Positions 1 to 64,000 of a stretch of DNA of 64,000 nucleotides are shown here, in pieces. Every line of letters begins with the position of its first letter. Within the stretch, counting starts at the first letter, position 1. The stretch is from Luteimonas sp. MC1750 (GTDB taxonomy: Bacteria; Pseudomonadota; Gammaproteobacteria; Xanthomonadales; Xanthomonadaceae), in contig NZ_CP067113.1 of assembly GCF_016615955.1 (NCBI RefSeq), positions 2,790,001-2,854,000 on the forward strand, read 5' to 3'. The position numbers and the translations under genes were made by a program. The notes beneath the pieces were generated by a model. The model saw only the letters and a list, made by a program, of their open reading frames with translations, had not been told where the DNA came from and did no database searches.

Positions 1-658
1 GCAGCACGCCGAGCTCGTCGCGCCGGGCCTGGATGTCCAGGCGCACGGTGTTGCCGACCACCAGCAGCGCGCCCAGCCCGAGCAGCGCCGCCAGCACCCA
101 GGCCACGCGCCCGCCGAAGCGCAGCCAGCCGTCGAGGCGCTGGCGCCAGACCGCATCGTGCTGCACCAGCTCGGCCTCGGGCAGGGTGCGCAGCGAATCG
201 GCGAGCATCGCCTCGTCACCGGCCGGGGTCACGACCAGCACGTGCGGCAGCGGGTTCTCGCCCAGGGTGTCGATCGCCTCGTCCAGGCCGCTGCGCTCGC
301 GCAGCTCCTCCAGGCCCTGTGCCGGCGTGCGGTGCTCGATGGCGCCGATGTCGGCGCGCGCACCGAGTTCCGCGGCCAGCTCGGCCACGCGCGTTTCCGC
401 GGTGTCCTGATGCAGGAACACGGTGAGCTGGCGCGAGGCCTGCACGTCGCCGGCGAAGCGTTCGACGTTGCCCAGCACCAGCCACAGGCCGAGCGGCAGG
501 GCCAGCGCCACCGCCATCACGCCGACGGTGAGCACGGTGGACCAGGGCCGCAGCAGCAGGCGGCCGAGGCTGGCGACCACGCTGTAGGCGTGGTGGTCGA
601 GCCAGGCGCCGGGACGGGAGCGGGTCGCCGGCTTGCTGCGTGCGATCGGCTCATTCAT
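1..658 (-). CDS. ftsX: Cell division protein FtsX, N-terminal part (cut by window edge)
   Basis: FtsX is the inner-membrane subunit of the FtsEX complex, which couples ATP hydrolysis to septal peptidoglycan hydrolases. About 219 N-terminal residues are visible. They contain a short cytoplasmic arm, a first membrane segment (around residues 40-62, ending GLWLVLGN), an FtsX-type periplasmic domain (LTVFLHQD, then [20 protein letters not shown]), and the start of a second membrane segment ([17 protein letters not shown]). The ATG lies 8 nt inside the end of ftsE, so the two genes are translationally coupled. The remaining membrane segments lie beyond base 1. Confidence 0.93.
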
Positions 659-1343
659 CGGCCAGGTCCTCCGGCGCGATGTCGTCGGCGAGCTGGCCAT
701 GGTCCAGCACCAGGACGCGCTTCTTCATCCGCTTCACGAGGCCCAGGTCGTGGCTGGCCACCAGCACGCTGGTGCCCTGCCCGGGCAGCGAGGCGAACAG
801 GGCCATGATCTCGGCGGCGAGGGTCGGGTCGAGGTTGCCGGTCGGCTCGTCGGCCACCAGCAGGCGCGGCTCGGCGACGACGGCGCGGGCGATCCCGACG
901 CGCTGCTGCTCGCCAGCCGACAGCTCGCCGGGCAGTGCGCTGCCGCGCGCGCCCAGGCCCAGGCGCTCGAGCACCGCGCGCACCCGGCGCGCGGCGTCGC
1001 CGCGGCGCATGCCACGCAGCACCAGCGGCAGCGCGACGTTGTCGTGGACGCTGCGGTCGGCGAGCAGGCGATGGTCCTGGAACACCACGCCGACCTCGCG
1101 ACGATGCATGGCCACGCGGCCGCCGCGTACCTTGAGCAGGTTGCGTTCGCCGAACAGCACCGCGCCGCGACTGGGCCGCTCGGAGAGGTGGATGAGGCGG
1201 AGCAGCGTGCTCTTGCCGGCGCCGGAATGGCCGGTGACGAAGATCATCTCGCCGGCGTCGACGCTGAAGCTCACGTCCTGCAGCGCGACGTGCCCGCCCG
1301 GATACTGCTTGCAGACGTTGTCGAAGCGCAGGACCGGCGGCAT
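651..1343 (-). CDS. ftsE: Cell division ATP-binding protein FtsE
   Basis: ABC-type ATPase partner of FtsX, acting at the division septum. All nucleotide-binding motifs are present: Walker [10 protein letters not shown] (residues 38-46), signature LSAGEQQR (141-148), Walker B LLVADE (161-166) and H-loop His198. The 230-residue length fits the family (about 222). The frame is open upstream for 52 more codons, but family homology begins at [10 protein letters not shown], so I start there. A GATACT -10-like hexamer sits about 30 nt before this ATG on the same strand (1377-1372), suggesting a promoter separate from rhlB. Confidence 0.96.
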
Positions 1344-1476
1344 CGCGGAGCTCGTGTCGAAGGAAGCGTCGAGTATCGCTTGCCGGCCGCCATCGGGCCA
1401 GACAAGCCGACGGGCGCCGTGCTCACGCCGGCCCGGATCGCGCTCGCGCTGGTCCGGACACGAGGGGCAGCTGCCG

Positions 1477-1494
1477 TCCGGGCAGCTGCCCGGA
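1477..1494 (-). terminator. 18-bp perfect palindrome just after rhlB
   Basis: A perfect palindrome centred on GGGCAGCTGCCC begins within 10 nt of the rhlB stop codon. A second partial copy of GGCAGCTGCC follows on the ftsE side. There is no T-run, so it may be a weak or Rho-assisted terminator, or an RNA 3'-end protecting hairpin, separating rhlB from ftsEX. Confidence 0.3.
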
Positions 1495-1499
1495 TGCAC

Positions 1500-3320
1500 T
1501 CAGTGCTGCGAGCGCGGCGCCCGGGTCACCAGCTTGCGCAGGCCCTGGCCGATGCGGCCGAACAGCGAAGGCGACGTGTCCTGCGCCGGAGCGGGAGCGG
1601 CAGGCTGCGACGGCTGCGGCCTGGGTGCATGCGGCTGGCGCGGCGGACGCGCGGCGCGTGGCTGCTCGCCGCCCGCCGCCTGTTCCGTCGCCTGGCCGTC
1701 CTGCGCCGGCTGGCCTTCGCCGTTGATGCGGCGGCCACCACGGCGGCGGCGGCGCTTGCGCGGCGCGCGCTCGCCTTCCGCACCGTCGGCTCCCGGAGTG
1801 GGGGTCCCGGCGACCGGCACCGATGCCTGCGCCGTGCCGGCGCTGGCGGGCGTGGCGATGGCGTCGGGGGCAATGCCGGCGCCCTCTGCCACCGCGCCCA
1901 CGGCGCCTTCGGCAGCCGCTTCGGCCGCCGGCACGCGCGGCTTGCGCGGAGCGCGCTCGCGGCGACCCTCGCCGGCACCGGCGCTGCGCGGGCCACGCGA
2001 ACGGTCACCACCGCCCTCGCGACGACCACCGCCGCGACGCGCATCCTCGGCGGCGCGCTGCTCGCGCGCCTCGCGGAAGATCTCGCTGACGCTCTCGCCC
2101 TCTTCCGGCTCGAGCTCGACGCCCTCGCGCGGCTTGCGCGGCAGCGCCTTCAGCAGCTCCGCGCTCACCGGCTCGGAGGGGATCTTCTGCTCGATGAAGG
2201 CCTCGATGTCCGGCAGGCCGATCGCGTAGCGCTCGCAGGCGAAGCTGATCGCATCGCCCTCTTCGCCCAGGCGCGCGGTGCGGCCGATGCGGTGCACGTA
2301 GTCCTCGGCATCGAACGGCAGGTCGTAGTTGTAGACGTACTTCACGCCATCGATGTGCAGGCCGCGGGCGGCGACGTCGGTGGCGACCAGGATCTCGAGC
2401 TGGCCGGCCTGGAACTTCTTCAGCAGCGACTCGCGCTTCTTCTGCGGCACGTCGCCCGACAGCACGCCCACGCGGTAACCGGCGCGTTCCAGCGCACGGG
2501 CCACGCGCTCGACGAACACCTTGGTGTTCACGAACACCATCGTGCGGGCACCCTCGCCGCGCGAGAGCAGGCCCAGCAGCAGCGGCAGCTTCTCTTCGTC
2601 GGAGGGGTAGTAGAGCTTCTGGCGCACCAGCGCAGCGGTGATGGTCTCGGTCTCGACCACCATTTTCTGCGGCTCGTTCATGTGCTCGTAGGCGAGCTCG
2701 AGCACGCGATGGCTCAGCGTGGCCGAGAACAGCAGCGTCTGGCGCTCGGTGCGCACCGGCATGCGGCGCAGCAGGAAGCGGATGTCCTTGATGAAGCCGA
2801 GGTCGAACATGCGGTCGGCCTCGTCCAGCACGCAGATCTCGCAGGCGTGCAGGCTGACCACCTTGTGCTGCTTGACGTAGTCGATCAGCCGGCCCGGGGT
2901 GGCGATGATGACGTCCACGCCCTCCTGCAGCAGCTGGCGCTGCTTGTCGTAGTCGACGCCGCCGTAGACCAGGGCGAAGCGCAGGCCCAGCTCGGGACCG
3001 AACTTCACCGCGTCCTTGTGGATCTGGATCGCGAGTTCGCGGGTGGGCGCCAGGATCAGCGCGCGCGGGTCCTCGGGCTTGCGGTCGGCCAGCGCCGGGC
3101 GCGTCAGCAGGCGGTTCATCACCGCCACCAGGAAGGCCAGCGTCTTGCCCGTGCCGGTCTGGGCCTGGCCGGCGACATCGCCCCCGGGCAATGCGACCGG
3201 GAGGGTCAGCGCCTGGATCGGCGTGAGGCGCGTGAAGCCTGCGGTCTCGAGGCCGGCCTGCAGCCGCGGATGGAGATCGAAGGAGGAGAAGGTGACGTCG
3301 GTAAGTGGTTTGTCGGTCAT
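1500..3320 (-). CDS. rhlB: DEAD-box ATP-dependent RNA helicase RhlB
   Basis: RNA helicase of the RhlB type, which unwinds structured RNA for the degradosome. The 606 residues begin with a Q-motif ([10 protein letters not shown]...LTPIQ), then motif I AQTGTGKT (53-60), PTREL, TPGRL, DEAD (166-169), FSAT, and the C-terminal helicase motifs ([17 protein letters not shown]). After about residue 400 comes a long low-complexity tail rich in Arg, Gly, Ala and Pro ([27 protein letters not shown]). It makes the protein about 180 residues longer than E. coli RhlB (421 aa) and probably binds RNA. The frame opens 21 codons upstream, but [16 protein letters not shown] is the family start. Divergent from trxA-rho, as in Xanthomonas. 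Confidence 0.93.
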
Positions 3321-3540
3321 TCGTCGGAAGTCTGCGCGGCGTGGCGCGCTTGCGTGGAAGGTGGCAGCCAAGCAGACTGCCATGGAGAAATGTCGCGGCG
3401 GCCTGCCCGCCTTCGAAGCAGACCCCCTCCGACGGGGCAGCCCCTTGAAACGACCGCGAATCGCCCAAGTTTAGCAGTTACCGCGGCCGTCGACCGCCCG
3501 CATGCCGGGACCTGGCGGCCGCCCCACGCAGGAGAACCCC

Positions 3541-3867
3541 GTGAGCCAAACCGTCATCCACGCCAGCGACGCCGATTTCGACGCCACCGTCCTCGCCTCG
3601 AAGGAGCCGGTGCTGGTCGACTTCTGGGCGCCCTGGTGCGGCCCCTGCAAGATGATCGCCCCCGCCCTGGACGAGCTGGCCGGCGAATACGCCGGGCGCG
3701 CCAGAGTGGTGAAGATCGACATCGACCAGAACCGCGCCACCGCGCTCAAGTACCACGTGCGCTCGATCCCGATGCTGCTGCTGTTCAAGGACGGCCAGGT
3801 CCAGGCCACCCAGATCGGTGCCGTGGGCAAGCCGGTCCTGGCCCAGATGATCGACAAGGCCCTCTGA
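3541..3867 (+). CDS. trxA: Thioredoxin 1
   Basis: Small cytoplasmic disulfide reductase. The redox motif WCGPC is at residues 32-36, followed by the conserved cis-Pro segment SIPMLLLF. The length of 108 residues is that of E. coli TrxA. It starts at GTG, chosen because a GGAGAA ribosome-binding site ends a few bases upstream and [10 protein letters not shown] fits the family N-terminus. It lies between divergent rhlB and downstream rho. The 220-nt gap to rhlB holds a TTGAAA box (3445-3450) and an AT-richer patch near 3468-3475, which could serve both directions. Confidence 0.96.
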
Positions 3868-3892
3868 GGGCCCGGCCCCCGGGGCCCGGCGC

Positions 3893-3921
3893 TTGCCGCC
3901 GGCCGCCGGGGGTGCTAGTTT
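3893..3921 (+). promoter_or_regulatory. Probable sigma-70 promoter of rho
   Basis: TTGCCG (-35) and TAGTTT (-10) are separated by exactly 17 nt. Transcription would begin near base 3928, giving a C-rich, G-poor leader of about 100 nt before rho. That is the composition expected of a Rho-utilisation site. Autoregulation of rho by attenuation is known in E. coli and is only inferred here. Confidence 0.5.
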
Positions 3922-4028
3922 CAGCGACACCCCGGCGCGCAGCTTGCGCGCCGCACCTTCTGCAACACCCCACCAGTCCATTCGCATGCCGCCCGCACAG
4001 GGCGCTCGCAGCAAGCGAGGTTCCGCAC

Positions 4029-5780
4029 TTGTCAGACAATCCTTCCGATTCCGGCGATACCGCCGTGAAGCGCGTGCGCAAGCCGCGCGCCCCCAAGACC
4101 GCCGACGCGGGTTCCGACGCGCCCGCCCCGACGGCCGCGGCCGACGCACCTGCGCCCCGGCCCGCCCCCAAGCCGGTCCAGGCCGAACTTCCGGTCGAGA
4201 CGCCCCGCGCTCCCGCCCCCGAAGCCACGGCTCCCAGGCCGTCCGCCGACGCCGCACCCCGGCACTCCGGCTCCGGCGGCCACGACGATGGCGGCGACCA
4301 TGGCGACCACCAGGGTGGCCAGGACAACGGCCAGCGCCAGCAGTCCGGCGGCGGCCAGCACCAGCAGCAGGGCCAGGGCAACCGCCGCGAGCGGTTCCGC
4401 AACCGCCGGGACCGCCAGCAGCAGCGCGGCGACCGTCCGCGTGACGACGGCCTGCCCACCGAAAACAACGATCAGGCCAACCGCCTGCCGCCGCCGAACA
4501 TCCCCGAGGGCTTCCCGCAGTATTCGCTGTCGGACCTCAAGCGGATGCCGGCGCAGAAGCTGCTCGACATCGCCGACCAGCTGAACATCCACGAAGGCGT
4601 GGCCCGCGCCCGCAAGCAGGACGTGATCTTCGCCCTGCTGAAGGTGCTGACCCGCCACGGCGAGGGCGTCGTCGCCGACGGCGTGCTGGAAATCCTGCCG
4701 GACGGCTTCGGCTTCCTGCGCGCGGCCGAGGCGAGCTATCTCGCCGGCCCGGACGACACCTACATCTCGCCCAGCCAGATCCGCCGCTTCAACCTGCGCA
4801 CCGGCGACCACCTGAGTGGCCGCATCCGCTGGCCGAAGGACGGCGAGCGCTACTTCGCGCTCAACGTGGTCGACACGATCAACGGCGAGCCGCTGGAAGC
4901 GTCGAAGAACAAGGTGCTGTTCGAGAACCTGACGCCGCTGTTCCCGCGCCGGAAGTTCAAGCTCGAGCGCGGCGATGGCTCGAGCGAGGACATCGCCGGC
5001 CGCATCCTCGATCTCATGGCCCCGCAGGGCAAGGGCCAGCGCGCCCTGATCGTCTCGCCGCCCAAGGCCGGCAAGACGATGATGATGCAGCAGATCGCCA
5101 GCGCCATCACCTACAACCATCCCGACGTGCACATGATCGTGCTGCTCATCGACGAGCGGCCCGAGGAAGTGACCGAGATGCAGCGCAGCGTGCGCGGCGA
5201 AGTGATCAGCTCGACCTTCGACGAGCCGGCCGCACGCCACGTGCAGGTCGCCGAGATGGTGATCGAGCGCGCCAAGCGCCTGGTCGAGCACAAGAAGGAC
5301 GTGGTGATCCTGCTCGACTCGATCACCCGCCTGGCGCGTGCGTACAACAACGTGGTGCCGAGCTCCGGCAAGGTGCTGACCGGTGGCGTCGACGCCAATG
5401 CGATGCACCGGCCGAAGCGCTTCTTCGGCGCCGCGCGCAACGTCGAGGAAGGCGGTTCGCTGACCATCATCGCCACCGCGCTGGTCGACACCGGCAGCGC
5501 GATGGACAAGGTGATCTACGAGGAGTTCAAGGGCACCGGCAACTCGGAAGTGCACCTGGACCGCCGGATCACCGAGAAGCGCGTCTACCCGGCGATCAAC
5601 GTCAACCAGTCGGGCACGCGCCGCGAGGACTACCTCATCGAGCCGGAGCTGCTGCAGAAGATCTGGATCCTGCGCAAGCTGCTGCATCCGATGGACGAGA
5701 TCGCGGCGATGGAGTTCCTGCTCGACAAGATGAAGACCACCAAGTCCAACGACGAGTTCTTCTCTTCGATGAAGCGCTGA
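4029..5780 (+). CDS. rho: Transcription termination factor Rho with long N-terminal insert
   Basis: Hexameric RNA-dependent ATPase that ends transcription of untranslated RNA. The conserved body starts around residue 165 ([16 protein letters not shown]) and contains the RNA-binding cold-shock-like domain (LPDGFGFLR), Walker A SPPKAGKT (about 342-349), Walker [11 protein letters not shown], the Q-loop [13 protein letters not shown] and the R-loop [11 protein letters not shown]. About 160 extra N-terminal residues make the protein 583 aa against 419 in E. coli. They consist of a Pro/Ala/Lys part, then a Gly/Gln/Asp/Arg-rich stretch (about 80-141). Start: a TTG giving MSDNPSDSG, with a GCGAGG element upstream. 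A later in-frame GTG (KRVRKPRAP) is the alternative. Confidence 0.95.
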
Positions 5781-5800
5781 GTCCGGTCGCACCGCAACAC

Positions 5801-5829
5801 GGAAAGGCCCCGCACCGCGGGGCCTTTCC
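5801..5829 (+). terminator. Intrinsic-type terminator of rho
   Basis: A perfect 13-bp stem (GGAAAGGCCCCGC / GCGGGGCCTTTCC) with a 3-nt loop begins 20 nt after the rho stop codon. The T-tract is weak (ATTTCC). Confidence 0.75.
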
Positions 5830-5947
5830 ATTTCCGCGGGCCACGAAGCGGCGGGTGGCCCGCCATGCCGCCCTGCAGCAAACGGTGCGACGCCGCATGG
5901 GCAATACTCGCTCCCTTCGGCCCGACCAAACGCCTTGGGGATCCCGC

Positions 5948-7981
5948 ATGCGCCTGACCCCGTACCGCCCGCTGTTCGCACTCGCCACCCTGCTGGCCTT
6001 TGGCTGCGCCGATGCCAGCCTCTACGGGCGCAACGGCTTCTCCGGCAACCCACGCACCCAGAACGGCGCCACCTGTGCCGCCTGCCACGCGCCGGGACCG
6101 GCCACGCCAACGGTGACCATCAGCGGACCGCAGGTCCTCGACGCCAACACCGTGGCCGACTTCACGGTGACCCTGACCGGCGGACCCGGCGCGACCGCGG
6201 GCCTGGGCGTCTCGGCCTCCGGCGCCGCCGGCACCTTCCAGGCCTCGGGCAAGGACGTGCACGTCATTGGCGGCGAGATCTCGCACAGGCAGCCGAAGGC
6301 ATTCTCGGGCGGCGCGGTGAGCTTCAGCTTCCGCTGGCGCGCACCGGCCTGGAACGGACCGGTCACCCTGTACGCGGCCGGCAATTCGAGCAACGGCCAG
6401 CTCAACCTGCTCGGCGACGGCATCGGCACCGGACAGCTCGCGATCACGGTGCGCAACGGCAGCGGGTCCCCGCCCGAGCCGCCGGCGCCGCCGCCCTCCG
6501 AAGCGGTGCTTGAACCCTTCGCCACCGGCCTCTCGCAGCCGGTGGCCATCACCCATGCCGGCGACGCGCGCCTGTTCGTGGCCGAACAGCCCGGGCGGAT
6601 CCGGATCATCGACCAGGCCACGCTGCGACCGGTGCCCTTCCTCGACATCCGCGAACGCGTGGACGACTCGGGCAACGAGCAGGGCCTGCTCGGCCTCGCC
6701 TTCCATCCGCGGTACGCCAAGAACGGCTACTTCTACGTCAACTACACCTGGGACCCGCCCGGCAGCGGGCTCGACCGCACGCGCATCTCGCGCTTCAAGG
6801 TGGGCGCTGACCCCAACGTGGCCGAACCGGCGTCGGAGCTGGTGCTGATGGAGTTCGAGCAGCCCTACAGCAACCACAACGGCGGCGACATCCAGTTCGG
6901 CCCCGACGGCTACCTGTACATCGCCTCGGGCGATGGCGGCAGCGGCGGCGACCCGCAGAACAACGCGCAGAATCCCAACCGCCTGCTGGGCAAGCTGCTG
7001 CGCATCGACGTCGACGGCGGCGGCGCGCCGGACTGCAGCCTGGTGGGCGGCAACCGCTACGGCATCCCGGCCGGCAACGCCTACGGCGACGGCGCCGGCG
7101 GGGCCGGCTGCGACGAGATCTTCGCGCTCGGCCTGCGCAACCCCTGGCGCATCGCCTTCGACGCCCTGCTGGGCGATCTCTGGATCGCCGACGTCGGCCA
7201 GAACGCCTACGAGGAGATCAACTTCATCCAGGCGGGCACCAGCGGCGGCCTGAACTTCGGCTGGCGCTGCTACGAGGGCGACCAGCCCTACAACACCTCC
7301 GGCTGCAGCGGCAGCTACTTCGAGCCGCTGGTCACGACCAGCCACTCGGCCGGGAGCTGCTCGATCACCGGCGGCCGCGTCTACCGCGGCTCCTCGCATC
7401 CGTCGCTGGCCGGGCGCTACTTCTTCACCGACTACTGCAACACCGCGGTGCGCACGATCACCTTCGCCGACGGCCAGCCCAGGGTGGAGACCCCGATCCC
7501 GGCAGGCGCGATCAGCCAGCCAGTGGCCTTCGGCGAGGACGCGAACGGCGAGCTCTACCTGGCCAGCCTCACCGGCACGCTCTACCGCATCGTCGGCACC
7601 GGGGACACGGGGGAGTCGCGGATCTCGACGCTGACCAGCCAGCAGTGCCTGCACGCGCCGTCGACGGCCGCGGGCACGGCCCTGCTGACGTGGCCCTGCG
7701 TCGGTGGCGGCGGCCAGCGCTGGGTGCTGCGTGGCGACGGATCGCTGTACAACCCGGCGTCCGACCGCTGCGCCACGGCCGCGGGAACGACCCACGGCGC
7801 GGCGCTGCAGCTGCAGGCCTGCAGCGGCACCACCAGCCAGCGCTTCGCGGCGACGCCCGCCGGCGAGCTCCGCGTGGGCGGGCTGTGCACGGACCACTCG
7901 CGCACCATGCGGCGCAGGGTGCAGGCCTCGACCTGCGCCGGCATCGACAGCCAGGCCTGGGTGGTGTCGCCGGCGGATTGA
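5948..7981 (+). CDS. Secreted heme-motif / PQQ-type sugar dehydrogenase / ricin-lectin fusion
   Basis: A 677-residue exported protein with three parts. After a signal peptide (about residues 1-23, probable cleavage after CADA) comes a domain with a single CxxCH heme-attachment motif (CAACH, 43-47) that resembles the heme-motif anchor domains of myxobacterial surface proteins. From about residue 184 there is a glucose/sorbosone dehydrogenase-type beta-propeller (QPVAITHAGDARLFVAEQPG, GLLGLAFHP, NHNGGDIQFGPDGYLYIASG, GLRNPWRIAFD), the fold that binds PQQ and calcium. From about residue 558 there is a ricin-type beta-trefoil with QRW, QRF and QAW repeats, expected to bind polysaccharide. Inferred role: periplasmic or extracellular oxidation of a sugar held by the lectin, with electrons possibly passed to the heme. 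The substrate is unknown. It starts at MRLTPYRP; codons upstream lack a signal peptide. Confidence 0.82.
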   Translation: MRLTPYRPLFALATLLAFGCADASLYGRNGFSGNPRTQNGATCAACHAPGPATPTVTISGPQVLDANTVADFTVTLTGGPGATAGLGVSASGAAGTFQASGKDVHVIGGEISHRQPKAFSGGAVSFSFRWRAPAWNGPVTLYAAGNSSNGQLNLLGDGIGTGQLAITVRNGSGSPPEPPAPPPSEAVLEPFATGLSQPVAITHAGDARLFVAEQPGRIRIIDQATLRPVPFLDIRERVDDSGNEQGLLGLAFHPRYAKNGYFYVNYTWDPPGSGLDRTRISRFKVGADPNVAEPASELVLMEFEQPYSNHNGGDIQFGPDGYLYIASGDGGSGGDPQNNAQNPNRLLGKLLRIDVDGGGAPDCSLVGGNRYGIPAGNAYGDGAGGAGCDEIFALGLRNPWRIAFDALLGDLWIADVGQNAYEEINFIQAGTSGGLNFGWRCYEGDQPYNTSGCSGSYFEPLVTTSHSAGSCSITGGRVYRGSSHPSLAGRYFFTDYCNTAVRTITFADGQPRVETPIPAGAISQPVAFGEDANGELYLASLTGTLYRIVGTGDTGESRISTLTSQQCLHAPSTAAGTALLTWPCVGGGGQRWVLRGDGSLYNPASDRCATAAGTTHGAALQLQACSGTTSQRFAATPAGELRVGGLCTDHSRTMRRRVQASTCAGIDSQAWVVSPAD

Positions 7982-8072
7982 GGCCGGCCGATGCAACAAG
8001 CCGCGGCGCCGCGCACAGCGCCGGCCGCCGCGGCTGTGGCAAGCTCGCGCCGGGAACCCCGGGAGAGATCGC

Positions 8073-8942
8073 ATGGAACGCAACTGGACCCGCCGGCTGG
8101 CCGGCGGACTGATGGTGCTGCTGCTTGCCCTGGCCGCACCGGCCGCCGCGCAGACGCGCGCAGGGCTGATGAAGGAGCTGGAAGCGTCAATGCTGGTCAA
8201 GGGCCGCATCGACGTGGCCGCCGACGGCAGGATCGCCGGCTTCTCGATCCAGGACCCGGACCAGGTGGATCCGCTCGCGCTCCGGCACGTCATGCGCCAC
8301 GTGCCGAACTGGACCGTGCATCCGGCGACGGTGGACGGCGTGCCGGTGGCCTCGTCGTCGCCGTTCTCCCTGCGCCTGGTCGCGCGCCGGATCGATGACC
8401 GGAACTACACGATCTCCATCCTCGGCGTCTCGATCGAAGAGGACCTGCCGGTGGAGGCACGCCTGCGGTCGGACCGCATGCAGCCGCCCCGCTACCCCGT
8501 GGACCTGCTGCGCGCCGGCGGCAGCGGCATCGTCTACGTGCTGCTGCGGATCGACGCCTCGGGCCGCGTGGTGGACACCCATGTGGAACAGGTGGACCTC
8601 ACCGTGCTGGCCAGGCCGAGGCAGGCGGAACAGGTCCGCAAGCGTCTCGCCGACGCCACCCTGGAGGCCGCGCGCGAGTGGACGTACCACATCCCCGCGA
8701 CCGGTCCGCATGCCGGAAAGCCGGACTACGTGCTGCGCGTGCCGGTGCAGTTCGTGGTGAACGACGGCACGGCCATGACCTACGGCCAGTGGACCTCACG
8801 CGTCCCCGGCGAACGCAGGCTGGCCCCGTGGGCGCGCGCGGGCGACGACGCGGGCGAGGCCCGGATGGCCGGCATCCCTGGCCGGCCGATGCTCGACGGC
8901 TCGGGTCTGCGCCTGAGCTCGGCGCTCGAACCCGGCAGCTGA
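8073..8942 (+). CDS. Secreted protein with TonB-like C-terminal domain
   Basis: The 289-residue protein has a clear signal peptide (GGLMVLLLALAAPAAAQ). Its central-to-C-terminal part resembles the TonB energy-transducer fold from about residue 136: PPRYPVDLLRAGGSGIVYV, then IDASGRVVDTHVEQ, with LEAAREWTY further on. It lacks the N-terminal membrane anchor and Pro-rich spacer of a true TonB, so it is probably a periplasmic relative rather than an energy transducer. A GGGAGA ribosome-binding site precedes the ATG. No operon partner: the upstream gene is 91 nt away and the downstream gene is convergent. Confidence 0.65.
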   Translation: MERNWTRRLAGGLMVLLLALAAPAAAQTRAGLMKELEASMLVKGRIDVAADGRIAGFSIQDPDQVDPLALRHVMRHVPNWTVHPATVDGVPVASSSPFSLRLVARRIDDRNYTISILGVSIEEDLPVEARLRSDRMQPPRYPVDLLRAGGSGIVYVLLRIDASGRVVDTHVEQVDLTVLARPRQAEQVRKRLADATLEAAREWTYHIPATGPHAGKPDYVLRVPVQFVVNDGTAMTYGQWTSRVPGERRLAPWARAGDDAGEARMAGIPGRPMLDGSGLRLSSALEPGS

Positions 8943-8971
8943 GCCGGGCCGCTCCCGCGCGGCCCGGGCTC
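8941..8971. terminator. Hairpin shared by two convergent genes
   Basis: The arms GAGCCGGGCCGC and GCGGCCCGGGCTC pair with one bulged G around a 6-nt loop. The hairpin overlaps the stop codons of both the TonB-like gene and the ankyrin gene, so it could work in both directions. There is no T-run on either side. Confidence 0.5.
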
Positions 8972-11900
8972 AGCCCCGGTCGCGCAGGAACCGCGCCATC
9001 GACACCCCGCCCTGCGCCGGCGCGAACTCGGCGGCGACGTCGACGAAGCCGCGCATCACCGCGACCTCGCGCGGCGTGCGGTTGAGCGCGTCGCGCAGGC
9101 CCGGATCGCAGCCGGCGCGCAGCAGGTGGCGCGCCAGGCGCAGCAGGCCGTGCAGCGCGGTCAGGTGCAGGGGACCGAAGCCGCGCGGGTCCTGGGCGTC
9201 GAGCCGGGTGTCCTCGTCGAGCAGGCGATCCACCGCGGCCAGCACCACGTCCTCGTCGCAGGCGGTCCCCGGCTCGGCGCGCGCGCCCAGCAGCAGCAGC
9301 AGCGGCGTGACGCCGCCCGCGGCCTCGGCGTCGGCCTCGGCGCCGGCCAGCAGCAGGGTGTCGAACAACGCGAGCAGGCGTGGGCGGTCGCGCGCGGTGA
9401 AGCCGTAGAGCGACGCGCAGTGCAGCGGCGTCAGGCCCTGGGCGTCGGCGGCCTGGATGTTGGCGCCGGCGGTGAGCAGGCGCGCGCAGATGTCGGGCAT
9501 GCCCAGTGCGGCGGCGATCATCAGCACGGTCACGTCGCCCGGAAGGCGGTGTTCGAGCGCGACCCGGGCGCGCAGCAGGCGCTCGACGATGGCGCCGTGG
9601 CGCATGCTGACCGCGGCCGACAGCGGGGTGGCGCCGGTATGCGCGGCGCGCTGCGGATCGGCGCCGCGCTCGAGCAGCAGCTCCAGCACGTCGGCATGGC
9701 CGCCACCGGCCGCGCGCAGCAGGCCGGTGCAGCCCTTGTCATCGACGGCATCGACGGCGAAGCCGAAGTCGAGCAGGCGGCGCACCGCGGCGGCGTCCCC
9801 GGCCATCGCCGCGGCCGGCAGGTCGCCCTCGCGCAGCGGCCGACCCGGCAGCGCCCAGCCATTCCAGTCGAGCCAGTCCGCGAGGTCGCGGCGGCCGGCG
9901 GACAGCGCCACGCCCAGTGGCGTCTGGCCGTCCGCGGCGCGCACCGCCGGCGAGGCACCGCCCTTGACCAGCAGGCGCAGCGCCGCTTCGCGACCCAGCG
10001 CAGCGGCCAGGTGCAGGGCCGTCATGCCGCGGCCATCGCGGCGGTCGAGGTCGACGCCGTCGGCGACCAGGCGCTCGAGCAGGCGCATCCAGCCCAGGCG
10101 CACCGAGAGCGCGGCGGCGGGTTCGCCGCCCGGCGACGGGGCGAAGACGTCGGCGCCACGATCGACCAGCTCGAGCGCGAACTGCTCCAGCCCGCGTGAC
10201 GCCTGGTCCTCGCGCACGCAGGCTTCGAGGAAGCGCGCCAGGCCGCCGGCACCCGTCGGCGAGGCCCCGCCACGAAGCAGGGCCTGGACGGCCGGCAGGG
10301 CCGTGGTGCCGCGACCGAGCAGCTGCAGCAGCGCGGTGTCCGCGCCCTCGGCACGCGCATCGGGATCCGCGCCGTTGAGCAGCAGCCACTCGATGCGCGC
10401 CGGCGTCGGCGGCGTGTCGCCGTCCAGCAGCAGGCCTCCCAGCTCAGCCGGGGACACCAGCTGGACCAGCGGCTCCAGTCCCTCGTGGCGGCCATCGGCA
10501 AGCTGCTCGCGCAGCACGTCGAGGGGCGGGCGGTCGACCGGGCCATCGCTGTCGCCGCCCAGCACGCTGGTTGGCAGCGGATGTTCGGGGTCGAGCACCG
10601 CGACCACCGCCCAGCGACCGGCGGCGGCGGCATGGTCGACAGCCCTCTTTCCGGATGCGTCCGGCTGTCCGGCGTCGACGCCAAGCTCCAGCAGCCGGGT
10701 CGCGAGCGCCGCGCCGCCCGAACCACAGAGGGAGGCCAGGTGCAGGGCGTTGCGGCCGTCGCCGTCGACCGCCTGGACATCGGCGTGGGCGGCGAGGCGG
10801 TCGAGCGCCGCCGCGTGCCCGCCACCGGCGGCATCGAGCAGCGGCGTGCGTCCCGTCGAGTCGCGGGCGTCCGGGTCGGCCCTCGCGTCGAGCAGGGCGC
10901 CGATGATCTCCACGTGTCCGGCCAGCGCGGCCTCGTGCAGCGCGCTGCGTCCACGCGCATCGCGGGCGTCGACGCGGGCCTTGTGCCGCAGCAGCAGCGC
11001 GACGCCGGCGGCGTCGTCGTCGTCACCGCCGGCAGCCGCCAGCAGTGGCGGGGAGCCGTCTTCGGGCTCGGTGCGCGCGCCGCGTTCGAGCAGGAAGCGC
11101 GCCAGCCGCCAGTTTCCGCTGCCGCAGGCGATGCCGAGCGGCGTCACGCCCTCGGCGTTGCGCGCGTCGAGTTCGGCCGCGGCGTCGCGCAGCAGCGCGG
11201 CCACGCCGGGATCCGAGCTGCGCGCGGCATGGTGCAGCGGCGTGTTGCCATCGCGGTCGGCGGCACGCGGGTCGGCGCCGTTGGCGAGCAGGGTCATCAC
11301 CGCCTCGGGGCGGCCGTGCCAGCTGTCGCGCGTGGCGGCCAGCAGCGGCGTCAGTCCGGCGTGGGCAATGTTGAGGTCGACGCCGCGGCCGATCAGGGCG
11401 CGCAGCAGGCGCAGGTCGGGCAGCACCGCGGCCAGCACCGCGAGCGAACGCTGGTCGCGGCTGTCCGCGCCGGGCAGCGCGTGTGGATCGGCATCCTGTT
11501 CGAGCAGGTCCAGGGCGCGCTCGACCTTGCCGCTGCGCGCGGCGGTGTACAGGGCTTCGGTCGCATCGCCCGGATCGGCATCGTCGACCTGCATCGACTG
11601 CGCGGGCTCCGGCATCTCGACCACGTCCAGCGCCGCGCCGGCCAGCGGGGCACGCAGCAGCACCCGGTGCAGCAGTGGCCAGGCCAGTCCGGCCAGCGCC
11701 GCCAGGATCCAGCGCGCGCCGCCGGTGACCAGCCCCGGCCACGCCAGCAGCAGGGCCAGGGCGAGGATCGCGGCGATCGCGAGTGCCGCGCCCAGGCCGC
11801 GCCAGCTGGATCCGTCGACCTCGTCCAGCGATCGCCACTGTCCGGCGAGCGTCTGCCCGCCCTCGCCTTCCACGCGCTGCCACAGCGGCCACAGCCGCCA

Positions 11901-12230
11901 GAGCGCGATCACGCCCAGGCCCGCGGTCGCGCTGAGCGCGAACGCCGCCCCCAGCGAAGCACCTCCGCTGGCCAGCAGCGCCGACAGCGGCCAGCCCACC
12001 AGCAGCGCCGACGCGGCCATGGCCAGCGCCCACAGCAGCAGCAGCGCGACCAGGTCGCGGCGCAGCGCGGCGCCGGTGGGGAGCGTGCCGCGCAGGCCCA
12101 GCGCCAGCGCAGGCTGGGCCAGGCAGGCGGCCGCGGCGGCCAGCGCGGCCTCGGGAACACCGGCCAGCAGGGCGAGCAGGACGCCGGCCGCGAGCGCCAG
12201 CCAGGCCTTCGAAGTGGCGCGCTCAGGCAT
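8970..12230 (-). CDS. Large membrane-anchored ankyrin-repeat protein
   Basis: A 1,086-residue protein with an N-terminal membrane region of several hydrophobic segments (for example ALLLLWALAMAASALLVGW, AIAAILALALLLAWPGLV, WILAALAGLAWPLL) over the first 200 residues. From about residue 220 to the C-terminus there is a long array of ankyrin repeats, recognised by repeated G-x-TPLH-AA and LL-x-GADP elements (DGNTPLHHAARS, GRSALHEAALAGH, GMTALHLAAALGR, GCTGLLRAAGGGH, GLTPLHCASLYG). Ankyrin arrays bind proteins. The array probably faces the cytoplasm, but topology is uncertain. Its ATG overlaps the end of ycgL by 8 nt, so the two are coupled. The binding partner and function are unknown. Confidence 0.85.
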   Translation of the reverse strand: MPERATSKAWLALAAGVLLALLAGVPEAALAAAAACLAQPALALGLRGTLPTGAALRRDLVALLLLWALAMAASALLVGWPLSALLASGGASLGAAFALSATAGLGVIALWRLWPLWQRVEGEGGQTLAGQWRSLDEVDGSSWRGLGAALAIAAILALALLLAWPGLVTGGARWILAALAGLAWPLLHRVLLRAPLAGAALDVVEMPEPAQSMQVDDADPGDATEALYTAARSGKVERALDLLEQDADPHALPGADSRDQRSLAVLAAVLPDLRLLRALIGRGVDLNIAHAGLTPLLAATRDSWHGRPEAVMTLLANGADPRAADRDGNTPLHHAARSSDPGVAALLRDAAAELDARNAEGVTPLGIACGSGNWRLARFLLERGARTEPEDGSPPLLAAAGGDDDDAAGVALLLRHKARVDARDARGRSALHEAALAGHVEIIGALLDARADPDARDSTGRTPLLDAAGGGHAAALDRLAAHADVQAVDGDGRNALHLASLCGSGGAALATRLLELGVDAGQPDASGKRAVDHAAAAGRWAVVAVLDPEHPLPTSVLGGDSDGPVDRPPLDVLREQLADGRHEGLEPLVQLVSPAELGGLLLDGDTPPTPARIEWLLLNGADPDARAEGADTALLQLLGRGTTALPAVQALLRGGASPTGAGGLARFLEACVREDQASRGLEQFALELVDRGADVFAPSPGGEPAAALSVRLGWMRLLERLVADGVDLDRRDGRGMTALHLAAALGREAALRLLVKGGASPAVRAADGQTPLGVALSAGRRDLADWLDWNGWALPGRPLREGDLPAAAMAGDAAAVRRLLDFGFAVDAVDDKGCTGLLRAAGGGHADVLELLLERGADPQRAAHTGATPLSAAVSMRHGAIVERLLRARVALEHRLPGDVTVLMIAAALGMPDICARLLTAGANIQAADAQGLTPLHCASLYGFTARDRPRLLALFDTLLLAGAEADAEAAGGVTPLLLLLGARAEPGTACDEDVVLAAVDRLLDEDTRLDAQDPRGFGPLHLTALHGLLRLARHLLRAGCDPGLRDALNRTPREVAVMRGFVDVAAEFAPAQGGVSMARFLRDRG

Positions 12231-12495
12231 CGGTGCCCCAGTCCTCGGTCAGCGGATCGACGTCCGCGCGGGGCGGCATCTGCAGGTGGAAGCCGCGCGC
12301 GGCCAGGTTGGCGCGCACGGTGTCGACGTCCTCGCGCGCCAGCCGCCGCCCGGGCACCAGGGCGACATCGAGCACGAAGCGCAGCTCGCCCAGCTGTTCG
12401 CGGACCGCATCGGGGATGCGGTCGAAACCGTCGAGGCCGGCGAGATAGACGTAGGTATCAGCCTTGCGAAGGCTCTTGTAGACGAAGGCTTGCAT
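12223..12495 (-). CDS. YcgL domain-containing protein
   Basis: The 90-residue protein matches the small YcgL (former DUF709) family of gammaproteobacteria: FVYKSLRKADTYVYLAG at the start, then LGELRFVLDVAL and a C-terminal GFHLQMPPR. The family fold is known but its function is not. Some homologues have been linked to RNA turnover, which I cannot verify here. It is first in a two-gene unit with the ankyrin protein. A TATGCT -10-like hexamer lies about 45 nt upstream. Confidence 0.85.
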   Translation of the reverse strand: MQAFVYKSLRKADTYVYLAGLDGFDRIPDAVREQLGELRFVLDVALVPGRRLAREDVDTVRANLAARGFHLQMPPRADVDPLTEDWGTDA

Positions 12496-12559
12496 CTGCG
12501 GCTCCAGCGCGCGGGCGCACGCGTGCAGAGGGAAGCATAAAGCAAGCGCGCCGCGGCGC

Positions 12560-12593
<34 letters not shown>

Positions 12594-12610
12594 GCAGAGT
12601 CGACGCCGGC

Positions 12611-13624
12611 TCAGTGGTAGCCGGCGTCGGCTTGGATCTTGCCGCGGAACACCGAGTACGACCAGGCGGTATAGCCGAGGATGATCGGCAGCAGGATCGC
12701 CAGCCCGACCAGGGTGAAACCCTGCGAGGACGGCGGCGACGACGCCTCCCAGATGCTCAGCGACGGCGGGATGATGTTCGGCCACATGCCGACCACGAGG
12801 CCCGCGAAGCCGAGCACGAAGAAGCTCAGCGTCAGCAGGAACGGACTGGCGTCGCGCCCCTCGCGCATCGCCGCGCGCCACAGCCAGAGCGCGTTGACCA
12901 GGGCCAGCAGGGGCACCGGCGCCAGCCACCAGAAGTTGTTGCCCTCGAACCAGCGCGCCATGACCTGGGAATCCAGGAACGGCAGCCAGGCGCTGACCAG
13001 TCCCATGAACGCCACCACCACCAGCACCAGCGGCCGGGTCAGCGTGCGCGCCACCTGCTGCAGCCGCCCTTCGGTCTTCAGGATCAGCCAGCCTGCGCCG
13101 AGCAGCGCATAGCCGAACACCACCGCCACGCCGGTCAGCATCGAGAACGGGCTGAACCAGTCCAGCGCGCCGCCGAGGTACTTGCCCTCCTCCAGCGGCA
13201 TGCCCTCGACCAGTGCGCCGAGGATCACGCCTTGGGCGAAGGCCGCCACCGTCGAGCCGGCCGCGAACGCGCCGCCCCAGAAGCGCTTGCCGCGCTGCGC
13301 CTTGAAGCGGAACTCGAAGGCGACGCCGCGGAAGATCAGCGCGACCAGCATCACCAGCACCGGCAGGTACAGCGCCGACAGCAGGATCGCGTAGGCCTTG
13401 GGGAACGCGGCCAGGAGGCCCGTGCCGCCGAGCACCAGCCAGGTCTCGTTGCCGTCCCAGATCGGCGCGGCGGTGTTCATCATGTGGTCGAGCTGGCCGC
13501 CGTCCTCGGCGAACGGCGCGAGCACGCCCAGGCCGAGCACGAAGCCGTCCAGCAGCACATACATCATCACGCCGAAGCCGATCACGAAGTACCAGGCCAC
13601 CGGCAGCCAGGTCGCGGTCTCCAT
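12611..13624 (-). CDS. cydB: Cytochrome bd-type quinol oxidase subunit II
   Basis: Membrane subunit of the bd terminal oxidase, which reduces O2 to water with quinol electrons without proton pumping. The 337-residue protein has the family N-terminus (YFVIGFGVMMYVLLDGFVLGLG), the conserved MNTAAPIWDGNETWLV, and a C-terminal GYTAWSYSVFRGK. Its ATG overlaps the cydA stop codon in TGATG, so it is coupled to cydA. No small CydX-type reading frame follows; the next 100 nt hold only GC-rich repeat sequence. Confidence 0.95.
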   Translation of the reverse strand: METATWLPVAWYFVIGFGVMMYVLLDGFVLGLGVLAPFAEDGGQLDHMMNTAAPIWDGNETWLVLGGTGLLAAFPKAYAILLSALYLPVLVMLVALIFRGVAFEFRFKAQRGKRFWGGAFAAGSTVAAFAQGVILGALVEGMPLEEGKYLGGALDWFSPFSMLTGVAVVFGYALLGAGWLILKTEGRLQQVARTLTRPLVLVVVAFMGLVSAWLPFLDSQVMARWFEGNNFWWLAPVPLLALVNALWLWRAAMREGRDASPFLLTLSFFVLGFAGLVVGMWPNIIPPSLSIWEASSPPSSQGFTLVGLAILLPIILGYTAWSYSVFRGKIQADAGYH

Positions 13625-15048
13625 CAGCGATCCTCCGTACGGGTCGGCGCCGTGCTCGCATGTTCGCGCTCGCCGACCGACAGCGGGCGCGCCGGCGTCT
13701 TCTCGCCGCCTTCGGTGCGCGGCGGTTCCTCGAACGGCTGCGGCCCCTTGCGTACCAGTCCCAGCAGGTAGCGGATGCCGGCGCCGAAGATGACCGCATA
13801 GGCCACCGCGTAGGTCGCCAGCGAGGTCGCCACCGCGGCGGCGGTGATGTTCGGGCTGACCGCATCGCTGGTGCGCAGCAGCCCGTAGACCACCCAGGGC
13901 TGGCGACCGATCTCGACCACGTACCAGCCCGCCAGCAGGGCGATGAAGCCGGCCGGGCTCAGCAGCCGCCAGCCATCGAGCAGCCAGCGCGATCCGAACA
14001 GCCATCCGCGCCACCAGGCCCAGGCGGAGGCCAGCGCCAGCACCAGCATCGCCATGCCGAGGCCGACCATGATCCGGAAGCCCCAGAACACCGGCGCGAC
14101 CGGCGGCCGCTCGCTGGCCGGTACCGCGGTCAGCGGCTCGATCTCGCCGTCCCAGCTGTGGGTGAGGATCAGGCTGCCCAGGCGCGGGATGGCCAGCTCG
14201 TAGCGGTTGGTCTCGTTCGCCTCGTCCGGGAGCGCGAACAGGACCAGGGGCACGCCGGCGCCGGGTTCGCCGGCCTCCCAGTGCCCCTCCATCGCCGCCA
14301 GCTTGGTCGGCTGGTGCTCGCCGACGTTGAGCCCGTGCAGGTCGCCGACCAGCACCTGGAGCGGCAGCGCGATCGCCGCGAAGGCCACCGCGAGCTTCAG
14401 CATCCGGCGGCCCTCCTCCTCGTGCACGCCGCGCCGCAGGTACCACGCGCTGACGCCGCCGATCACGAAGCAGGTGGTGATGAACGCGGCCAGCACCATG
14501 TGCGCCAGCCGGTAGGGGAACGACGGGTTGAAGATCACCGCGAACCAGTCCACCGGGACGAACACGCCGTCGACCAGCTCGTGGCCCTGCGGCGTCTGCA
14601 TCCAGCTGTTGGCGGCCAGGATCCAGAAGGTCGAGAGCAGCGTGCCCAGCGCGACCATGGAGGTCGAGAAGAAGTGCAGCTTCGGCGAGACCCGGTTCCA
14701 GCCGAACAGCATGACGCCGAGGAAGCTGGCCTCGAGGAAGAACGCGGTCAGCACCTCGTAGGACAGCAGCGGGCCCAGGATCGGGCCGGCACGTTCGCTG
14801 AGCACCGCCCAGTTGGTGCCGAACTGGAAGCTCATGACGATGCCGCTGACCACGCCCATGCCGAAGCTGATGGCGAAGATCCGCAGCCAGAAGAAGTACA
14901 GGTCGCGCCACATCGCGTCGCGCGTGTGCAGCCAGCGCCACTCGAGGAAGGCGAGCCAGTGCGCGAGACCGATGGTGAAGGCCGGAAACAGGATGTGGAA
15001 GGTGATGACGAAGCCGAACTGGATCCTCGACAGCAACAGGACGTCCAC
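13624..15048 (-). CDS. cydA: Cytochrome bd-type quinol oxidase subunit I (CIO type)
   Basis: Catalytic subunit carrying hemes b558, b595 and d. It contains the N-terminal heme ligand (His18 in SRIQFGFVITFHILF), the conserved MSFQFGTNWAVLSE, and GRQPWVVYGLLRTSDAVS, typical of quinol oxidases. At 474 residues it is shorter than E. coli CydA (522), indicating a short Q-loop. This is the cyanide-insensitive (CIO) branch that usually supports respiration at low O2. I start at GTG (residue context VDVLLLSRIQ) because GGAG lies just upstream. An ATG 39 nt earlier overlaps the probable -10 box and would not be transcribed. Confidence 0.94.
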   Translation of the reverse strand: MDVLLLSRIQFGFVITFHILFPAFTIGLAHWLAFLEWRWLHTRDAMWRDLYFFWLRIFAISFGMGVVSGIVMSFQFGTNWAVLSERAGPILGPLLSYEVLTAFFLEASFLGVMLFGWNRVSPKLHFFSTSMVALGTLLSTFWILAANSWMQTPQGHELVDGVFVPVDWFAVIFNPSFPYRLAHMVLAAFITTCFVIGGVSAWYLRRGVHEEEGRRMLKLAVAFAAIALPLQVLVGDLHGLNVGEHQPTKLAAMEGHWEAGEPGAGVPLVLFALPDEANETNRYELAIPRLGSLILTHSWDGEIEPLTAVPASERPPVAPVFWGFRIMVGLGMAMLVLALASAWAWWRGWLFGSRWLLDGWRLLSPAGFIALLAGWYVVEIGRQPWVVYGLLRTSDAVSPNITAAAVATSLATYAVAYAVIFGAGIRYLLGLVRKGPQPFEEPPRTEGGEKTPARPLSVGEREHASTAPTRTEDR

Positions 15049-15085
15049 GCGTTTCTCCGCGACCTTCGGGGGCAGGGCGGGCCCC

Positions 15086-15091
15086 ATTCTG
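15086..15091 (-). promoter_or_regulatory. Probable -10 box of cydAB
   Basis: CAGAAT on the minus strand predicts a start of transcription near base 15079 and a short leader of about 30 nt carrying the GGAG ribosome-binding site of cydA. No clear -35 box is visible. Confidence 0.4.
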
Positions 15092-15221
15092 CGCCGGCGC
15101 GCGCGCGCTGCGGTTCATGCGGCGTGAACGCTTCCGCGCGTCTCGGCCATGACCACCGGCCCAGAGCCGCCGCGACCGCGGCTGATACGCTGGCGCGTCC
15201 ATGTCCGGGGGTCCCTGCACC

Positions 15222-17612
15222 ATGCGCCAACGTTCCGCCGCTTCGCTCGTCCTGCTTCCGCTGATGCTCGCGGTGCCCGCGCTCCCCGCCACCGCCCAGC
15301 CGGCCCAGGTGCTCGACCTGCACCAGGTGATGGCCGACCCGGACTGGATCGGTCCGCCGGTGGAGCGGATGTGGTGGTCCTGGGACGGCGGCACCGCCTA
15401 CTACATGGCCAAGCGCAGCGGCAGCAACGTCCGCGACACCTATGCGCAGCCGGTCACCGGCGGCAGCGCGCGCCTGGTCGAGGGCGCCGCGCGCGCCGAC
15501 CTCGACGCGGCCAACCCGGTGTTCGATGCCACCCGCTCGCGCATGGCCTTCCTGCGCAGCGGCGACGTCTTCGTGCGTGACCTGCGCGGTGGCACGCTCA
15601 CCCAGCTCACCCGCACCGAGGCCGGCGAATCCCAGCTGCAGTGGGGCCGCGACGGATCGCTGAGCTGGCGCAGCGGCAACGACTGGTTCCGCTGGACCGC
15701 CAGCACCGGCGCCGGCCAGGCCGCGAGCCTGAAGGCCGAGGACGCGCCGGGCACCGCGCCGAAGCCGGATGCGCTGCGCGAGCGCCAACTGCGCTACATC
15801 GAGACCCTGCGCGTCGAGCGCGAGCGCCGCGAGGAGCTGCGCACCCAGGGCGAGGCCTGGCGCAGCGAGGATCCGACGCGCGCGCCGGCGCCCGCCTACC
15901 TGGGCAAGGACGTCGAGATCCAGGGCAGCGCGATGTCGCCCGACGGCCGCTGGCTGCTGGCCGTCACCCAGGCCAAGGGCGCCGAGGCCGGCCAGGCCGG
16001 CAAGATGCCGAAGTACGTCACCGAATCCGGCTACGAGGAGTTCGAGGACGTGCGCACCCGCGTCGGCCGGAACGATCCGGCGCCGCAGGCGCTCTGGCTC
16101 GTCTCGATCGCCGACGGCCAGGTGCGCGAGCTGAAGACCGACGCCCTTCCCGGCATCACCGCCGACCCGCTGGCCGCGCTGCGCAAGGCCGCGGGCAAGG
16201 ACGCCCTGAAGGGCAACCGCGCGGTGCGCATCGAAGGCTGGGGCGGCGACGTCTCGGGCGGCGCGCGCTGGAGCGACGACGGCCGCGCGCTGGCGCTCAT
16301 GCTGCACTCGGTCGACAACAAGGACCGCTGGCTGGCCACCGTCGACCTGTCGCGGGCCGCGCTGCAGCCGGTGCACCGCCTCACCGACGAGGCCTGGATC
16401 AACTGGGGCTTCAACGAATTCGGCTGGATGCCCGATGGCCGCACGCTGTGGTTCCTGTCGGAAGAGTCCGGCTGGTCGCAGCTGTACCTGTCCAGCGGCG
16501 GCCGCGCGCGCGCGCTGACGTCGGGCCGCTGGGAAGCCTCGCAGCCGGTGCCCACCGCGGACGGGCAAGGCTTCCTGTTCCTGTGCAACCGCGCACGCCC
16601 CGGCGACTACGAGGTCTGCCACGTCGGTGCCGATGGCGGCGCGGTGCGTGAGCTGACCGCGCTGGACGGCGTCGAGGATTTCGTGGCCTCACCCGACGGC
16701 CACCAGCTGCTGGTGCGGCATTCGTCGAGCTACGTGCCTCCGCAGCTGTCGGTGGTGCCCGCCAATGGCGGCGCCGCGCGCCAGCTCACCGACACCCGCA
16801 GCACGGCGTTCAAGGCCTACGACTGGCTGCAGCCGGAAACCGTGCAGGTGCCGTCGAAGCACGGCGCGGGCACGGTCTGGGGCAAGTACTACGGTCCGAA
16901 GACCATGGAGCCGGGCCGCAAGTATCCGGTCGTGCTGTTCGTGCACGGTGCCGGCTACCTGCAGAACGTCAGCGATCGCTACCCCAACTACTTCCGCGAG
17001 CAGATGTTCCACAACATGCTCGTGCAGCAGGGCTACATCGTCCTGGACCTGGATTTCCGCGCCTCCGAAGGCTACGGCCGCGACTGGCGCACCGCGATCT
17101 ACCGGCAGATGGGCCATCCGGAGCTCGAGGACTACCTCGATGGCATCGACTGGATCGTGGCGAACCGCCAGGGCGATCGCGACCGCGTCGGCATCTACGG
17201 CGGCAGCTACGGCGGCTTCCTGACCTTCATGGGCCTGTTCCGCGAACCCGGGACCTTCAAGGCCGGCGCCGCGCTGCGCCCGGTGACCGACTGGTCGCAG
17301 TACAACCACGGCTACACCGCCAACATCCTCAACACGCCCGAGCTCGATCCCGAGGCCTACGCGAAGTCCTCGCCGATGGAGTACGCCGAGGGCCTGCAGG
17401 ACCACCTGCTGATCGCCCACGGCATGATCGACGACAACGTGTTCTACAAGGACTCGGTGATGCTGGCGCAGCGCCTGATCGAGCTGCGCAAGGACAAGTG
17501 GGAGCTGGCGAGCTATCCGCTGGAGCGCCACGGCTACGTGCACGCGGATTCCTGGTACGACCAGTACCGGCGCATCCACGAGCTCTTCGAGCGCACCCTG
17601 AAAGCGCCATAA
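15222..17612 (+). CDS. Secreted S9 family peptidase (prolyl oligopeptidase superfamily)
   Basis: The 796-residue protein has a signal peptide ([18 protein letters not shown]), an N-terminal beta-propeller with WD-like strands, and a C-terminal alpha/beta-hydrolase. The catalytic triad is visible: Ser662 in GGSYGG, Asp in GMIDDNV (737/738) and His770 in [10 protein letters not shown]. The oxyanion region [10 protein letters not shown] and the adjoining SEGYGRDWR fit the DPP-IV/acylaminoacyl peptidase branch. It should cut peptides in the periplasm or outside the cell. An in-frame ATG seven codons upstream (15201) is the alternative start; a weak -10 (TACGCT) lies 9 nt before it. Confidence 0.9.
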
Positions 17613-17613
17613 C

Positions 17614-17649
17614 CCCCTGCAGGAGCGGCTGCAGCCGCTCCTGCAGGGG
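17614..17649. terminator. 36-bp perfect palindrome of the REP-like family
   Basis: A perfect palindrome (arms beginning CCCCTGCAGGAGCGGCTG) follows the peptidase stop codon directly. It can act as a bidirectional hairpin. Its core GGAGCGGCTGCAGCCGCTCC is the same as in the repeat array after aroE and the inverted repeat after parB, so it belongs to a dispersed repeat family. Confidence 0.7.
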
Positions 17650-17691
17650 TTCGCTGGGTCCGCCAGGGCGGAGGGCGGTTCCCGCCCGCCT

Positions 17692-17697
17692 TACAAT
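17692..17697 (+). promoter_or_regulatory. -10 box predicting leaderless hemF mRNA
   Basis: TACAAT ends 6 nt before the hemF ATG. Normal -10 to start-site spacing puts the RNA 5' end at or next to the ATG, and no ribosome-binding site is present. The -35 region has no clear consensus. Confidence 0.55.
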
Positions 17698-17703
17698 GAC
17701 GGC

Positions 17704-18645
17704 ATGAACGATTTCGACACCGTCCGCGGCTACCTGACCGGCCTCCAGGACCGCATCTGCCAAGCCATGGAGGCCGCCGACGGCGCGGCGCGCTTCCACG
17801 AGGATGCGTGGACGCGCCCCGACGAACGCGCCGACGGCGGACTCTCCGGCGGCGGGCGCACCCGGATCCTGCGCGACGGCGCGGTCTTCGAGCAGGCCGG
17901 CATCGGCTTCTCCGACGTCTCCGGCACGCGCCTGCCGCCCTCGGCCACCGCCAGCCGGCCGGAACTTGCCGGCGCCTCGTGGCGCGCGGTGGGCGTGTCG
18001 CTGGTGTTCCACCCGCGCAACCCCTACCTGCCGACCACCCACGCCAACGTCCGCCATTTCCGCGCCGAGCGCGACGGCGAGACCGTGGCCTCCTGGTTCG
18101 GCGGCGGCTTCGACCTCACGCCCTTCTATCCCTTCGACGCCGACGTGCTGCACTGGCACCGCACCGCCCGCGCGCTGTGCGAGCCCTTCGGCGGCGCATC
18201 GCGCTACGAGGCGCACAAGGCCTGGTGCGACGACTACTTCGTCCTCAAGCACCGCGGCGAGACCCGTGGCGTCGGCGGGCTGTTCTTCGACGACCTGGCC
18301 GACGACTTCGAACGCGACTTCGCCTACATGCGCGCGGTCGGCGATGGCTTCCTCGAGGCCTGGCTGCCGATCGTCCAGCGCCGCAAGGCGATGGCCTACG
18401 GCGAGCGCGAGCGCGAGTTCCAGCTCTACCGCCGCGGCCGCTACGTCGAGTTCAACCTGGTCTGGGACCGCGGCACGCATTTCGGCCTGCAGTCCGGCGG
18501 CCGCAGCGAATCGATCCTGATGAGCCTGCCGCCTCTCGCGCGCTGGGAATACGGCTTCCAGCCCGAACCGGGCAGCCCGGAATCACGCCTGGCCGACTAC
18601 CTGCGGCCGCGCGACTGGCTGCGCGAGCTCGGCGCCTCCCGGTAG
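17704..18645 (+). CDS. hemF: Oxygen-dependent coproporphyrinogen III oxidase
   Basis: Cytoplasmic heme-synthesis enzyme that oxidatively decarboxylates coproporphyrinogen III to protoporphyrinogen IX with O2. The 313 residues match the HemF family throughout: [61 protein letters not shown] and a C-terminal [19 protein letters not shown] with [11 protein letters not shown]. It stands alone, after the peptidase and its palindrome, and convergent with the DUF421 gene. hemB is elsewhere in the window, so heme genes are not clustered. Confidence 0.97.
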
Positions 18646-18655
18646 CGCCCGTCCC

Positions 18656-19138
18656 TCAGGACTTCGCATCCCTGGGCACCACGGTGATGGTGCCGTCGAC
18701 CTCGAGCGTGACCAGCGCGGCGCCCGAGATGTCGGACAGGCCGTTGTCGCGCAGCGCCTCGTCGACGTCGAGCCTGCTCAGGTTCTGCGCACGCATCACC
18801 GGCGTGAACAGCTCGCCGTCGCGCGCCAGCAGCACCGGGCTGCCTTCGACCAGCTTGTCGAGGCGGTCGCTGCGCGCGGTCGCGAAGCCCACCAGCCAGT
18901 TGCAGCCGATCAGCGTCGCCGCCAGGATCAGCCCGCCGAGGAGCGAATAGTCCTCGCCGATCAGCGAGTTCTGCACCGCCGTGCCCAGCAGCACGATCAC
19001 CATCAGGTCGAACGGGGTGAACTGGCCGACGGTGCGCTTGCCCGACAGGCGCAGCATCACCAGCAGGATGACGTACACGGCGACCGCGCGGAGGACGAAC
19101 TCCCACCACGGCATTGCAAGGTCGAACAGTCCGGACAT
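18656..19138 (-). CDS. DUF421 (YetF-type) membrane protein
   Basis: The 160-residue protein has three N-terminal membrane segments (VLRAVAVYVILLVMLRLSGK, TPFDLMVIVLLGTAVQNSLIG, GGLILAATLIGCNWLVGF) followed by the small cytoplasmic YetF domain (LDKLVEGSPVLLARDGEL...VDEALRDNGLSD). The KRTVGQFTPFDLMV segment is the family signature. Members occur widely in bacteria and spore formers. The biochemical function is unknown. Convergent with hemF, with only 10 nt between stop codons. Confidence 0.85.
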   Translation of the reverse strand: MSGLFDLAMPWWEFVLRAVAVYVILLVMLRLSGKRTVGQFTPFDLMVIVLLGTAVQNSLIGEDYSLLGGLILAATLIGCNWLVGFATARSDRLDKLVEGSPVLLARDGELFTPVMRAQNLSRLDVDEALRDNGLSDISGAALVTLEVDGTITVVPRDAKS

Positions 19139-19233
19139 GGCGCACTCGGCTCGGGGGTCGGCGCCATCTGGCCAGCGTCGCCGTGAAGGGTTCGCCTTCG
19201 ACGGGTGACCCGGTGACCCGGTGATCCCGTGGC

Positions 19234-20262
19234 TCAGGCCCCGGCGCGGCCGCTCCCCAGCGCCAGGGCCGCGCCGAGCAGCCCGGGATTGGGATGCGTC
19301 GCGACCTGGACCGACACCGGCTCCAGGTAGGTCGCGAAGCGGCCCTTGGCGAGGAAACGCTCGCGGAAGGCGCTCGCGCGCAGGAAGGGCAGGAAGCGCG
19401 GCACGATGCCCCCTGCGATCACCACCGCGCGGGCGCCGTGCACCATCGCGACGTCGCCGGCGACGCTGCCGAGGATCGCGCAGAAGCGCGCCAGGGCGCG
19501 GCGGGCCACGAGGTCGTGGCCGTCGAGCGCGGCGGCCACGACCTCCGCCGGGTCGCGCATGGCCCCGTCCGGAGAGGCACGCGGTGCGCGCAGCACGGCG
19601 TCGATGGCCGAAAGGCCGCTGCCGGACAGCAGGCGCTCCCAGGAGGCGCGCCCGTGGCGCGCGGTCGCCCAGTCGGCCAGCGCGCGCTCCTCGTCGCCCA
19701 GCGGCGCGAAGCTGACATGCCCGCCCTCGGTTTCGACCACCTCCCAGCCCTGCTCCGCGCTGCCCACCAGCAGGCCGACGCCGAAGCCCGTGCCCGGTCC
19801 GATCACGCTGACCGGGCCGCGCTCCAGCGCGTGGTCCTGGCCATGCAGGACGACGCGTTCGCCTTCGGCCAGCGCAGGCACCGCGCGCGCGATCGCGCCG
19901 AAGTCGTTGACCAGGCGCAGTTCGTCCAGGCCCAGCGCGTCGCGCAGCTCGTGGCGGTTGAACGACCAGGCGCGGTTGGTGAGGCGCATCTCGTCGCCGC
20001 CCACCGGGCAGGCGAGCGCGATCGCGGCGCGCCGCGGCCGCGCCGCGACGCCGGCGAGGTAGTGCTCGGCGGCGTGCTGCAGGCTGGCGAACCCGGCCGT
20101 CGGCAGCGAGCGGGGCTCCAGCAGGCCGGGCGTGGCCGCACCCGGATCACACAGCGCGAAGCGCGCGTTGGTGCCGCCGATGTCGGCGACCAGGGCGAGT
20201 TCCGCGCCGGCGGGTCGCTGCGGTGCCCCGGAAGGGCTGTCCTGGGTCAGGTTGGGGTCCAT
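19234..20262 (-). CDS. glk: Glucokinase
   Basis: ATP-dependent glucokinase feeding glucose 6-phosphate to central metabolism. It has the proteobacterial Glk N-terminal phosphate-binding motif VADIGGTNARFAL, the sugar-binding LVNDFGAIARAVP with the catalytic Asp, the glycine-rich IGPGTGFGVGLLV, and ETEGGHVSFAPLGDEE. 342 residues, close to E. coli Glk (321). I start at MDPNLTQDS because a GCAGGA ribosome-binding site lies 9-10 nt upstream; an ATG six codons earlier is possible. Downstream of the sRNA and its terminator, so it probably has its own promoter. Confidence 0.93.
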   Translation of the reverse strand: MDPNLTQDSPSGAPQRPAGAELALVADIGGTNARFALCDPGAATPGLLEPRSLPTAGFASLQHAAEHYLAGVAARPRRAAIALACPVGGDEMRLTNRAWSFNRHELRDALGLDELRLVNDFGAIARAVPALAEGERVVLHGQDHALERGPVSVIGPGTGFGVGLLVGSAEQGWEVVETEGGHVSFAPLGDEERALADWATARHGRASWERLLSGSGLSAIDAVLRAPRASPDGAMRDPAEVVAAALDGHDLVARRALARFCAILGSVAGDVAMVHGARAVVIAGGIVPRFLPFLRASAFRERFLAKGRFATYLEPVSVQVATHPNPGLLGAALALGSGRAGA

Positions 20263-20315
20263 GCGCTGATCCTGCCGCATCCGCCGCCGGGGCGCCCGCA
20301 AGAAACCTGCGGGCA

Positions 20316-20440
20316 ATAAAAAGCCCCGCAGGCAGGGGGGGCCGGCGGGGCTGGAGAACGGGGCTCGGGGAGAAGCCGTCGTTCCGGGGTCGATCATCTC
20401 CAGGGGAGGGAGTGATCTGCGACAGACCTTGCATCTGTCA
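20316..20440 (-). ncRNA. sX13-like small RNA downstream of polA
   Basis: The 330-nt gap between polA and glk holds no gene but encodes a leftward transcript of about 120-125 nt that folds into consecutive hairpins. A 5' stem GACAGA/TCTGTC is followed by GATCA-CTCC paired with GGAG-TGATC around loop CTCCCCT, then GGCTT/GAGCC around loop CTCCCC (enclosed by GAACG/CGTTC), and finally an intrinsic terminator with a C-rich loop. Three C-rich loops and the position next to polA are, from memory, features of the Xanthomonas virulence regulator sX13 (about 115 nt). C-rich loops pair with G-rich ribosome-binding regions of mRNAs. A TATAGC -10-like hexamer lies at 20449-20444, without a good -35. The 5' end is an estimate. 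Confidence 0.7.
20318..20352 (-). terminator. Intrinsic terminator of the sRNA / polA
   Basis: Read leftward, AGCCCCGC and GCGGGGCT pair around a loop containing seven consecutive C, followed by TTTTATT. It would end both the sRNA and any read-through from polA before glk. Confidence 0.8.
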
Positions 20441-20592
20441 CGGGCTATATGACCATCGCGCACATGGATGGTTCGTGAAGATCAGCGTTAAGTTTTTGTT
20501 GGATTCAGCCGCCATTTACCACCCGCCAGCCGCGCCTGTCTGCAGCGGACGTGCGGCCCGCATCAGTCCGCCCCGTTCAGGCAGCGCAGGCC

Positions 20593-23358
20593 TCAGTGGG
20601 CCTGCTCCCAGTTGTCACCGAATCCGCTGTCGACCACCAGCGGCACCTTCAGATCGGCGGCCCCGGTCATCCGCGCGACCACCCCCGCCAGCAGGGTGTC
20701 GACGAAGTCGGCATCGCACTCGAACACCAGTTCGTCGTGCACCTGCAGGATCATCAGCGCGCGGTCGGCGCGGTCGGCCAGCCAGCCGTCAACCGACACC
20801 ATGGCGCGCTTGATGATGTCGGCCGCCGTGCCCTGCATCGGCGCGTTGATCGCGGCGCGCTCGGCGCCCGCGCGCTGGGCCTGGGTGCCGCGGCTGATGT
20901 ACTCCAGGTACAGGCGGCGGCCGAAGACGGTTTCGACATAGCCCTGTTCGCGCGCCTGGGCGCGGGTGCGCTCCATGAAGTCCCGCACGCCGGGATAGCG
21001 CGAGAAGTACAGGGCGATGTAGTCCTGCGCCTCGCCGCGCGAGATGCCGAGGTTGCGCGCCAGGCCGAAGGCGCCCATGCCGTACATCAGGCCGAAGTTG
21101 ATCGCCTTGGCCGCGCGCCGCTCGTCGCCGGTGACCTCGTCGATGCCGCGGCCGAACACTTCCGCGGCGGTGGCGCGGTGGATGTCCGCGCCGCCGGCGA
21201 AGGCCGTGAGCAGGCCGTTGTCCTGCGACAGGTGGGCCATGATCCGGAGTTCGATCTGCGAGTAGTCGCAGGCCACGATCTTCCGCCCGGGAGGCGCGAT
21301 GAAGGCGGTGCGGATGCGGCGCCCGTCCTCGGTGCGGATCGGAATGTTCTGCAGGTTGGGATCGCTCGACGCCAGGCGCCCGGTGGCGGCGCCGGCCTGC
21401 TGGTAGCTGGTGTGCAGGCGGCCGGTTTCCGGGTTGACCATCTCCGGCAGCTTGTCGGTGTAGGTGCCGCGCAGCTTGGCCATGCTGCGGTAGTCGAGGA
21501 TCACCCTTGGCAGCTCGTGGAGTTCGGCGATGGCCTCCAGCGCCTCCTCGTTGGCCGAGGGCTGGCCCTTGGGCGTCTTCACCAGCGTCGGCAGCCTGAG
21601 TTCGTCGTAGAGCAGCGCGCAGACCTGCTTGGGCGAATCCAGGTTGAAGCTTCGGCCGGCCAGCGCGGTCGCGCGCTGCTGCAGCTCGAGCATGCGCCGG
21701 CCGAGCTCGGCGCCCTGCCGGCGCAGCTCGTCGCCGTCGAGCAGCACGCCGTGCGCCTCGACCCGCGCCAGCACGTCGACCAGCGGCATCTCGATGTCGC
21801 GGTACACCGGCTGCAGGCCCGGCTCGGACTCCAGCCGCGCCGAAAGCACGCGGTGCAGGCGCAGGGTGACGTCGGCGTCCTCGGCCGCATAGCGCGTGGC
21901 GTCGTCGATGGCCACCTGGGAGAACGGGATCTGCTTCGCGCCCTTGCCGGCGACGTCGGTGTAGGCAAGCGTCTGGTAGCCCAGCTCGCGCCGCGCCAGC
22001 GAGTCCATGTCGTGGCGCGCACGGCCGGAGTCGAGCACGAAGCTTTCCAGCAGGGTGTCGTCGGCATAGCCGGCCACGCGGACGCCATGGCGGCGCAGCA
22101 CGTGCAGGTCGTACTTGCCGTTCTGGCCGACCTTGCGCACGCCGGGGTCTTCCAGCAGCAGACGCAGCCGCTCCAGTGCCTGCGCGCGGTCGAGCTGGGC
22201 GGGCGCACCGGGATAGTCGTGCGCCAGCGGAAGATAGGCGGCGTGGCCGGGTTCGGCGCACACGCTCAGGCCGACCAGGTTGGCGCGCAGCGGGTCGAGC
22301 GAATCGGTCTCGGTGTCGAGCGCGAAGACGCCCGCTTCGCGCAGGCGCGCGATCCAGGCCTCGAGCGCCGTGGCGTCGAAGATCGTCTCGTGGCGCCCGG
22401 CAACCGCAAGCGCCGGGTCCAGCGCAGCGGCGTCCGGAGCCGCCGCCGGCGCGACGAAGCCGGTCCCGGGCCGCGCGATCGTCGCCTTCGCCGGCACCAC
22501 GCCGTTGGCGCTGCCGCCGTCGAGCTCCCTCAGCGCCTGCCCGAAGCCGTAGCGCGCGTAGAAGGTGCGCAGCGTGTCGACGTCGGGTTCGCGCAGCGCG
22601 AGGTCGGTGGGCCCGGCCTCGAGCCCGACGTCGGTGCGGATCGTGGCCAGCGTGCGGTTCAGCGGCAGGCGCTCGAGCGCCGCGCGCAGGTTGTCGCCGA
22701 CCTTGCCCTTGATCTCCGGTGCGGCGGCGATGACGCCGTCGAGCGTGTCATGCGCCGCGAGCCACTTGGCGGCGGTCTTGGGCCCGCACTTCTCCACGCC
22801 GATGATGTTGTCGACGCTGTCGCCCATCAGCGCCAGCAGGTCGACGATCTGGTCGGGGCGCACGCCGAACTTCGCGAACACCGCCTCGTCGGAATCGGTG
22901 CGGCTGCCGCTCATCGTGTTGACCAGCGACACGCCGGGCCGCACCAGCTGGGCGAAGTCCTTGTCGCCGGTGGAGATGGTGACGTCGATGCCCTGGGCGG
23001 CCGCATCCAGCGCCAGCGTGCCGATCACGTCGTCGGCCTCGACGCCGGGCACGCGCAGGATCGGCATGCCGAGCGCTTCCACCACGTCGCACATCGGCTG
23101 CACCTGCGCGCGCAGGTCGTCGGGCATGGGCGCGCGGTTGGCTTTGTATTCGGGATACAGGTCGTCGCGGAAGGTGCGACCGGGCGCGTCGACCACAAAG
23201 GCCACGTATTCCGGCTGTTCCTTCAGCGTCGCGCGCAGCATGTTGACCACGCCGAACAGCGCGCCGGTCGGCTCGCCTTCGGCGTTGGTCAGCGGCGGCA
23301 GCGCGTGGAAGGCGCGGTAGAGGTAGGAGGAACCGTCGATCAGGACCAGGCGTTTCAT
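20593..23358 (-). CDS. polA: DNA polymerase I
   Basis: Repair and Okazaki-fragment polymerase. The 921 residues show all three domains: N-terminal 5'-3' exonuclease (LVLIDGSSYLYRAFHA, PGVEADDVIGTLA, STGDKDFAQLV), an intact 3'-5' proofreading domain (FALDTETDSLDPLRANLVG; ADDTLLESFVLDS; YAAEDADVTLRL), and the polymerase (motif A VACDYSQIELRI, O-helix RRAAKAINFGLMYGMG, motif C LQVHDELVFE). Length and order match E. coli Pol I (928). A TAGAAT hexamer 6 nt before the ATG predicts a leaderless mRNA. Divergent from the DUF2782 lipoprotein. Confidence 0.98.
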   Translation of the reverse strand: MKRLVLIDGSSYLYRAFHALPPLTNAEGEPTGALFGVVNMLRATLKEQPEYVAFVVDAPGRTFRDDLYPEYKANRAPMPDDLRAQVQPMCDVVEALGMPILRVPGVEADDVIGTLALDAAAQGIDVTISTGDKDFAQLVRPGVSLVNTMSGSRTDSDEAVFAKFGVRPDQIVDLLALMGDSVDNIIGVEKCGPKTAAKWLAAHDTLDGVIAAAPEIKGKVGDNLRAALERLPLNRTLATIRTDVGLEAGPTDLALREPDVDTLRTFYARYGFGQALRELDGGSANGVVPAKATIARPGTGFVAPAAAPDAAALDPALAVAGRHETIFDATALEAWIARLREAGVFALDTETDSLDPLRANLVGLSVCAEPGHAAYLPLAHDYPGAPAQLDRAQALERLRLLLEDPGVRKVGQNGKYDLHVLRRHGVRVAGYADDTLLESFVLDSGRARHDMDSLARRELGYQTLAYTDVAGKGAKQIPFSQVAIDDATRYAAEDADVTLRLHRVLSARLESEPGLQPVYRDIEMPLVDVLARVEAHGVLLDGDELRRQGAELGRRMLELQQRATALAGRSFNLDSPKQVCALLYDELRLPTLVKTPKGQPSANEEALEAIAELHELPRVILDYRSMAKLRGTYTDKLPEMVNPETGRLHTSYQQAGAATGRLASSDPNLQNIPIRTEDGRRIRTAFIAPPGRKIVACDYSQIELRIMAHLSQDNGLLTAFAGGADIHRATAAEVFGRGIDEVTGDERRAAKAINFGLMYGMGAFGLARNLGISRGEAQDYIALYFSRYPGVRDFMERTRAQAREQGYVETVFGRRLYLEYISRGTQAQRAGAERAAINAPMQGTAADIIKRAMVSVDGWLADRADRALMILQVHDELVFECDADFVDTLLAGVVARMTGAADLKVPLVVDSGFGDNWEQAH

Positions 23359-23364
23359 GCCCGG

Positions 23365-23370
23365 ATTCTA
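23365..23370 (-). promoter_or_regulatory. -10 box predicting leaderless polA mRNA
   Basis: TAGAAT lies 6 nt from the polA ATG on the minus strand, with no Shine-Dalgarno sequence between. Confidence 0.55.
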
Positions 23371-23433
23371 CGTCCTCACCGTCCGTGGCCGAGCCGCTGG
23401 CGCATAATCGGGCCAGCCTCCAGGGAGAACGCC

Positions 23434-23727
23434 ATGAACCGCTTCGCGCCTGCCCTTGCCGCCGCGCTCCTGCTGGGCGCCTGCGCCACGTCCGCCGATC
23501 CGCTGGTCCAGGCCGGCATTCCGGAGGGCGCGGAGGAGACGGTCCGCATCGAGGCCAACGGTGACACCGTCACCGAATACCGCGTCGACGGCCGCGTCCG
23601 CGCGCTGAAGGTCGAACCCTCGCGCGGCCCGACCTACTACCTCTACGACCGCGACGGCGACGGCATCGTCGACAGCGAGCGCGACGGCGTGTCACCGGTC
23701 TACTTCAAGCTGTTCGAGTGGAACTGA
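23434..23727 (+). CDS. DUF2782 lipoprotein
   Basis: A 97-residue protein with a lipoprotein signal (AALLLGACATS, lipidated Cys in LGAC). The mature part matches the DUF2782 family found beside polA in pseudomonads and xanthomonads: ETVRIEANGDTVTEYRVDGRVRALKV, PTYYLYDRDGDGIVDSE and a C-terminal FKLFEWN. The acidic DRDGDGIVDSE loop looks like a calcium-binding type loop. A CATAAT -10-like box (23403-23408) and a GGGAGA ribosome-binding site precede it. Function unknown. Its last 10 nt overlap the next gene. Confidence 0.8.
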   Translation: MNRFAPALAAALLLGACATSADPLVQAGIPEGAEETVRIEANGDTVTEYRVDGRVRALKVEPSRGPTYYLYDRDGDGIVDSERDGVSPVYFKLFEWN

Positions 23728-24452
23728 TCACCCCGCCCGGCCACGACCGAGGAGGCGACAGCGGGTACGTCGGCCTGCGCCGTCACCTGCAGCCTGTGCT
23801 CACCACCTGGCTGACCGGCCTGCTGTCGGTCCTGCCGCTGGTCCTGACCCTGGTCCTGCTGGGCTGGGCGGTGGGCGTGGTCAACGGCGTGCTGGGGCCG
23901 AACAGCCTGTTCGGCCGCTCGTTCACCGTCTTCGGCACCTGGTTCGCCGCGCATCCGGTAGTGGCCTGGCTGCTCGGCACGGCGCTGACCATCGTCCTGG
24001 TCTACCTGCTGGGCCTGCTGGTGCAGTCGCGGCTGAAGGCGCCGTTCAAGGCAATGCTCGACAACACCATGCGCCGCATTCCGCTGGTGGGCAGCATCTA
24101 TGCGCTGGCCGAACGCTTCGTGTCGGTCATCGGCGACCGACAGCAGGCCGACATCGCCGCGATGAGCCCGGTCTGGTGCTTCTTCGGCGGCGACGGCGTG
24201 GCCGTGCTCGGCCTGCTGCCCAATCCCGAGCCGATCGAGATCGACGGGCGCATGCACCTGACCGTGCTGGTGCCGACCGCGCCGATCCCGGTGGGCGGCG
24301 GCCTGCTGTACGTGCCCGCGGCCTGGGTGAAGCCGGCCGATATCGGCATCGACACCCTGACCAGCGTCTACCTGTCGATGGGCATCACCTCGCCGCGTCC
24401 GGGTCCCGCGACGTCGGCGCGTGGTAAAATCCACGTCCCCGTCGGGGAGTAG
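23718..24452 (+). CDS. DUF502 membrane protein
   Basis: The 244-residue protein has two membrane segments near the N-terminus (LTTWLTGLLSVLPLVLTLVLLGWAV and VVAWLLGTALTIVLVYLLGLLV), then the DUF502 signature MRRIPLVGSIYALAERF and a soluble part ending in VYLSMGITSP. It starts at GTG and overlaps the DUF2782 gene by 10 nt, so the two form a coupled pair. The family is related to plant COV proteins, and its bacterial role is unknown. Its TAG stop codon falls inside the conserved GGGGAGTAG element of the following riboswitch. Confidence 0.85.
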   Translation: MELITPPGHDRGGDSGYVGLRRHLQPVLTTWLTGLLSVLPLVLTLVLLGWAVGVVNGVLGPNSLFGRSFTVFGTWFAAHPVVAWLLGTALTIVLVYLLGLLVQSRLKAPFKAMLDNTMRRIPLVGSIYALAERFVSVIGDRQQADIAAMSPVWCFFGGDGVAVLGLLPNPEPIEIDGRMHLTVLVPTAPIPVGGGLLYVPAAWVKPADIGIDTLTSVYLSMGITSPRPGPATSARGKIHVPVGE

Positions 24453-24560
24453 CCTGCTTCCATCCGTGGAAGCGTCCGCGTCAACACACTCGGCCGCAAC
24501 CCTGCCGTGGCGCGTGACACCCCTCCAGGTTGGCGAGACCTTCGGTACGCAGGCGCAGCG
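24425..24560 (+). promoter_or_regulatory. yybP-ykoY (manganese) riboswitch with its promoter -10
   Basis: The 5' leader of mntP contains both conserved internal elements of the yybP-ykoY aptamer: GGGGAGTAGCC (from 24444) and ACACCCCTCCAGG followed by TTGGCGAGACCTTCGG (to about 24545). The two are separated by a variable helix. This RNA class binds Mn2+ and turns on manganese exporters. A TAAAAT -10 box at 24425-24430 would start transcription near 24437, still inside the DUF502 gene. The rest of the leader (to 24614) is GC-rich and probably forms the switching helix. Confidence 0.9.
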
Positions 24561-24614
24561 CAGGACCAGGCGCGCCGGCGTGCCGCCGTCCGCGCGCCTG
24601 GCCCTGGAACCTGA

Positions 24615-25196
24615 ATGCACCCGCTTTCCATCCTCATGCTCGGCATCGCGATGTCGACCGACGCCTTCGCCGCGGCCGTCGGCAAGGGCGCGGCCATGCG
24701 ACGGCCGCAGCTGCGCGATGCACTGCGCGCCGGCCTGATCTTCGGCGCCATCGAAGCGGTGACGCCGGTGGTCGGCTGGGCGCTGGGCACCGCGGCCTCC
24801 GCCTACGTCACCGCCTGGGACCACTGGATCGCGTTCACCCTGCTGACCCTGCTCGGGCTGCGCATGATCCGGGCCGGCATCCGCGGCATGGCCGGCGCAG
24901 ACGACGATGCCGCGGACGCGCCGGTCCGCCACGGCTTCTGGGCGCTGGCCGCCACCGGTTTCGCCACCAGCATCGACGCCATGGCGGTCGGCGTGGGCCT
25001 GGCCTTCCTCGACGTCAATATCCTGGCGGTCGCGGCCACCATCGGCCTGACCACCCTGGTGATGGTGACCGCAGGCATCCTGCTCGGCCGGGTGCTGGGC
25101 GCGATGGCGGGCCGGCGCGCGGAAATAGGCGGTGGCGTGCTGCTGATCGCGATCGGCGCCTTCATCCTGTTCGAGCACCTGGGCGGGATGGCGTGA
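24615..25196 (+). CDS. mntP: Manganese efflux pump MntP
   Basis: Inner-membrane Mn2+ exporter protecting against manganese excess. The 193 residues are the usual length. Two inverted repeats each carry the acidic signature: [14 protein letters not shown] near the N-terminus and [14 protein letters not shown] in the second half. The six expected membrane segments are visible, ending in [18 protein letters not shown]. The riboswitch directly upstream supports both the function and the substrate. Confidence 0.96.
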
Positions 25197-25293
25197 GCAG
25201 GCGTGCTAACCCGGCGGGCGCCCGCGCGTTCACATCGCTCCCGCGCCGCGGGCGTCACCATCGACCGTCGCACCCACGACCCTCCGGAGCCTG

Positions 25294-25539
25294 ATGTACG
25301 GACGCGAACGCCGCCGCGACACGCCGCTGGACCCCGGCGCCCTGCGCGACGGCCTGACCCCCGGGCAGCTGAAGGCGCTGCACACGCTGGAGCAGTTCAA
25401 GTGGACGCTCCGCTTCGTCCGCAGGCCGATGTTCCTCGAGCCGGTTCCGGTGGTCTTCGACCGCACCGGCGAACGCTGGGCGGTCCTCGAGCCGGACGGC
25501 TCGCTCAACGAATCGCCGGGCTTCAAACTGCGCGACTGA
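25294..25539 (+). CDS. Conserved hypothetical protein, 81 aa
   Basis: A small soluble protein (GLTPGQLKALHTLEQFKWTL, FVRRPMFLEPVPVVFD, GERWAVLEPDGSLNESPGF). The sequence looks coding and resembles short uncharacterised gammaproteobacterial proteins I cannot name with certainty. There is no signal peptide, membrane segment or metal motif. A CGGAGCC ribosome-binding site precedes the ATG. Convergent with uvrD, with 3 nt between stop codons. Confidence 0.7.
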   Translation: MYGRERRRDTPLDPGALRDGLTPGQLKALHTLEQFKWTLRFVRRPMFLEPVPVVFDRTGERWAVLEPDGSLNESPGFKLRD

Positions 25540-25542
25540 GCC

Positions 25543-27723
25543 TCAGGCGGGCTGCAGGCTGGCGTAGGCCATCACCAGCCATTTGCTGCCGGCCTCGTCG
25601 AAGTTCACCTGCACGCGTGCATGCGCGCCCGCGCCCTCGATGTCGGTCACCACGCCCGTGCCGAACCTGGCGTGGCTGACGCCCTGTCCCACCGCGATCC
25701 CCGGCGTCTCGTCGACCACGGCGTGGCCGTAGTCGCGGCGCGGCGCCTGCGCGTAACGCGGCCGCGACACCTGGACCTTGGGGCGCACCTCGTTGAGCAG
25801 CGCCGGCGGGATCTCGCGCAGGAAGCGCGACGGCATGCCGTACATGTCCTGGCCGTGCAGGCGCCGGGTTTCGGCGTGGCTCAGCACCAGCTTCTGCCGC
25901 GCGCGGGTGATCCCGACATAGGCCAGGCGCCGCTCCTCCTCCAGGCGCCCGCTCTCGTCGATCGAGCGCGCGTTGGGGAACAGGCCTTCCTCCAGGCCGG
26001 CCAGGAACACCAGCGGGAACTCGAGGCCCTTGGCGCTGTGCAGCGTCATCAGCTGCACCCCGTCCTCGCCGGCCTGGGCCTGACCTTCGCCCGCCTCGAG
26101 CGCGGCGTAGGCGAGGAAGGCGACCAGCTCGGTCAGCGCCGCCGCCTCGTCGTCGTCGCCACGGACGAAGCGCGAGGCCACCGACACCAGCTCGTCGAGG
26201 TTGTCGACGCGGGAATCCAGGCTGCCCTTGGACTCGCGCGCGTAGTGCTCCCTCAGGCCCGAGCGCTCGAGCACGTGGTCGATCTTGTCCTTGAGCGGCA
26301 GGTCGGCGAGTTCGCCGTCGATGGCATCGAGGAGTGCGTGGAAGGCCGCGAGCGCGTTGCGCGCGCGCCCGGCCAGCCCGCCGCCCTGCGCGCAGCGCTG
26401 CGAGGCCTCCCACAGCGACACGCCATCCTCGCGCGCGCGCATGCGCACCTCGTCGAGGGTGCGTCCGCCGATGCCACGCGTGGGCGTGTTGACCGCGCGC
26501 TCGAAGGCGGCATCGTCGGCGCGGTTGGCGACCAGCCGCAGGTAGGCGAGCGCATCCTTCACTTCCGCGCGTTCGAAGAAGCGTACGCCGCCGTAGACGC
26601 GGTATGGCAGCTGGGCCTCGAGCAGCTTCTCCTCGATGATCCGCGACTGGGCGTTGCTGCGGTAGAGCACGGCGCAGTCGCCGTGGCTGCCGCCGTCGCG
26701 CACCCACTCGCGGATGCGGCCGACGATGTAGTCGGCCTCGTCGATCTCGTTGTAGGCGGCGAACAGGTCGATCGGATCGCCTGCGCCGCTGTCGGTCCAC
26801 AGCTTCTTGCCCAGGCGCCCCGGGTTGTGCGCGATCACCGCGTTGGCGGCGTCGAGGATCGCGGCGGTGGAGCGGTAGTTCTGCTCCAGGCGGATGGTGC
26901 GCGCGCCGGGGAAGTCCTGCAGGAAGCGCTGCACGTTCTCGACCTTCGCGCCGCGCCAGCCATAGATCGCCTGGTCGTCGTCGCCGACCACGAAGACCTG
27001 GCCCCCGTCGCCCGCCAGCAGGCGGATGAAGCCGTACTGGATGGCGTTGGTGTCCTGGAACTCGTCGACCATCAGGTGGGCGAAGCGCTGGCGGTAGTGC
27101 GCCAGCAGCGCCGGCGTGTCGCGCAGCAGTTCGTGCGCGCGCAGCAGGATCTCGGCGAAGTCGACCAGGCCGGCGCGGTCGCAGCGCTCCTGGTAAAGCG
27201 CATAGGCCTTCAGCATCACCGAGCCGAATTCGTCCTGGCCGTCCTGGATGTGGGCGGGCCGGCGGCCCTCGTCCTTCTGCGCGTTGATCCACCAGGCGAT
27301 CTGGCGCGGCGGGAAGCGGGCCTCGTCGAGTTCCAGCTGCTGCACCACGCGCTTGACCAGGCGCAGCTGGTCGTCGGAATCGAGGATCTGGAAGCCTTCG
27401 GGCAGCTTCGCGTCCTGCCAGTGCAGGCGCAGCAGGCGGTGGGCCAGGCCGTGGAAGGTGCCGATCCACAGGCCGCGGGCACCGTTGCGCAGCAGGGCAT
27501 CGGCGCGGTGGCGCATCTCGGCCGCCGCCTTGTTGGTGAAGGTGACCGCGAAGATGCCGTGCACCGGCACCCCGAAGACCTCGTTCAGCCAGGCGATGCG
27601 GTGGGTGAGGACCCGGGTCTTGCCGGAGCCGGCGCCGGCAAGCACGAGGTAGTGGCCTGGAGGCGCGGACACGGCCTCGCGCTGGGCATCGTTGAGCCCG
27701 TCGAGCAGGTGGGAAACATCCAT
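25543..27723 (-). CDS. uvrD: DNA helicase II UvrD
   Basis: Superfamily 1 3'-5' DNA helicase for nucleotide-excision and mismatch repair. 726 residues (E. coli 720) with motif I GAGSGKT (30-36), TFTNKAAAEM, motif II VDEFQDTN, motif III GDDDQAIYGWRGA, motif IV LEQNYRS, VNTPTRGIG, motif V LMTLHSAKGLEFP and motif VI YVGITRARQ. The C-terminus carries the Tudor-like RNA-polymerase-binding fold (GVSHARFGTGVV...WLVMAYASLQPA). TAGAAT 6 nt before the ATG predicts a leaderless mRNA. Confidence 0.97.
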   Translation of the reverse strand: MDVSHLLDGLNDAQREAVSAPPGHYLVLAGAGSGKTRVLTHRIAWLNEVFGVPVHGIFAVTFTNKAAAEMRHRADALLRNGARGLWIGTFHGLAHRLLRLHWQDAKLPEGFQILDSDDQLRLVKRVVQQLELDEARFPPRQIAWWINAQKDEGRRPAHIQDGQDEFGSVMLKAYALYQERCDRAGLVDFAEILLRAHELLRDTPALLAHYRQRFAHLMVDEFQDTNAIQYGFIRLLAGDGGQVFVVGDDDQAIYGWRGAKVENVQRFLQDFPGARTIRLEQNYRSTAAILDAANAVIAHNPGRLGKKLWTDSGAGDPIDLFAAYNEIDEADYIVGRIREWVRDGGSHGDCAVLYRSNAQSRIIEEKLLEAQLPYRVYGGVRFFERAEVKDALAYLRLVANRADDAAFERAVNTPTRGIGGRTLDEVRMRAREDGVSLWEASQRCAQGGGLAGRARNALAAFHALLDAIDGELADLPLKDKIDHVLERSGLREHYARESKGSLDSRVDNLDELVSVASRFVRGDDDEAAALTELVAFLAYAALEAGEGQAQAGEDGVQLMTLHSAKGLEFPLVFLAGLEEGLFPNARSIDESGRLEEERRLAYVGITRARQKLVLSHAETRRLHGQDMYGMPSRFLREIPPALLNEVRPKVQVSRPRYAQAPRRDYGHAVVDETPGIAVGQGVSHARFGTGVVTDIEGAGAHARVQVNFDEAGSKWLVMAYASLQPA

Positions 27724-27729
27724 CCGGGC

Positions 27730-27735
27730 ATTCTA
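27730..27735 (-). promoter_or_regulatory. -10 box predicting leaderless uvrD mRNA
   Basis: TAGAAT lies 6 nt from the uvrD ATG on the minus strand, the same arrangement as at polA. Confidence 0.55.
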
Positions 27736-27763
27736 CGGGAGGCCCGTCGCGTGCCCCGCGACG

Positions 27764-30700
27764 TCAGGTCGCCGGGCCCTCGCCAAGCTCGCGAAGCACC
27801 GCGTCGAAGGGGGCGGGCCGCGCCAGCAGGAAACCCTGGAACTCGTCGCAGCCGCGCGCGCGCAGCCACTCGTGCTGGTGCCAGGTTTCCACGCCCTCGG
27901 CGATGACGGCGAGCTCCAGGCCCTGGGCCATGCGCAGGATCGCGTCGCAGATCGCCTCGGTGTCGGGGTCGCGGCCCAGGTCGCGGACGAAGGACTGGTC
28001 GAGCTTGAGCCGTTCCACCGGAAGGTGCTTGAGATAGGCCAGGCTGGAATACCCGGTGCCGAAGTCGTCGACCGCCAACGACACGCCGAGCGCGCTCAGG
28101 GCCTCCATCACCCGCCGGGCGTCCACGGGACTCGCCAGCAGCACGCTCTCGGTCAATTCGAGCTCCAGCCGTCCGCGCGGCAGCCGGAATTCGGCCATGA
28201 CCTGCGCGACGTCCTCCACCAGGTGCTGCTGGAACTGCAGCGCCGAGACGTTCACGCCCATCCGCAGCGCGCCCCAGCCGGCCTCGTCGAGCCTGCGCCA
28301 GCAGCGCACCGCTTCGCGCAGCACCCAGCGCCCCAGCGGCAGGATCAGGCCGGAATCCTCGCAGGCCGGCATGAACACGCCCGGCCCCAGCACCCCGCGC
28401 TCGGGGTGGCGCCAGCGCACCAGCGCCTCCATGCCGCAGGGCTTGCCTTCGGCGCCGTACTGCAGCTGGAACGCCAGCTCGAATTCCTCGCGTTGGAGTG
28501 CCTTGTGCAGCTCCTGCACCAGCAACAGCCGCTCGCCGGCATGCGAGTCGAACCCGCTGCAGTACGCGAGGCTGCGATTGCGGCCCAGGCGCTTGGCCTG
28601 GGCGCCCGCCTGGCTGGCCGCACGCAGGAGCGTCGTGCCGTCGTCGCCATCGCCCGGATGCAGGCTGTAGCCGATGCTGGGCGTGACGTGCAGCGAGATG
28701 CCGCTGACCTCGACCGGGCCGGCCACGGCGGCGCGCAGCGCGTCCACGCAGGGTCCGGCGACGGCCCCGGGCGCCAGTGGCAGCATCACGCCGAACTCGT
28801 CGCCGCCCAGGCGCGCGACCAGGGCCTGCGCCCCCGCCGCCGCTTCCAGCGTCCTGGCGACGGCGACCAGCAACTGGTCGCCGACGCCGTGCCCCAGGCT
28901 GTCGTTGACCAGCTGGAACCGGTCGAGATCGAGATGGCACACCGCCAGCGCTGCGCCGCCCTCCATCGCCTCGTCGATGGCGCGGATCAGGCAGTCGCGG
29001 TTCGCGAGCCCGGTCAGGGCGTCGTGGCTGGCCCGGAACGCCAGCTCCTCGGCCGCGCGCTTGCGCATCGTGACGTCGCCCACGATGCCCACGAAGTGAC
29101 TGGCCTGGCCCTCGCGGTCGACCACCGGCGTCAGCCGGACCTCGAGGCAGCGTTCGTCGGCCGGGTTCCGACCATCCCTGACCTCGACCTGCACGTCCTC
29201 GCCACGCGCCATCGCGCGGGTGACCAGACGGCGCGCCCGCGGGTCGACGATGGCGTCGACAGCCTCCGCCCGCTCGCTGCCGTCCTGTCCGGTATCGACG
29301 CCGGTCAGCCGCGCGAATGCCTGGTTGCCGTAGACCAGCGAGCCACTCTCCGCCCCGAGGATGAACACGCCCTCTTCGGACGCCTCCACCGCGCGCCGCA
29401 GCAGCCGCAGGTCGGCTTCGGCCCGGACCCGGTCGGTCACGTCGAGCGCCAGCGCCAGACGCGCCGGCCGCTCGTCGAAGGCCACCAGGTCGCGCGCGAA
29501 CACCAGTCCACTGAAGGTGGTGCCATCGCCGCGCCGCATGGTCCAGGTGCGATGGCCGTACGCCTGCGGGTGGGCAAGGATCTCCTGGCGGAGGTCCTCG
29601 CCCGTGCCGTCGACCAGCAGATCGCCGACCCCGATACCGAGCATGCTTTCGCGCTCACGGCGGAACTGGTGCAGCGCGGCGTCGTTGGTTTCCAGGATCG
29701 CCAGCGTCTCGCGGTCGTAGACGATCGCCGGCAGCGGATGCTGCTGGTAGAGGAAGCGGTACTGCGCTTCGGCGTCGCGCACGCGTTCGCGCAGGTGCCC
29801 GACGGCATCCTCGCTGGCGGCGATATCCCGGCGCATGCGCGCTTCGCGCCCCGCCGCGCGCCCGAGCATCGCCATGCCGCCCACCCAGGCGGCCAGCAGC
29901 GCCAGCACGCCGGCCGCGAGGGTGGCGACGAACGTCCACCAGCCGCCGTACATGGCTTCCGGGGTCATGCCGACGGTGGCCATGAGGGGGCGCCCGTCGA
30001 TCCGGCGATAGCCGACGAACCGCTCCACGCCGTCAAGCAGGCTGCGGGCCCGCACCACGCCCTGCCGCGGGTCCGCCGAAGGGGCGAAGACCGGCGACCG
30101 TGCAACATCCAGGCCGGCGTGGCGCGTGCCCGAATCGGAGCGCGCGATCAGGATCGCGTCCAGGGTCAGCAGCGAAGCGACGCCCTGGGCGCCGACCTCG
30201 TGCACGCGCAGGATCTCGGTAAACGCGTCTGCATCGAGCTCCGCGCGCAGCCAGCGGCTGGCCTGGCCGGCCGCGTCCCAGTCGAAGGGCATCGCGAGCG
30301 GGATGACCCAGCGGCCCCGGGCATCGCGGCCCGGCGTGCCCAGGTACAGCCGGTAGCGCTCGGACGCATCGGGCGGCACGAATTCCGGCGCGACACGCTC
30401 CATCCGAAGCCCGTGCACATGCGGATGGCCGGACGCGATCCTGGCCACCTGCTCGCGCGCGAACACCGGCGCGACCCCGGGCGCAACGCTCTCGATGGCC
30501 TCCAGGCCATTGACCAGCCCGTGGAATGCGCGCTGGACACCGTCGATGCGCTGGCCGACCTCGCGCGCATGGCTGTCCACCAGGGCCTGGAGGTAGCGCT
30601 CGCCGGCCTCGCGGCGGACACGCAGGTCGTTCAGGGCGACCGCGACAGTGGCGAGCACGACGCACGCGATGAGCGTGCCGCCCAACCACCAGGCGCGCCG

Positions 30701-30796
30701 CTGGCGCGCGGAGCCGGCATCGCCTTCGCGCTGCCGGCGGCCACTCATCCGGGCTGTCCCGCGGGACCCGGTCCGCTCCTCGCCTGCCTCATGCAT
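27764..30796 (-). CDS. Membrane GGDEF-EAL cyclic-di-GMP enzyme with sensor domains
   Basis: A 1,010-residue signalling protein. A membrane segment near residues 36-55 and a second near 286-308 enclose a periplasmic CHASE-like sensor (VQRAFHGLVNGLEAIESV...HGLRMERVAPEF). Two PAS domains follow (QYRFLYQQHPLPAIVYD; AVEASEEGVFILGAES). The GGDEF domain keeps its active site (RLGGDEF, about 664), and the EAL domain keeps MEALVRW (about 789), ELTES, DDFGTGYSS (about 907), KLDQSFV and AEGVET. Both synthesis and breakdown of c-di-GMP are therefore possible; the sensor ligand is unknown. Start chosen at the ATG with GGTGAGGATGG upstream; a second ATG 16 codons later is possible. Confidence 0.93.
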   Translation of the reverse strand: MHEAGEERTGSRGTARMSGRRQREGDAGSARQRRAWWLGGTLIACVVLATVAVALNDLRVRREAGERYLQALVDSHAREVGQRIDGVQRAFHGLVNGLEAIESVAPGVAPVFAREQVARIASGHPHVHGLRMERVAPEFVPPDASERYRLYLGTPGRDARGRWVIPLAMPFDWDAAGQASRWLRAELDADAFTEILRVHEVGAQGVASLLTLDAILIARSDSGTRHAGLDVARSPVFAPSADPRQGVVRARSLLDGVERFVGYRRIDGRPLMATVGMTPEAMYGGWWTFVATLAAGVLALLAAWVGGMAMLGRAAGREARMRRDIAASEDAVGHLRERVRDAEAQYRFLYQQHPLPAIVYDRETLAILETNDAALHQFRRERESMLGIGVGDLLVDGTGEDLRQEILAHPQAYGHRTWTMRRGDGTTFSGLVFARDLVAFDERPARLALALDVTDRVRAEADLRLLRRAVEASEEGVFILGAESGSLVYGNQAFARLTGVDTGQDGSERAEAVDAIVDPRARRLVTRAMARGEDVQVEVRDGRNPADERCLEVRLTPVVDREGQASHFVGIVGDVTMRKRAAEELAFRASHDALTGLANRDCLIRAIDEAMEGGAALAVCHLDLDRFQLVNDSLGHGVGDQLLVAVARTLEAAAGAQALVARLGGDEFGVMLPLAPGAVAGPCVDALRAAVAGPVEVSGISLHVTPSIGYSLHPGDGDDGTTLLRAASQAGAQAKRLGRNRSLAYCSGFDSHAGERLLLVQELHKALQREEFELAFQLQYGAEGKPCGMEALVRWRHPERGVLGPGVFMPACEDSGLILPLGRWVLREAVRCWRRLDEAGWGALRMGVNVSALQFQQHLVEDVAQVMAEFRLPRGRLELELTESVLLASPVDARRVMEALSALGVSLAVDDFGTGYSSLAYLKHLPVERLKLDQSFVRDLGRDPDTEAICDAILRMAQGLELAVIAEGVETWHQHEWLRARGCDEFQGFLLARPAPFDAVLRELGEGPAT

Positions 30797-30841
30797 CCAT
30801 CCTCACCCCGGCCGCGTCCACGCGGAGTGTTCCCCGGATCC

Positions 30842-31483
30842 TCAGTGTGCCACGTGCTCCCGCCGGCTGGCCGAGCCCGTCATCAGCTTGTCGGTCCAGG
30901 CGATGCCCATCGCCGACAGGATGAAGGCGAAGTGGATGATCGTCTGCCACAGCACACCCACTTCGGTGGCATTGGTGCAGGCCTTGCCCTTGACGCCGGC
31001 GGCCACGGCGGCCGCCGCGGCGGCGATGCCATCGGCCGAGGCGCAGTGCGGCAGCCCGCTGCCCAGCGTGCCCGCCTCGATGAAGGTCTTCAGCAGGTGG
31101 ATCGAGGAAATGCCGATGATCGCCATCGCCAGCTTGACCTTGAGCACGCTGGCGTTGACGTGCGACAGCCACTCGGGCTGGTCCGGGTGGTCCTTCAGGC
31201 CCAGCCGCGAGACGAAGGTCTCGTAGCCGCCGACGATCACCATGACCAGCAGGTTGGAGATCATCACCACGTCGATCAGGCCGAGCACGATCAGCATGAT
31301 GTCCTGCTCGCCAAGCGACGGCGTCAGCTGGATCAGGTGCAGGAGTTCCTTGCCGAACAGGAACACGTACACGCATTGTGCGGCGATCAGGCCCAGGTAG
31401 AGCGGCAGCTGCAGCCAGCGCGAGCTGAAGATGAGGGCGGGCAGCGGGCCCAGCCGCGGGGTGGGCGGTTGCAGGTTCGACAC
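30842..31483 (-). CDS. UPF0114 (YqhA-type) membrane protein
   Basis: The 213-residue inner-membrane protein has four hydrophobic segments ([90 protein letters not shown]) and the UPF0114 core [10 protein letters not shown]. The loop between segments three and four holds an Ala-rich stretch and two Cys. Function unknown. It starts at GTG behind AAGGA. Divergent from the glutathione S-transferase gene. Confidence 0.87.
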
Positions 31484-31565
31484 GGGAGTCCTTCGGGCGA
31501 AAAGCCGGCGAAGCGTAAAGGCCGCGGTGCGCCGCTGCCAAGCGGTTTTCCGCGCCCGGGCCGCC

Positions 31566-31571
31566 TAGACT
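31566..31571 (+). promoter_or_regulatory. -10 box of the glutathione S-transferase gene
   Basis: TAGACT lies 27 nt before the ATG, giving a leader of about 20 nt that includes the GAGGAG ribosome-binding site. Confidence 0.4.
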
Positions 31572-31598
31572 CGGGTTCCCCACCCGAGGAGCCCCGCC

Positions 31599-32297
31599 AT
31601 GATCGACCTCCACTACTGGCCCACCCCGAACGGCCACAAGGTGACGCTGCTGCTCGAGGAGGCCGGGCTCGACTACCGCATCCACCCGGTCGACATCGGC
31701 CAGGGCGACCAGTTCGCGCCGGCGTTCCTGGCGATCTCGCCGAACAACAAGATGCCGGCCATCGTCGACCATGCCCCGTCCGACGGCGGCGCGCCGCAGG
31801 CCGTGTTCGAGTCCGGGGCGATCCTGCTCTACCTGGCCGAAAAGACCGGGCGCTTCCTGCCGGCGGATCCGCGCGCGCGGATCGAGGTGCTGGAGTGGCT
31901 GTTCTGGCAGATGGCGGGACTGGGACCGATGACCGGACAGTACGGACACTTCAGCGTGTATGCGCCCGAGCCGGTTCCCTACGCCATCGACCGCTACACG
32001 AAGGAGGCGCTGCGCCTGCTCGGCGTGCTCGAGCGCCGCCTGGCGGGACGCGCGTTCATCGCCGGCGACTACTCGATCGCCGACATGGCGGCCTATCCCT
32101 GGATCAACGTCTACGACCGCGCCCCGCTGGACCTGGCGCCGTTCCCCGAGGTGCGGCGCTGGCAGGCGGCGATCGCCGCGCGCCCGGCGACGCAGCGCGC
32201 CTACGCGCTGTCGAAACAGGTCAATCCGGCGGCCGGCGCGCCGATGTCGGACGCGGAGAAGGCGGTGCTGTTCGGCCAGGGGGCAAAACGCGACTGA
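31599..32297 (+). CDS. Glutathione S-transferase, YfcG/YghU (Nu) type
   Basis: A cytosolic thiol-transfer protein of 232 residues. The thioredoxin-fold N-domain has the Nu-class start (IDLHYWPTPNGHKVTLLLEEAGLDY), the cis-Pro loop NNKMPAIVD and the glutathione-binding ESGAILLYLAEK. The helical C-domain has the GPMTGQYGHF loop and the folding motif FIAGDYSIADMAAYPW. Nu-class enzymes such as E. coli YfcG act mainly as glutathione disulfide-bond reductases rather than conjugating enzymes. That activity is inferred from the family. Confidence 0.92.
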   Translation: MIDLHYWPTPNGHKVTLLLEEAGLDYRIHPVDIGQGDQFAPAFLAISPNNKMPAIVDHAPSDGGAPQAVFESGAILLYLAEKTGRFLPADPRARIEVLEWLFWQMAGLGPMTGQYGHFSVYAPEPVPYAIDRYTKEALRLLGVLERRLAGRAFIAGDYSIADMAAYPWINVYDRAPLDLAPFPEVRRWQAAIAARPATQRAYALSKQVNPAAGAPMSDAEKAVLFGQGAKRD

Positions 32298-34682
<2,385 letters not shown>

Positions 34683-34716
34683 TCCGGGCATCATCCGGGC
34701 CTCCCGGGGCCATCGC

Positions 34717-34722
34717 TATACT
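34717..34722 (+). promoter_or_regulatory. -10 box of the rightward pigment operon
   Basis: TATACT is followed by a pyrimidine-rich stretch. Transcription would start near 34729, upstream of both candidate start codons of the ketosynthase gene. No clear -35 box. Confidence 0.4.
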
Positions 34723-34778
34723 CGCCCCCTTTCCACCGCCGGACCGTCGCCTTGCCGTCACCGCAGTCGTTGCCGCCC

Positions 34779-35972
34779 ATGCCGGCCCTGGCGATCACCG
34801 CCCACACCGCCACCACCGCGCTCGGCCGCGGACTGGCGGCCCAGGTCGAGGCGCTGCGCCACCGCCGCGGCGGCCTGCGGCCCAACGACTTCGGCCCCGA
34901 TCCGCTGCCGGCGTGGATCGGCCGCGTGGACGGCCTCGAGGACGAAGCGCTGCCCTCCGAACTCGCCGACTGGGACTGCCGCAACAACCGGCTGGCCTGG
35001 ATGGCGCTGCAGCAGGACGGGCTGATGGACGCCGTGGCCCGCGTGCGCGAGCGCCACGGCGCCGAACGCGTGGCGGTGGTGATCGGGACCTCGACGTCCA
35101 GCATCGGCGCCAGCGAAGAGGCGTATTCGCGGCTGGAGCCGGGCGCCGACGGCGACCCGCGCTTTCCCGCCGATCTCGCGCGCCCGATCGTGCACACGCC
35201 GCACTCGCTGGGCGATTTCGTCCAGGCCGCCACCGGCCTGCGCGGGCCCTGCGTGACCGTGGCCACGGCCTGCTCGTCGAGCGCCAAGGTGTTCGCGCAG
35301 GCGGCCCGCCTGGTCCAGGCCGGCCTGGTCGACGCGGCCCTGGTCGGCGGCGTCGACACCCTGTGCGGCAGCGTGCTGTTCGGCTTCAATTCGCTGGGCC
35401 TGGTCTCCGCGCAGCCGTGCCGCCCCTTCGACCGCGACCGCGACGGTCTGTCGCTGGGCGAGGCCGGCGGCTTCGCCCTGCTCGAGCGCGCGACGGACGG
35501 CGACGGTGGCCTGCAGCTGTGCGGCTACGGCGAATCCAGCGATGCGCACCACATGTCCGCGCCGCATCCCGAAGGCCTGGGTGCCACGCTGGCGATGCGT
35601 GACGCGCTTGCGCGCGCCGGCATCGCGCCGGCCGACGTCGGCTACCTCAACCTCCACGGCACGTCGACCCCGGCCAACGACGCGGTCGAGGGCGCGGCGG
35701 TCGCGGCCCTGTTCCCGGCGACGCTGCACGCCAGCTCGACCAAGGGCTGGACCGGGCACACGCTGGGCGCGGCGGGCATCGTGGAATCGGTGTTCGCACT
35801 GATCGCGCTCGAGCATGGCCTGCTGCCGGGCATCCTGCACAGCGAAACCCCCGACCCGGCCTGCGGGCCGCAGATCCGTTTCGACAATGCCGATGCCGAC
35901 ATCCGCTATGCGATGAACAACTCCTTCGGCTTCGGCGGCAACAACGCCTCCCTGGTCTTCGGCCGCGCATGA
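34779..35972 (+). CDS. Beta-ketoacyl-ACP synthase of the aryl-polyene pathway
   Basis: FabF-type condensing enzyme of 397 residues. The triad is intact: Cys165 in TACSSS, His293 in NLHGTSTPAND and His327 in KGWTGHTLGAAG, with Lys322. It should add malonyl units to the growing aryl-polyene chain. It is followed at 4-nt overlap by a chain-length factor, as in type II polyketide systems. Start at ATG (MPALAITAHTATTALGRG); a TTG nine codons earlier (34752) is the alternative, and neither has a strong ribosome-binding site. Confidence 0.92.
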   Translation: MPALAITAHTATTALGRGLAAQVEALRHRRGGLRPNDFGPDPLPAWIGRVDGLEDEALPSELADWDCRNNRLAWMALQQDGLMDAVARVRERHGAERVAVVIGTSTSSIGASEEAYSRLEPGADGDPRFPADLARPIVHTPHSLGDFVQAATGLRGPCVTVATACSSSAKVFAQAARLVQAGLVDAALVGGVDTLCGSVLFGFNSLGLVSAQPCRPFDRDRDGLSLGEAGGFALLERATDGDGGLQLCGYGESSDAHHMSAPHPEGLGATLAMRDALARAGIAPADVGYLNLHGTSTPANDAVEGAAVAALFPATLHASSTKGWTGHTLGAAGIVESVFALIALEHGLLPGILHSETPDPACGPQIRFDNADADIRYAMNNSFGFGGNNASLVFGRA

Positions 35973-36769
35973 ACACCCTCGCCGCCCGCATCGAAGGCAT
36001 CGGTTTCTGGGCCCCGGGCCTGCCGTCGTGGGACGCCGCACGCGCCCACGTGCGCGAGGCCACCCCGCCCGGCGACACCGCCAGGCCTTCGCCGAAGCTG
36101 CTCGCGCCCAACGAGCGCCGGCGCGCGCCGCCGTCCGTGTCGGTGGCGCTCGAGGTTGCGCTGGCCGCATGCGAGGCCGCGGGCCGCGATCCCGCGGCGC
36201 TGCCCTCGGTGTTCGCCTCGACCCATGGCGACCTGGCGATCACCGACTACATGTGCGCGACGCTTGCCGACGACCCGCGCGCGATCTCGCCGACCAAGTT
36301 CCACAACTCCGTGCACAACGCCGCGGCCGGCTACTGGACAATCGGCGCCGGCTGCCTGCGCCCGGCGACCGCGCTCAGCGCGCACCGGGCCAGCTTCGCC
36401 CAGGGCCTGATCGAGGCGCTCGCGCAGCTGGCCTGCGGCGACGAGGCCGTGCTGCTGGCCGCCTACGACACCGAGGGCACCGGTCCGCTGGGCGCGATCT
36501 CCGAGAGCCACGGGCTGCTGGGCGGTGCGCTGGTGCTGGCCGCCTGCCCGGAATCGGGCCTGCGAGAGGCCGGCGACGGCGTCCTGCTGCGCGCCACCCT
36601 GGTCGACGCCGATGCCCCCACCCGGCACGGTCCGCTCGCGCGCCACGGCGCCGGCAACGCGATGGCGCCGATGCTGCCGCTGTTCGACGCCCTGGCCGGT
36701 CGCGGCGACCTCGCGCTGCTGCATGCCGGCCATGGCCGCACGCTGCGGGTGGAACTCGCGCATGGCTGA
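35969..36769 (+). CDS. Ketosynthase-like chain-length factor
   Basis: The 266-residue protein belongs to the truncated ketoacyl-synthase family used as chain-length factor in aryl-polyene clusters. SVFASTHGDLAITDYM and FHNSVHNAAAGYWTIG fit that family. No Cys stands in the position of the nucleophile, so it should not condense by itself but pair with the ketosynthase and set the length of the polyene. ATGA overlap with the upstream gene implies equal, coupled synthesis, as expected for a heterodimer. Confidence 0.85.
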   Translation: MNTLAARIEGIGFWAPGLPSWDAARAHVREATPPGDTARPSPKLLAPNERRRAPPSVSVALEVALAACEAAGRDPAALPSVFASTHGDLAITDYMCATLADDPRAISPTKFHNSVHNAAAGYWTIGAGCLRPATALSAHRASFAQGLIEALAQLACGDEAVLLAAYDTEGTGPLGAISESHGLLGGALVLAACPESGLREAGDGVLLRATLVDADAPTRHGPLARHGAGNAMAPMLPLFDALAGRGDLALLHAGHGRTLRVELAHG

Positions 36770-37601
36770 GCACGCGCCGCTGCGCCCCGAGGACGTCGCC
36801 CTGGTGATCCCGGCGCTGAACGAGTCGCTGCGCATCCGCGGCGTGGTCGAAGGCGCGCTGGCCCAGGTGCCGAACGTGATCGTGGTCGATGACGGCTCCG
36901 ACGACGATACCGTCGCGCGGATCGCCGACCTGCCCGTGCGCGTGGTCCGGCACGCCCGGCGGATGGGCAAGGGCGCGGCGCTGCGCAGCGGCTTCGCCGA
37001 GGCCGAACGCCTGGGCGCGCGCGCCGTCGCCACCATGGACGGCGACGGCCAGCACGACGCCGCCGACATCCCGCGGCTGATCGCGGCGGCCAACCGGCAT
37101 CCCGGCTGCGTGGTCATCGGCGCGCGGCTGCGCAAGCGCGCCGCGCAGCCGCCGCACCGCCGCCTGGGCAACGACTTCGGCGACTGGGGCATCAGCTGGG
37201 GCTGCGGCTTCCGCGTCGTCGACAGCCAGAGCGGGCAGCGCCTGTACCCGCGCGAGGTGTTCACCCTGCGCGACATCCCCGGCGAGGGCTTCGCGTTCGA
37301 GGCGCAGATGCTGATCTCCGCCGCCCGCGACGCCGGTGCGCGCGTGGTCGCGGTGCCGATTGAAACCCGCTATGCGGGCCACGCGCCCGGCCTCGAGTTC
37401 CGCAAGAGCCACTTCCGCCTGTTCCGCGACCTGTGGGCGATCACCTCGCACGTGGTCGGCCAGGTCCTGGGCCATGGCGACTTCATCGCGCAATACGCGC
37501 GCACCCGCGGCAACCCGCCGGTCATCGACGACGACCGCGACGGCCCGCTCGCCGTGGACACCGGGACGCATCTCGAACAGGCCAAGGGAGGCCACGGTTG
37601 A
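36762..37601 (+). CDS. Family 2 glycosyltransferase of the pigment locus
   Basis: A 279-residue GT-A enzyme: VALVIPALNESLRI at the start, nucleotide-sugar-binding VVDDGSDDDT, the metal site MDGDGQHD and the acceptor-side GEGFAFEAQML. There is no membrane segment, so it is a cytoplasmic or peripheral enzyme. Such genes are regular members of xanthomonadin-type clusters, where attachment of a sugar or other head group to the aryl polyene is suspected. Sugar and acceptor are not determined by the sequence. It overlaps the chain-length factor gene by 8 nt. Confidence 0.85.
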   Translation: MAEHAPLRPEDVALVIPALNESLRIRGVVEGALAQVPNVIVVDDGSDDDTVARIADLPVRVVRHARRMGKGAALRSGFAEAERLGARAVATMDGDGQHDAADIPRLIAAANRHPGCVVIGARLRKRAAQPPHRRLGNDFGDWGISWGCGFRVVDSQSGQRLYPREVFTLRDIPGEGFAFEAQMLISAARDAGARVVAVPIETRYAGHAPGLEFRKSHFRLFRDLWAITSHVVGQVLGHGDFIAQYARTRGNPPVIDDDRDGPLAVDTGTHLEQAKGGHG

Positions 37602-39214
37602 TGGACAACGCGCAGCGCGTCGACGTGGCGATCCTCGGTGGCGGACTGGCGGGGCTGACCCTCGCCCTGCAGCTCCGCCAGGCGGATCCGGCCCTGGCCA
37701 TCACGATCTTCGAGCGGCGCAGCCATCCGGCGCCCGAAGCCGCGTTCAAGGTCGGCGAATCCACGGTCGAGATCGGCGCGCACTACTTCTCCCACGTGCT
37801 GGGCCTGCGCGAGCACCTCGACCAGGAACAGATCCGCAAGTTCGGCTTCCGCTTCTTCTTCTCCGATGGCCGCGACGACATCGACCGCTGCACCGAGATC
37901 GGCGTCAGCCGGCTGCTGCCGACGCCGTCGTGGCAGATCGACCGCGGCCGCTTCGAAACCATGCTCGGCGAACGCGCGCGCGCCCAGGGCATCGATTTCC
38001 GCGATGGCGCGATGGTGCGCGGCGTCGAGCTCGCCGACGGCGATCGCGACCACTGCGTCACCTGGTCGCGGGGCGACGCGCAGGGCACGCTGGACGCCCG
38101 CTGGGTGGTCGATGCCAGCGGGCGCGCCGGCGTGCTCAAGCGCAAGCTCGGACTGGCCGAGGCCAACGAGCACGACGCCAATGCGGTCTGGTGGCGCGTG
38201 GAGGGCCTGGTCGATCCCAACGACTGGTCCGACGATGCCGCCTGGGTCGGCCGCTGCACGCCGCCCGACCGCTGGCGCTCGACCAACCACATGTGCGGCA
38301 AAGGCTACTGGTTCTGGCTGATCCCGCTGGCGTCCGGCGCGCACTCGCTGGGCATCGTCTGCGACGCGGTCCTGCACCCGCTCGACACCATGGACAGCCA
38401 TGACAAGGCCATGGACTGGCTGCGCCGGCACCAGCCGCGCGTGGCCGCGTCGCTCGAGGGCCACGCGGTCATGGACTTCCGCTTCCTGCGCCACTTCTCC
38501 CACGGCTGCCGCCAGGTGTTCGGCGACCGCTGGGCGCTGACCGGCGAGGCGGGGCTGTTCCTCGACCCGTTCTACTCGCCGGGCAGCGACTTCATCGCGA
38601 TCTCCAACACCTACATCACCGACCTGGTGCTGCGCGACCGCGCCGGCACCCAGTTCGCGCCGCATGCCGCGCTGTACGAGCAGCTCTACGTCTCGTTCTA
38701 CGCCAACACCATGACGCTGTACCAGGACCAGTACGCGCTGTTCGGCGACGAACAGGTCATGCCGGTCAAGGTGATCTGGGACTACACCTTCTACTGGGCG
38801 CTGCTGGCGCCGGTGTACTTCGCCGGGCGCATCGCCGACATCGCCATGTACGGACGGCTGCGCGGGCTGCTCGAGCGCGGCAGCGCGCTCAACGCCGGCA
38901 TGCAGTCCCTGCTGCGCGAGTGGGGCGTGCGCAACGACGCGCAGGCCACCGCCCCGGCGTCGGGCCGCGTGCTCGACCAGTACGGCATCGACTGGTTCCA
39001 CGAGCTCAACCGCCAGCTGCGCGACGAGGCCGACGACGCCGCGTTCGACGCGCGGATCGCCGCCAACGTGGCGCGGATGGACGCGCTGGCCGCGGAGATC
39101 CTCGGCCGCGCACGCGACGTGCATCCCGAGATCGGCGACCACGGCCTCGACGCGCTGCTGGCCGGCGACGCGCCGCCGCCTTCGCTCGACGCCGTCTGGT
39201 ACGCCGCCGCCTGA
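37601..39214 (+). CDS. Flavin-dependent halogenase-like oxidoreductase
   Basis: The 537-residue FAD enzyme has the dinucleotide motif GGGLAG (13-18) and WFWLIP (237-242), which fits the WxWxIP signature that blocks mono-oxygenation in flavin halogenases. EAGLFLDPFYSPGSDFIAISN is the C-terminal FAD contact. Xanthomonadins are brominated aryl polyenes, so ring halogenation is the likely role; a hydroxylase is the alternative. The ATG overlaps the glycosyltransferase stop by one base (TGATG). Confidence 0.8.
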   Translation: MDNAQRVDVAILGGGLAGLTLALQLRQADPALAITIFERRSHPAPEAAFKVGESTVEIGAHYFSHVLGLREHLDQEQIRKFGFRFFFSDGRDDIDRCTEIGVSRLLPTPSWQIDRGRFETMLGERARAQGIDFRDGAMVRGVELADGDRDHCVTWSRGDAQGTLDARWVVDASGRAGVLKRKLGLAEANEHDANAVWWRVEGLVDPNDWSDDAAWVGRCTPPDRWRSTNHMCGKGYWFWLIPLASGAHSLGIVCDAVLHPLDTMDSHDKAMDWLRRHQPRVAASLEGHAVMDFRFLRHFSHGCRQVFGDRWALTGEAGLFLDPFYSPGSDFIAISNTYITDLVLRDRAGTQFAPHAALYEQLYVSFYANTMTLYQDQYALFGDEQVMPVKVIWDYTFYWALLAPVYFAGRIADIAMYGRLRGLLERGSALNAGMQSLLREWGVRNDAQATAPASGRVLDQYGIDWFHELNRQLRDEADDAAFDARIAANVARMDALAAEILGRARDVHPEIGDHGLDALLAGDAPPPSLDAVWYAAA

Positions 39215-39230
39215 CCTGCCTGGAATCCCG

Positions 39231-40538
39231 ATGCAACACAGCCCCCTGCTGCTGCAGCTCGTCATCATCCTCGCCACTGCCCGGGCCTGCGGGCTGCTGC
39301 TGCGCTACGTCGGCCAGCCGCCGGTGATCGGCGAGATGGCCGCGGGCATCATCCTCGGCCCGATCGTGTTCGGGGCCTGGTTCCCCGGGTTCCACGCCGC
39401 GGTGTTCGCGCCGGCTTCGCTGCCCGGGCTGGCTTCGCTGGCCGAACTCGGGCTGGTGCTCTTCATGTTCATCGTCGGCGTCGAGCTGCGCGCACCCAAC
39501 GGCGTGCGTGCGCAGCTGAAATCGGCCGGCCTGGTGGGCGTGGCCAGCGTGCTGGTGCCGATGGGCCTGGGCTTCGCGGTGTCGCCGCTGCTGCACCCGT
39601 ACGCGCCCGAAGGCGTGGCGCTGGCGCCGTTCGGACTGTTCATGGCGGCGGCGATGTCGATCACCGCCTTCCCGATCCTGGCGCGCATCCTCAAGGAACG
39701 CGCCATGACGCATACGCCGCTGGGGCGGCTGGCGCTGAGCGGCGCGGCGATCGCCGACGTGCTGGCCTGGATCATGCTGGCCCTGGTGGTGGCGCTGGTC
39801 GGCGCCGGCACCGGCTACGGTGGCTTCGTGCGCGCGACCGCGGGGCTGGCGCTGCTGGCGGTCGTGGTGTTCGTCGTGCTGCGCCCGCTCTATGGCTGGC
39901 TGCTGTGCCGCTTCGCCGCCGACGGGGTGCCGTCGCTGATGGTGCTGGCGGCGCTGCTGATCGGCGCCTTCGCCTGTTCCGCGGTCACCGAGTGGCTGGG
40001 CGTGCACGCGGTGTTCGGCGCCTTCCTGTTCGGCGCCTGCCTGCCGCGCGACGACCGCCTGCTGAAGTCGCTGATCGAGCGCGTGGAGTTCCTGGCCATC
40101 GTGGTGCTGATGCCGATCTTCTTCGCGCTGGCTGGCCTGAGCACGACGCGCGACGCCTTCGCCGGCGCGGCGCTGGGCGCAATGGCGCTGATCCTGGTCG
40201 TTGCCGTGGTCGGCAAGGTCCTGGGCGGTGCGATCGGCGCACGGCTCTCGGGCCACGGCTGGCGCGAAAGCTTCGCCGTGGGCTCGCTGATGAACGCGCG
40301 CGCGCTGATGGAGCTGATCGTGATGAAGGTCGGCCTGGACGCCGGCATCATCGGGCCGGACCTGTTCACCATGCTGCTGGTGATGGCGATCCTGACCACC
40401 GTGATGACCGGGCCGCTGCTGACGCTGTGCCTGGGCCGGCGCGCCCCCGGGGTCATCCCCGGACCGGCGACGGACGCGGTGCCCTCCCAGGCGTCGGGCG
40501 CGGTAGCCGCCGAGGCGCCCGCGCCCGATCGCAGCTGA
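39231..40538 (+). CDS. Kef-type cation:proton antiporter
   Basis: CPA2-family monovalent cation/proton antiporter of 435 residues with about twelve membrane segments. Family marks: QPPVIGEMAAGIILGP, LASLAELGLVLFMFIVGVEL, MSITAFPILARIL, and GVHAVFGAFLFGACLPRDD. It lacks the C-terminal RCK nucleotide-binding domain of KefB/KefC and ends in a short Ala/Pro tail. Only 16 nt follow the halogenase gene, so it is co-transcribed with the pigment genes. Whether it moves K+, Na+ or a halide-linked ion is not evident. Confidence 0.88.
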   Translation: MQHSPLLLQLVIILATARACGLLLRYVGQPPVIGEMAAGIILGPIVFGAWFPGFHAAVFAPASLPGLASLAELGLVLFMFIVGVELRAPNGVRAQLKSAGLVGVASVLVPMGLGFAVSPLLHPYAPEGVALAPFGLFMAAAMSITAFPILARILKERAMTHTPLGRLALSGAAIADVLAWIMLALVVALVGAGTGYGGFVRATAGLALLAVVVFVVLRPLYGWLLCRFAADGVPSLMVLAALLIGAFACSAVTEWLGVHAVFGAFLFGACLPRDDRLLKSLIERVEFLAIVVLMPIFFALAGLSTTRDAFAGAALGAMALILVVAVVGKVLGGAIGARLSGHGWRESFAVGSLMNARALMELIVMKVGLDAGIIGPDLFTMLLVMAILTTVMTGPLLTLCLGRRAPGVIPGPATDAVPSQASGAVAAEAPAPDRS

Positions 40539-40546
40539 GGCCGGTC

Positions 40547-40570
40547 GGCGTCCGCGCCGGACGCCTGTTT
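40547..40570 (+). terminator. Terminator of the rightward pigment operon
   Basis: An 8-bp stem GGCGTCCG/CGGACGCC with a CGC loop is followed by TGTTT, 8 nt after the antiporter stop codon and between convergent genes. Confidence 0.6.
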
Positions 40571-40575
40571 GCCGC

Positions 40576-41064
40576 TCAGTTCGCCGGCGACTCCACCGGC
40601 TGCGGCTGCGGCTGCGCATGCTCCGCCGGCGGGCTGGCCAGCCAGATCGCCACGCCGCGGCCATGTTTCTGGCGCGGGCTGATGTTCACGCCGACGCCGC
40701 CGCTGGTATAGGAGCGACCGCCAAAGCGGCCGGTCCCGGCGCCGACGCTGACCCCGCCGCCGCCGTAGCCGTCGGCCGTGCCCTGGAACAGGATGCCGTT
40801 CGCACCCAGCGATGCGGCTTCCTCGCGCAGCTTGCGCATCACCGAGTCGGTCTTGTTCTGCTCGCCGTAGGTCAGCGCGCCGCTGGAGGTCTCGAGCAGC
40901 GCGATTTCCTCGTAGGGCACGCCGGGCGAACCGTAGTAGACGCGCACCTGGGCGGGATCGATCGGCGCGCGCGGCGTGCCGGTCAGGATGTGCGACGACG
41001 CGCAGCCGGCCAGCAGCAGCACGGCGCTGGCGGCGGCGATGCGGAGCATGCGTACGGGAGTCAT
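40576..41064 (-). CDS. Lipoprotein of unknown function
   Basis: The 162-residue protein has a lipoprotein signal (ASAVLLLAGCASS). The mature part has a conserved-looking core (VRVYYGSPGVPYEEIALLET, then DSVMRKLREEAASLGANGIL), a Gly-rich loop (GYGGGGVSVGAGTG) and a Gln-Pro repeat tail. This resembles small envelope-stress lipoproteins with an unknown role. GAGGT precedes the ATG. It is 106 nt downstream of fabG on the same strand, so it may be the last gene of the leftward pigment operon or independent. The other frame start ten codons earlier is less likely. Confidence 0.72.
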   Translation of the reverse strand: MTPVRMLRIAAASAVLLLAGCASSHILTGTPRAPIDPAQVRVYYGSPGVPYEEIALLETSSGALTYGEQNKTDSVMRKLREEAASLGANGILFQGTADGYGGGGVSVGAGTGRFGGRSYTSGGVGVNISPRQKHGRGVAIWLASPPAEHAQPQPQPVESPAN

Positions 41065-41170
41065 GGCGTCACCTCGGGCTGATGCGCGGATCATCCTCGC
41101 GGCGGCATGAACCCCGCGTCACCGCCGGGTTTGGCGAGGCCGGCCATCCCGCCTTGCCGTGCAGGTGGAC

Positions 41171-41995
41171 TCAGCCCATGCCTCCGTTGACGCCGAGCAC
41201 CTGCCCGGTGACATAGCTGGCCGCGTCCGAACACAGGAAGCGCACCACCGCCGCCACCTCGTCGGGAGACCCGGCGCGGCCGGCCGGCACCATCTGCCTG
41301 ACCAGCTCGGGCGGAAACGCGTCCTCGGCCATCCGCCCCGCGACCACGCCCGGGGCGACCACGTTGACGGTGATCCCGCGGCTGGCCATCTCGCGCGCCA
41401 GCGACTTCGAGGCGCCGTGCAGCGCCGACTTGGCCGCGGCGTAGTTGGCCTGGCCGCGGTTGCCGAGCACCGCCGCCACGCTCGAGACGCTGACGATGCG
41501 CCCCCAGCGCGTGCGCGCCATCGGCAGCAGCAGCGGCTGGGTGACGTGGAAGAAGCCGTGCAGCGACACATCGATGACGCGACGCCATTGCTCCGCCGAC
41601 ATGCCGGCCATCGGCGCGTCGTCGTGGATGCCGGCGTTGTTGACCACGACCTGGACCGGGCCGCCCTCGAGCAGCGCGTCGATGGCGGCACGGGCGGCAT
41701 CGCCATCGGCGACGTCGAAGGCCACCGCCTCCGCGCTGCCGCCGGCGGCGACGATGTCGGCGACCACGGCCGCGGCGCGCGCGCGGTTCCCGTTCGCGTG
41801 GACGATCACGTGCAGGCCATCGGCGGCCAGCTGGCGGCAGATCGCGCCGCCAAGGTCGCCGCTGCCGCCAGTCACCAGGGCGCGGCGGGTCGGGGCGGGC
41901 GTGGAGATGGGCTTGGGCGTCGGCATGGGCGCGAGCCCGGGCGCGGCCGCTGGCGCGGGAGTGGACGCGGACATGGACGTGGCAGGCGGGTTCAT
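41171..41995 (-). CDS. 3-ketoacyl-ACP reductase of the aryl-polyene pathway
   Basis: A short-chain dehydrogenase of the FabG type that reduces the 3-keto group after each condensation, using NADPH. Rossmann motif TGGSGDLGGAI, NNAGIHDD, catalytic Ser in VSVSSVAA and the Tyr-Lys pair in NYAAAKS are present, and the end VTGQVLGVNGGMG is typical. The first 35 residues (Ala/Pro/Thr-rich) are an extension before RRALVTGG. Inner ATG codons could be the true start. It follows the dehydratase by 7 nt in the leftward operon. Confidence 0.93.
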   Translation of the reverse strand: MNPPATSMSASTPAPAAAPGLAPMPTPKPISTPAPTRRALVTGGSGDLGGAICRQLAADGLHVIVHANGNRARAAAVVADIVAAGGSAEAVAFDVADGDAARAAIDALLEGGPVQVVVNNAGIHDDAPMAGMSAEQWRRVIDVSLHGFFHVTQPLLLPMARTRWGRIVSVSSVAAVLGNRGQANYAAAKSALHGASKSLAREMASRGITVNVVAPGVVAGRMAEDAFPPELVRQMVPAGRAGSPDEVAAVVRFLCSDAASYVTGQVLGVNGGMG

Positions 41996-42002
41996 GCGGC
42001 GA

Positions 42003-42449
42003 TTATCCCGGCATTGCCGCCGCCTCGCCCAGCACCACCGCCGCGCGGCCCTCGGCCAGCAGCTGGCCCGCGTGGAAGATGCGGAACGCGTACTGCTGGC
42101 TGGCCTCGCCCTCCATCAGCAGCTCCGCTTCGCCCTCGAGGACGCCGGGCAGGTCGTCGATGCGTGCGACGTGCAGGCCGACGCCGCGCAGGGCGACCAG
42201 CATGCCCGGGCGCACCGGCGCGCCGGACTCGCGGCCACGCAGCCCGCCGTGGACCGCCATCGCCTGCGCGCCGTATTCGCAGAGATGCACGGCGCGCAGC
42301 TGGTCGTCGCTGCGCAGCGGGTGCGCGGGGTCGCGGTGGCTGCGGGCGCGCAGCAGGATGCGCGATCGGTCGTGCGAGACCACTTCGTCCCAGAGGCACA
42401 TCGCACCCTGGTGTGGCACCAGCGCCAGGATGTCTTCGCGGCCGATCAT
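42003..42449 (-). CDS. Hot-dog 3-hydroxyacyl-ACP dehydratase (ApeP-like)
   Basis: The 148-residue protein resembles the ApeP-type dehydratase of aryl-polyene clusters: LVPHQGAMCLWDEVVSHD near the N-terminus (catalytic-type His in PHQGAM), VHLCEYGAQAMAVHGGL (helix of the hot-dog fold) and a C-terminal beta-rich part. It should remove water to form each double bond, with the second dehydratase of this locus. It overlaps the exporter gene by 4 nt (ATGA). Confidence 0.83.
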   Translation of the reverse strand: MIGREDILALVPHQGAMCLWDEVVSHDRSRILLRARSHRDPAHPLRSDDQLRAVHLCEYGAQAMAVHGGLRGRESGAPVRPGMLVALRGVGLHVARIDDLPGVLEGEAELLMEGEASQQYAFRIFHAGQLLAEGRAAVVLGEAAAMPG

Positions 42450-44830
42450 CGTGGCGTGCCTTCTGCCGGGGCGCCGGGACCGGTCGGGCCCGCGGGCTCG
42501 GCGGGTTCGCCGGGCTCGGCGCCATCATGTCGCGACACCAGCAGGGCCAGCACGAAGTTGCAGAACACGCCGATCGCCACCGTGCTGCCGATCGCGCGCA
42601 GCACCGGGATCGACGACAGCGCGAGCAGGCTGAACACCAGCAGCGTCATCAGGCTGCACACCAGCACCGCGTGCAGCGTGCGCAGCTGGTCGTCGCGGCG
42701 GTCGCCCGCATGCTCGAAGAACAGCGCGTAGTCCAGGCCAAGGCCGGCGGCCAGGATCAGCGCGACCAGGTGGAACAGGTTGAGCTCGACGCCGAAGCCG
42801 CGCAGCACCGCCAGGATCAGCAGCGTGGTCAGCGCCATCGGCAGCAGCACCCGCGCGACGCGGGCGGGCGTGCGCAGCGACAGCCACACGGTGGCCGCCA
42901 GCAGCAACGCGGCGACGGCGAGTGCCGCCAGCACGCGCCCGCGGTACTCGGCCACCAGCGATTCGGAGGCCACCTTCATGTCCATCAGCTCGCCGCCGCC
43001 TTCGCCGACCGTGCGTGCCACCGCCTGCGCGTCGCTGATGCCGCTGAGCGAGACCAGGGCGATGGCGCCGCCGTCGGTGTCGAGCAGCAGGCCCTCGACG
43101 GTCGCGGCCAGCGGCGTACCCGTGAGGTCGGCCGGACGCAGCGGCGCGGCGTTGCGCGCGCGTTCGACGTCGGCCAGGAACGGCGCGAACGCATCCTCGC
43201 GGAACGGGGAGGCGGCCACGGCGTCGGCCAGCGCGGCGCGCAGTTCGCCCGGCTCCGGCAGCGATCGCTGCCGTGCCTGCTGGGTGGCCACCGGCGGCAG
43301 GTAGCGCGCGGCGCTGTCCCAGCCATCGAGCGCACCCTCGGCCACCAGCGCGTCCAGGCGCGGATGCAGGGCCTCGGTGGCGGCGAGCGCCGCGTCGGCG
43401 TTGGCGCCGCGCAGCACCGCCATGTAGCGCACGTCCGGGGCGCCCAGCTCCTGGCGCAGGCGGGTGTCGAGCGCCATGCCCTCGGCGGGCACCGGCGTCA
43501 GCTTCGACAGGTCGTTCTCCCAGAACGGCCCGCGCGCGGTGGCCAGCACGGCCACGCAGGCCAGGGCCACCAGCAGCAGCGACCAGCGCGGCCGTGGCAG
43601 GCGCTGGATGCCGCGCCACAGCGCCTGCAGCCGCGGGGAGGCGGCGAGGTCGCGCGGCGCCGGATCCACCAGCGCCGGCAGCCCGAAGCGCGTGGCCAGC
43701 GCAGCCGCCGCCAGCGCCGAGATCGTGAACACCGCGAGCTGGCGCAGCCCGTCCACGCCCGAGAACAGGAAGGTCAGGTAGGCGATGCAGGTGGCGACCA
43801 CGCCGGTCAAGAGCGCCGGCCACAGCGCGCGCACGTTGTCGCGCGGGCTGATCCCGGCGCGCTGCTGGCTGAGGAAGTGGATCGGATAGTCCTGCACCAC
43901 GCCGATCAGGGTGAAGCCGAAGGCGATGGTGATGCCGTGCACCGCCTCGAAGGCGAGCGCCACCGCGCCCAGGCCGGCGAGGCCCGCGGTCGCCAGCGGC
44001 AGCACGCCCAGCAGCGGCGCGCGCCAGCTGCGGTAGGCGACCAGGAGCAGCAGCACCAGGGCGATGCTGTCGATGGTGCCGATCCACTGCGCTTCGCGCG
44101 CGGTGCGTCCGCCGATCTCGACCGAGAACGCGCCCGGGCCGGTCATGCCCAGCCGCGCGCCGCTGTCGCCAGCGGCGGCCGCGAAGGCGTCCTGCACCGC
44201 GTCGTAGGCGCGCTGCTGCGCGGTGGGATCGAAGCCGCCGGCGCGCGTCTGCGCCAGCAGCAGGGCTTCGCCGCCGCTGCGGTCGAACCACACGCCATGC
44301 AGCCGCTGCGGCGCCGCCTTCGGCTGCCAGGCCTCGGCCAGGGTGAGCATCTCCAGCGTCGGGTCCGACGGCAGCAGCGGTTCGACCAGCCCGGCCATGG
44401 GCGAGCCGAGGTCCTGCAGGCGTTCGTCCAGCTGTTCGCCCAGGTAGTCCGCATCGAGGCGCCGGCCGTCGAGCGCCGGCGACAGCAGGTAGCGGTAGGG
44501 GCGCAGCGATTCCGGCACGGCCTCGAGCCCGGCGTCGGCGCCGTTGGCGACGAACTCGAAGTCCGGATTGGCGCCCAGCGCCGCGACCATCGCGCGCGAC
44601 TGCTCCGCGAGGTCGTCGGCCGCCGCGCCCGACAGCGCGATCAACAACAGGCGCGAACCCGGCCCGTCGCCCAGCTCGTCGACCAGCAGCTTCTGCGCCG
44701 GCGTGCGCGGTTCGGGCATGAAGCGGCGCAGGTCGCCGCTGAGTTCGAGTCGCTGTCCGATCAGCCAGCCCGCGACCAGCAGCGCCGCCAGCCAGAGCAG
44801 CGCGAAGGCGGTACGACGTGCAGGACTCAT
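42446..44830 (-). CDS. MMPL/RND-family exporter of the pigment locus
   Basis: A 794-residue inner-membrane transporter with the RND-like twofold architecture: one N-terminal membrane helix (FALLWLAALLVAGWLIG), a periplasmic loop, a block of five helices (SIALVLLLLVAYR...GFTLIGVVQDYPIHFLSQQ), and the same again (VWLSLRTPARVARV...LGLDYALFFEHAGDRRD). The acidic residues in the membrane helices (VVQDYPIHF and GLDYALFFE) are the expected proton-relay positions. In aryl-polyene clusters it is thought to move the polyene lipid across the inner membrane. Start at MSPARRTAF; ATGA overlap with the LolA-like gene. Confidence 0.9.
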   Translation of the reverse strand: MSPARRTAFALLWLAALLVAGWLIGQRLELSGDLRRFMPEPRTPAQKLLVDELGDGPGSRLLLIALSGAAADDLAEQSRAMVAALGANPDFEFVANGADAGLEAVPESLRPYRYLLSPALDGRRLDADYLGEQLDERLQDLGSPMAGLVEPLLPSDPTLEMLTLAEAWQPKAAPQRLHGVWFDRSGGEALLLAQTRAGGFDPTAQQRAYDAVQDAFAAAAGDSGARLGMTGPGAFSVEIGGRTAREAQWIGTIDSIALVLLLLVAYRSWRAPLLGVLPLATAGLAGLGAVALAFEAVHGITIAFGFTLIGVVQDYPIHFLSQQRAGISPRDNVRALWPALLTGVVATCIAYLTFLFSGVDGLRQLAVFTISALAAAALATRFGLPALVDPAPRDLAASPRLQALWRGIQRLPRPRWSLLLVALACVAVLATARGPFWENDLSKLTPVPAEGMALDTRLRQELGAPDVRYMAVLRGANADAALAATEALHPRLDALVAEGALDGWDSAARYLPPVATQQARQRSLPEPGELRAALADAVAASPFREDAFAPFLADVERARNAAPLRPADLTGTPLAATVEGLLLDTDGGAIALVSLSGISDAQAVARTVGEGGGELMDMKVASESLVAEYRGRVLAALAVAALLLAATVWLSLRTPARVARVLLPMALTTLLILAVLRGFGVELNLFHLVALILAAGLGLDYALFFEHAGDRRDDQLRTLHAVLVCSLMTLLVFSLLALSSIPVLRAIGSTVAIGVFCNFVLALLVSRHDGAEPGEPAEPAGPTGPGAPAEGTPR

Positions 44831-45534
44831 CGCGCCGCGGCGCCGGGCTCGCGGCACAGGACCTCGTCGTTGGCCGCGTCACCGGCGGCGACCGCCGAGC
44901 GCGCCGCGCCCGCCAGCAGGGTGCGCTGCAGTTCGCCCTCGACCGGCCGGGTCTCGATGCAGCGCAGTTCCGCGCCGCGGCCGCGCAGGGTGATGTCGCG
45001 GACGCTGGCGGCAAGCGCGGCCTCGCGCGGTGCCAGCACCAGGATCCAGTCCTGGCGGCTGCCGCGGGCGGAGATCCGGTAGTCGCGCGCAAGCGCATCC
45101 GCATCGCCGGCCAGCAGCGCGCCGAAGCTGGCCTGCAGCCCCGCCAGCTCCGGCGCGCGCGACAGCGCGAAGCTGCGCGGCCTGCGGCCGTCGCGGGCGA
45201 TGGTCGCCTCGCCCTGGCGGATGGTGGTCGTCTCGGCGTAGGGCGCGCGCACCCGGCGCACCAGGGTCTGTTCGTCGGGCCGCGCGTACTCGCCGTGGAT
45301 GCGCAGCGGCGCCTTCAGCATGGCCGAACCGCGCAGCTCGACGAAGGGCGTGCTCACCGGCGCCGGCCGCGCCAGCCGCTCCAGGATCCAGGCGGGATCG
45401 ACCGCGCCCTCAACCGCCGCCGGCTGCGCGACGCACGGCAGCATCGCCGTCGCCGCCAGCAGCGCGGCCAGCAGCCAGGCCGGCTGGCGACGCGGGCACC
45501 GGCCCGGGCGCGGCAGCGGGCGGCGTCGGGTCAT
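44827..45534 (-). CDS. LolA-related outer-membrane carrier protein
   Basis: The 235-residue protein has a signal peptide (PAWLLAALLAATAMLPCVA) and a LolA-like beta-barrel part (WILERLARPAPVSTPFVELRGSAML, then LRIHGEYARPDEQTLVRRV and DGRRPRSFALSRAPEL). By analogy with the lipoprotein carrier LolA it should ferry the pigment lipid through the periplasm between the MMPL exporter and the outer membrane. Its start lies 125 nt inside the 3' end of the acyltransferase gene, an unusually long overlap. No alternative start keeps the signal peptide. Confidence 0.8.
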   Translation of the reverse strand: MTRRRPLPRPGRCPRRQPAWLLAALLAATAMLPCVAQPAAVEGAVDPAWILERLARPAPVSTPFVELRGSAMLKAPLRIHGEYARPDEQTLVRRVRAPYAETTTIRQGEATIARDGRRPRSFALSRAPELAGLQASFGALLAGDADALARDYRISARGSRQDWILVLAPREAALAASVRDITLRGRGAELRCIETRPVEGELQRTLLAGAARSAVAAGDAANDEVLCREPGAAAR

Positions 45535-46450
45535 GCTGGCTTCGGCTGTGTTCACGGTCGCCCCAGAAGTCATAGAAGTTGAACCAGTTGTACGGCGCAT
45601 CGCGCACGTGATGTTCGAGGCGCGCGGCATAACGCGCGATGAGCGCGGGTACCGCGGCGGCGCGCTCGCGGCGCGGGATGGCGAGGCCGTCGCTGAACGG
45701 TTCGAACCCGAGATCGTAGCGGTTGCCCCCGCGGTAGAGGCCGAAGGCCAGCTGCACCGGCACCTGCAGCACCGAGGCCAGCAGCCAGGGCGCCACCGGG
45801 AAGTGCGCCGCATCGCCGAGGAACGGCACCGCGAGCGACGGCTCGCCGGGCTGCGTGCGGTCGACCAGCAACGCCACCAGCGCGCCTTCCGACGCCGCCT
45901 TCTGGATCTCGAACATGATCGCCGGGCCGTCCTGCGAGGCGTCGATCACCGAGTTCGCGATCTCGGGGTTGAGCGCGTCCAGCAGCTCGGTCACCGCGGG
46001 GCTGTGGGCCTTGTCGAGGACCACGCGGATCTGCTGGTCGGGGCGCTGGCGCCCGAGCACGCGCAGCACCTCGAAGCTGCCGAGGTGCGAGCCGAAGACC
46101 AGCACGCCGCGGCCCTGGTCGAGCGCGTCGTGCAGCGAGTCGAGGCCGCTGACGCGGATGTCGAAGCGGCGCATGTCGCCGCCGAGCAGGAAGACGCGGT
46201 CGAGGATCGTCGCGGCGAAGGTATGGATGTGGCGCGCGACCTCGGACAGCCGCGCGGGGCGGCCCAGCACGCGCGACAGGTAGGCGCGCGAATCGCGCCG
46301 CTCTTCGCCGCGGCGCGCCATGAAATAGCCGGTGATCGGATACAGCAGCAGCCGCGCCAGCCGACGCCCGCCGCGCAGGCTCACCGCACTCAGCAGCCGC
46401 AGCGCGAAGGGTCGCCCGCCTTCCCGGCGCTGCTTCCAGTCGCCGGTCAT
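45410..46450 (-). CDS. LpxL-like acyltransferase of the pigment locus
   Basis: The first about 305 residues resemble lauroyl/lysophospholipid acyltransferases: a membrane-proximal start (RRLARLLLYPITGYFMARR), the acyl-transfer motif SHLGSFEVLRV, ALVALLVDRTQPGEPS, FPVAPWLLASVLQVPVQL, and YNWFNFYDFWGD where family members end. The last about 40 residues are Pro/Ala/Gly-rich and are read across the LolA-like signal peptide in another frame, so they look like a non-homologous tail. Likely role: acylation of the pigment head group. ATGA overlap with the upstream dehydratase. Confidence 0.82.
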   Translation of the reverse strand: MTGDWKQRREGGRPFALRLLSAVSLRGGRRLARLLLYPITGYFMARRGEERRDSRAYLSRVLGRPARLSEVARHIHTFAATILDRVFLLGGDMRRFDIRVSGLDSLHDALDQGRGVLVFGSHLGSFEVLRVLGRQRPDQQIRVVLDKAHSPAVTELLDALNPEIANSVIDASQDGPAIMFEIQKAASEGALVALLVDRTQPGEPSLAVPFLGDAAHFPVAPWLLASVLQVPVQLAFGLYRGGNRYDLGFEPFSDGLAIPRRERAAAVPALIARYAARLEHHVRDAPYNWFNFYDFWGDREHSRSQHDPTPPAAAPGPVPASPAGLAAGRAAGGDGDAAVRRAAGGG

Positions 46451-46725
46451 GCGAGCACGACCTCGCCGGAAGCGACGACCACGCCGTCACGAATCACGCG
46501 GAAGCGCCAGCGCGGCGCCGCGCCGTCAAGCTCGACGCGCGCGCGCTGGCCCGGCAGCAGCGGGCTGGAGAACTTCACCTGCGGCAGGCGCAGGGCCCCG
46601 AGTGGCCCATGCGCGCGTTCGATCGCCGCCAGCACGTGGTCGAGGACGACCACGCCGGGCACCAGCGGGCGACCGGGAAAATGCCCGGGGAGGCAGGGAT
46701 GGCAGTGCTCGACCACGAACTCCAT
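46447..46725 (-). CDS. Hot-dog 3-hydroxyacyl-ACP dehydratase (ApeI-like)
   Basis: A short FabA/FabZ-type protein (92 residues) with the active-site loop LPGHFPGRPLVPGVVVLDHV, followed by LPQVKFSSPLLPGQ. The His in GHFPG is the expected catalytic base. At 92 residues it is the length of ApeI-type dehydratases. No ribosome-binding site is visible. The gap to the upstream gene is only 17 nt, so it probably depends on coupled translation. Confidence 0.87.
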   Translation of the reverse strand: MEFVVEHCHPCLPGHFPGRPLVPGVVVLDHVLAAIERAHGPLGALRLPQVKFSSPLLPGQRARVELDGAAPRWRFRVIRDGVVVASGEVVLA

Positions 46726-46742
46726 GGCGCCGTGCGCGAGCC

Positions 46743-47516
46743 TCAGGCGGACCGGCGCAGCAGCGCCAGTACCGATGCGTGGGCGGCGTCGGCCAGGGCC
46801 TGGCGGCCGGCGGCACCCGACGCACCGGCGGTGGCCAGCGGCGCGCCGAAGCGCACCGTGATCACGCCCGCGCGAACCCGGAAGCCCTCGGGTGGCAGCA
46901 CGTCGCCGGCTCCGTCGATCGCGACCGGCAGCACGTCCACCCCGGCGTCGACCGCGGACTGGAACGAGCCGCCCTTGAACGGCGCGACCGCGCCGCTGCG
47001 GCTGCGCGTCCCTTCGGGGAACAGGCACAGGGTGTGGCCATCGCGCATCAGCGCCGCGGCCTCCCGGCGCAGGCGCGGCCCCGCGCGCGGATTGTCGCGC
47101 TCGATGAACAGCATCCCGCAGGCGCGGGCATACCAGCCCACGAACGGCACCTTCGTCATCTCCTGCTTGAGCAGGAAGTGCAGCGGCACCGGCACCGCGC
47201 GGAACAACGCGCAGATGTCGATCACCGACTGGTGGTTGGCGACCAGCAGGTACGGGCGCGACCAGTCGATGGCCTCTGCACCCTCGACCACCAGCCGCGC
47301 CGGGGCGCCGGCCAGCAGCACCGGTGCCCATCCGCGCGCGGCCATGCGCAGCGCGACGTCACGGCGGCGCGTCGCCAGCAGCACCAGGAGCGCCAGGCTG
47401 ATGCAGCCGGCGGTCCAGAGGAGCATGAACACGAAGCCGACGGCGTTGTGCACGCCCCAGGCCAGCCGTCGCGCGGCCGATTCGGCCACATCCATGTTGT
47501 CGACGCGTTGCTGCAT
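46743..47516 (-). CDS. 1-acylglycerol-3-phosphate acyltransferase-like protein
   Basis: A PlsC-family membrane acyltransferase of 257 residues. One membrane helix (VGFVFMLLWTAGCISLALLVLLA), the HxxxxD catalytic motif NHQSVIDICALF, GMLFIERDN, FPEGTRSRSG and the C-terminal VLPVAIDGAGDVLP are present. It adds an acyl group to a lysolipid; in this operon the acceptor may be the aryl-polyene head group rather than phospholipid. Start at MQQRVDNMD; MDVAESAAR seven codons later is possible. Confidence 0.87.
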   Translation of the reverse strand: MQQRVDNMDVAESAARRLAWGVHNAVGFVFMLLWTAGCISLALLVLLATRRRDVALRMAARGWAPVLLAGAPARLVVEGAEAIDWSRPYLLVANHQSVIDICALFRAVPVPLHFLLKQEMTKVPFVGWYARACGMLFIERDNPRAGPRLRREAAALMRDGHTLCLFPEGTRSRSGAVAPFKGGSFQSAVDAGVDVLPVAIDGAGDVLPPEGFRVRAGVITVRFGAPLATAGASGAAGRQALADAAHASVLALLRRSA

Positions 47517-47554
47517 CCGGAAAGCATACCCAATGGACGCCGGCGGCTTCCCGT

Positions 47555-48238
47555 TCAGCGGAGGAAATCGCGCCAGAACGCCGGGCCGAGGCCCGCCATC
47601 TGGCGCAGGAACCCGGCGAAACTGCTGTAGCGGCCCGGGAACCGGCGCTTGCGGTAGGCGAATTCCACCAGGAAGAAGCCGCCGACGATGCCGTAGTTGA
47701 GGATGTTGGCGAACAGCGACCACTGCTCGCGGGTGATCGTCAGCGGCGGCTGCAGGCCCAGGCCCGCCAGCAGGCCGCCGGGCGAGGCCACCATCGCCAG
47801 CGCCAGGTTGGCCAGGCCCAGCACCGCCAGCGCGAGCGCCCACGCCGCGGTGAGGCCGCGACTGTAGGCCAGCAGATCGGGAGCCAGGGTGGCCGGCGTG
47901 CCGCCTTCCATCGCCGCGACGATGCGCGAGATCAGCGCGCCGCGCGGTGCCCACAGGCTGCGCGCGAACACCCAGGCGATGGCGGCCACGAAGGCCACCG
48001 GCACCAGCAGCAGCGGCAGCTGCGCCAGTCCCGCGCGGTACAGCAGATGGCAGGCGACGAGCGACAGCGGCAGCGCCACCCAGGCCCAGCCGCGGCGCGC
48101 CACCAGGCCGGCGGCGAGCATCATCGCCACCAGCGACAGCAGGGCGGCGTAGGCGTAGCGGTCGTCGTGCGTGGCGCTGGCGAGATGCGCCAGCACCGCG
48201 TAGGCCACCGCCATGGCGACGGTGAGGGCCAGGCCCAT
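47555..48238 (-). CDS. Polytopic membrane protein of the pigment locus (COG4648-like)
   Basis: The 227-residue protein has about six hydrophobic segments (ALTVAMAVAYAVLAHLA, AALLSLVAMMLAAGLVA, LPLLLVPVAFVAAIAWVFA, WALALAVLGLANLALAMVAS) and a conserved-type C-terminus (FANILNYGIVGGFFLVEFAYRK, RRFPGRYSSFAGFLR). It matches the uncharacterised membrane protein encoded beside ACP genes in aryl-polyene clusters. It probably holds the synthase complex or intermediates at the inner membrane, but this is inference. Confidence 0.78.
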   Translation of the reverse strand: MGLALTVAMAVAYAVLAHLASATHDDRYAYAALLSLVAMMLAAGLVARRGWAWVALPLSLVACHLLYRAGLAQLPLLLVPVAFVAAIAWVFARSLWAPRGALISRIVAAMEGGTPATLAPDLLAYSRGLTAAWALALAVLGLANLALAMVASPGGLLAGLGLQPPLTITREQWSLFANILNYGIVGGFFLVEFAYRKRRFPGRYSSFAGFLRQMAGLGPAFWRDFLR

Positions 48239-48258
48239 GGCCGGCTCCGCGCCGGACG

Positions 48259-48525
48259 TCAGGCGCGGTTGGCTTCGACGTGCGCCGACAGCGCGCGCAG
48301 CGAGGCGAAGATGCGGCGGTTCTCGTCGTTGTCCGAACGCAGCTGGAAGCCGTAGCGCTTGCCCACCGCCAGCGCCAGCTCGAGTGCGTCGATCGAGTCG
48401 AGGCCGAGGCCGGCGTTGAAGAGCGGCGCTTCGGGATCGATGCTGGCGGGATCGACGTCGTCGAGGTTCAGGGCCTCGACGAGGAGTTCGGCGAGTTCAC
48501 GTTCGGCTGCGGACTGGGTGGACAT
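48259..48525 (-). CDS. Acyl carrier protein of the pigment locus
   Basis: An 88-residue acidic helical protein with the phosphopantetheine site GLDSIDALEL (Ser44). It carries the hydroxybenzoate starter and growing polyene as thioesters. First gene of the leftward operon and divergent from the second halogenase gene (91 nt between). A phosphopantetheinyl transferase that could activate it lies at 60.2 kb. Confidence 0.92.
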   Translation of the reverse strand: MSTQSAAERELAELLVEALNLDDVDPASIDPEAPLFNAGLGLDSIDALELALAVGKRYGFQLRSDNDENRRIFASLRALSAHVEANRA

Positions 48526-48616
48526 GCGGCGGCTTCCATTGCGGCTGTGGGGCGGTGACGGCGACTGGCCGGCCGCCGGCCGGGTGCGCGCTATCATTCG
48601 CGTCCCAGATGATCGC

Positions 48617-49984
48617 ATGGCCGCCGCACGCCGCGAAATGCAGAGCCCCGCCGAAGACAGCACCACCCACGCTCCGACCCGGGACTGCGACGTCCTCGTG
48701 ATCGGCGGCGGCCCGGCCGGGAGCACGGCCTCGACCTTCCTGGCGCGCCGCGGCTGGCGGGTGGCGATGCTTGAAAAGGACGCCCACCCGCGCTTCCACA
48801 TCGGCGAATCGCTGCTGCCGATGAACCTCCCGATCCTCGAGCGCATGGGCGCACTGGACAAGGTCGCGGCGATCGGCGTACGCAAGTCCGGGGCCGATTT
48901 CCCCGCGGATGGCGGCGGCTACAACGTGTTCCGCTTCGAGCGCGCGCTCGACGCGCGCTGCGACCACGCCTTCCAGGTGCGCCGTTCCGATTTCGACCGG
49001 GTGCTGTTCGAGCACGCCGCCGGAGAAGGCGTCGATGCGCGCCAGCAGCTGCGGGTGGTGTCCGTCGAGCCCCTGCCCGGCGGTGGCAGCCTGGTCGGCG
49101 CGCTGGGTCCGGACGGGCCCTGCAGCTGGCGCGCCCGCTATGTGGTCGACGCCAGCGGGCGCGACGCCTTCCTCGGCGGCAAGCGCCGGATCAAGCGCCG
49201 CAACACGCGCCACCAGTCGGCCGCACTGTTCAGCCACTTCGAGGGCGTCGAGCGCCGCGAAGGCGTGGACGCCGGCAACGTCAGCATCTACCGCCACGCG
49301 CACGGCTGGATCTGGATGATCCCGCTGCCCGATGGCGTCACCAGCGTCGGCGCGGTCTGCTATCCCGACTACATGAAGACCCGCCGCGGCGACAGCGAGG
49401 GCTTCCTGATGCGCACCCTGCGCACGGTGCCCGAGGTGGCGCAGCGCATGGCCGCGGCGACCCGCTGCGCGGACGTGCATGCCACCGGCAATTACGCCTA
49501 CGAGTGCAGCGAGATGGCCGGCAAGGGCTGGGTGCTGGTGGGCGACGCCTACTGCTTCGTCGATCCGATGTTTTCCTCCGGCGTGTTCCTGGCCATGCAC
49601 GGCGCGGAACAGGCCGCCGGGATGGTCGACGCCGCGCTGCGCGAACCCGCGCGCGAGGCCGCGCTGCAGCAGGCGCTGCGCCGGCACATCGACGCCGGTA
49701 CCGACGAGTTCAAGTGGTTCATCTACCGCTTCACCTCGCCGGCGATGCGCCACCTGTTCGCCAATCCCAGGAACGTGCTGCAGGTGGAGGACGCCGTGGT
49801 CGCGATGCTGGCCGGCGACGTCTTCGACAATCCGCGCGTGCGCCGCCGGCTGCGCGTGTTCCGCGCGCTGTACGCCGTGACCTCGCTGGCGATGCTGCCG
49901 CGCGCGCTGCGCAACGGCCTGCGGCGCCGGCGCCAGTCGCGCGTCGACTTCAGCGGCGAGACGCTGCAGGCGGAGGAATCATGA
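48617..49984 (+). CDS. Second flavin-dependent halogenase-like oxidoreductase
   Basis: The 455-residue FAD enzyme has GGGPAGSTA near residue 32, HIGESLLP (a typical tryptophan-halogenase/geranylgeranyl-reductase superfamily contact), WIWMIP at 231-236 (WxWxIP halogenase signature) and GDAYCFVDPMFSSGVFLAM. It could halogenate or hydroxylate the aryl ring. A TATCAT -10-like box lies about 20 nt upstream. The ATG seven codons later (MQSPAED) is also possible. The stop overlaps the xanB2 start (ATGA), tying it to the hydroxybenzoate supply step. Confidence 0.82.
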   Translation: MAAARREMQSPAEDSTTHAPTRDCDVLVIGGGPAGSTASTFLARRGWRVAMLEKDAHPRFHIGESLLPMNLPILERMGALDKVAAIGVRKSGADFPADGGGYNVFRFERALDARCDHAFQVRRSDFDRVLFEHAAGEGVDARQQLRVVSVEPLPGGGSLVGALGPDGPCSWRARYVVDASGRDAFLGGKRRIKRRNTRHQSAALFSHFEGVERREGVDAGNVSIYRHAHGWIWMIPLPDGVTSVGAVCYPDYMKTRRGDSEGFLMRTLRTVPEVAQRMAAATRCADVHATGNYAYECSEMAGKGWVLVGDAYCFVDPMFSSGVFLAMHGAEQAAGMVDAALREPAREAALQQALRRHIDAGTDEFKWFIYRFTSPAMRHLFANPRNVLQVEDAVVAMLAGDVFDNPRVRRRLRVFRALYAVTSLAMLPRALRNGLRRRRQSRVDFSGETLQAEES

Positions 49985-51000
49985 GCCGCCCGATGCACGA
50001 CGCCGCGCGCGGCGGCCAGGCCCGGCTTGCCGTGGACTATGTCGCGACCGACGCCCCGCTCGGGCTGCTGCGTGGCGACGACGTGCTGGCGGTGTTCGGC
50101 TTCGGCCACGCGGCGCCCGCGGCCCTGGGCGACCCGCGCTACCTGCGCGTGCCGCTCGAGCCACACGGTGCGGCGCCGTTCGAGGTCTGGCGCGCGAACG
50201 CGCCGGTGATGCGCGGCTGCGACGACGGCGTGCGCTGGGCCAGCGACGGCGAGCTGATGTTCGGCGTGATCGAGGTCCCCGAACAGGACGGCGACGTGCA
50301 GGCCGCCGCCTGCATCGCCTATGCACGGATGGCGGCCTTCACCGCCGGCAGCCGCACGCCGCACCTGCTGCGGATCTGGAACTACGTCGACGCGATCACC
50401 TTCGGCGAGGGCGACGACGAGCGCTACCGCGCGTTCTGCGTCGGGCGCGCGCGCGGCCTGGGCGATTTCGACGTGCGCAGCCTGCCCGCGGCGACCGCGA
50501 TCGGCCGCTGCGACGGCGAGCGCGTGGTGCAGGTGTACTGGCTGTCCTCGGCCGCGCCCGGCACGCCGGTGGAGAACCCGCGGCAGATGAGCGCGTACCG
50601 CTACCCGCGCCAGTACGGCCCGCAGTCGCCGAGCTTCGCGCGCGCGATGCTGCCGCCGGCCGGCAGCGCGATGCCGCTGCTGCTGTCGGGCACCGCGGCG
50701 ATCGTCGGCCATGCCTCGATGCACCACGGCGAACTGCTGGCCCAGCTCGACGAGACCTTCCACAACTTCGATGCCCTGGTCGGCGCGGCGCGCGGCCACG
50801 ACCTGTCGCTGCCGCCGCGCTTCGGTGCCGGAACCCGGCTCAAGGTCTACGTGCGCGACCGCGACGACCTGCAGCCGGTCGCCGACGCCCTGCAGCGCCG
50901 CTTCGGCGATGCGGTGCCCTGCCTGCTGCTGCACGCGGCCATCTGCCGCCGCGAACTGGCGGTCGAGATCGATGGCGTCCACGGACATCCGCCGGGCTGA
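49981..51000 (+). CDS. xanB2: XanB2-like chorismatase (3-/4-hydroxybenzoate synthase)
   Basis: The 339-residue protein resembles the XanB2/FkbO/Hyg5 chorismatases, which cleave chorismate. In Xanthomonas and Lysobacter, XanB2 gives 3-hydroxybenzoate (pigment starter) and 4-hydroxybenzoate (also a coenzyme Q precursor). Family segments: LMFGVIEVPEQ, LLRIWNYVDAITFGEGDDERYRAFCVGRA, SAYRYPRQYGPQSPSFARAM, and GTAAIVGHASMHHGELLAQL with ETFHNFDAL. It overlaps the second halogenase gene by 4 nt. Confidence 0.9.
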   Translation: MSRPMHDAARGGQARLAVDYVATDAPLGLLRGDDVLAVFGFGHAAPAALGDPRYLRVPLEPHGAAPFEVWRANAPVMRGCDDGVRWASDGELMFGVIEVPEQDGDVQAAACIAYARMAAFTAGSRTPHLLRIWNYVDAITFGEGDDERYRAFCVGRARGLGDFDVRSLPAATAIGRCDGERVVQVYWLSSAAPGTPVENPRQMSAYRYPRQYGPQSPSFARAMLPPAGSAMPLLLSGTAAIVGHASMHHGELLAQLDETFHNFDALVGAARGHDLSLPPRFGAGTRLKVYVRDRDDLQPVADALQRRFGDAVPCLLLHAAICRRELAVEIDGVHGHPPG

Positions 51001-51203
51001 ATTGCGGCCCGGAACATGCGGCGGCGTACTGCTGCAGCGCACGATTGAGCGGAGCCCCGGAATCGTTGCAGACTCGGGACGGACCACGGTGACGCGGTCC
51101 AGAAGCAACACCTACCTTTCGCATTGATCTTGGAGGCACCGTCCGGGGGGGCGCGGCTGCGGCCACGACGTCTCCGGGTGTCTCGTTTTCGAGGAACCAC
51201 CCG

Positions 51204-51625
51204 ATGAAATGCACCACCTTGCTGTTGCTTGCCGGCCTTGGCGCCGGCTTCGCCGCACACGCGGCCGAGCCCGTCACCGAAGAGGCCGGCGCCACCGGCT
51301 CCTACGCCGGCGTCACCGTCGCCATCGATCCCGCCACCGGCCGCCTGCGCGCGCCGACCGCGGCCGAACAGGCCAAGCTGCGCACCGCCGTGTCCTCGCG
51401 CGTGCGCACCGCCGACTCGATGTCCATCGCCAAGCCGGGTCCGAAGACCCGGGCCGAGGCGCAGCGGACCTTCCGTCGCCATCCGGACGGCCAGATGTCC
51501 ATGCTCGTGTCCGAAGACATGATGTCGAACGTCATCGCCACCCAGCTCGAGGACGGCTCGATCGTCATCAGCCACGGCGACGCCGACGGCCACGCTGCAC
51601 CGGCCACCACCGTGGAGGCCGTCAA

Positions 51626-51629
<4 letters not shown>
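51204..51629 (+). CDS. Small secreted protein coupled to a metalloprotease
   Basis: I do not recognise the family. The 141-residue protein has a signal peptide (TTLLLLAGLGAGFAAHAAE) and a polar mature part with VTVAIDPATGRLRAPT, RRHPDGQMSMLVSEDMM and a His/Asp-containing ISHGDADGH near the end. There is no Cys in the mature part. A GAGGAA ribosome-binding site precedes the ATG. Its TGA overlaps the GTG of the next gene. The tight pairing with a protease suggests a helper, inhibitor or propeptide-like role. Confidence 0.72.
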
Positions 51630-54338
<2,709 letters not shown>

Positions 54339-54397
54339 CCACCGCTCCAATCGGAGCGGGCTGCAGCGCCAGCCTGCGGGACCGACCACAGCGGGCG

Positions 54398-54403
54398 TAG
54401 ACT
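54398..54403 (+). promoter_or_regulatory. -10 box of aroE
   Basis: TAGACT would start RNA near 54410, leaving a leader of about 40 nt that contains the GGGAGG ribosome-binding site. Confidence 0.4.
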
Positions 54404-54451
54404 GGCGGAGGGTGTGGTGCATCGCGCGCCGCACGCTTGCGGGAGGCCGTC

Positions 54452-55291
54452 ATGAAGCACTACGCCGTGTTCGGACATCCGGTCGCGCACTCGCTGTCGC
54501 CGCGCATCCACGCCGCCTTCGGCCGGGAGACCGGCATCGCCATCGATTACCGCGCGATCGACGCCGACATCGGCGAGTTCCGCGAGCGCCTGGCAGCATT
54601 CGCCGCGCATGGTGGCGCCGGTGCCAACGTCACCCTGCCGCTGAAACAGGAGGCGCTGGCGCTCTGCGACGACGTCACCGAACGCGCCCGGCGCGCCGGC
54701 GCGGTCAATACGCTGGTGCGCAACGGCGACCAGTGGCACGGCGACAACACCGACGGCGACGGCCTGGTGCGCGACCTCACCGGCCGCCACGCGCTCGACC
54801 TGCGCGCGCGCCGCACCCTCCTGGTGGGGGCCGGCGGCGCCGCGCGCGGGGTGGCCCCGGCGCTGCTCGATGCCGGCATCGGCGACCTCTACATCGTCAA
54901 CCGCACCTCCAGCCGCGCCGATGCGCTCGCCGACCTGCTCGGCCAACCGGGACGCGTGCATCCGCGGCATCTGTCCGACATCGGCTCGCTCGGCGAGTTC
55001 GAGCTGGTGGTCAACGCCACCTCGGCCGCACGCGGCGACGGGCTGCCGCAGCTGCCGCGCTCGCTGGTCGGCCGGCGGATGGCGGCGGTCGACCTGAACT
55101 ACGGCGAGGCGGCCGTGCCGTTCCTCGCCTGGGGTCGGGCCAGCCGGGCCTATGCCGTGGTCGACGGCCTCGGGATGCTGGTGGAGCAGGCCGCGCTGTC
55201 GTTCGCCCGCTGGCACGGCGTCCGGCCGGAGACCGACGAGATCTACGGCGAGCTGCGCGCCGAGCACGCGCACCTCGTGACCGCGGACTGA
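54452..55291 (+). CDS. aroE: Shikimate dehydrogenase
   Basis: NADPH-dependent reduction of 3-dehydroshikimate to shikimate, on the way to chorismate. The 279 residues carry the substrate motif [15 protein letters not shown], catalytic Lys in [23 protein letters not shown], the dinucleotide motif [22 protein letters not shown], and the C-terminal [15 protein letters not shown]. The ATG follows a GGGAGG ribosome-binding site; a TTG five codons earlier also opens the frame. Its product line supplies the chorismate that XanB2 consumes. Confidence 0.97.
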
Positions 55292-55310
55292 TCCGCCACC
55301 GCTTGCTCCC

Positions 55311-55452
55311 TGCAGGAGCCGCTATAGCCGCGATGGCTGCCGATCGCCGCTGTAGGAGCGGCTATGGCTATAGCCGCGATGGCTGCCGATCGCCGCTGCA
55401 GGAGCGGCTATAGCCGCGATGGCGGCCGATCGCGGCTGTAGCCGCTCCTACA
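55311..55452. repeat. REP-like repeat array: three direct units plus one inverted arm
   Basis: Three tandem units start with TGYAGGAGCSGCTAT and end in GATCGCCGC or similar (about 55311-55350, 55351-55396, 55397-55430). The last is followed by an inverted copy of its own start (55431-55452). Unit 2 contains an inserted GGCTAT duplication. The same core occurs after the peptidase gene at 17.6 kb and after parB at 63.3 kb. It fills most of the gap between convergent aroE and the carbonic anhydrase gene and can fold into strong hairpins. Confidence 0.88.
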
Positions 55453-55487
55453 GTCAAGCTGTTTCCATGCTGGAAGGCACCCGTTCC

Positions 55488-56030
55488 TCAGCCGGCGGCG
55501 AGGTACTCGTCCTTCAGCCGCACGTAGTGCGCGGCGCTGTAGAGCAGGCCCTCGACTGCCGCGTCGTCGAGCACCCGCACCATCCTGGCCGGGTTGCCGA
55601 GCCAGAGTTCGCGGCTGCGCACCACCTTGCCCGGCGGCACCAGCGCACCGGCCCCGACGTAGCCATGGTCCTCGACCACCACCCCGTCCATCACCGTGGC
55701 GCCCATTCCGATCAGCGCGCCGTTGCCGATGCTGCAGGCATGCACGATCGCGCCGTGCCCGATCGTGACGTCGTCGCCGATCAGGGTCGGGTAGCCGTCC
55801 ATGCGCGAATGCGGGCCGCGGTGGCTCACGTGCACGATGGTGCCGTCCTGCAGGTTGCAGCGCGCGCCGATGCGCACGAAATTGACGTCGCCGCGCACTA
55901 CGGTCCCCGGCCAGATCGAGCTGTCCTCGCCGACCGCCACGTCGCCGATGAGCGTGGCCGCAGGGTCGACGTAGACGCGCGCGCCGAGCGTGGGCAGGGT
56001 GCCGCGGAAGGTACGGATGTTGTTGGCCAT
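55488..56030 (-). CDS. Gamma-carbonic anhydrase family protein
   Basis: A 180-residue left-handed beta-helix protein of the YrdA/PaaY type. Hexapeptide repeats (VDPAATLIGDVAVGEDSSIWPGTVV, ALIGMGATVMDGVVV) and the metal ligand pattern HVSHRGPHSR with IGHGAIVHAC are present. Three His for metal are expected (in HVSH, GHGAIVHA). Activity as carbonic anhydrase is not certain in this subfamily. Divergent from the aldehyde dehydrogenase gene with only 32 nt between start codons. Confidence 0.92.
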   Translation of the reverse strand: MANNIRTFRGTLPTLGARVYVDPAATLIGDVAVGEDSSIWPGTVVRGDVNFVRIGARCNLQDGTIVHVSHRGPHSRMDGYPTLIGDDVTIGHGAIVHACSIGNGALIGMGATVMDGVVVEDHGYVGAGALVPPGKVVRSRELWLGNPARMVRVLDDAAVEGLLYSAAHYVRLKDEYLAAG

Positions 56031-56036
56031 GTGCGG

Positions 56037-56055
56037 ATTCTAGCCCCGCTATAGT
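56037..56055. promoter_or_regulatory. Two back-to-back -10 boxes in a 32-bp divergent intergenic gap
   Basis: TAGAAT on the minus strand (56042-56037) lies 6 nt from the carbonic anhydrase ATG, and TATAGT on the plus strand (56050-56055) lies 7 nt from the aldehyde dehydrogenase ATG. Both predict leaderless mRNAs. Each -35 region would fall inside the other gene's coding start. Confidence 0.5.
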
Positions 56056-56062
56056 CGCGCGC

Positions 56063-57478
56063 ATGGATGACCAGACTCCGGTGGACGCACTGCGGCCCAC
56101 GCTCGACCGCCTGCGCGGCGCATGGGAAGCCGGGCGTCCCGACGCGCGCCAGCGCCGCGCCGACCTCGATCGCCTGGCCGGGGCGTTGCGCGAAGGGCGC
56201 GCCGCGATGGTGGATGCCATCGACGCCGATTTCGGCCATCGCTCCACGCACGAGACGCTCCTGGCCGAAGGCATGGGCGTGGTGTCGGAAGTGCTGCGCC
56301 TGCGGCGTTCGCTGGGCCGCTGGATGCGTCCGGAGCGCGGCGGGACCGGCTGGCGACTATGGCCGGCGCGCGCGGAGGTCAGGCGCGAGCCGCTGGGCGT
56401 GGTCGGCGTGATGTCGCCGTGGAACTATCCGGTGATCCTCGCGCTGGCGCCGCTGGCCACCGCGATCGCGGCCGGCAACCACGTCTACCTCAAGCCGTCC
56501 GAGCGGGCGCCGCGCACCTCGGCCTGGCTGCGCGAGCTGCTGGCCTCGGTGTTTCCGGACGACCGCGTGGCGGTGGCGCTGGGTGGCCCGGAGCTGGCGA
56601 CGGCCTTCTCCGCGTTGCCCTTCGACCACCTGGTGTTCACCGGCTCGACCGCGGTCGGACGCCGGGTGATGGCGGCCGCTGCGCAGAACCTGACCCCGCT
56701 GACACTGGAACTGGGCGGCAAGTCGCCGGCGATCGTCGCCGCGGACTTCCCGCCGGCGAAGGCCGCCGCGCGGCTGGCGACCGGCAAGTGGTTCAACGCC
56801 GGGCAGACCTGCATCGCGCCGGACTACGTGCTGGTGGCGCGCGGCTCCCGCGACGCCCTGGTCGAGGCGCTGCGCGCCGAGGTCCGCGCGCGCTACCCCG
56901 ACCTCGCGGCCTCGTCGGACTACACCTGGATCATCAACGGCGATCACCATCGCCGGCTGCGCGCGCTGGTGGACGATGCCCGCGCCCGCGGGCTCGAGGT
57001 GATCGAACTCGCGGACGTGCACCCCGCGGTGGCCCTGCGCCACCGGATCGTCCCGCCGACCCTGGTCCTGGATCCGGACGACGACGCCCTGCTGATGCAG
57101 GAGGAGATCTTCGGCCCGGTGCTACCGGTGATCGCCTACGACCGTCTGGAAGACGCGATCACCTTCGTGCGCCGGCGCGAGCGGCCGCTGGCGCTGTATC
57201 CCTTCAGCCACGACCGCGCGACGGTCGAGGCCATCCTGGGCCAGGTCGTCGCCGGCGGGGTCACCGTCAACGACACCCTGCTGCACTTCGCCGCGCATGG
57301 CCTGCCGTTCGGCGGCGTGGGCGCGAGCGGCATGGGCGCCTACCACGGACGCGCCGGCTTCGATGCCATGACCAAGGCGATGCCGGTGCTGTGGCAGCGC
57401 CGCCTCGCCGCCAGCGACCTGCTGCGTCCGCCCTGGCGTGGCCTGCCGGACCGACTGGTGCGGCTCCTGGCGCGCTGA
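56063..57478 (+). CDS. Coniferyl-type aldehyde dehydrogenase
   Basis: A 471-residue NAD(P)-dependent aldehyde dehydrogenase. The catalytic Cys is in FNAGQTCIAPDYVL, the general-base Glu in LELGGKSPAIV, and cofactor contacts in SPWNYPVILAL, YLKPSERAP and FTGSTAVGRRV. The C-terminal YPFSHDRA with GGVTVNDTLLHFA is the signature of the coniferyl-aldehyde/fatty-aldehyde branch. Substrate unproven; it may oxidise aromatic or long-chain aldehydes. ATG chosen from the -10 position (see the shared promoter). Confidence 0.88.
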   Translation: MDDQTPVDALRPTLDRLRGAWEAGRPDARQRRADLDRLAGALREGRAAMVDAIDADFGHRSTHETLLAEGMGVVSEVLRLRRSLGRWMRPERGGTGWRLWPARAEVRREPLGVVGVMSPWNYPVILALAPLATAIAAGNHVYLKPSERAPRTSAWLRELLASVFPDDRVAVALGGPELATAFSALPFDHLVFTGSTAVGRRVMAAAAQNLTPLTLELGGKSPAIVAADFPPAKAAARLATGKWFNAGQTCIAPDYVLVARGSRDALVEALRAEVRARYPDLAASSDYTWIINGDHHRRLRALVDDARARGLEVIELADVHPAVALRHRIVPPTLVLDPDDDALLMQEEIFGPVLPVIAYDRLEDAITFVRRRERPLALYPFSHDRATVEAILGQVVAGGVTVNDTLLHFAAHGLPFGGVGASGMGAYHGRAGFDAMTKAMPVLWQRRLAASDLLRPPWRGLPDRLVRLLAR

Positions 57479-57519
57479 CGCGTTTGCCCTGGGCGGGGCC
57501 GACGGACGATCATCTCCGC

Positions 57520-58290
57520 ATGAAAATCGCCAGCTGGAACGTCAATTCACTCAATGTCCGCCTGCCCCACCTGCAGCAGTGGCTGACCGCGTTCGCGCCC
57601 GACGTCGTCGGCCTGCAGGAGACCAAGCTGGAGGACCTGCGCTTTCCCGACGACGCGCTGGCCGCGCTGGGCTACCGCAGCGTGTTCTGCGGCCAGAAGA
57701 CCTACAACGGCGTTGCCATCCTCGCGCGCGAACGCGCCATCGACGAGGTGCAGTACGGCATCCCCGGCTTCGAGGACGAGCAGCAGCGGGCGATCGCGGC
57801 GACCGTCGGCGGGGTGCGCATCGTCAACCTCTACGTGGTCAACGGCCAGGCGGTGGGCAGCGAGAAATACGCCTACAAGCTGCGCTGGCTGGCGGCGGTG
57901 CGCGACTGGCTGGCCGGCGAGCTGCAGCGGCATCCGCGGATGGTGGTGCTGGGCGACTTCAACATCGCGCCCGACGCGCGCGACGTGCACGATCCTGAAC
58001 TGTGGAACGAAGGCCACATCCTGACGTCCGCCGCGGAGCGTGACGCGCTGCGTGGGCTGCTGGACCTGGGTCTGCACGACGCCTTCCGCCTGCACAGCGC
58101 CGAAGCCGGCGTGTTCAGCTGGTGGGACTACCGCCAGGCGGCGTTCCGGCGCGACATGGGCCTGCGCATCGACCTCACCCTGGTCTCCGACGCGCTGCGG
58201 GCGGAAGCCATGGCCTCGGGCATCGACCGCGAACCACGCACCTGGGAGCGCCCCAGCGACCACGCCCCGGCCTGGGTGGAACTGGGCTGA
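57520..58290 (+). CDS. xthA: Exodeoxyribonuclease III
   Basis: Mg-dependent AP endonuclease and 3' exonuclease for base-excision repair. 256 residues with IASWNVNSLNVRL, LQETKLED (metal Glu), YNGVAILAR, VVLGDFNIAP (metal Asp/Asn), FSWWDYR and the C-terminal catalytic pair in RPSDHAPAWVEL. A TTGCCC (57484-57489) and GATCAT (57508-57513) pair spaced 18 nt lies 6 nt before the ATG, again a possible leaderless start but with a weak -10. Confidence 0.96.
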   Translation: MKIASWNVNSLNVRLPHLQQWLTAFAPDVVGLQETKLEDLRFPDDALAALGYRSVFCGQKTYNGVAILARERAIDEVQYGIPGFEDEQQRAIAATVGGVRIVNLYVVNGQAVGSEKYAYKLRWLAAVRDWLAGELQRHPRMVVLGDFNIAPDARDVHDPELWNEGHILTSAAERDALRGLLDLGLHDAFRLHSAEAGVFSWWDYRQAAFRRDMGLRIDLTLVSDALRAEAMASGIDREPRTWERPSDHAPAWVELG

Positions 58291-58300
58291 GGCCCGAAAC

Positions 58301-58333
58301 GGCGAAGGCCCGGCACATGGCCGGGCCTTCGCC
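58301..58333. terminator. Bidirectional hairpin between convergent xthA and the YeaQ-type gene
   Basis: A perfect 14-bp stem (GGCGAAGGCCCGGC and its complement) with a 5-nt loop, 10 nt after the xthA stop. T-tracts are poor. Confidence 0.65.
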
Positions 58334-58353
58334 TGGTTCGCCTGCGCGATGGC

Positions 58354-58620
58354 TCAGCGCACGCTGCCCCGCTTGAACAGGTTCACGATCGCCAGAAGGA
58401 TGATCGCGCCCAGCAGCGAGACGATGAAGCTCATGACGCTGATGCCGTCGTTGATCGACCCGGCACCCAGCAGCGGGCCGATGAGCCAGCCGCCGATGAA
58501 CGCACCGACGATGCCGACGATGATGTTGAGCAGGATGCCCTGCTGACCGTCGCGCTTCATGACGATGCTGGCCAGCCAGCCCACGATGCCGCCGATGATC
58601 AACCAGATGATGATGTTCAT
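58354..58620 (-). CDS. GlsB/YeaQ/YmgE-family membrane protein
   Basis: An 88-residue, almost entirely hydrophobic protein with the transglycosylase-associated family pattern: IIIWLIIGGIVGWLASIVMK, then QQGILLNIIVGIVGAFIGGWL and a third segment MSFIVSLLGAIILLAIVNLF. Small Gly-rich helices with GWLAS and GAFIGGWL are typical. The family is linked to envelope stress responses, with no defined activity. An AGGGAGA ribosome-binding site precedes the ATG. Confidence 0.9.
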   Translation of the reverse strand: MNIIIWLIIGGIVGWLASIVMKRDGQQGILLNIIVGIVGAFIGGWLIGPLLGAGSINDGISVMSFIVSLLGAIILLAIVNLFKRGSVR

Positions 58621-58706
58621 GTTGTCTCCCTGTCATTCGCCCCAGCGGCGCGGCGCCAGTCTGGGGAGAAGGCCGTGATGGCCGCGTAGGGGCGCGCCGT
58701 CCGCAT

Positions 58707-60086
58707 TCAGAGCGCGGACAGCAGCTCCAGCAGGGCCTTGCGCGGCAGCTTGCCGGTCTCGTTGCGCGGCAGAGAGCCGACCACGCGCAGCGGGCGCGGC
58801 AGGAAGACGGGGTCCACCGCCTGGCGCAGGGCCTCTCGGACCGCGGACTCGCTCATGCCCGGTGCCACCACCGCGGCGGCCAACCGGCGCACGCCGCAGG
58901 CATCGGGCTCGAGCTGCACCAGGGCCGCGTCGCGCACGCCGGGGATCGCCAGCAGGCGGTGGGTCAGGTCGCCGAGCGAGGCGCGCTTGCCGGCGATCTC
59001 GAGCAGGTCCGACTGGCGGCCGCGCAGCCGGAAGCGGCCCCCGCCCACCAGCTCGACGATGTCGGCCAGCGCCACCGCCTCGGCCAGGTGGGCGGCGCGC
59101 ACCAGGGTGCCGTCGGGCTGTGGCTGCAGCTCGACGCCGGGCAGCAGGGTCCAGGCGTCGTCGAGCGCGCTGCGCCGGCGGGCCAGGATGCAGGTCTCGG
59201 TGGAGCCGAACAGCTCGCGCACCTCGCAGCCGAACGCGGCTTCGGCTGCGGCGGCGAGCGCCGGCGGCAGCGGCGCGGTGGAAGCGACGATGCCGGCCAG
59301 CGGCGGCAGCGCGACGCCCGACTCCACCAGGGCCCGCAGGTGGACCGGCGTGGTCACCAGCAGCGGCGGAAGCGGCGCGGCCGCGAGTGCGGCGGCGATG
59401 TCGACCGGGAAGAACGGGCGCGCCTCGTGCACGGCCACGCCGCCCACCAGCGGCAGCAGGACCGACATCTCCATCCCGTACATGTGCTGCGGCGGCACGG
59501 TGGCGACCACGTGGGCGGTGCCGCCATCGCCAGGCAGCAGGCCGTCCAGCGCGGCGATGTTCTGCGCGGTGCTGGCGGCGAAGCTGCCCCAGGTCTTCAG
59601 GTTGGCCTTGGGCGCGCCGGTGCTGCCCGAGGTGTAGCCGATGGCGACCACGGCATCGTCGGCCACGTCCGGGACGCCGCCTTCGCCGCGCGGCAGCAGG
59701 TCGGGCAGCCGCAGGTAGTGCGGCAACGGCGCGATGTCCTCGCAGCCGCAGGCATCGGCGTCGCCCAGGCAATAGCTGTCGGGATGGTGGGCGCGGACCT
59801 CGTCGATCGCCGCGCGCGTGCGCGAGGGCGGCAACAGGGTGACCTGGCCGCGCACGGCGGCCGCGGCGAAGGCGACCAGGAAGCGGTAGCGGTCCTCGCA
59901 CAGGTTCACCGCGAACGGACGGTCCGGCAGCAGCGCGGCCACGCCGCGCACGTCGGCAAGGAAATCCTGCAGCGCGACGCCGCCGGCGGCGCCAAAGGCC
60001 AGCGGCCGGTCCGGCGACCCGCTCACCAGCGGCGAGCGCGTGCCGCCGGCGTCCTGCCGCCCGTTGATGCTGATCACTGCCGACAT
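58707..60086 (-). CDS. AMP-forming acyl:ACP ligase, XanA2-like
   Basis: An adenylate-forming enzyme of 459 residues, with the ATP loop YTSGSTGAPK (151-160), ELFGSTETCI, RGRQSDLLEIAGKRASLGDL, and the C-terminal catalytic Lys446 in NETGKLPRKAL. It is shorter than typical acyl-CoA synthetases and fits the XanA2-type ligases of xanthomonadin pathways, which load hydroxybenzoate onto ACP. It lies next to a phosphopantetheinyl transferase, so the two probably supply the loaded carrier to the main locus about 8 kb away. GAGAAT 7 nt before the ATG predicts leaderless mRNA. Confidence 0.83.
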   Translation of the reverse strand: MSAVISINGRQDAGGTRSPLVSGSPDRPLAFGAAGGVALQDFLADVRGVAALLPDRPFAVNLCEDRYRFLVAFAAAAVRGQVTLLPPSRTRAAIDEVRAHHPDSYCLGDADACGCEDIAPLPHYLRLPDLLPRGEGGVPDVADDAVVAIGYTSGSTGAPKANLKTWGSFAASTAQNIAALDGLLPGDGGTAHVVATVPPQHMYGMEMSVLLPLVGGVAVHEARPFFPVDIAAALAAAPLPPLLVTTPVHLRALVESGVALPPLAGIVASTAPLPPALAAAAEAAFGCEVRELFGSTETCILARRRSALDDAWTLLPGVELQPQPDGTLVRAAHLAEAVALADIVELVGGGRFRLRGRQSDLLEIAGKRASLGDLTHRLLAIPGVRDAALVQLEPDACGVRRLAAAVVAPGMSESAVREALRQAVDPVFLPRPLRVVGSLPRNETGKLPRKALLELLSAL

Positions 60087-60093
60087 GCGCTCG

Positions 60094-60099
60094 ATTCTC
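60094..60099 (-). promoter_or_regulatory. -10 box of the XanA2-like ligase gene
   Basis: GAGAAT on the minus strand is 7 nt from the ATG, the same spacing as at the other predicted leaderless genes. Confidence 0.45.
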
Positions 60100-60200
60100 C
60101 CGGACGCGCCTGCGCCCCCCGTGACTCCCGCCGGAACGCCTGGCCGCCGGGGCGGTTACTTTACGCTGGGCGCCCGCCCCGCTCCAAAGGACCCGCGTCG

Positions 60201-60794
60201 ATGCCGCTTGCGCCAGGCCAACTCCAGCTGGGGCCCGTCCGCTGCGCGTGGCGGCCCTACCGCCACGGGCAGGCTGCCGAGCCGCTGGTGCGGGACTGGC
60301 TGTCGGAGCAGCTCGGCACGGCCGCCGAGGCCCTGGTCATCCGCCGCACCGCGCAGGGCCGGCCCTGCCTGGACCCGGTCCACGGCGGGTGGGACGCGAG
60401 CTGGAGCCACAGCGGCGAAGGCCTGCTGATGGCGCTGGCGCACGACCTGCGGGTCGGCATCGACCTGGAAGTGCGGCGGCCGCGGCCCAAGGCCCAGGTG
60501 CTGGCCAACCGCTTCTTCGCCCCCGCCGAGGCGGCGGCGCTGGCAGCGATGCCCCAGGACCGGCGCGAAACCGCCTTCGTGCGCCTGTGGTGCGCCAAGG
60601 AGGCGGTGCTGAAGGCCCACGGGCAGGGCCTGTCCTTCGGCCTGCACCTGCTGGCCTTTGCGCCCGAAGGCGATGACTGGCGGCTGGTCGACTGCGACCC
60701 GGCGCTGGGCGCGCCGGCGGACTGGTCGCTGCGGACCTTCCGCCCCGCGCCCGCCTACCTCGCTACCGTCGCCTGGCGCGCACGCTGGGGCTGA
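60201..60794 (+). CDS. 4'-phosphopantetheinyl transferase
   Basis: Sfp/HetI-type PPTase of 197 residues that converts apo-ACP to holo-ACP with coenzyme A. Mg ligands and the catalytic Glu are in GIDLE (86-90) and [12 protein letters not shown] (130-141); [13 protein letters not shown] is the N-half contact with CoA. It is longer than AcpS, so it can serve secondary-metabolite carrier proteins. An AAAGGA ribosome-binding site precedes the ATG. Divergent from the ligase gene. Confidence 0.92.
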
Positions 60795-60835
60795 GCCGGG
60801 CGGGCTTGCCAGGCCTGCCCTGCCGGGCCTGCACC

Positions 60836-60841
60836 TACAAT
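60836..60841 (+). promoter_or_regulatory. -10 box predicting leaderless rsmG mRNA
   Basis: TACAAT ends 5 nt before the rsmG ATG, with no ribosome-binding site between. Confidence 0.55.
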
Positions 60842-60846
60842 GCCGC

Positions 60847-61488
60847 ATGCCTGACGATCCCCACGCAACGCTCGATGCCGGCCTGGCCACGCTGGGCCTG
60901 GATCCCGCGCTGGCCCTGCCGCTGCGCCGCTACCTCGACCTGCTCGCGCGCTGGAACCGGACCTACAACCTCACCGCGATCCGTGATCCGGGCGAGATGG
61001 TCACCCTGCACCTGCTCGATTCGCTGTCGATGCACGCGCACATGGACGGCGTCGCCCGGCTGGCCGACCTCGGCACCGGCGCCGGCCTGCCGGGTATTCC
61101 GCTGGCGATCGCGCGCCCCGGGCTCGCCGTCACCCTGGTCGAGTCCAACGGCAAGAAGGCGCGCTTCCTGCGCGAGGCCGTGCGCAGCATGGGACTGGCC
61201 AATGCACGGGTCGCCGAGTCGCGCGCCGAGGCGGTGGACATGCCGGCCGCCTTCGACGCGATCACCGCGCGCGCGATGGCCACCCTGGGCGACATCATCG
61301 CCGCCGGTGGCCACCTGCTGGCACCGGGCGGCCGGCTCCTGGCGATGAAGGGCGTGCGGCCGGACGCCGAGATCGCCGCGCTGCCCGCGGGCTGGCAGGT
61401 CGAGGCGATCCATCCGCTGGCCGTGCCGGGACTGGCGGCCGAGCGGCATCTGGTGGTGGTGGGCCGGGTGCCTCCGGGCGGGGCATAA
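60847..61488 (+). CDS. rsmG: 16S rRNA (guanine-527 N7) methyltransferase
   Basis: SAM-dependent methyltransferase for G527 of 16S rRNA. 213 residues with the family start ([28 protein letters not shown]), the SAM motif [17 protein letters not shown] and [15 protein letters not shown]. In many bacteria it is near oriC with parAB, as here. The usual upstream neighbour mnmG is absent; a PPTase gene takes its place. Confidence 0.96.
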
Positions 61489-61556
61489 TCATCGGCCCGG
61501 CCGGGGATTCCGGGTCGGGGATTCCCGCGGCATCCCGCATCGAGGCAGACGAGCCC

Positions 61557-62345
61557 ATGGCCCGAATCATCGCCATCGCCAACCAGAAGGGCGGCGTCGG
61601 AAAGACGACCACGGCGGTGAACCTTGCCTCCGCGCTGGCGCAGACGCCCAGGCGCGTGCTGCTGGTCGACCTGGACGCGCAGGGCAACGCGACCATGGGC
61701 AGCGGCGTCGACAAGCGCGAGCTGTCGGCCTCGACCTGCGACGTGCTGCTGGAGGACGTCAAGGCCGCCGACGCGGTGGTCCGCACGCCCGAGGGCTTCG
61801 ACCTGATGCCCGGCAACACCGACCTGACCGCGGCCGAGATCGAGCTGATGGATCTCGAAGGGCGCGAGCAGCGGCTCAAGCGCGCGCTCGACCCGCTGCG
61901 CCCCGGGTACGACTACATCATCATCGACTGCCCGCCGGCGCTGTCGCTGCTCACGCTCAACGCGCTCACCGCCGCCGACAGCGTGCTGGTGCCGATGCAG
62001 TGCGAGTACTACGCGCTGGAAGGCCTGACCTCGCTGCTGCAGACGATCGATGCGCTGAAGCAGAAGCTCAATCCCGCACTGGAGATCGAGGGCGTGCTGC
62101 GCACCATGTTCGACGTGCGCAACAACCTGGCCAACGCCGTCTCGGCGGAGCTGGTCGAGCACTTCGGCGACAAGGTCTTCCGCACCATCGTGCCGCGCAA
62201 CGTGCGCCTGGCCGAGGCGCCGAGCCATGGCCAGAGCATCGTCGGCTACGACCGCGCATCGCGCGGCGCGATCGCCTACCTTGGACTGGCCGGCGAGATG
62301 ATCCGCCGCCAGCGCGAGCGCGAACAGAAGGAGAAGGCGGCATGA
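61557..62345 (+). CDS. parA: Chromosome partitioning ATPase ParA
   Basis: ParA/Soj ATPase for chromosome segregation. 262 residues with the deviant Walker A KGGVGKTT (11-18), VLLVDLDAQGNAT, YIIIDCPPALSLLT and a C-terminal part SIVGYDRASRGAIAYLGLAGE. Its short length, without an N-terminal helix-turn-helix, marks the chromosomal rather than plasmid class. The 68 nt after rsmG hold a CATAAT -10-like box at 61484-61489, so parA may have its own promoter. Confidence 0.97.
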   Translation: MARIIAIANQKGGVGKTTTAVNLASALAQTPRRVLLVDLDAQGNATMGSGVDKRELSASTCDVLLEDVKAADAVVRTPEGFDLMPGNTDLTAAEIELMDLEGREQRLKRALDPLRPGYDYIIIDCPPALSLLTLNALTAADSVLVPMQCEYYALEGLTSLLQTIDALKQKLNPALEIEGVLRTMFDVRNNLANAVSAELVEHFGDKVFRTIVPRNVRLAEAPSHGQSIVGYDRASRGAIAYLGLAGEMIRRQREREQKEKAA

Positions 62346-63262
62346 CCGCAGGCAGGAAGCCGGCACCGGCGAAGAAGCGCGGGCTCGGCCGTGGACTCGA
62401 GGCGCTGCTGGGACCCAAGGCCGCGGAAGAGGCGCCGGCGCTGGAAGCGCGCCCCGGCGACACCCTGCGCACCCTGCCGGTCGACGCGCTGGGTCCGGGC
62501 AAGTACCAGCCGCGCCGCCACATGGACCCGGCCAAGCTGACCGAACTCGCCGAGTCGATCCGCGCCCAGGGCGTGATCCAGCCGATCGTGGTGCGCCAGC
62601 TCCCGGACCGTACCTACGAGATCATCGCCGGCGAGCGCCGCTGGCGCGCCTCGCGCGAGGCCGGCCTGGCGGAAATCCCGGTCGTGGTGCGCGAGGTCGA
62701 CGACCGCACGGTCGTGGCCATGGCGCTGATCGAGAACATCCAGCGCGAGGACCTCAATCCACTGGAGGAGGCCCAGGCGCTGCAGCGCCTGATCGACGAG
62801 TTCGACCTGACCCATGCCGCGGCCGCCGAGGCCGTGGGCCGTTCGCGCGCGGCGGTGTCCAACCTGCTGCGCCTGCTCGAGCTGCCGCCGGCGATCCGCG
62901 CGCTGGTGGAAGCCCGGCGGCTGGAGATGGGCCATGCTCGCGCCCTGCTCACCCTGTCCCCTGATCTGGCCAGCCGGCTGGCGTCCGACGCCGCCGAACA
63001 CGGCTGGTCGGTGCGCGAGGTCGAACACCGCGCCCAGCAGTTCGCAGCCGGCCGCGTACCGGCCACGGCCAAGAAGAAGGCCGGAGGCAGCAAGGCGCGC
63101 CCCCAGGCCGACATCCTGGCGCTGGAGAACGAGCTGTCGGAGGCGCTGGCGGCCAAGGTCAGCATCGCCCACGGCCGCGGCAACCGCGGCAAGCTGGTGA
63201 TCCACTACAGCGACCTCGACACCCTGGACGGCGTGCTGGAGCGCCTGCGCGGCCAGCGCTGA
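62342..63262 (+). CDS. parB: Chromosome partitioning protein ParB
   Basis: CTP-dependent DNA-binding partner of ParA. 306 residues: N-terminal ParA-stimulating basic segment (KKRGLGRGLEALLG), CTP-binding YQPRRHMDPAKLTELAESIRAQGVIQ, GERRWRASREAGL and ENIQREDLNP, helix-turn-helix AAEAVGRSRAAVSNLLRLL, and a C-terminal dimerisation domain (RGKLVIHYSDLDTLDGVLERL). ATGA overlap with parA. I saw no parS-type palindrome (GTTTCACGTGAAAC) in this window. Confidence 0.97.
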   Translation: MTAGRKPAPAKKRGLGRGLEALLGPKAAEEAPALEARPGDTLRTLPVDALGPGKYQPRRHMDPAKLTELAESIRAQGVIQPIVVRQLPDRTYEIIAGERRWRASREAGLAEIPVVVREVDDRTVVAMALIENIQREDLNPLEEAQALQRLIDEFDLTHAAAAEAVGRSRAAVSNLLRLLELPPAIRALVEARRLEMGHARALLTLSPDLASRLASDAAEHGWSVREVEHRAQQFAAGRVPATAKKKAGGSKARPQADILALENELSEALAAKVSIAHGRGNRGKLVIHYSDLDTLDGVLERLRGQR

Positions 63263-63303
63263 GCGTGGCCTGGCGGCCTGCGCCGCGCCATCCCGACCCC
63301 GTC

Positions 63304-63375
63304 CTGTAGGAGCGGCTACAGCCGCGATTGGGTTGCCCCATCACCTCGCCATCGCGGCTGTAGCCGCTCCTACAG
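63304..63375. repeat. REP-like inverted repeat after parB
   Basis: Two 25-bp arms, exact inverted copies (beginning CTGTAGGAGCGGCTACAG), are separated by 22 nt. It belongs to the same family as the array after aroE. It lies in the 330-nt gap between parB and rpmB and could terminate parAB transcription. The rest of the gap holds the rpmB promoter and leader; I see no gene. Confidence 0.88.
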
Positions 63376-63388
63376 GGCGCGGCCTTGC

Positions 63389-63417
63389 TTGCACGGCTGG
63401 GCGTGGGCCCGCATAAT
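63389..63417 (+). promoter_or_regulatory. Sigma-70 promoter of rpmB-rpmG
   Basis: TTGCAC (-35) and CATAAT (-10) with exactly 17 nt between. RNA would start near 63424, giving an unusually long leader of about 170 nt before rpmB. Confidence 0.7.
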
Positions 63418-63592
63418 GCTTGGCTCGCTGCGTCCGGCTGCCCCTCGCGGGTGGCCCCGGCGGCCCGGAGTGCGATCCGGCGCCACGCCCGGCAGCGGCC
63501 TTGACCCGTTTCGCACGGCATGCCCACTGGGCTTGCCGGGGCCGCCGTCCCCCAGGCCATGGGGAACATCCAAGACACCATCGAGGTGCGTT

Positions 63593-63829
63593 ATGTCCAG
63601 AGTTTGCCAGGTCACCGGCAAGGGCGTGCAGACGGGTAACAACGTCTCCCACGCCAACAACAAGACCCGTCGCCGCTTCCTCCCGAACCTGCACGAGCGC
63701 CGGTTCTGGGTCGCCAGCGAAAACCGCTGGGTGAAGCTGCGCGTGTCGGCCAATGCCATGCGCACCATCGACAAGAATGGCATCGACTCGGTCCTGGCCG
63801 AGCTGCGTGCCCGCGGCGAGAAGATCTGA
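63593..63829 (+). CDS. rpmB: 50S ribosomal protein L28
   Basis: Basic ribosomal protein, 78 residues, the usual length. It starts [23 protein letters not shown] and ends with [22 protein letters not shown] ribosome-binding site is 4 nt before the ATG. It lacks the zinc-finger Cys pairs of the C+ form (only one Cys). First gene of rpmB-rpmG, 10 nt before L33. Confidence 0.98.
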
Positions 63830-63839
63830 GGACCCGACC

Positions 63840-64000
63840 ATGCCCAGCAAGCGCGACAAGATCCGACTGATCTCCTCGGCCAACACCGGCCATTTCTACA
63901 CCACCGACAAGAACAAGAAGAACACGCCCGCGAAGATGGAGATCAAGAAGTACGATCCCGTCGTCCGGAAGCACGTGATCTACAAGGAAGGCAAGATCAA
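63840..64000 (+). CDS. rpmG: 50S ribosomal protein L33 (cut by window end)
   Basis: Fifty-three residues are visible of an expected 54-55: [50 protein letters not shown]. No Cys, so the zinc-free form. The stop codon lies beyond the last base. Confidence 0.97.

Follow-up and report, generated by a model that had tools for sequence, protein, structure and literature searches.

sX13 between polA and glk in Luteimonas sp. MC1750 and its possible relatives across the Gammaproteobacteria

The small RNA sX13 is stated, in the excerpts of PMC3771888, to be exclusive to Xanthomonadaceae and always located downstream of polA. In Luteimonas sp. MC1750, the gap between polA and glk had been predicted from its letters to hold an sX13-like RNA with three C-rich loops, which was viewed as a Xanthomonas virulence RNA. 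The locus raises three questions: whether the element is sX13, which of its parts are conserved, and how far its relatives extend. We integrated covariance models, alignments, promoter patterns and gene neighbourhoods, starting from the 64-kb stretch around the locus (64,000 nucleotides, hereafter the window).

Identity and structure of the element

The covariance-model search returned RF02232 (sX13) at 20430-20317 on the minus strand, scoring 71 bits (cut-off 50; E 3.1e-11). This was the sole Rfam family over its gathering score in the 64-kb window; RF01719 (ErsA) and RF02837 (anti-hemB) had no match there at their cut-offs, and a search of the whole genome with RF02232 found sX13 in single copy. 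Our model R3 (see below) matched 20441-20317 (-) with 95.1 bits and, with hits admitted up to E 10, matched nowhere else in the window. As predicted, the RNA (20430-20317) lies in the gap between polA, encoding DNA polymerase I (20593..23358, minus strand), its conserved upstream neighbour, and glk, encoding glucokinase (19234..20262, minus strand; start at 20262 or 20280), and all three share a strand. As a neighbour of sX13, glk is not conserved. The glk frame in the list of open reading frames (19234-20463, minus strand, GTG at 20463) spans the whole sX13 gene, so an automatic longest-frame gene caller would bury the RNA inside glk; two ATGs in the same frame, at 20280 and at 20262, are likelier start candidates than 20463.

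Read leftward, the element folds largely as proposed. Folding and alignment placed, all on the minus strand, hairpin 1 (20392..20417) with the loop CTCCCCT (20408-20402), hairpin 2 (20355..20385) with CTCCCC (20372-20367), and the terminator hairpin with its U-tract (20317..20352). The terminator loop had been described as seven C; the run does contain seven, but the first of them pairs, leaving the loop CCCCCCT (20340-20334). Compared with dinucleotide shuffles, the fold reached z -4.05 for the 114 nt matched by Rfam, and -5.23 once the nine upstream bases that complete a 5' hairpin were included. Together, the RF02232 and R3 matches delimit a gene at 20317..20439 (minus strand, 5' hairpin to terminator U-tract) with a predicted primary transcript of ~123 nt. 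The interval originally proposed, 20316..20440, holds this RNA structure (to 20439), whereas the promoter reaches 20474 and lies outside it. Judged by its covariance score, its place next to polA and its C-rich loops, the element is an authentic sX13 and an ordinary member of its family.

Covariation, the 5' hairpin and the promoter

Conservation was assessed on 55 family rows taken from the window and from loci L061-L114; most genera supplied one row, and seven of the rows are second copies or second genomes. Alignment A1 (n = 55) contained 45 of these rows and ten further genus members; second copies, divergent rows and contig-edge rows (L066, L068, L083, L085, L086, L087, L088, L106, L112, and L114) were left out beforehand. 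Across 35 pairs, 95.7% of the cells in A1 were paired compared with 87.8% in shuffles, and 0/500 shuffles reached the observed values; as the shuffles ignore relatedness, such values are not probabilities. Two-sided changes occurred in 29/35 stem pairs. The C-rich loops, by contrast, were near-invariant: UCCCC in loop 1 (50/55), UCCC in loop 2 (55/55) and CCCC in loop 3 (55/55). The alignment thus answers which parts are conserved, namely the loops, and absence of loop conservation, which had been named as grounds for refuting the prediction, was not what we found.

This structure also bears on whether the RNA is anything but a readthrough 3' piece of the polA mRNA, terminator included and without function. 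Its place fits such an origin, since polA precedes it on the same strand in 50/55 family rows. However, the hairpins ahead of the terminator covary, the RNA has a conserved promoter of its own, and no polA was present within the retrieved 1.5-kb flank of L066, L083, L086, L087, and L112; moreover, deletion phenotypes in Xanthomonas are given in excerpts of PMC3771888. We regard mere readthrough as extremely improbable.

Unprompted, RNAalifold recovered from A1 the three known hairpins and a further hairpin on the 5' side, with its left arm upstream of the 5' end reported in the literature. In the window, this hairpin (20421..20439, minus strand) consists of GACAGA (20439-20434), a loop with GCAA, and TCTGTC (20426-20421). 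In A1, 96.4% of its cells were paired, with two-sided changes in 6/8 pairs (one of the eight, pair 5:19, was added by hand), and GCAA was present in 55/55 rows. Among the 55 family rows, GCAA occurred in 52; the three rows lacking it (L085, L086, and L114) were among those left out of A1 beforehand. An alignment-free count of the six outer pairs, anchored on GCAA, gave 96.2% paired in the family (1000 shuffles: 82.5%, best 86.2%) and 97.3% in a second family of the order, f12 (shuffles: 90.2%, best 93.0%), in which the anchor was present in 31/31 rows. These comparisons suggest that sX13 carries an extra, covarying 5' hairpin that would start ahead of the published 5' end; the latter maps to 20430, within the hairpin loop.

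The same inverted repeat could instead serve a dimeric regulator as its DNA operator, with the true start at 20430. The published 5' end sits exactly there, and the repeat is symmetric. Nor does wobble pairing settle the matter: helix 1 held 55 G-U and 8 A-C cells, yet 11 and 6 without the innermost pair, which lends weak support, and we rejected this asymmetry as proof that the repeat acts as RNA. Against an operator, a start at 20430 would leave the -10 element about seven bases too far upstream, and between families the arms are swapped for other complementary letters while the loop GCAA stays unchanged. A further argument comes from Pseudomonas PA7, where the ErsA RNA measures 130 nt from hairpin base to terminator, fitting the 132 nt published for ErsA (excerpts of PMC5819304); the ErsA RNA thus appears to carry the 5' hairpin as well. 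We consider the operator improbable and retain the RNA hairpin. At the PA7 locus (L310, 3702-3840, minus strand), where Rfam names Pseudomon-1/ErsA, R3 matches from 3840 onward and covers the 5' hairpin; the Rfam match sets in 23 bases later, at 3817, so the Rfam ErsA model seems to lack this hairpin. The Rfam models for both sX13 and ErsA seem to be truncated at their 5' ends.

Upstream of the hairpin, the column profile of the family points to a putative sigma-E-type promoter (20448..20474, minus strand) consisting of GAACCA (20474-20469), 16 bases, and TCATA (20452-20448). The commonest upstream letters read GAAC(C/T)A-16 bases-TCATA in the family (f1) and (G/C)AACTT-16 bases-TCTAA in f12, the GAAC...-N16-TC layout being that of sigma-E promoters, as in the Escherichia coli sigma-E consensus. 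A strict pattern, GAAC(T/C)(T/A)-N15-17-TC(T/A), was found in 30/55 family rows (0.25 expected from shuffles keeping base composition only, as throughout), 21/29 genus rows (0.14 expected) and 3/30 f12 rows (0.11 expected); a loose pattern was found in 32/55 family rows (1.02 expected) and 22/30 f12 rows (0.61 expected). The distance from the -10 element to the hairpin base would suit a start at that base, the published 5' end lying about nine bases further on. The strict pattern also preceded 10/30 rpoE genes, and rpoE of the window genome has GAACTT-N16-TCATA upstream, with GGTCATAT identical to sX13. In g18 (L013) the promoter elements were degraded, so control of sX13 may differ there.

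These letters suggest that the promoter of sX13 is of sigma-E type. They could also be read as a housekeeping promoter, served by the main sigma factor and an activator, with the GAAC box as the activator site instead of a sigma-E -35. Many family rows indeed have AT-rich letters (CATATAG/TTATAT) at -10, the -35 departs from GAACTT, and Xanthomonas sX13 is termed constitutively expressed in excerpts of PMC3771888, which nevertheless report a rise with salt, 37 C and minimal medium. However, the 16-base spacing is constant across families, the TCATA -10 is common to sX13 and rpoE of the window genome, and GAACTT-N16-TCT/TCA stands ahead of relatives in the class (strict pattern in 16/25 and 34/52 places of the two sets described below); in addition, Pseudomonas ErsA is driven by AlgU/sigma-22 according to extracts of PMC8395346. 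We therefore favor sigma-E-type control and judge a housekeeping promoter unlikely. In the Xanthomonas literature searched, sX13 and RpoE were mentioned together only through a reference-list entry (sX13) and a table row for rpoE4.

Relatives within the order, the class and the phylum

At E 0.001, RF02232 matched 284/297 genomes drawn from the family (239/297 above the cut-off) and 50/52 genomes of the genus. Elsewhere in the order it matched 34 genomes, 31 in f12, two in f4 and one in f11. In f12, polA was upstream on the same strand in 27/31 rows; three of the others (L123, L148, and L153) lie at contig edges, and L127 had no polA in 8 kb. Model R1, built from family sequences alone with the 5' hairpin included, gave 53-77 bits on the 31 f12 sites, and model R2, trained on the order, found 121/200 order genomes compared with 70/200 for the Rfam model. 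Several genomes held neighbouring copies: four in G663 (L236), four in G770 (L237), three in L114 (g49), and two each in G022 (L085/L088), G565 (L170/L191), L181 and L188, those of G663, G770, g49, G022, and L188 lying near polA. Within one f12 genus, second copies away from polA (L142 in G467, L143 in G440, and L146 in G428) had two CCUCCCC loops, a different 5' part and R1 scores of 37.8-49.6 bits, and are possibly paralogues.

In the class draw, R2 matched 29/369 genomes, 24 of them outside the order. Outside the order 30 places were listed, 25 of which we checked: polA was upstream on the same strand within ~1.5 kb in 18/25, on the other strand in one and absent in six, and the strict promoter pattern was present in 16/25. 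None of the 20 R2 loci outside the order that were scanned with Rfam reached the sX13 cut-off. Model R3, trained on the R2 matches, matched 142/369 class genomes at E 0.001, and the other 227/369 had no match. A draw of 388 genomes from the phylum, 34 rows of which were listed, gave 14 matches, two of them outside the class, and the seven loci from this search (L399-L405) had no polA in the retrieved flank. Such a distribution is broader than the label of a Xanthomonas virulence RNA allows, and the presence of sX13 in almost all family genomes argues for a core role in stress or translation over virulence as such.

Because R3 was trained on R2 matches, the model may have drifted; gene order next to polA, used in no search, serves as a check. 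We examined 52 R3 places absent from training, 12 given as loci and 40 taken across the ranking. polA was in reach in 36/52, with the sRNA downstream on the same strand in 35/52, and the strict promoter pattern was present in 34/52 (0.19 expected), including 11 of the 16 places without polA. Since the models were built without reference to polA or the promoter, many R3 places are likely true relatives.

The link to Pseudomonas ErsA was examined with published ErsA oligonucleotides (extracts of PMC7565897), which led to 47 stretches, all titled Pseudomonas. polA was just upstream in 45/47, and a looser promoter pattern was present in 46/46 stretches with a recognisable start (0.64 expected). 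R3 matched the ErsA site in 27/27 loci scanned among the 47 stretches, with 26.3-36.7 bits. Scores carry less of this case than place, promoter and 5' hairpin do, because R1 gave the PA7 ErsA site 21.1 bits and R3 gave the unrelated E. coli control GcvB 18.9 bits. Taken together, these comparisons suggest that sX13 has relatives, probably including ErsA, far outside the one family that was believed to hold it.

RF02837 (anti-hemB) coincided with R2/R3 sites in 7/80 Rfam-scanned loci (L186, L240, L267, L284, L399, L400, and L401), of which only L186 and L267 had polA in reach. The L186 site (1500-1602, minus strand) also had below-cut-off matches to ar14 (alphaproteobacterial, 29.2 bits) and to the Betaproteobacteria toxic sRNA (27.2 bits), RNAs with CCUCC-type loops, which we take to reflect a shared motif or convergence.

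Convergence could account for more than this one site: the relatives outside the order might be independent sRNAs with C-rich loops collected by model drift, leaving only the order's sX13 as one family. The training of R3 on R2 matches, the GcvB and PA7 scores, the 16/52 new places without polA in reach and the 5/7 anti-hemB sites likewise lacking it are all compatible with that reading. It leaves unexplained why, at 35/52 places absent from training, the RNA follows polA on the same strand, and why the promoter recurs so far above expectation, even where polA is missing. We hold wholesale convergence to be doubtful. On balance we lean towards sX13, ErsA/Pseudomon-1 and anti-hemB as branches of one ancient gammaproteobacterial sRNA family. 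Its members would have a sigma-E promoter, an origin downstream of polA, a 5' hairpin and C-rich loops resembling an anti-Shine-Dalgarno sequence; two to four neighbouring copies would occur in some lineages, and the published sX13 start would be a cleavage site in the 5' loop. Our confidence in this grouping is lowered by the anti-hemB sites without polA.

The Rfam tables show no clan for the three RNAs, and no text joining sX13 and ErsA was found in the literature searched, which most subscription papers fall outside, so the link may already be published. The window element itself belongs to a catalogued family, and its broader value is as an entry to a wider one: what has been presented as an RNA confined to Xanthomonadaceae looks like a single branch of a family of stress-promoter sRNAs that spans the class. 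If so, results would transfer both ways, the sigma factor and inducing conditions from ErsA and the loop mechanism from sX13.

G-rich targets and comparison with known RNAs

Excerpts of PMC3771888 describe the loops of Xanthomonas sX13 as repressing mRNAs with GGGG near the start codon, including hfq and pilH, and the RNA as acting without Hfq. Of 30 genomes, 25 had GGGG no more than 30 bases from the hfq start, and 17 had it upstream at -14 to -7; hfq of the window genome has it at -11 to -8, and its codon 4 is GGA, not the GGG of the Xanthomonas-type site. Among the controls, GGGG occurred at 1/29 rpoE starts and at 5/33 window genes, the latter called crudely; in no case did it occupy the Shine-Dalgarno position. 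Codon 4 of hfq was GGG in 19/29 genomes with glycine there compared with 27/240 other hfq glycines; as the genomes are related, neither these counts nor those of the G-run are independent. Predicted loop-hfq duplex energies were not significantly lower than those of shuffled leaders, 40, 54, and 109 of 500 shuffles being as low.

We infer the following course of events, which as a whole we consider probable. Under envelope stress, a sigma-E-type promoter would drive a free-standing, polA-linked sRNA of four hairpins, starting near 20439, ending with the terminator at 20317 and measuring ~123 nt. Its C-rich loops would pair with G-rich ribosome-binding sites or start codons and block translation, hfq being a likely target. 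The 5' hairpin would probably shield the 5' end, and cleavage in its loop may yield the published 115-nt form.

Compared with described systems, the element resembles sX13 of the Xanthomonadaceae (RF02232) in its score over the cut-off, its polA place, its three C-rich loops and its terminator. It differs from described sX13 in its fourth, 5' hairpin, its putative sigma-E-type promoter and its neighbour glk, and from Xanthomonas sX13 in that the hfq G-run falls at the Shine-Dalgarno position and not at codons 3-4. With Pseudomon-1/ErsA (RF01719) it shares the polA locus and the sigma-22/sigma-E-type promoter layout (GAACTT-N16-TC in ErsA), as well as the 5' hairpin and a C-rich terminator loop. 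Unlike in sX13, the loop of hairpin 1 is not C-rich in PA7, and ErsA is Hfq-dependent according to excerpts of PMC7264166, whereas Xanthomonas sX13 is not. Anti-hemB (Burkholderia RNA 7) resembles sX13 through its Rfam match on R2/R3 sites and its CCUCCC loop; its Rfam model has 81 positions and lacks the 5' hairpin.

In E. coli, the gene on the polA strand between polA and yihA is that of Spot 42 (spf), an RNA regulated by CRP. Spot 42 had no Rfam match in the window. The best R3 match in the E. coli region scanned falls on spf with 16.4 bits (filters off); among eight other E. coli sRNA regions, GcvB scored 18.9, CyaR 14.2 and MicA 12.3 bits. As the score does not single out Spot 42 from a control sRNA, we rejected it as a homologue; ErsA was first seen as its functional orthologue, as extracts of PMC8395346 state. 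Beyond the phylum, Staphylococcus aureus RNAIII and Helicobacter HPnc5490 are described in excerpts of PMC3771888 as also directing C-rich loops at G-rich or ribosome-binding regions; they belong to other phyla and other loci, and their likeness to sX13 is one of mode of action, not of kinship.
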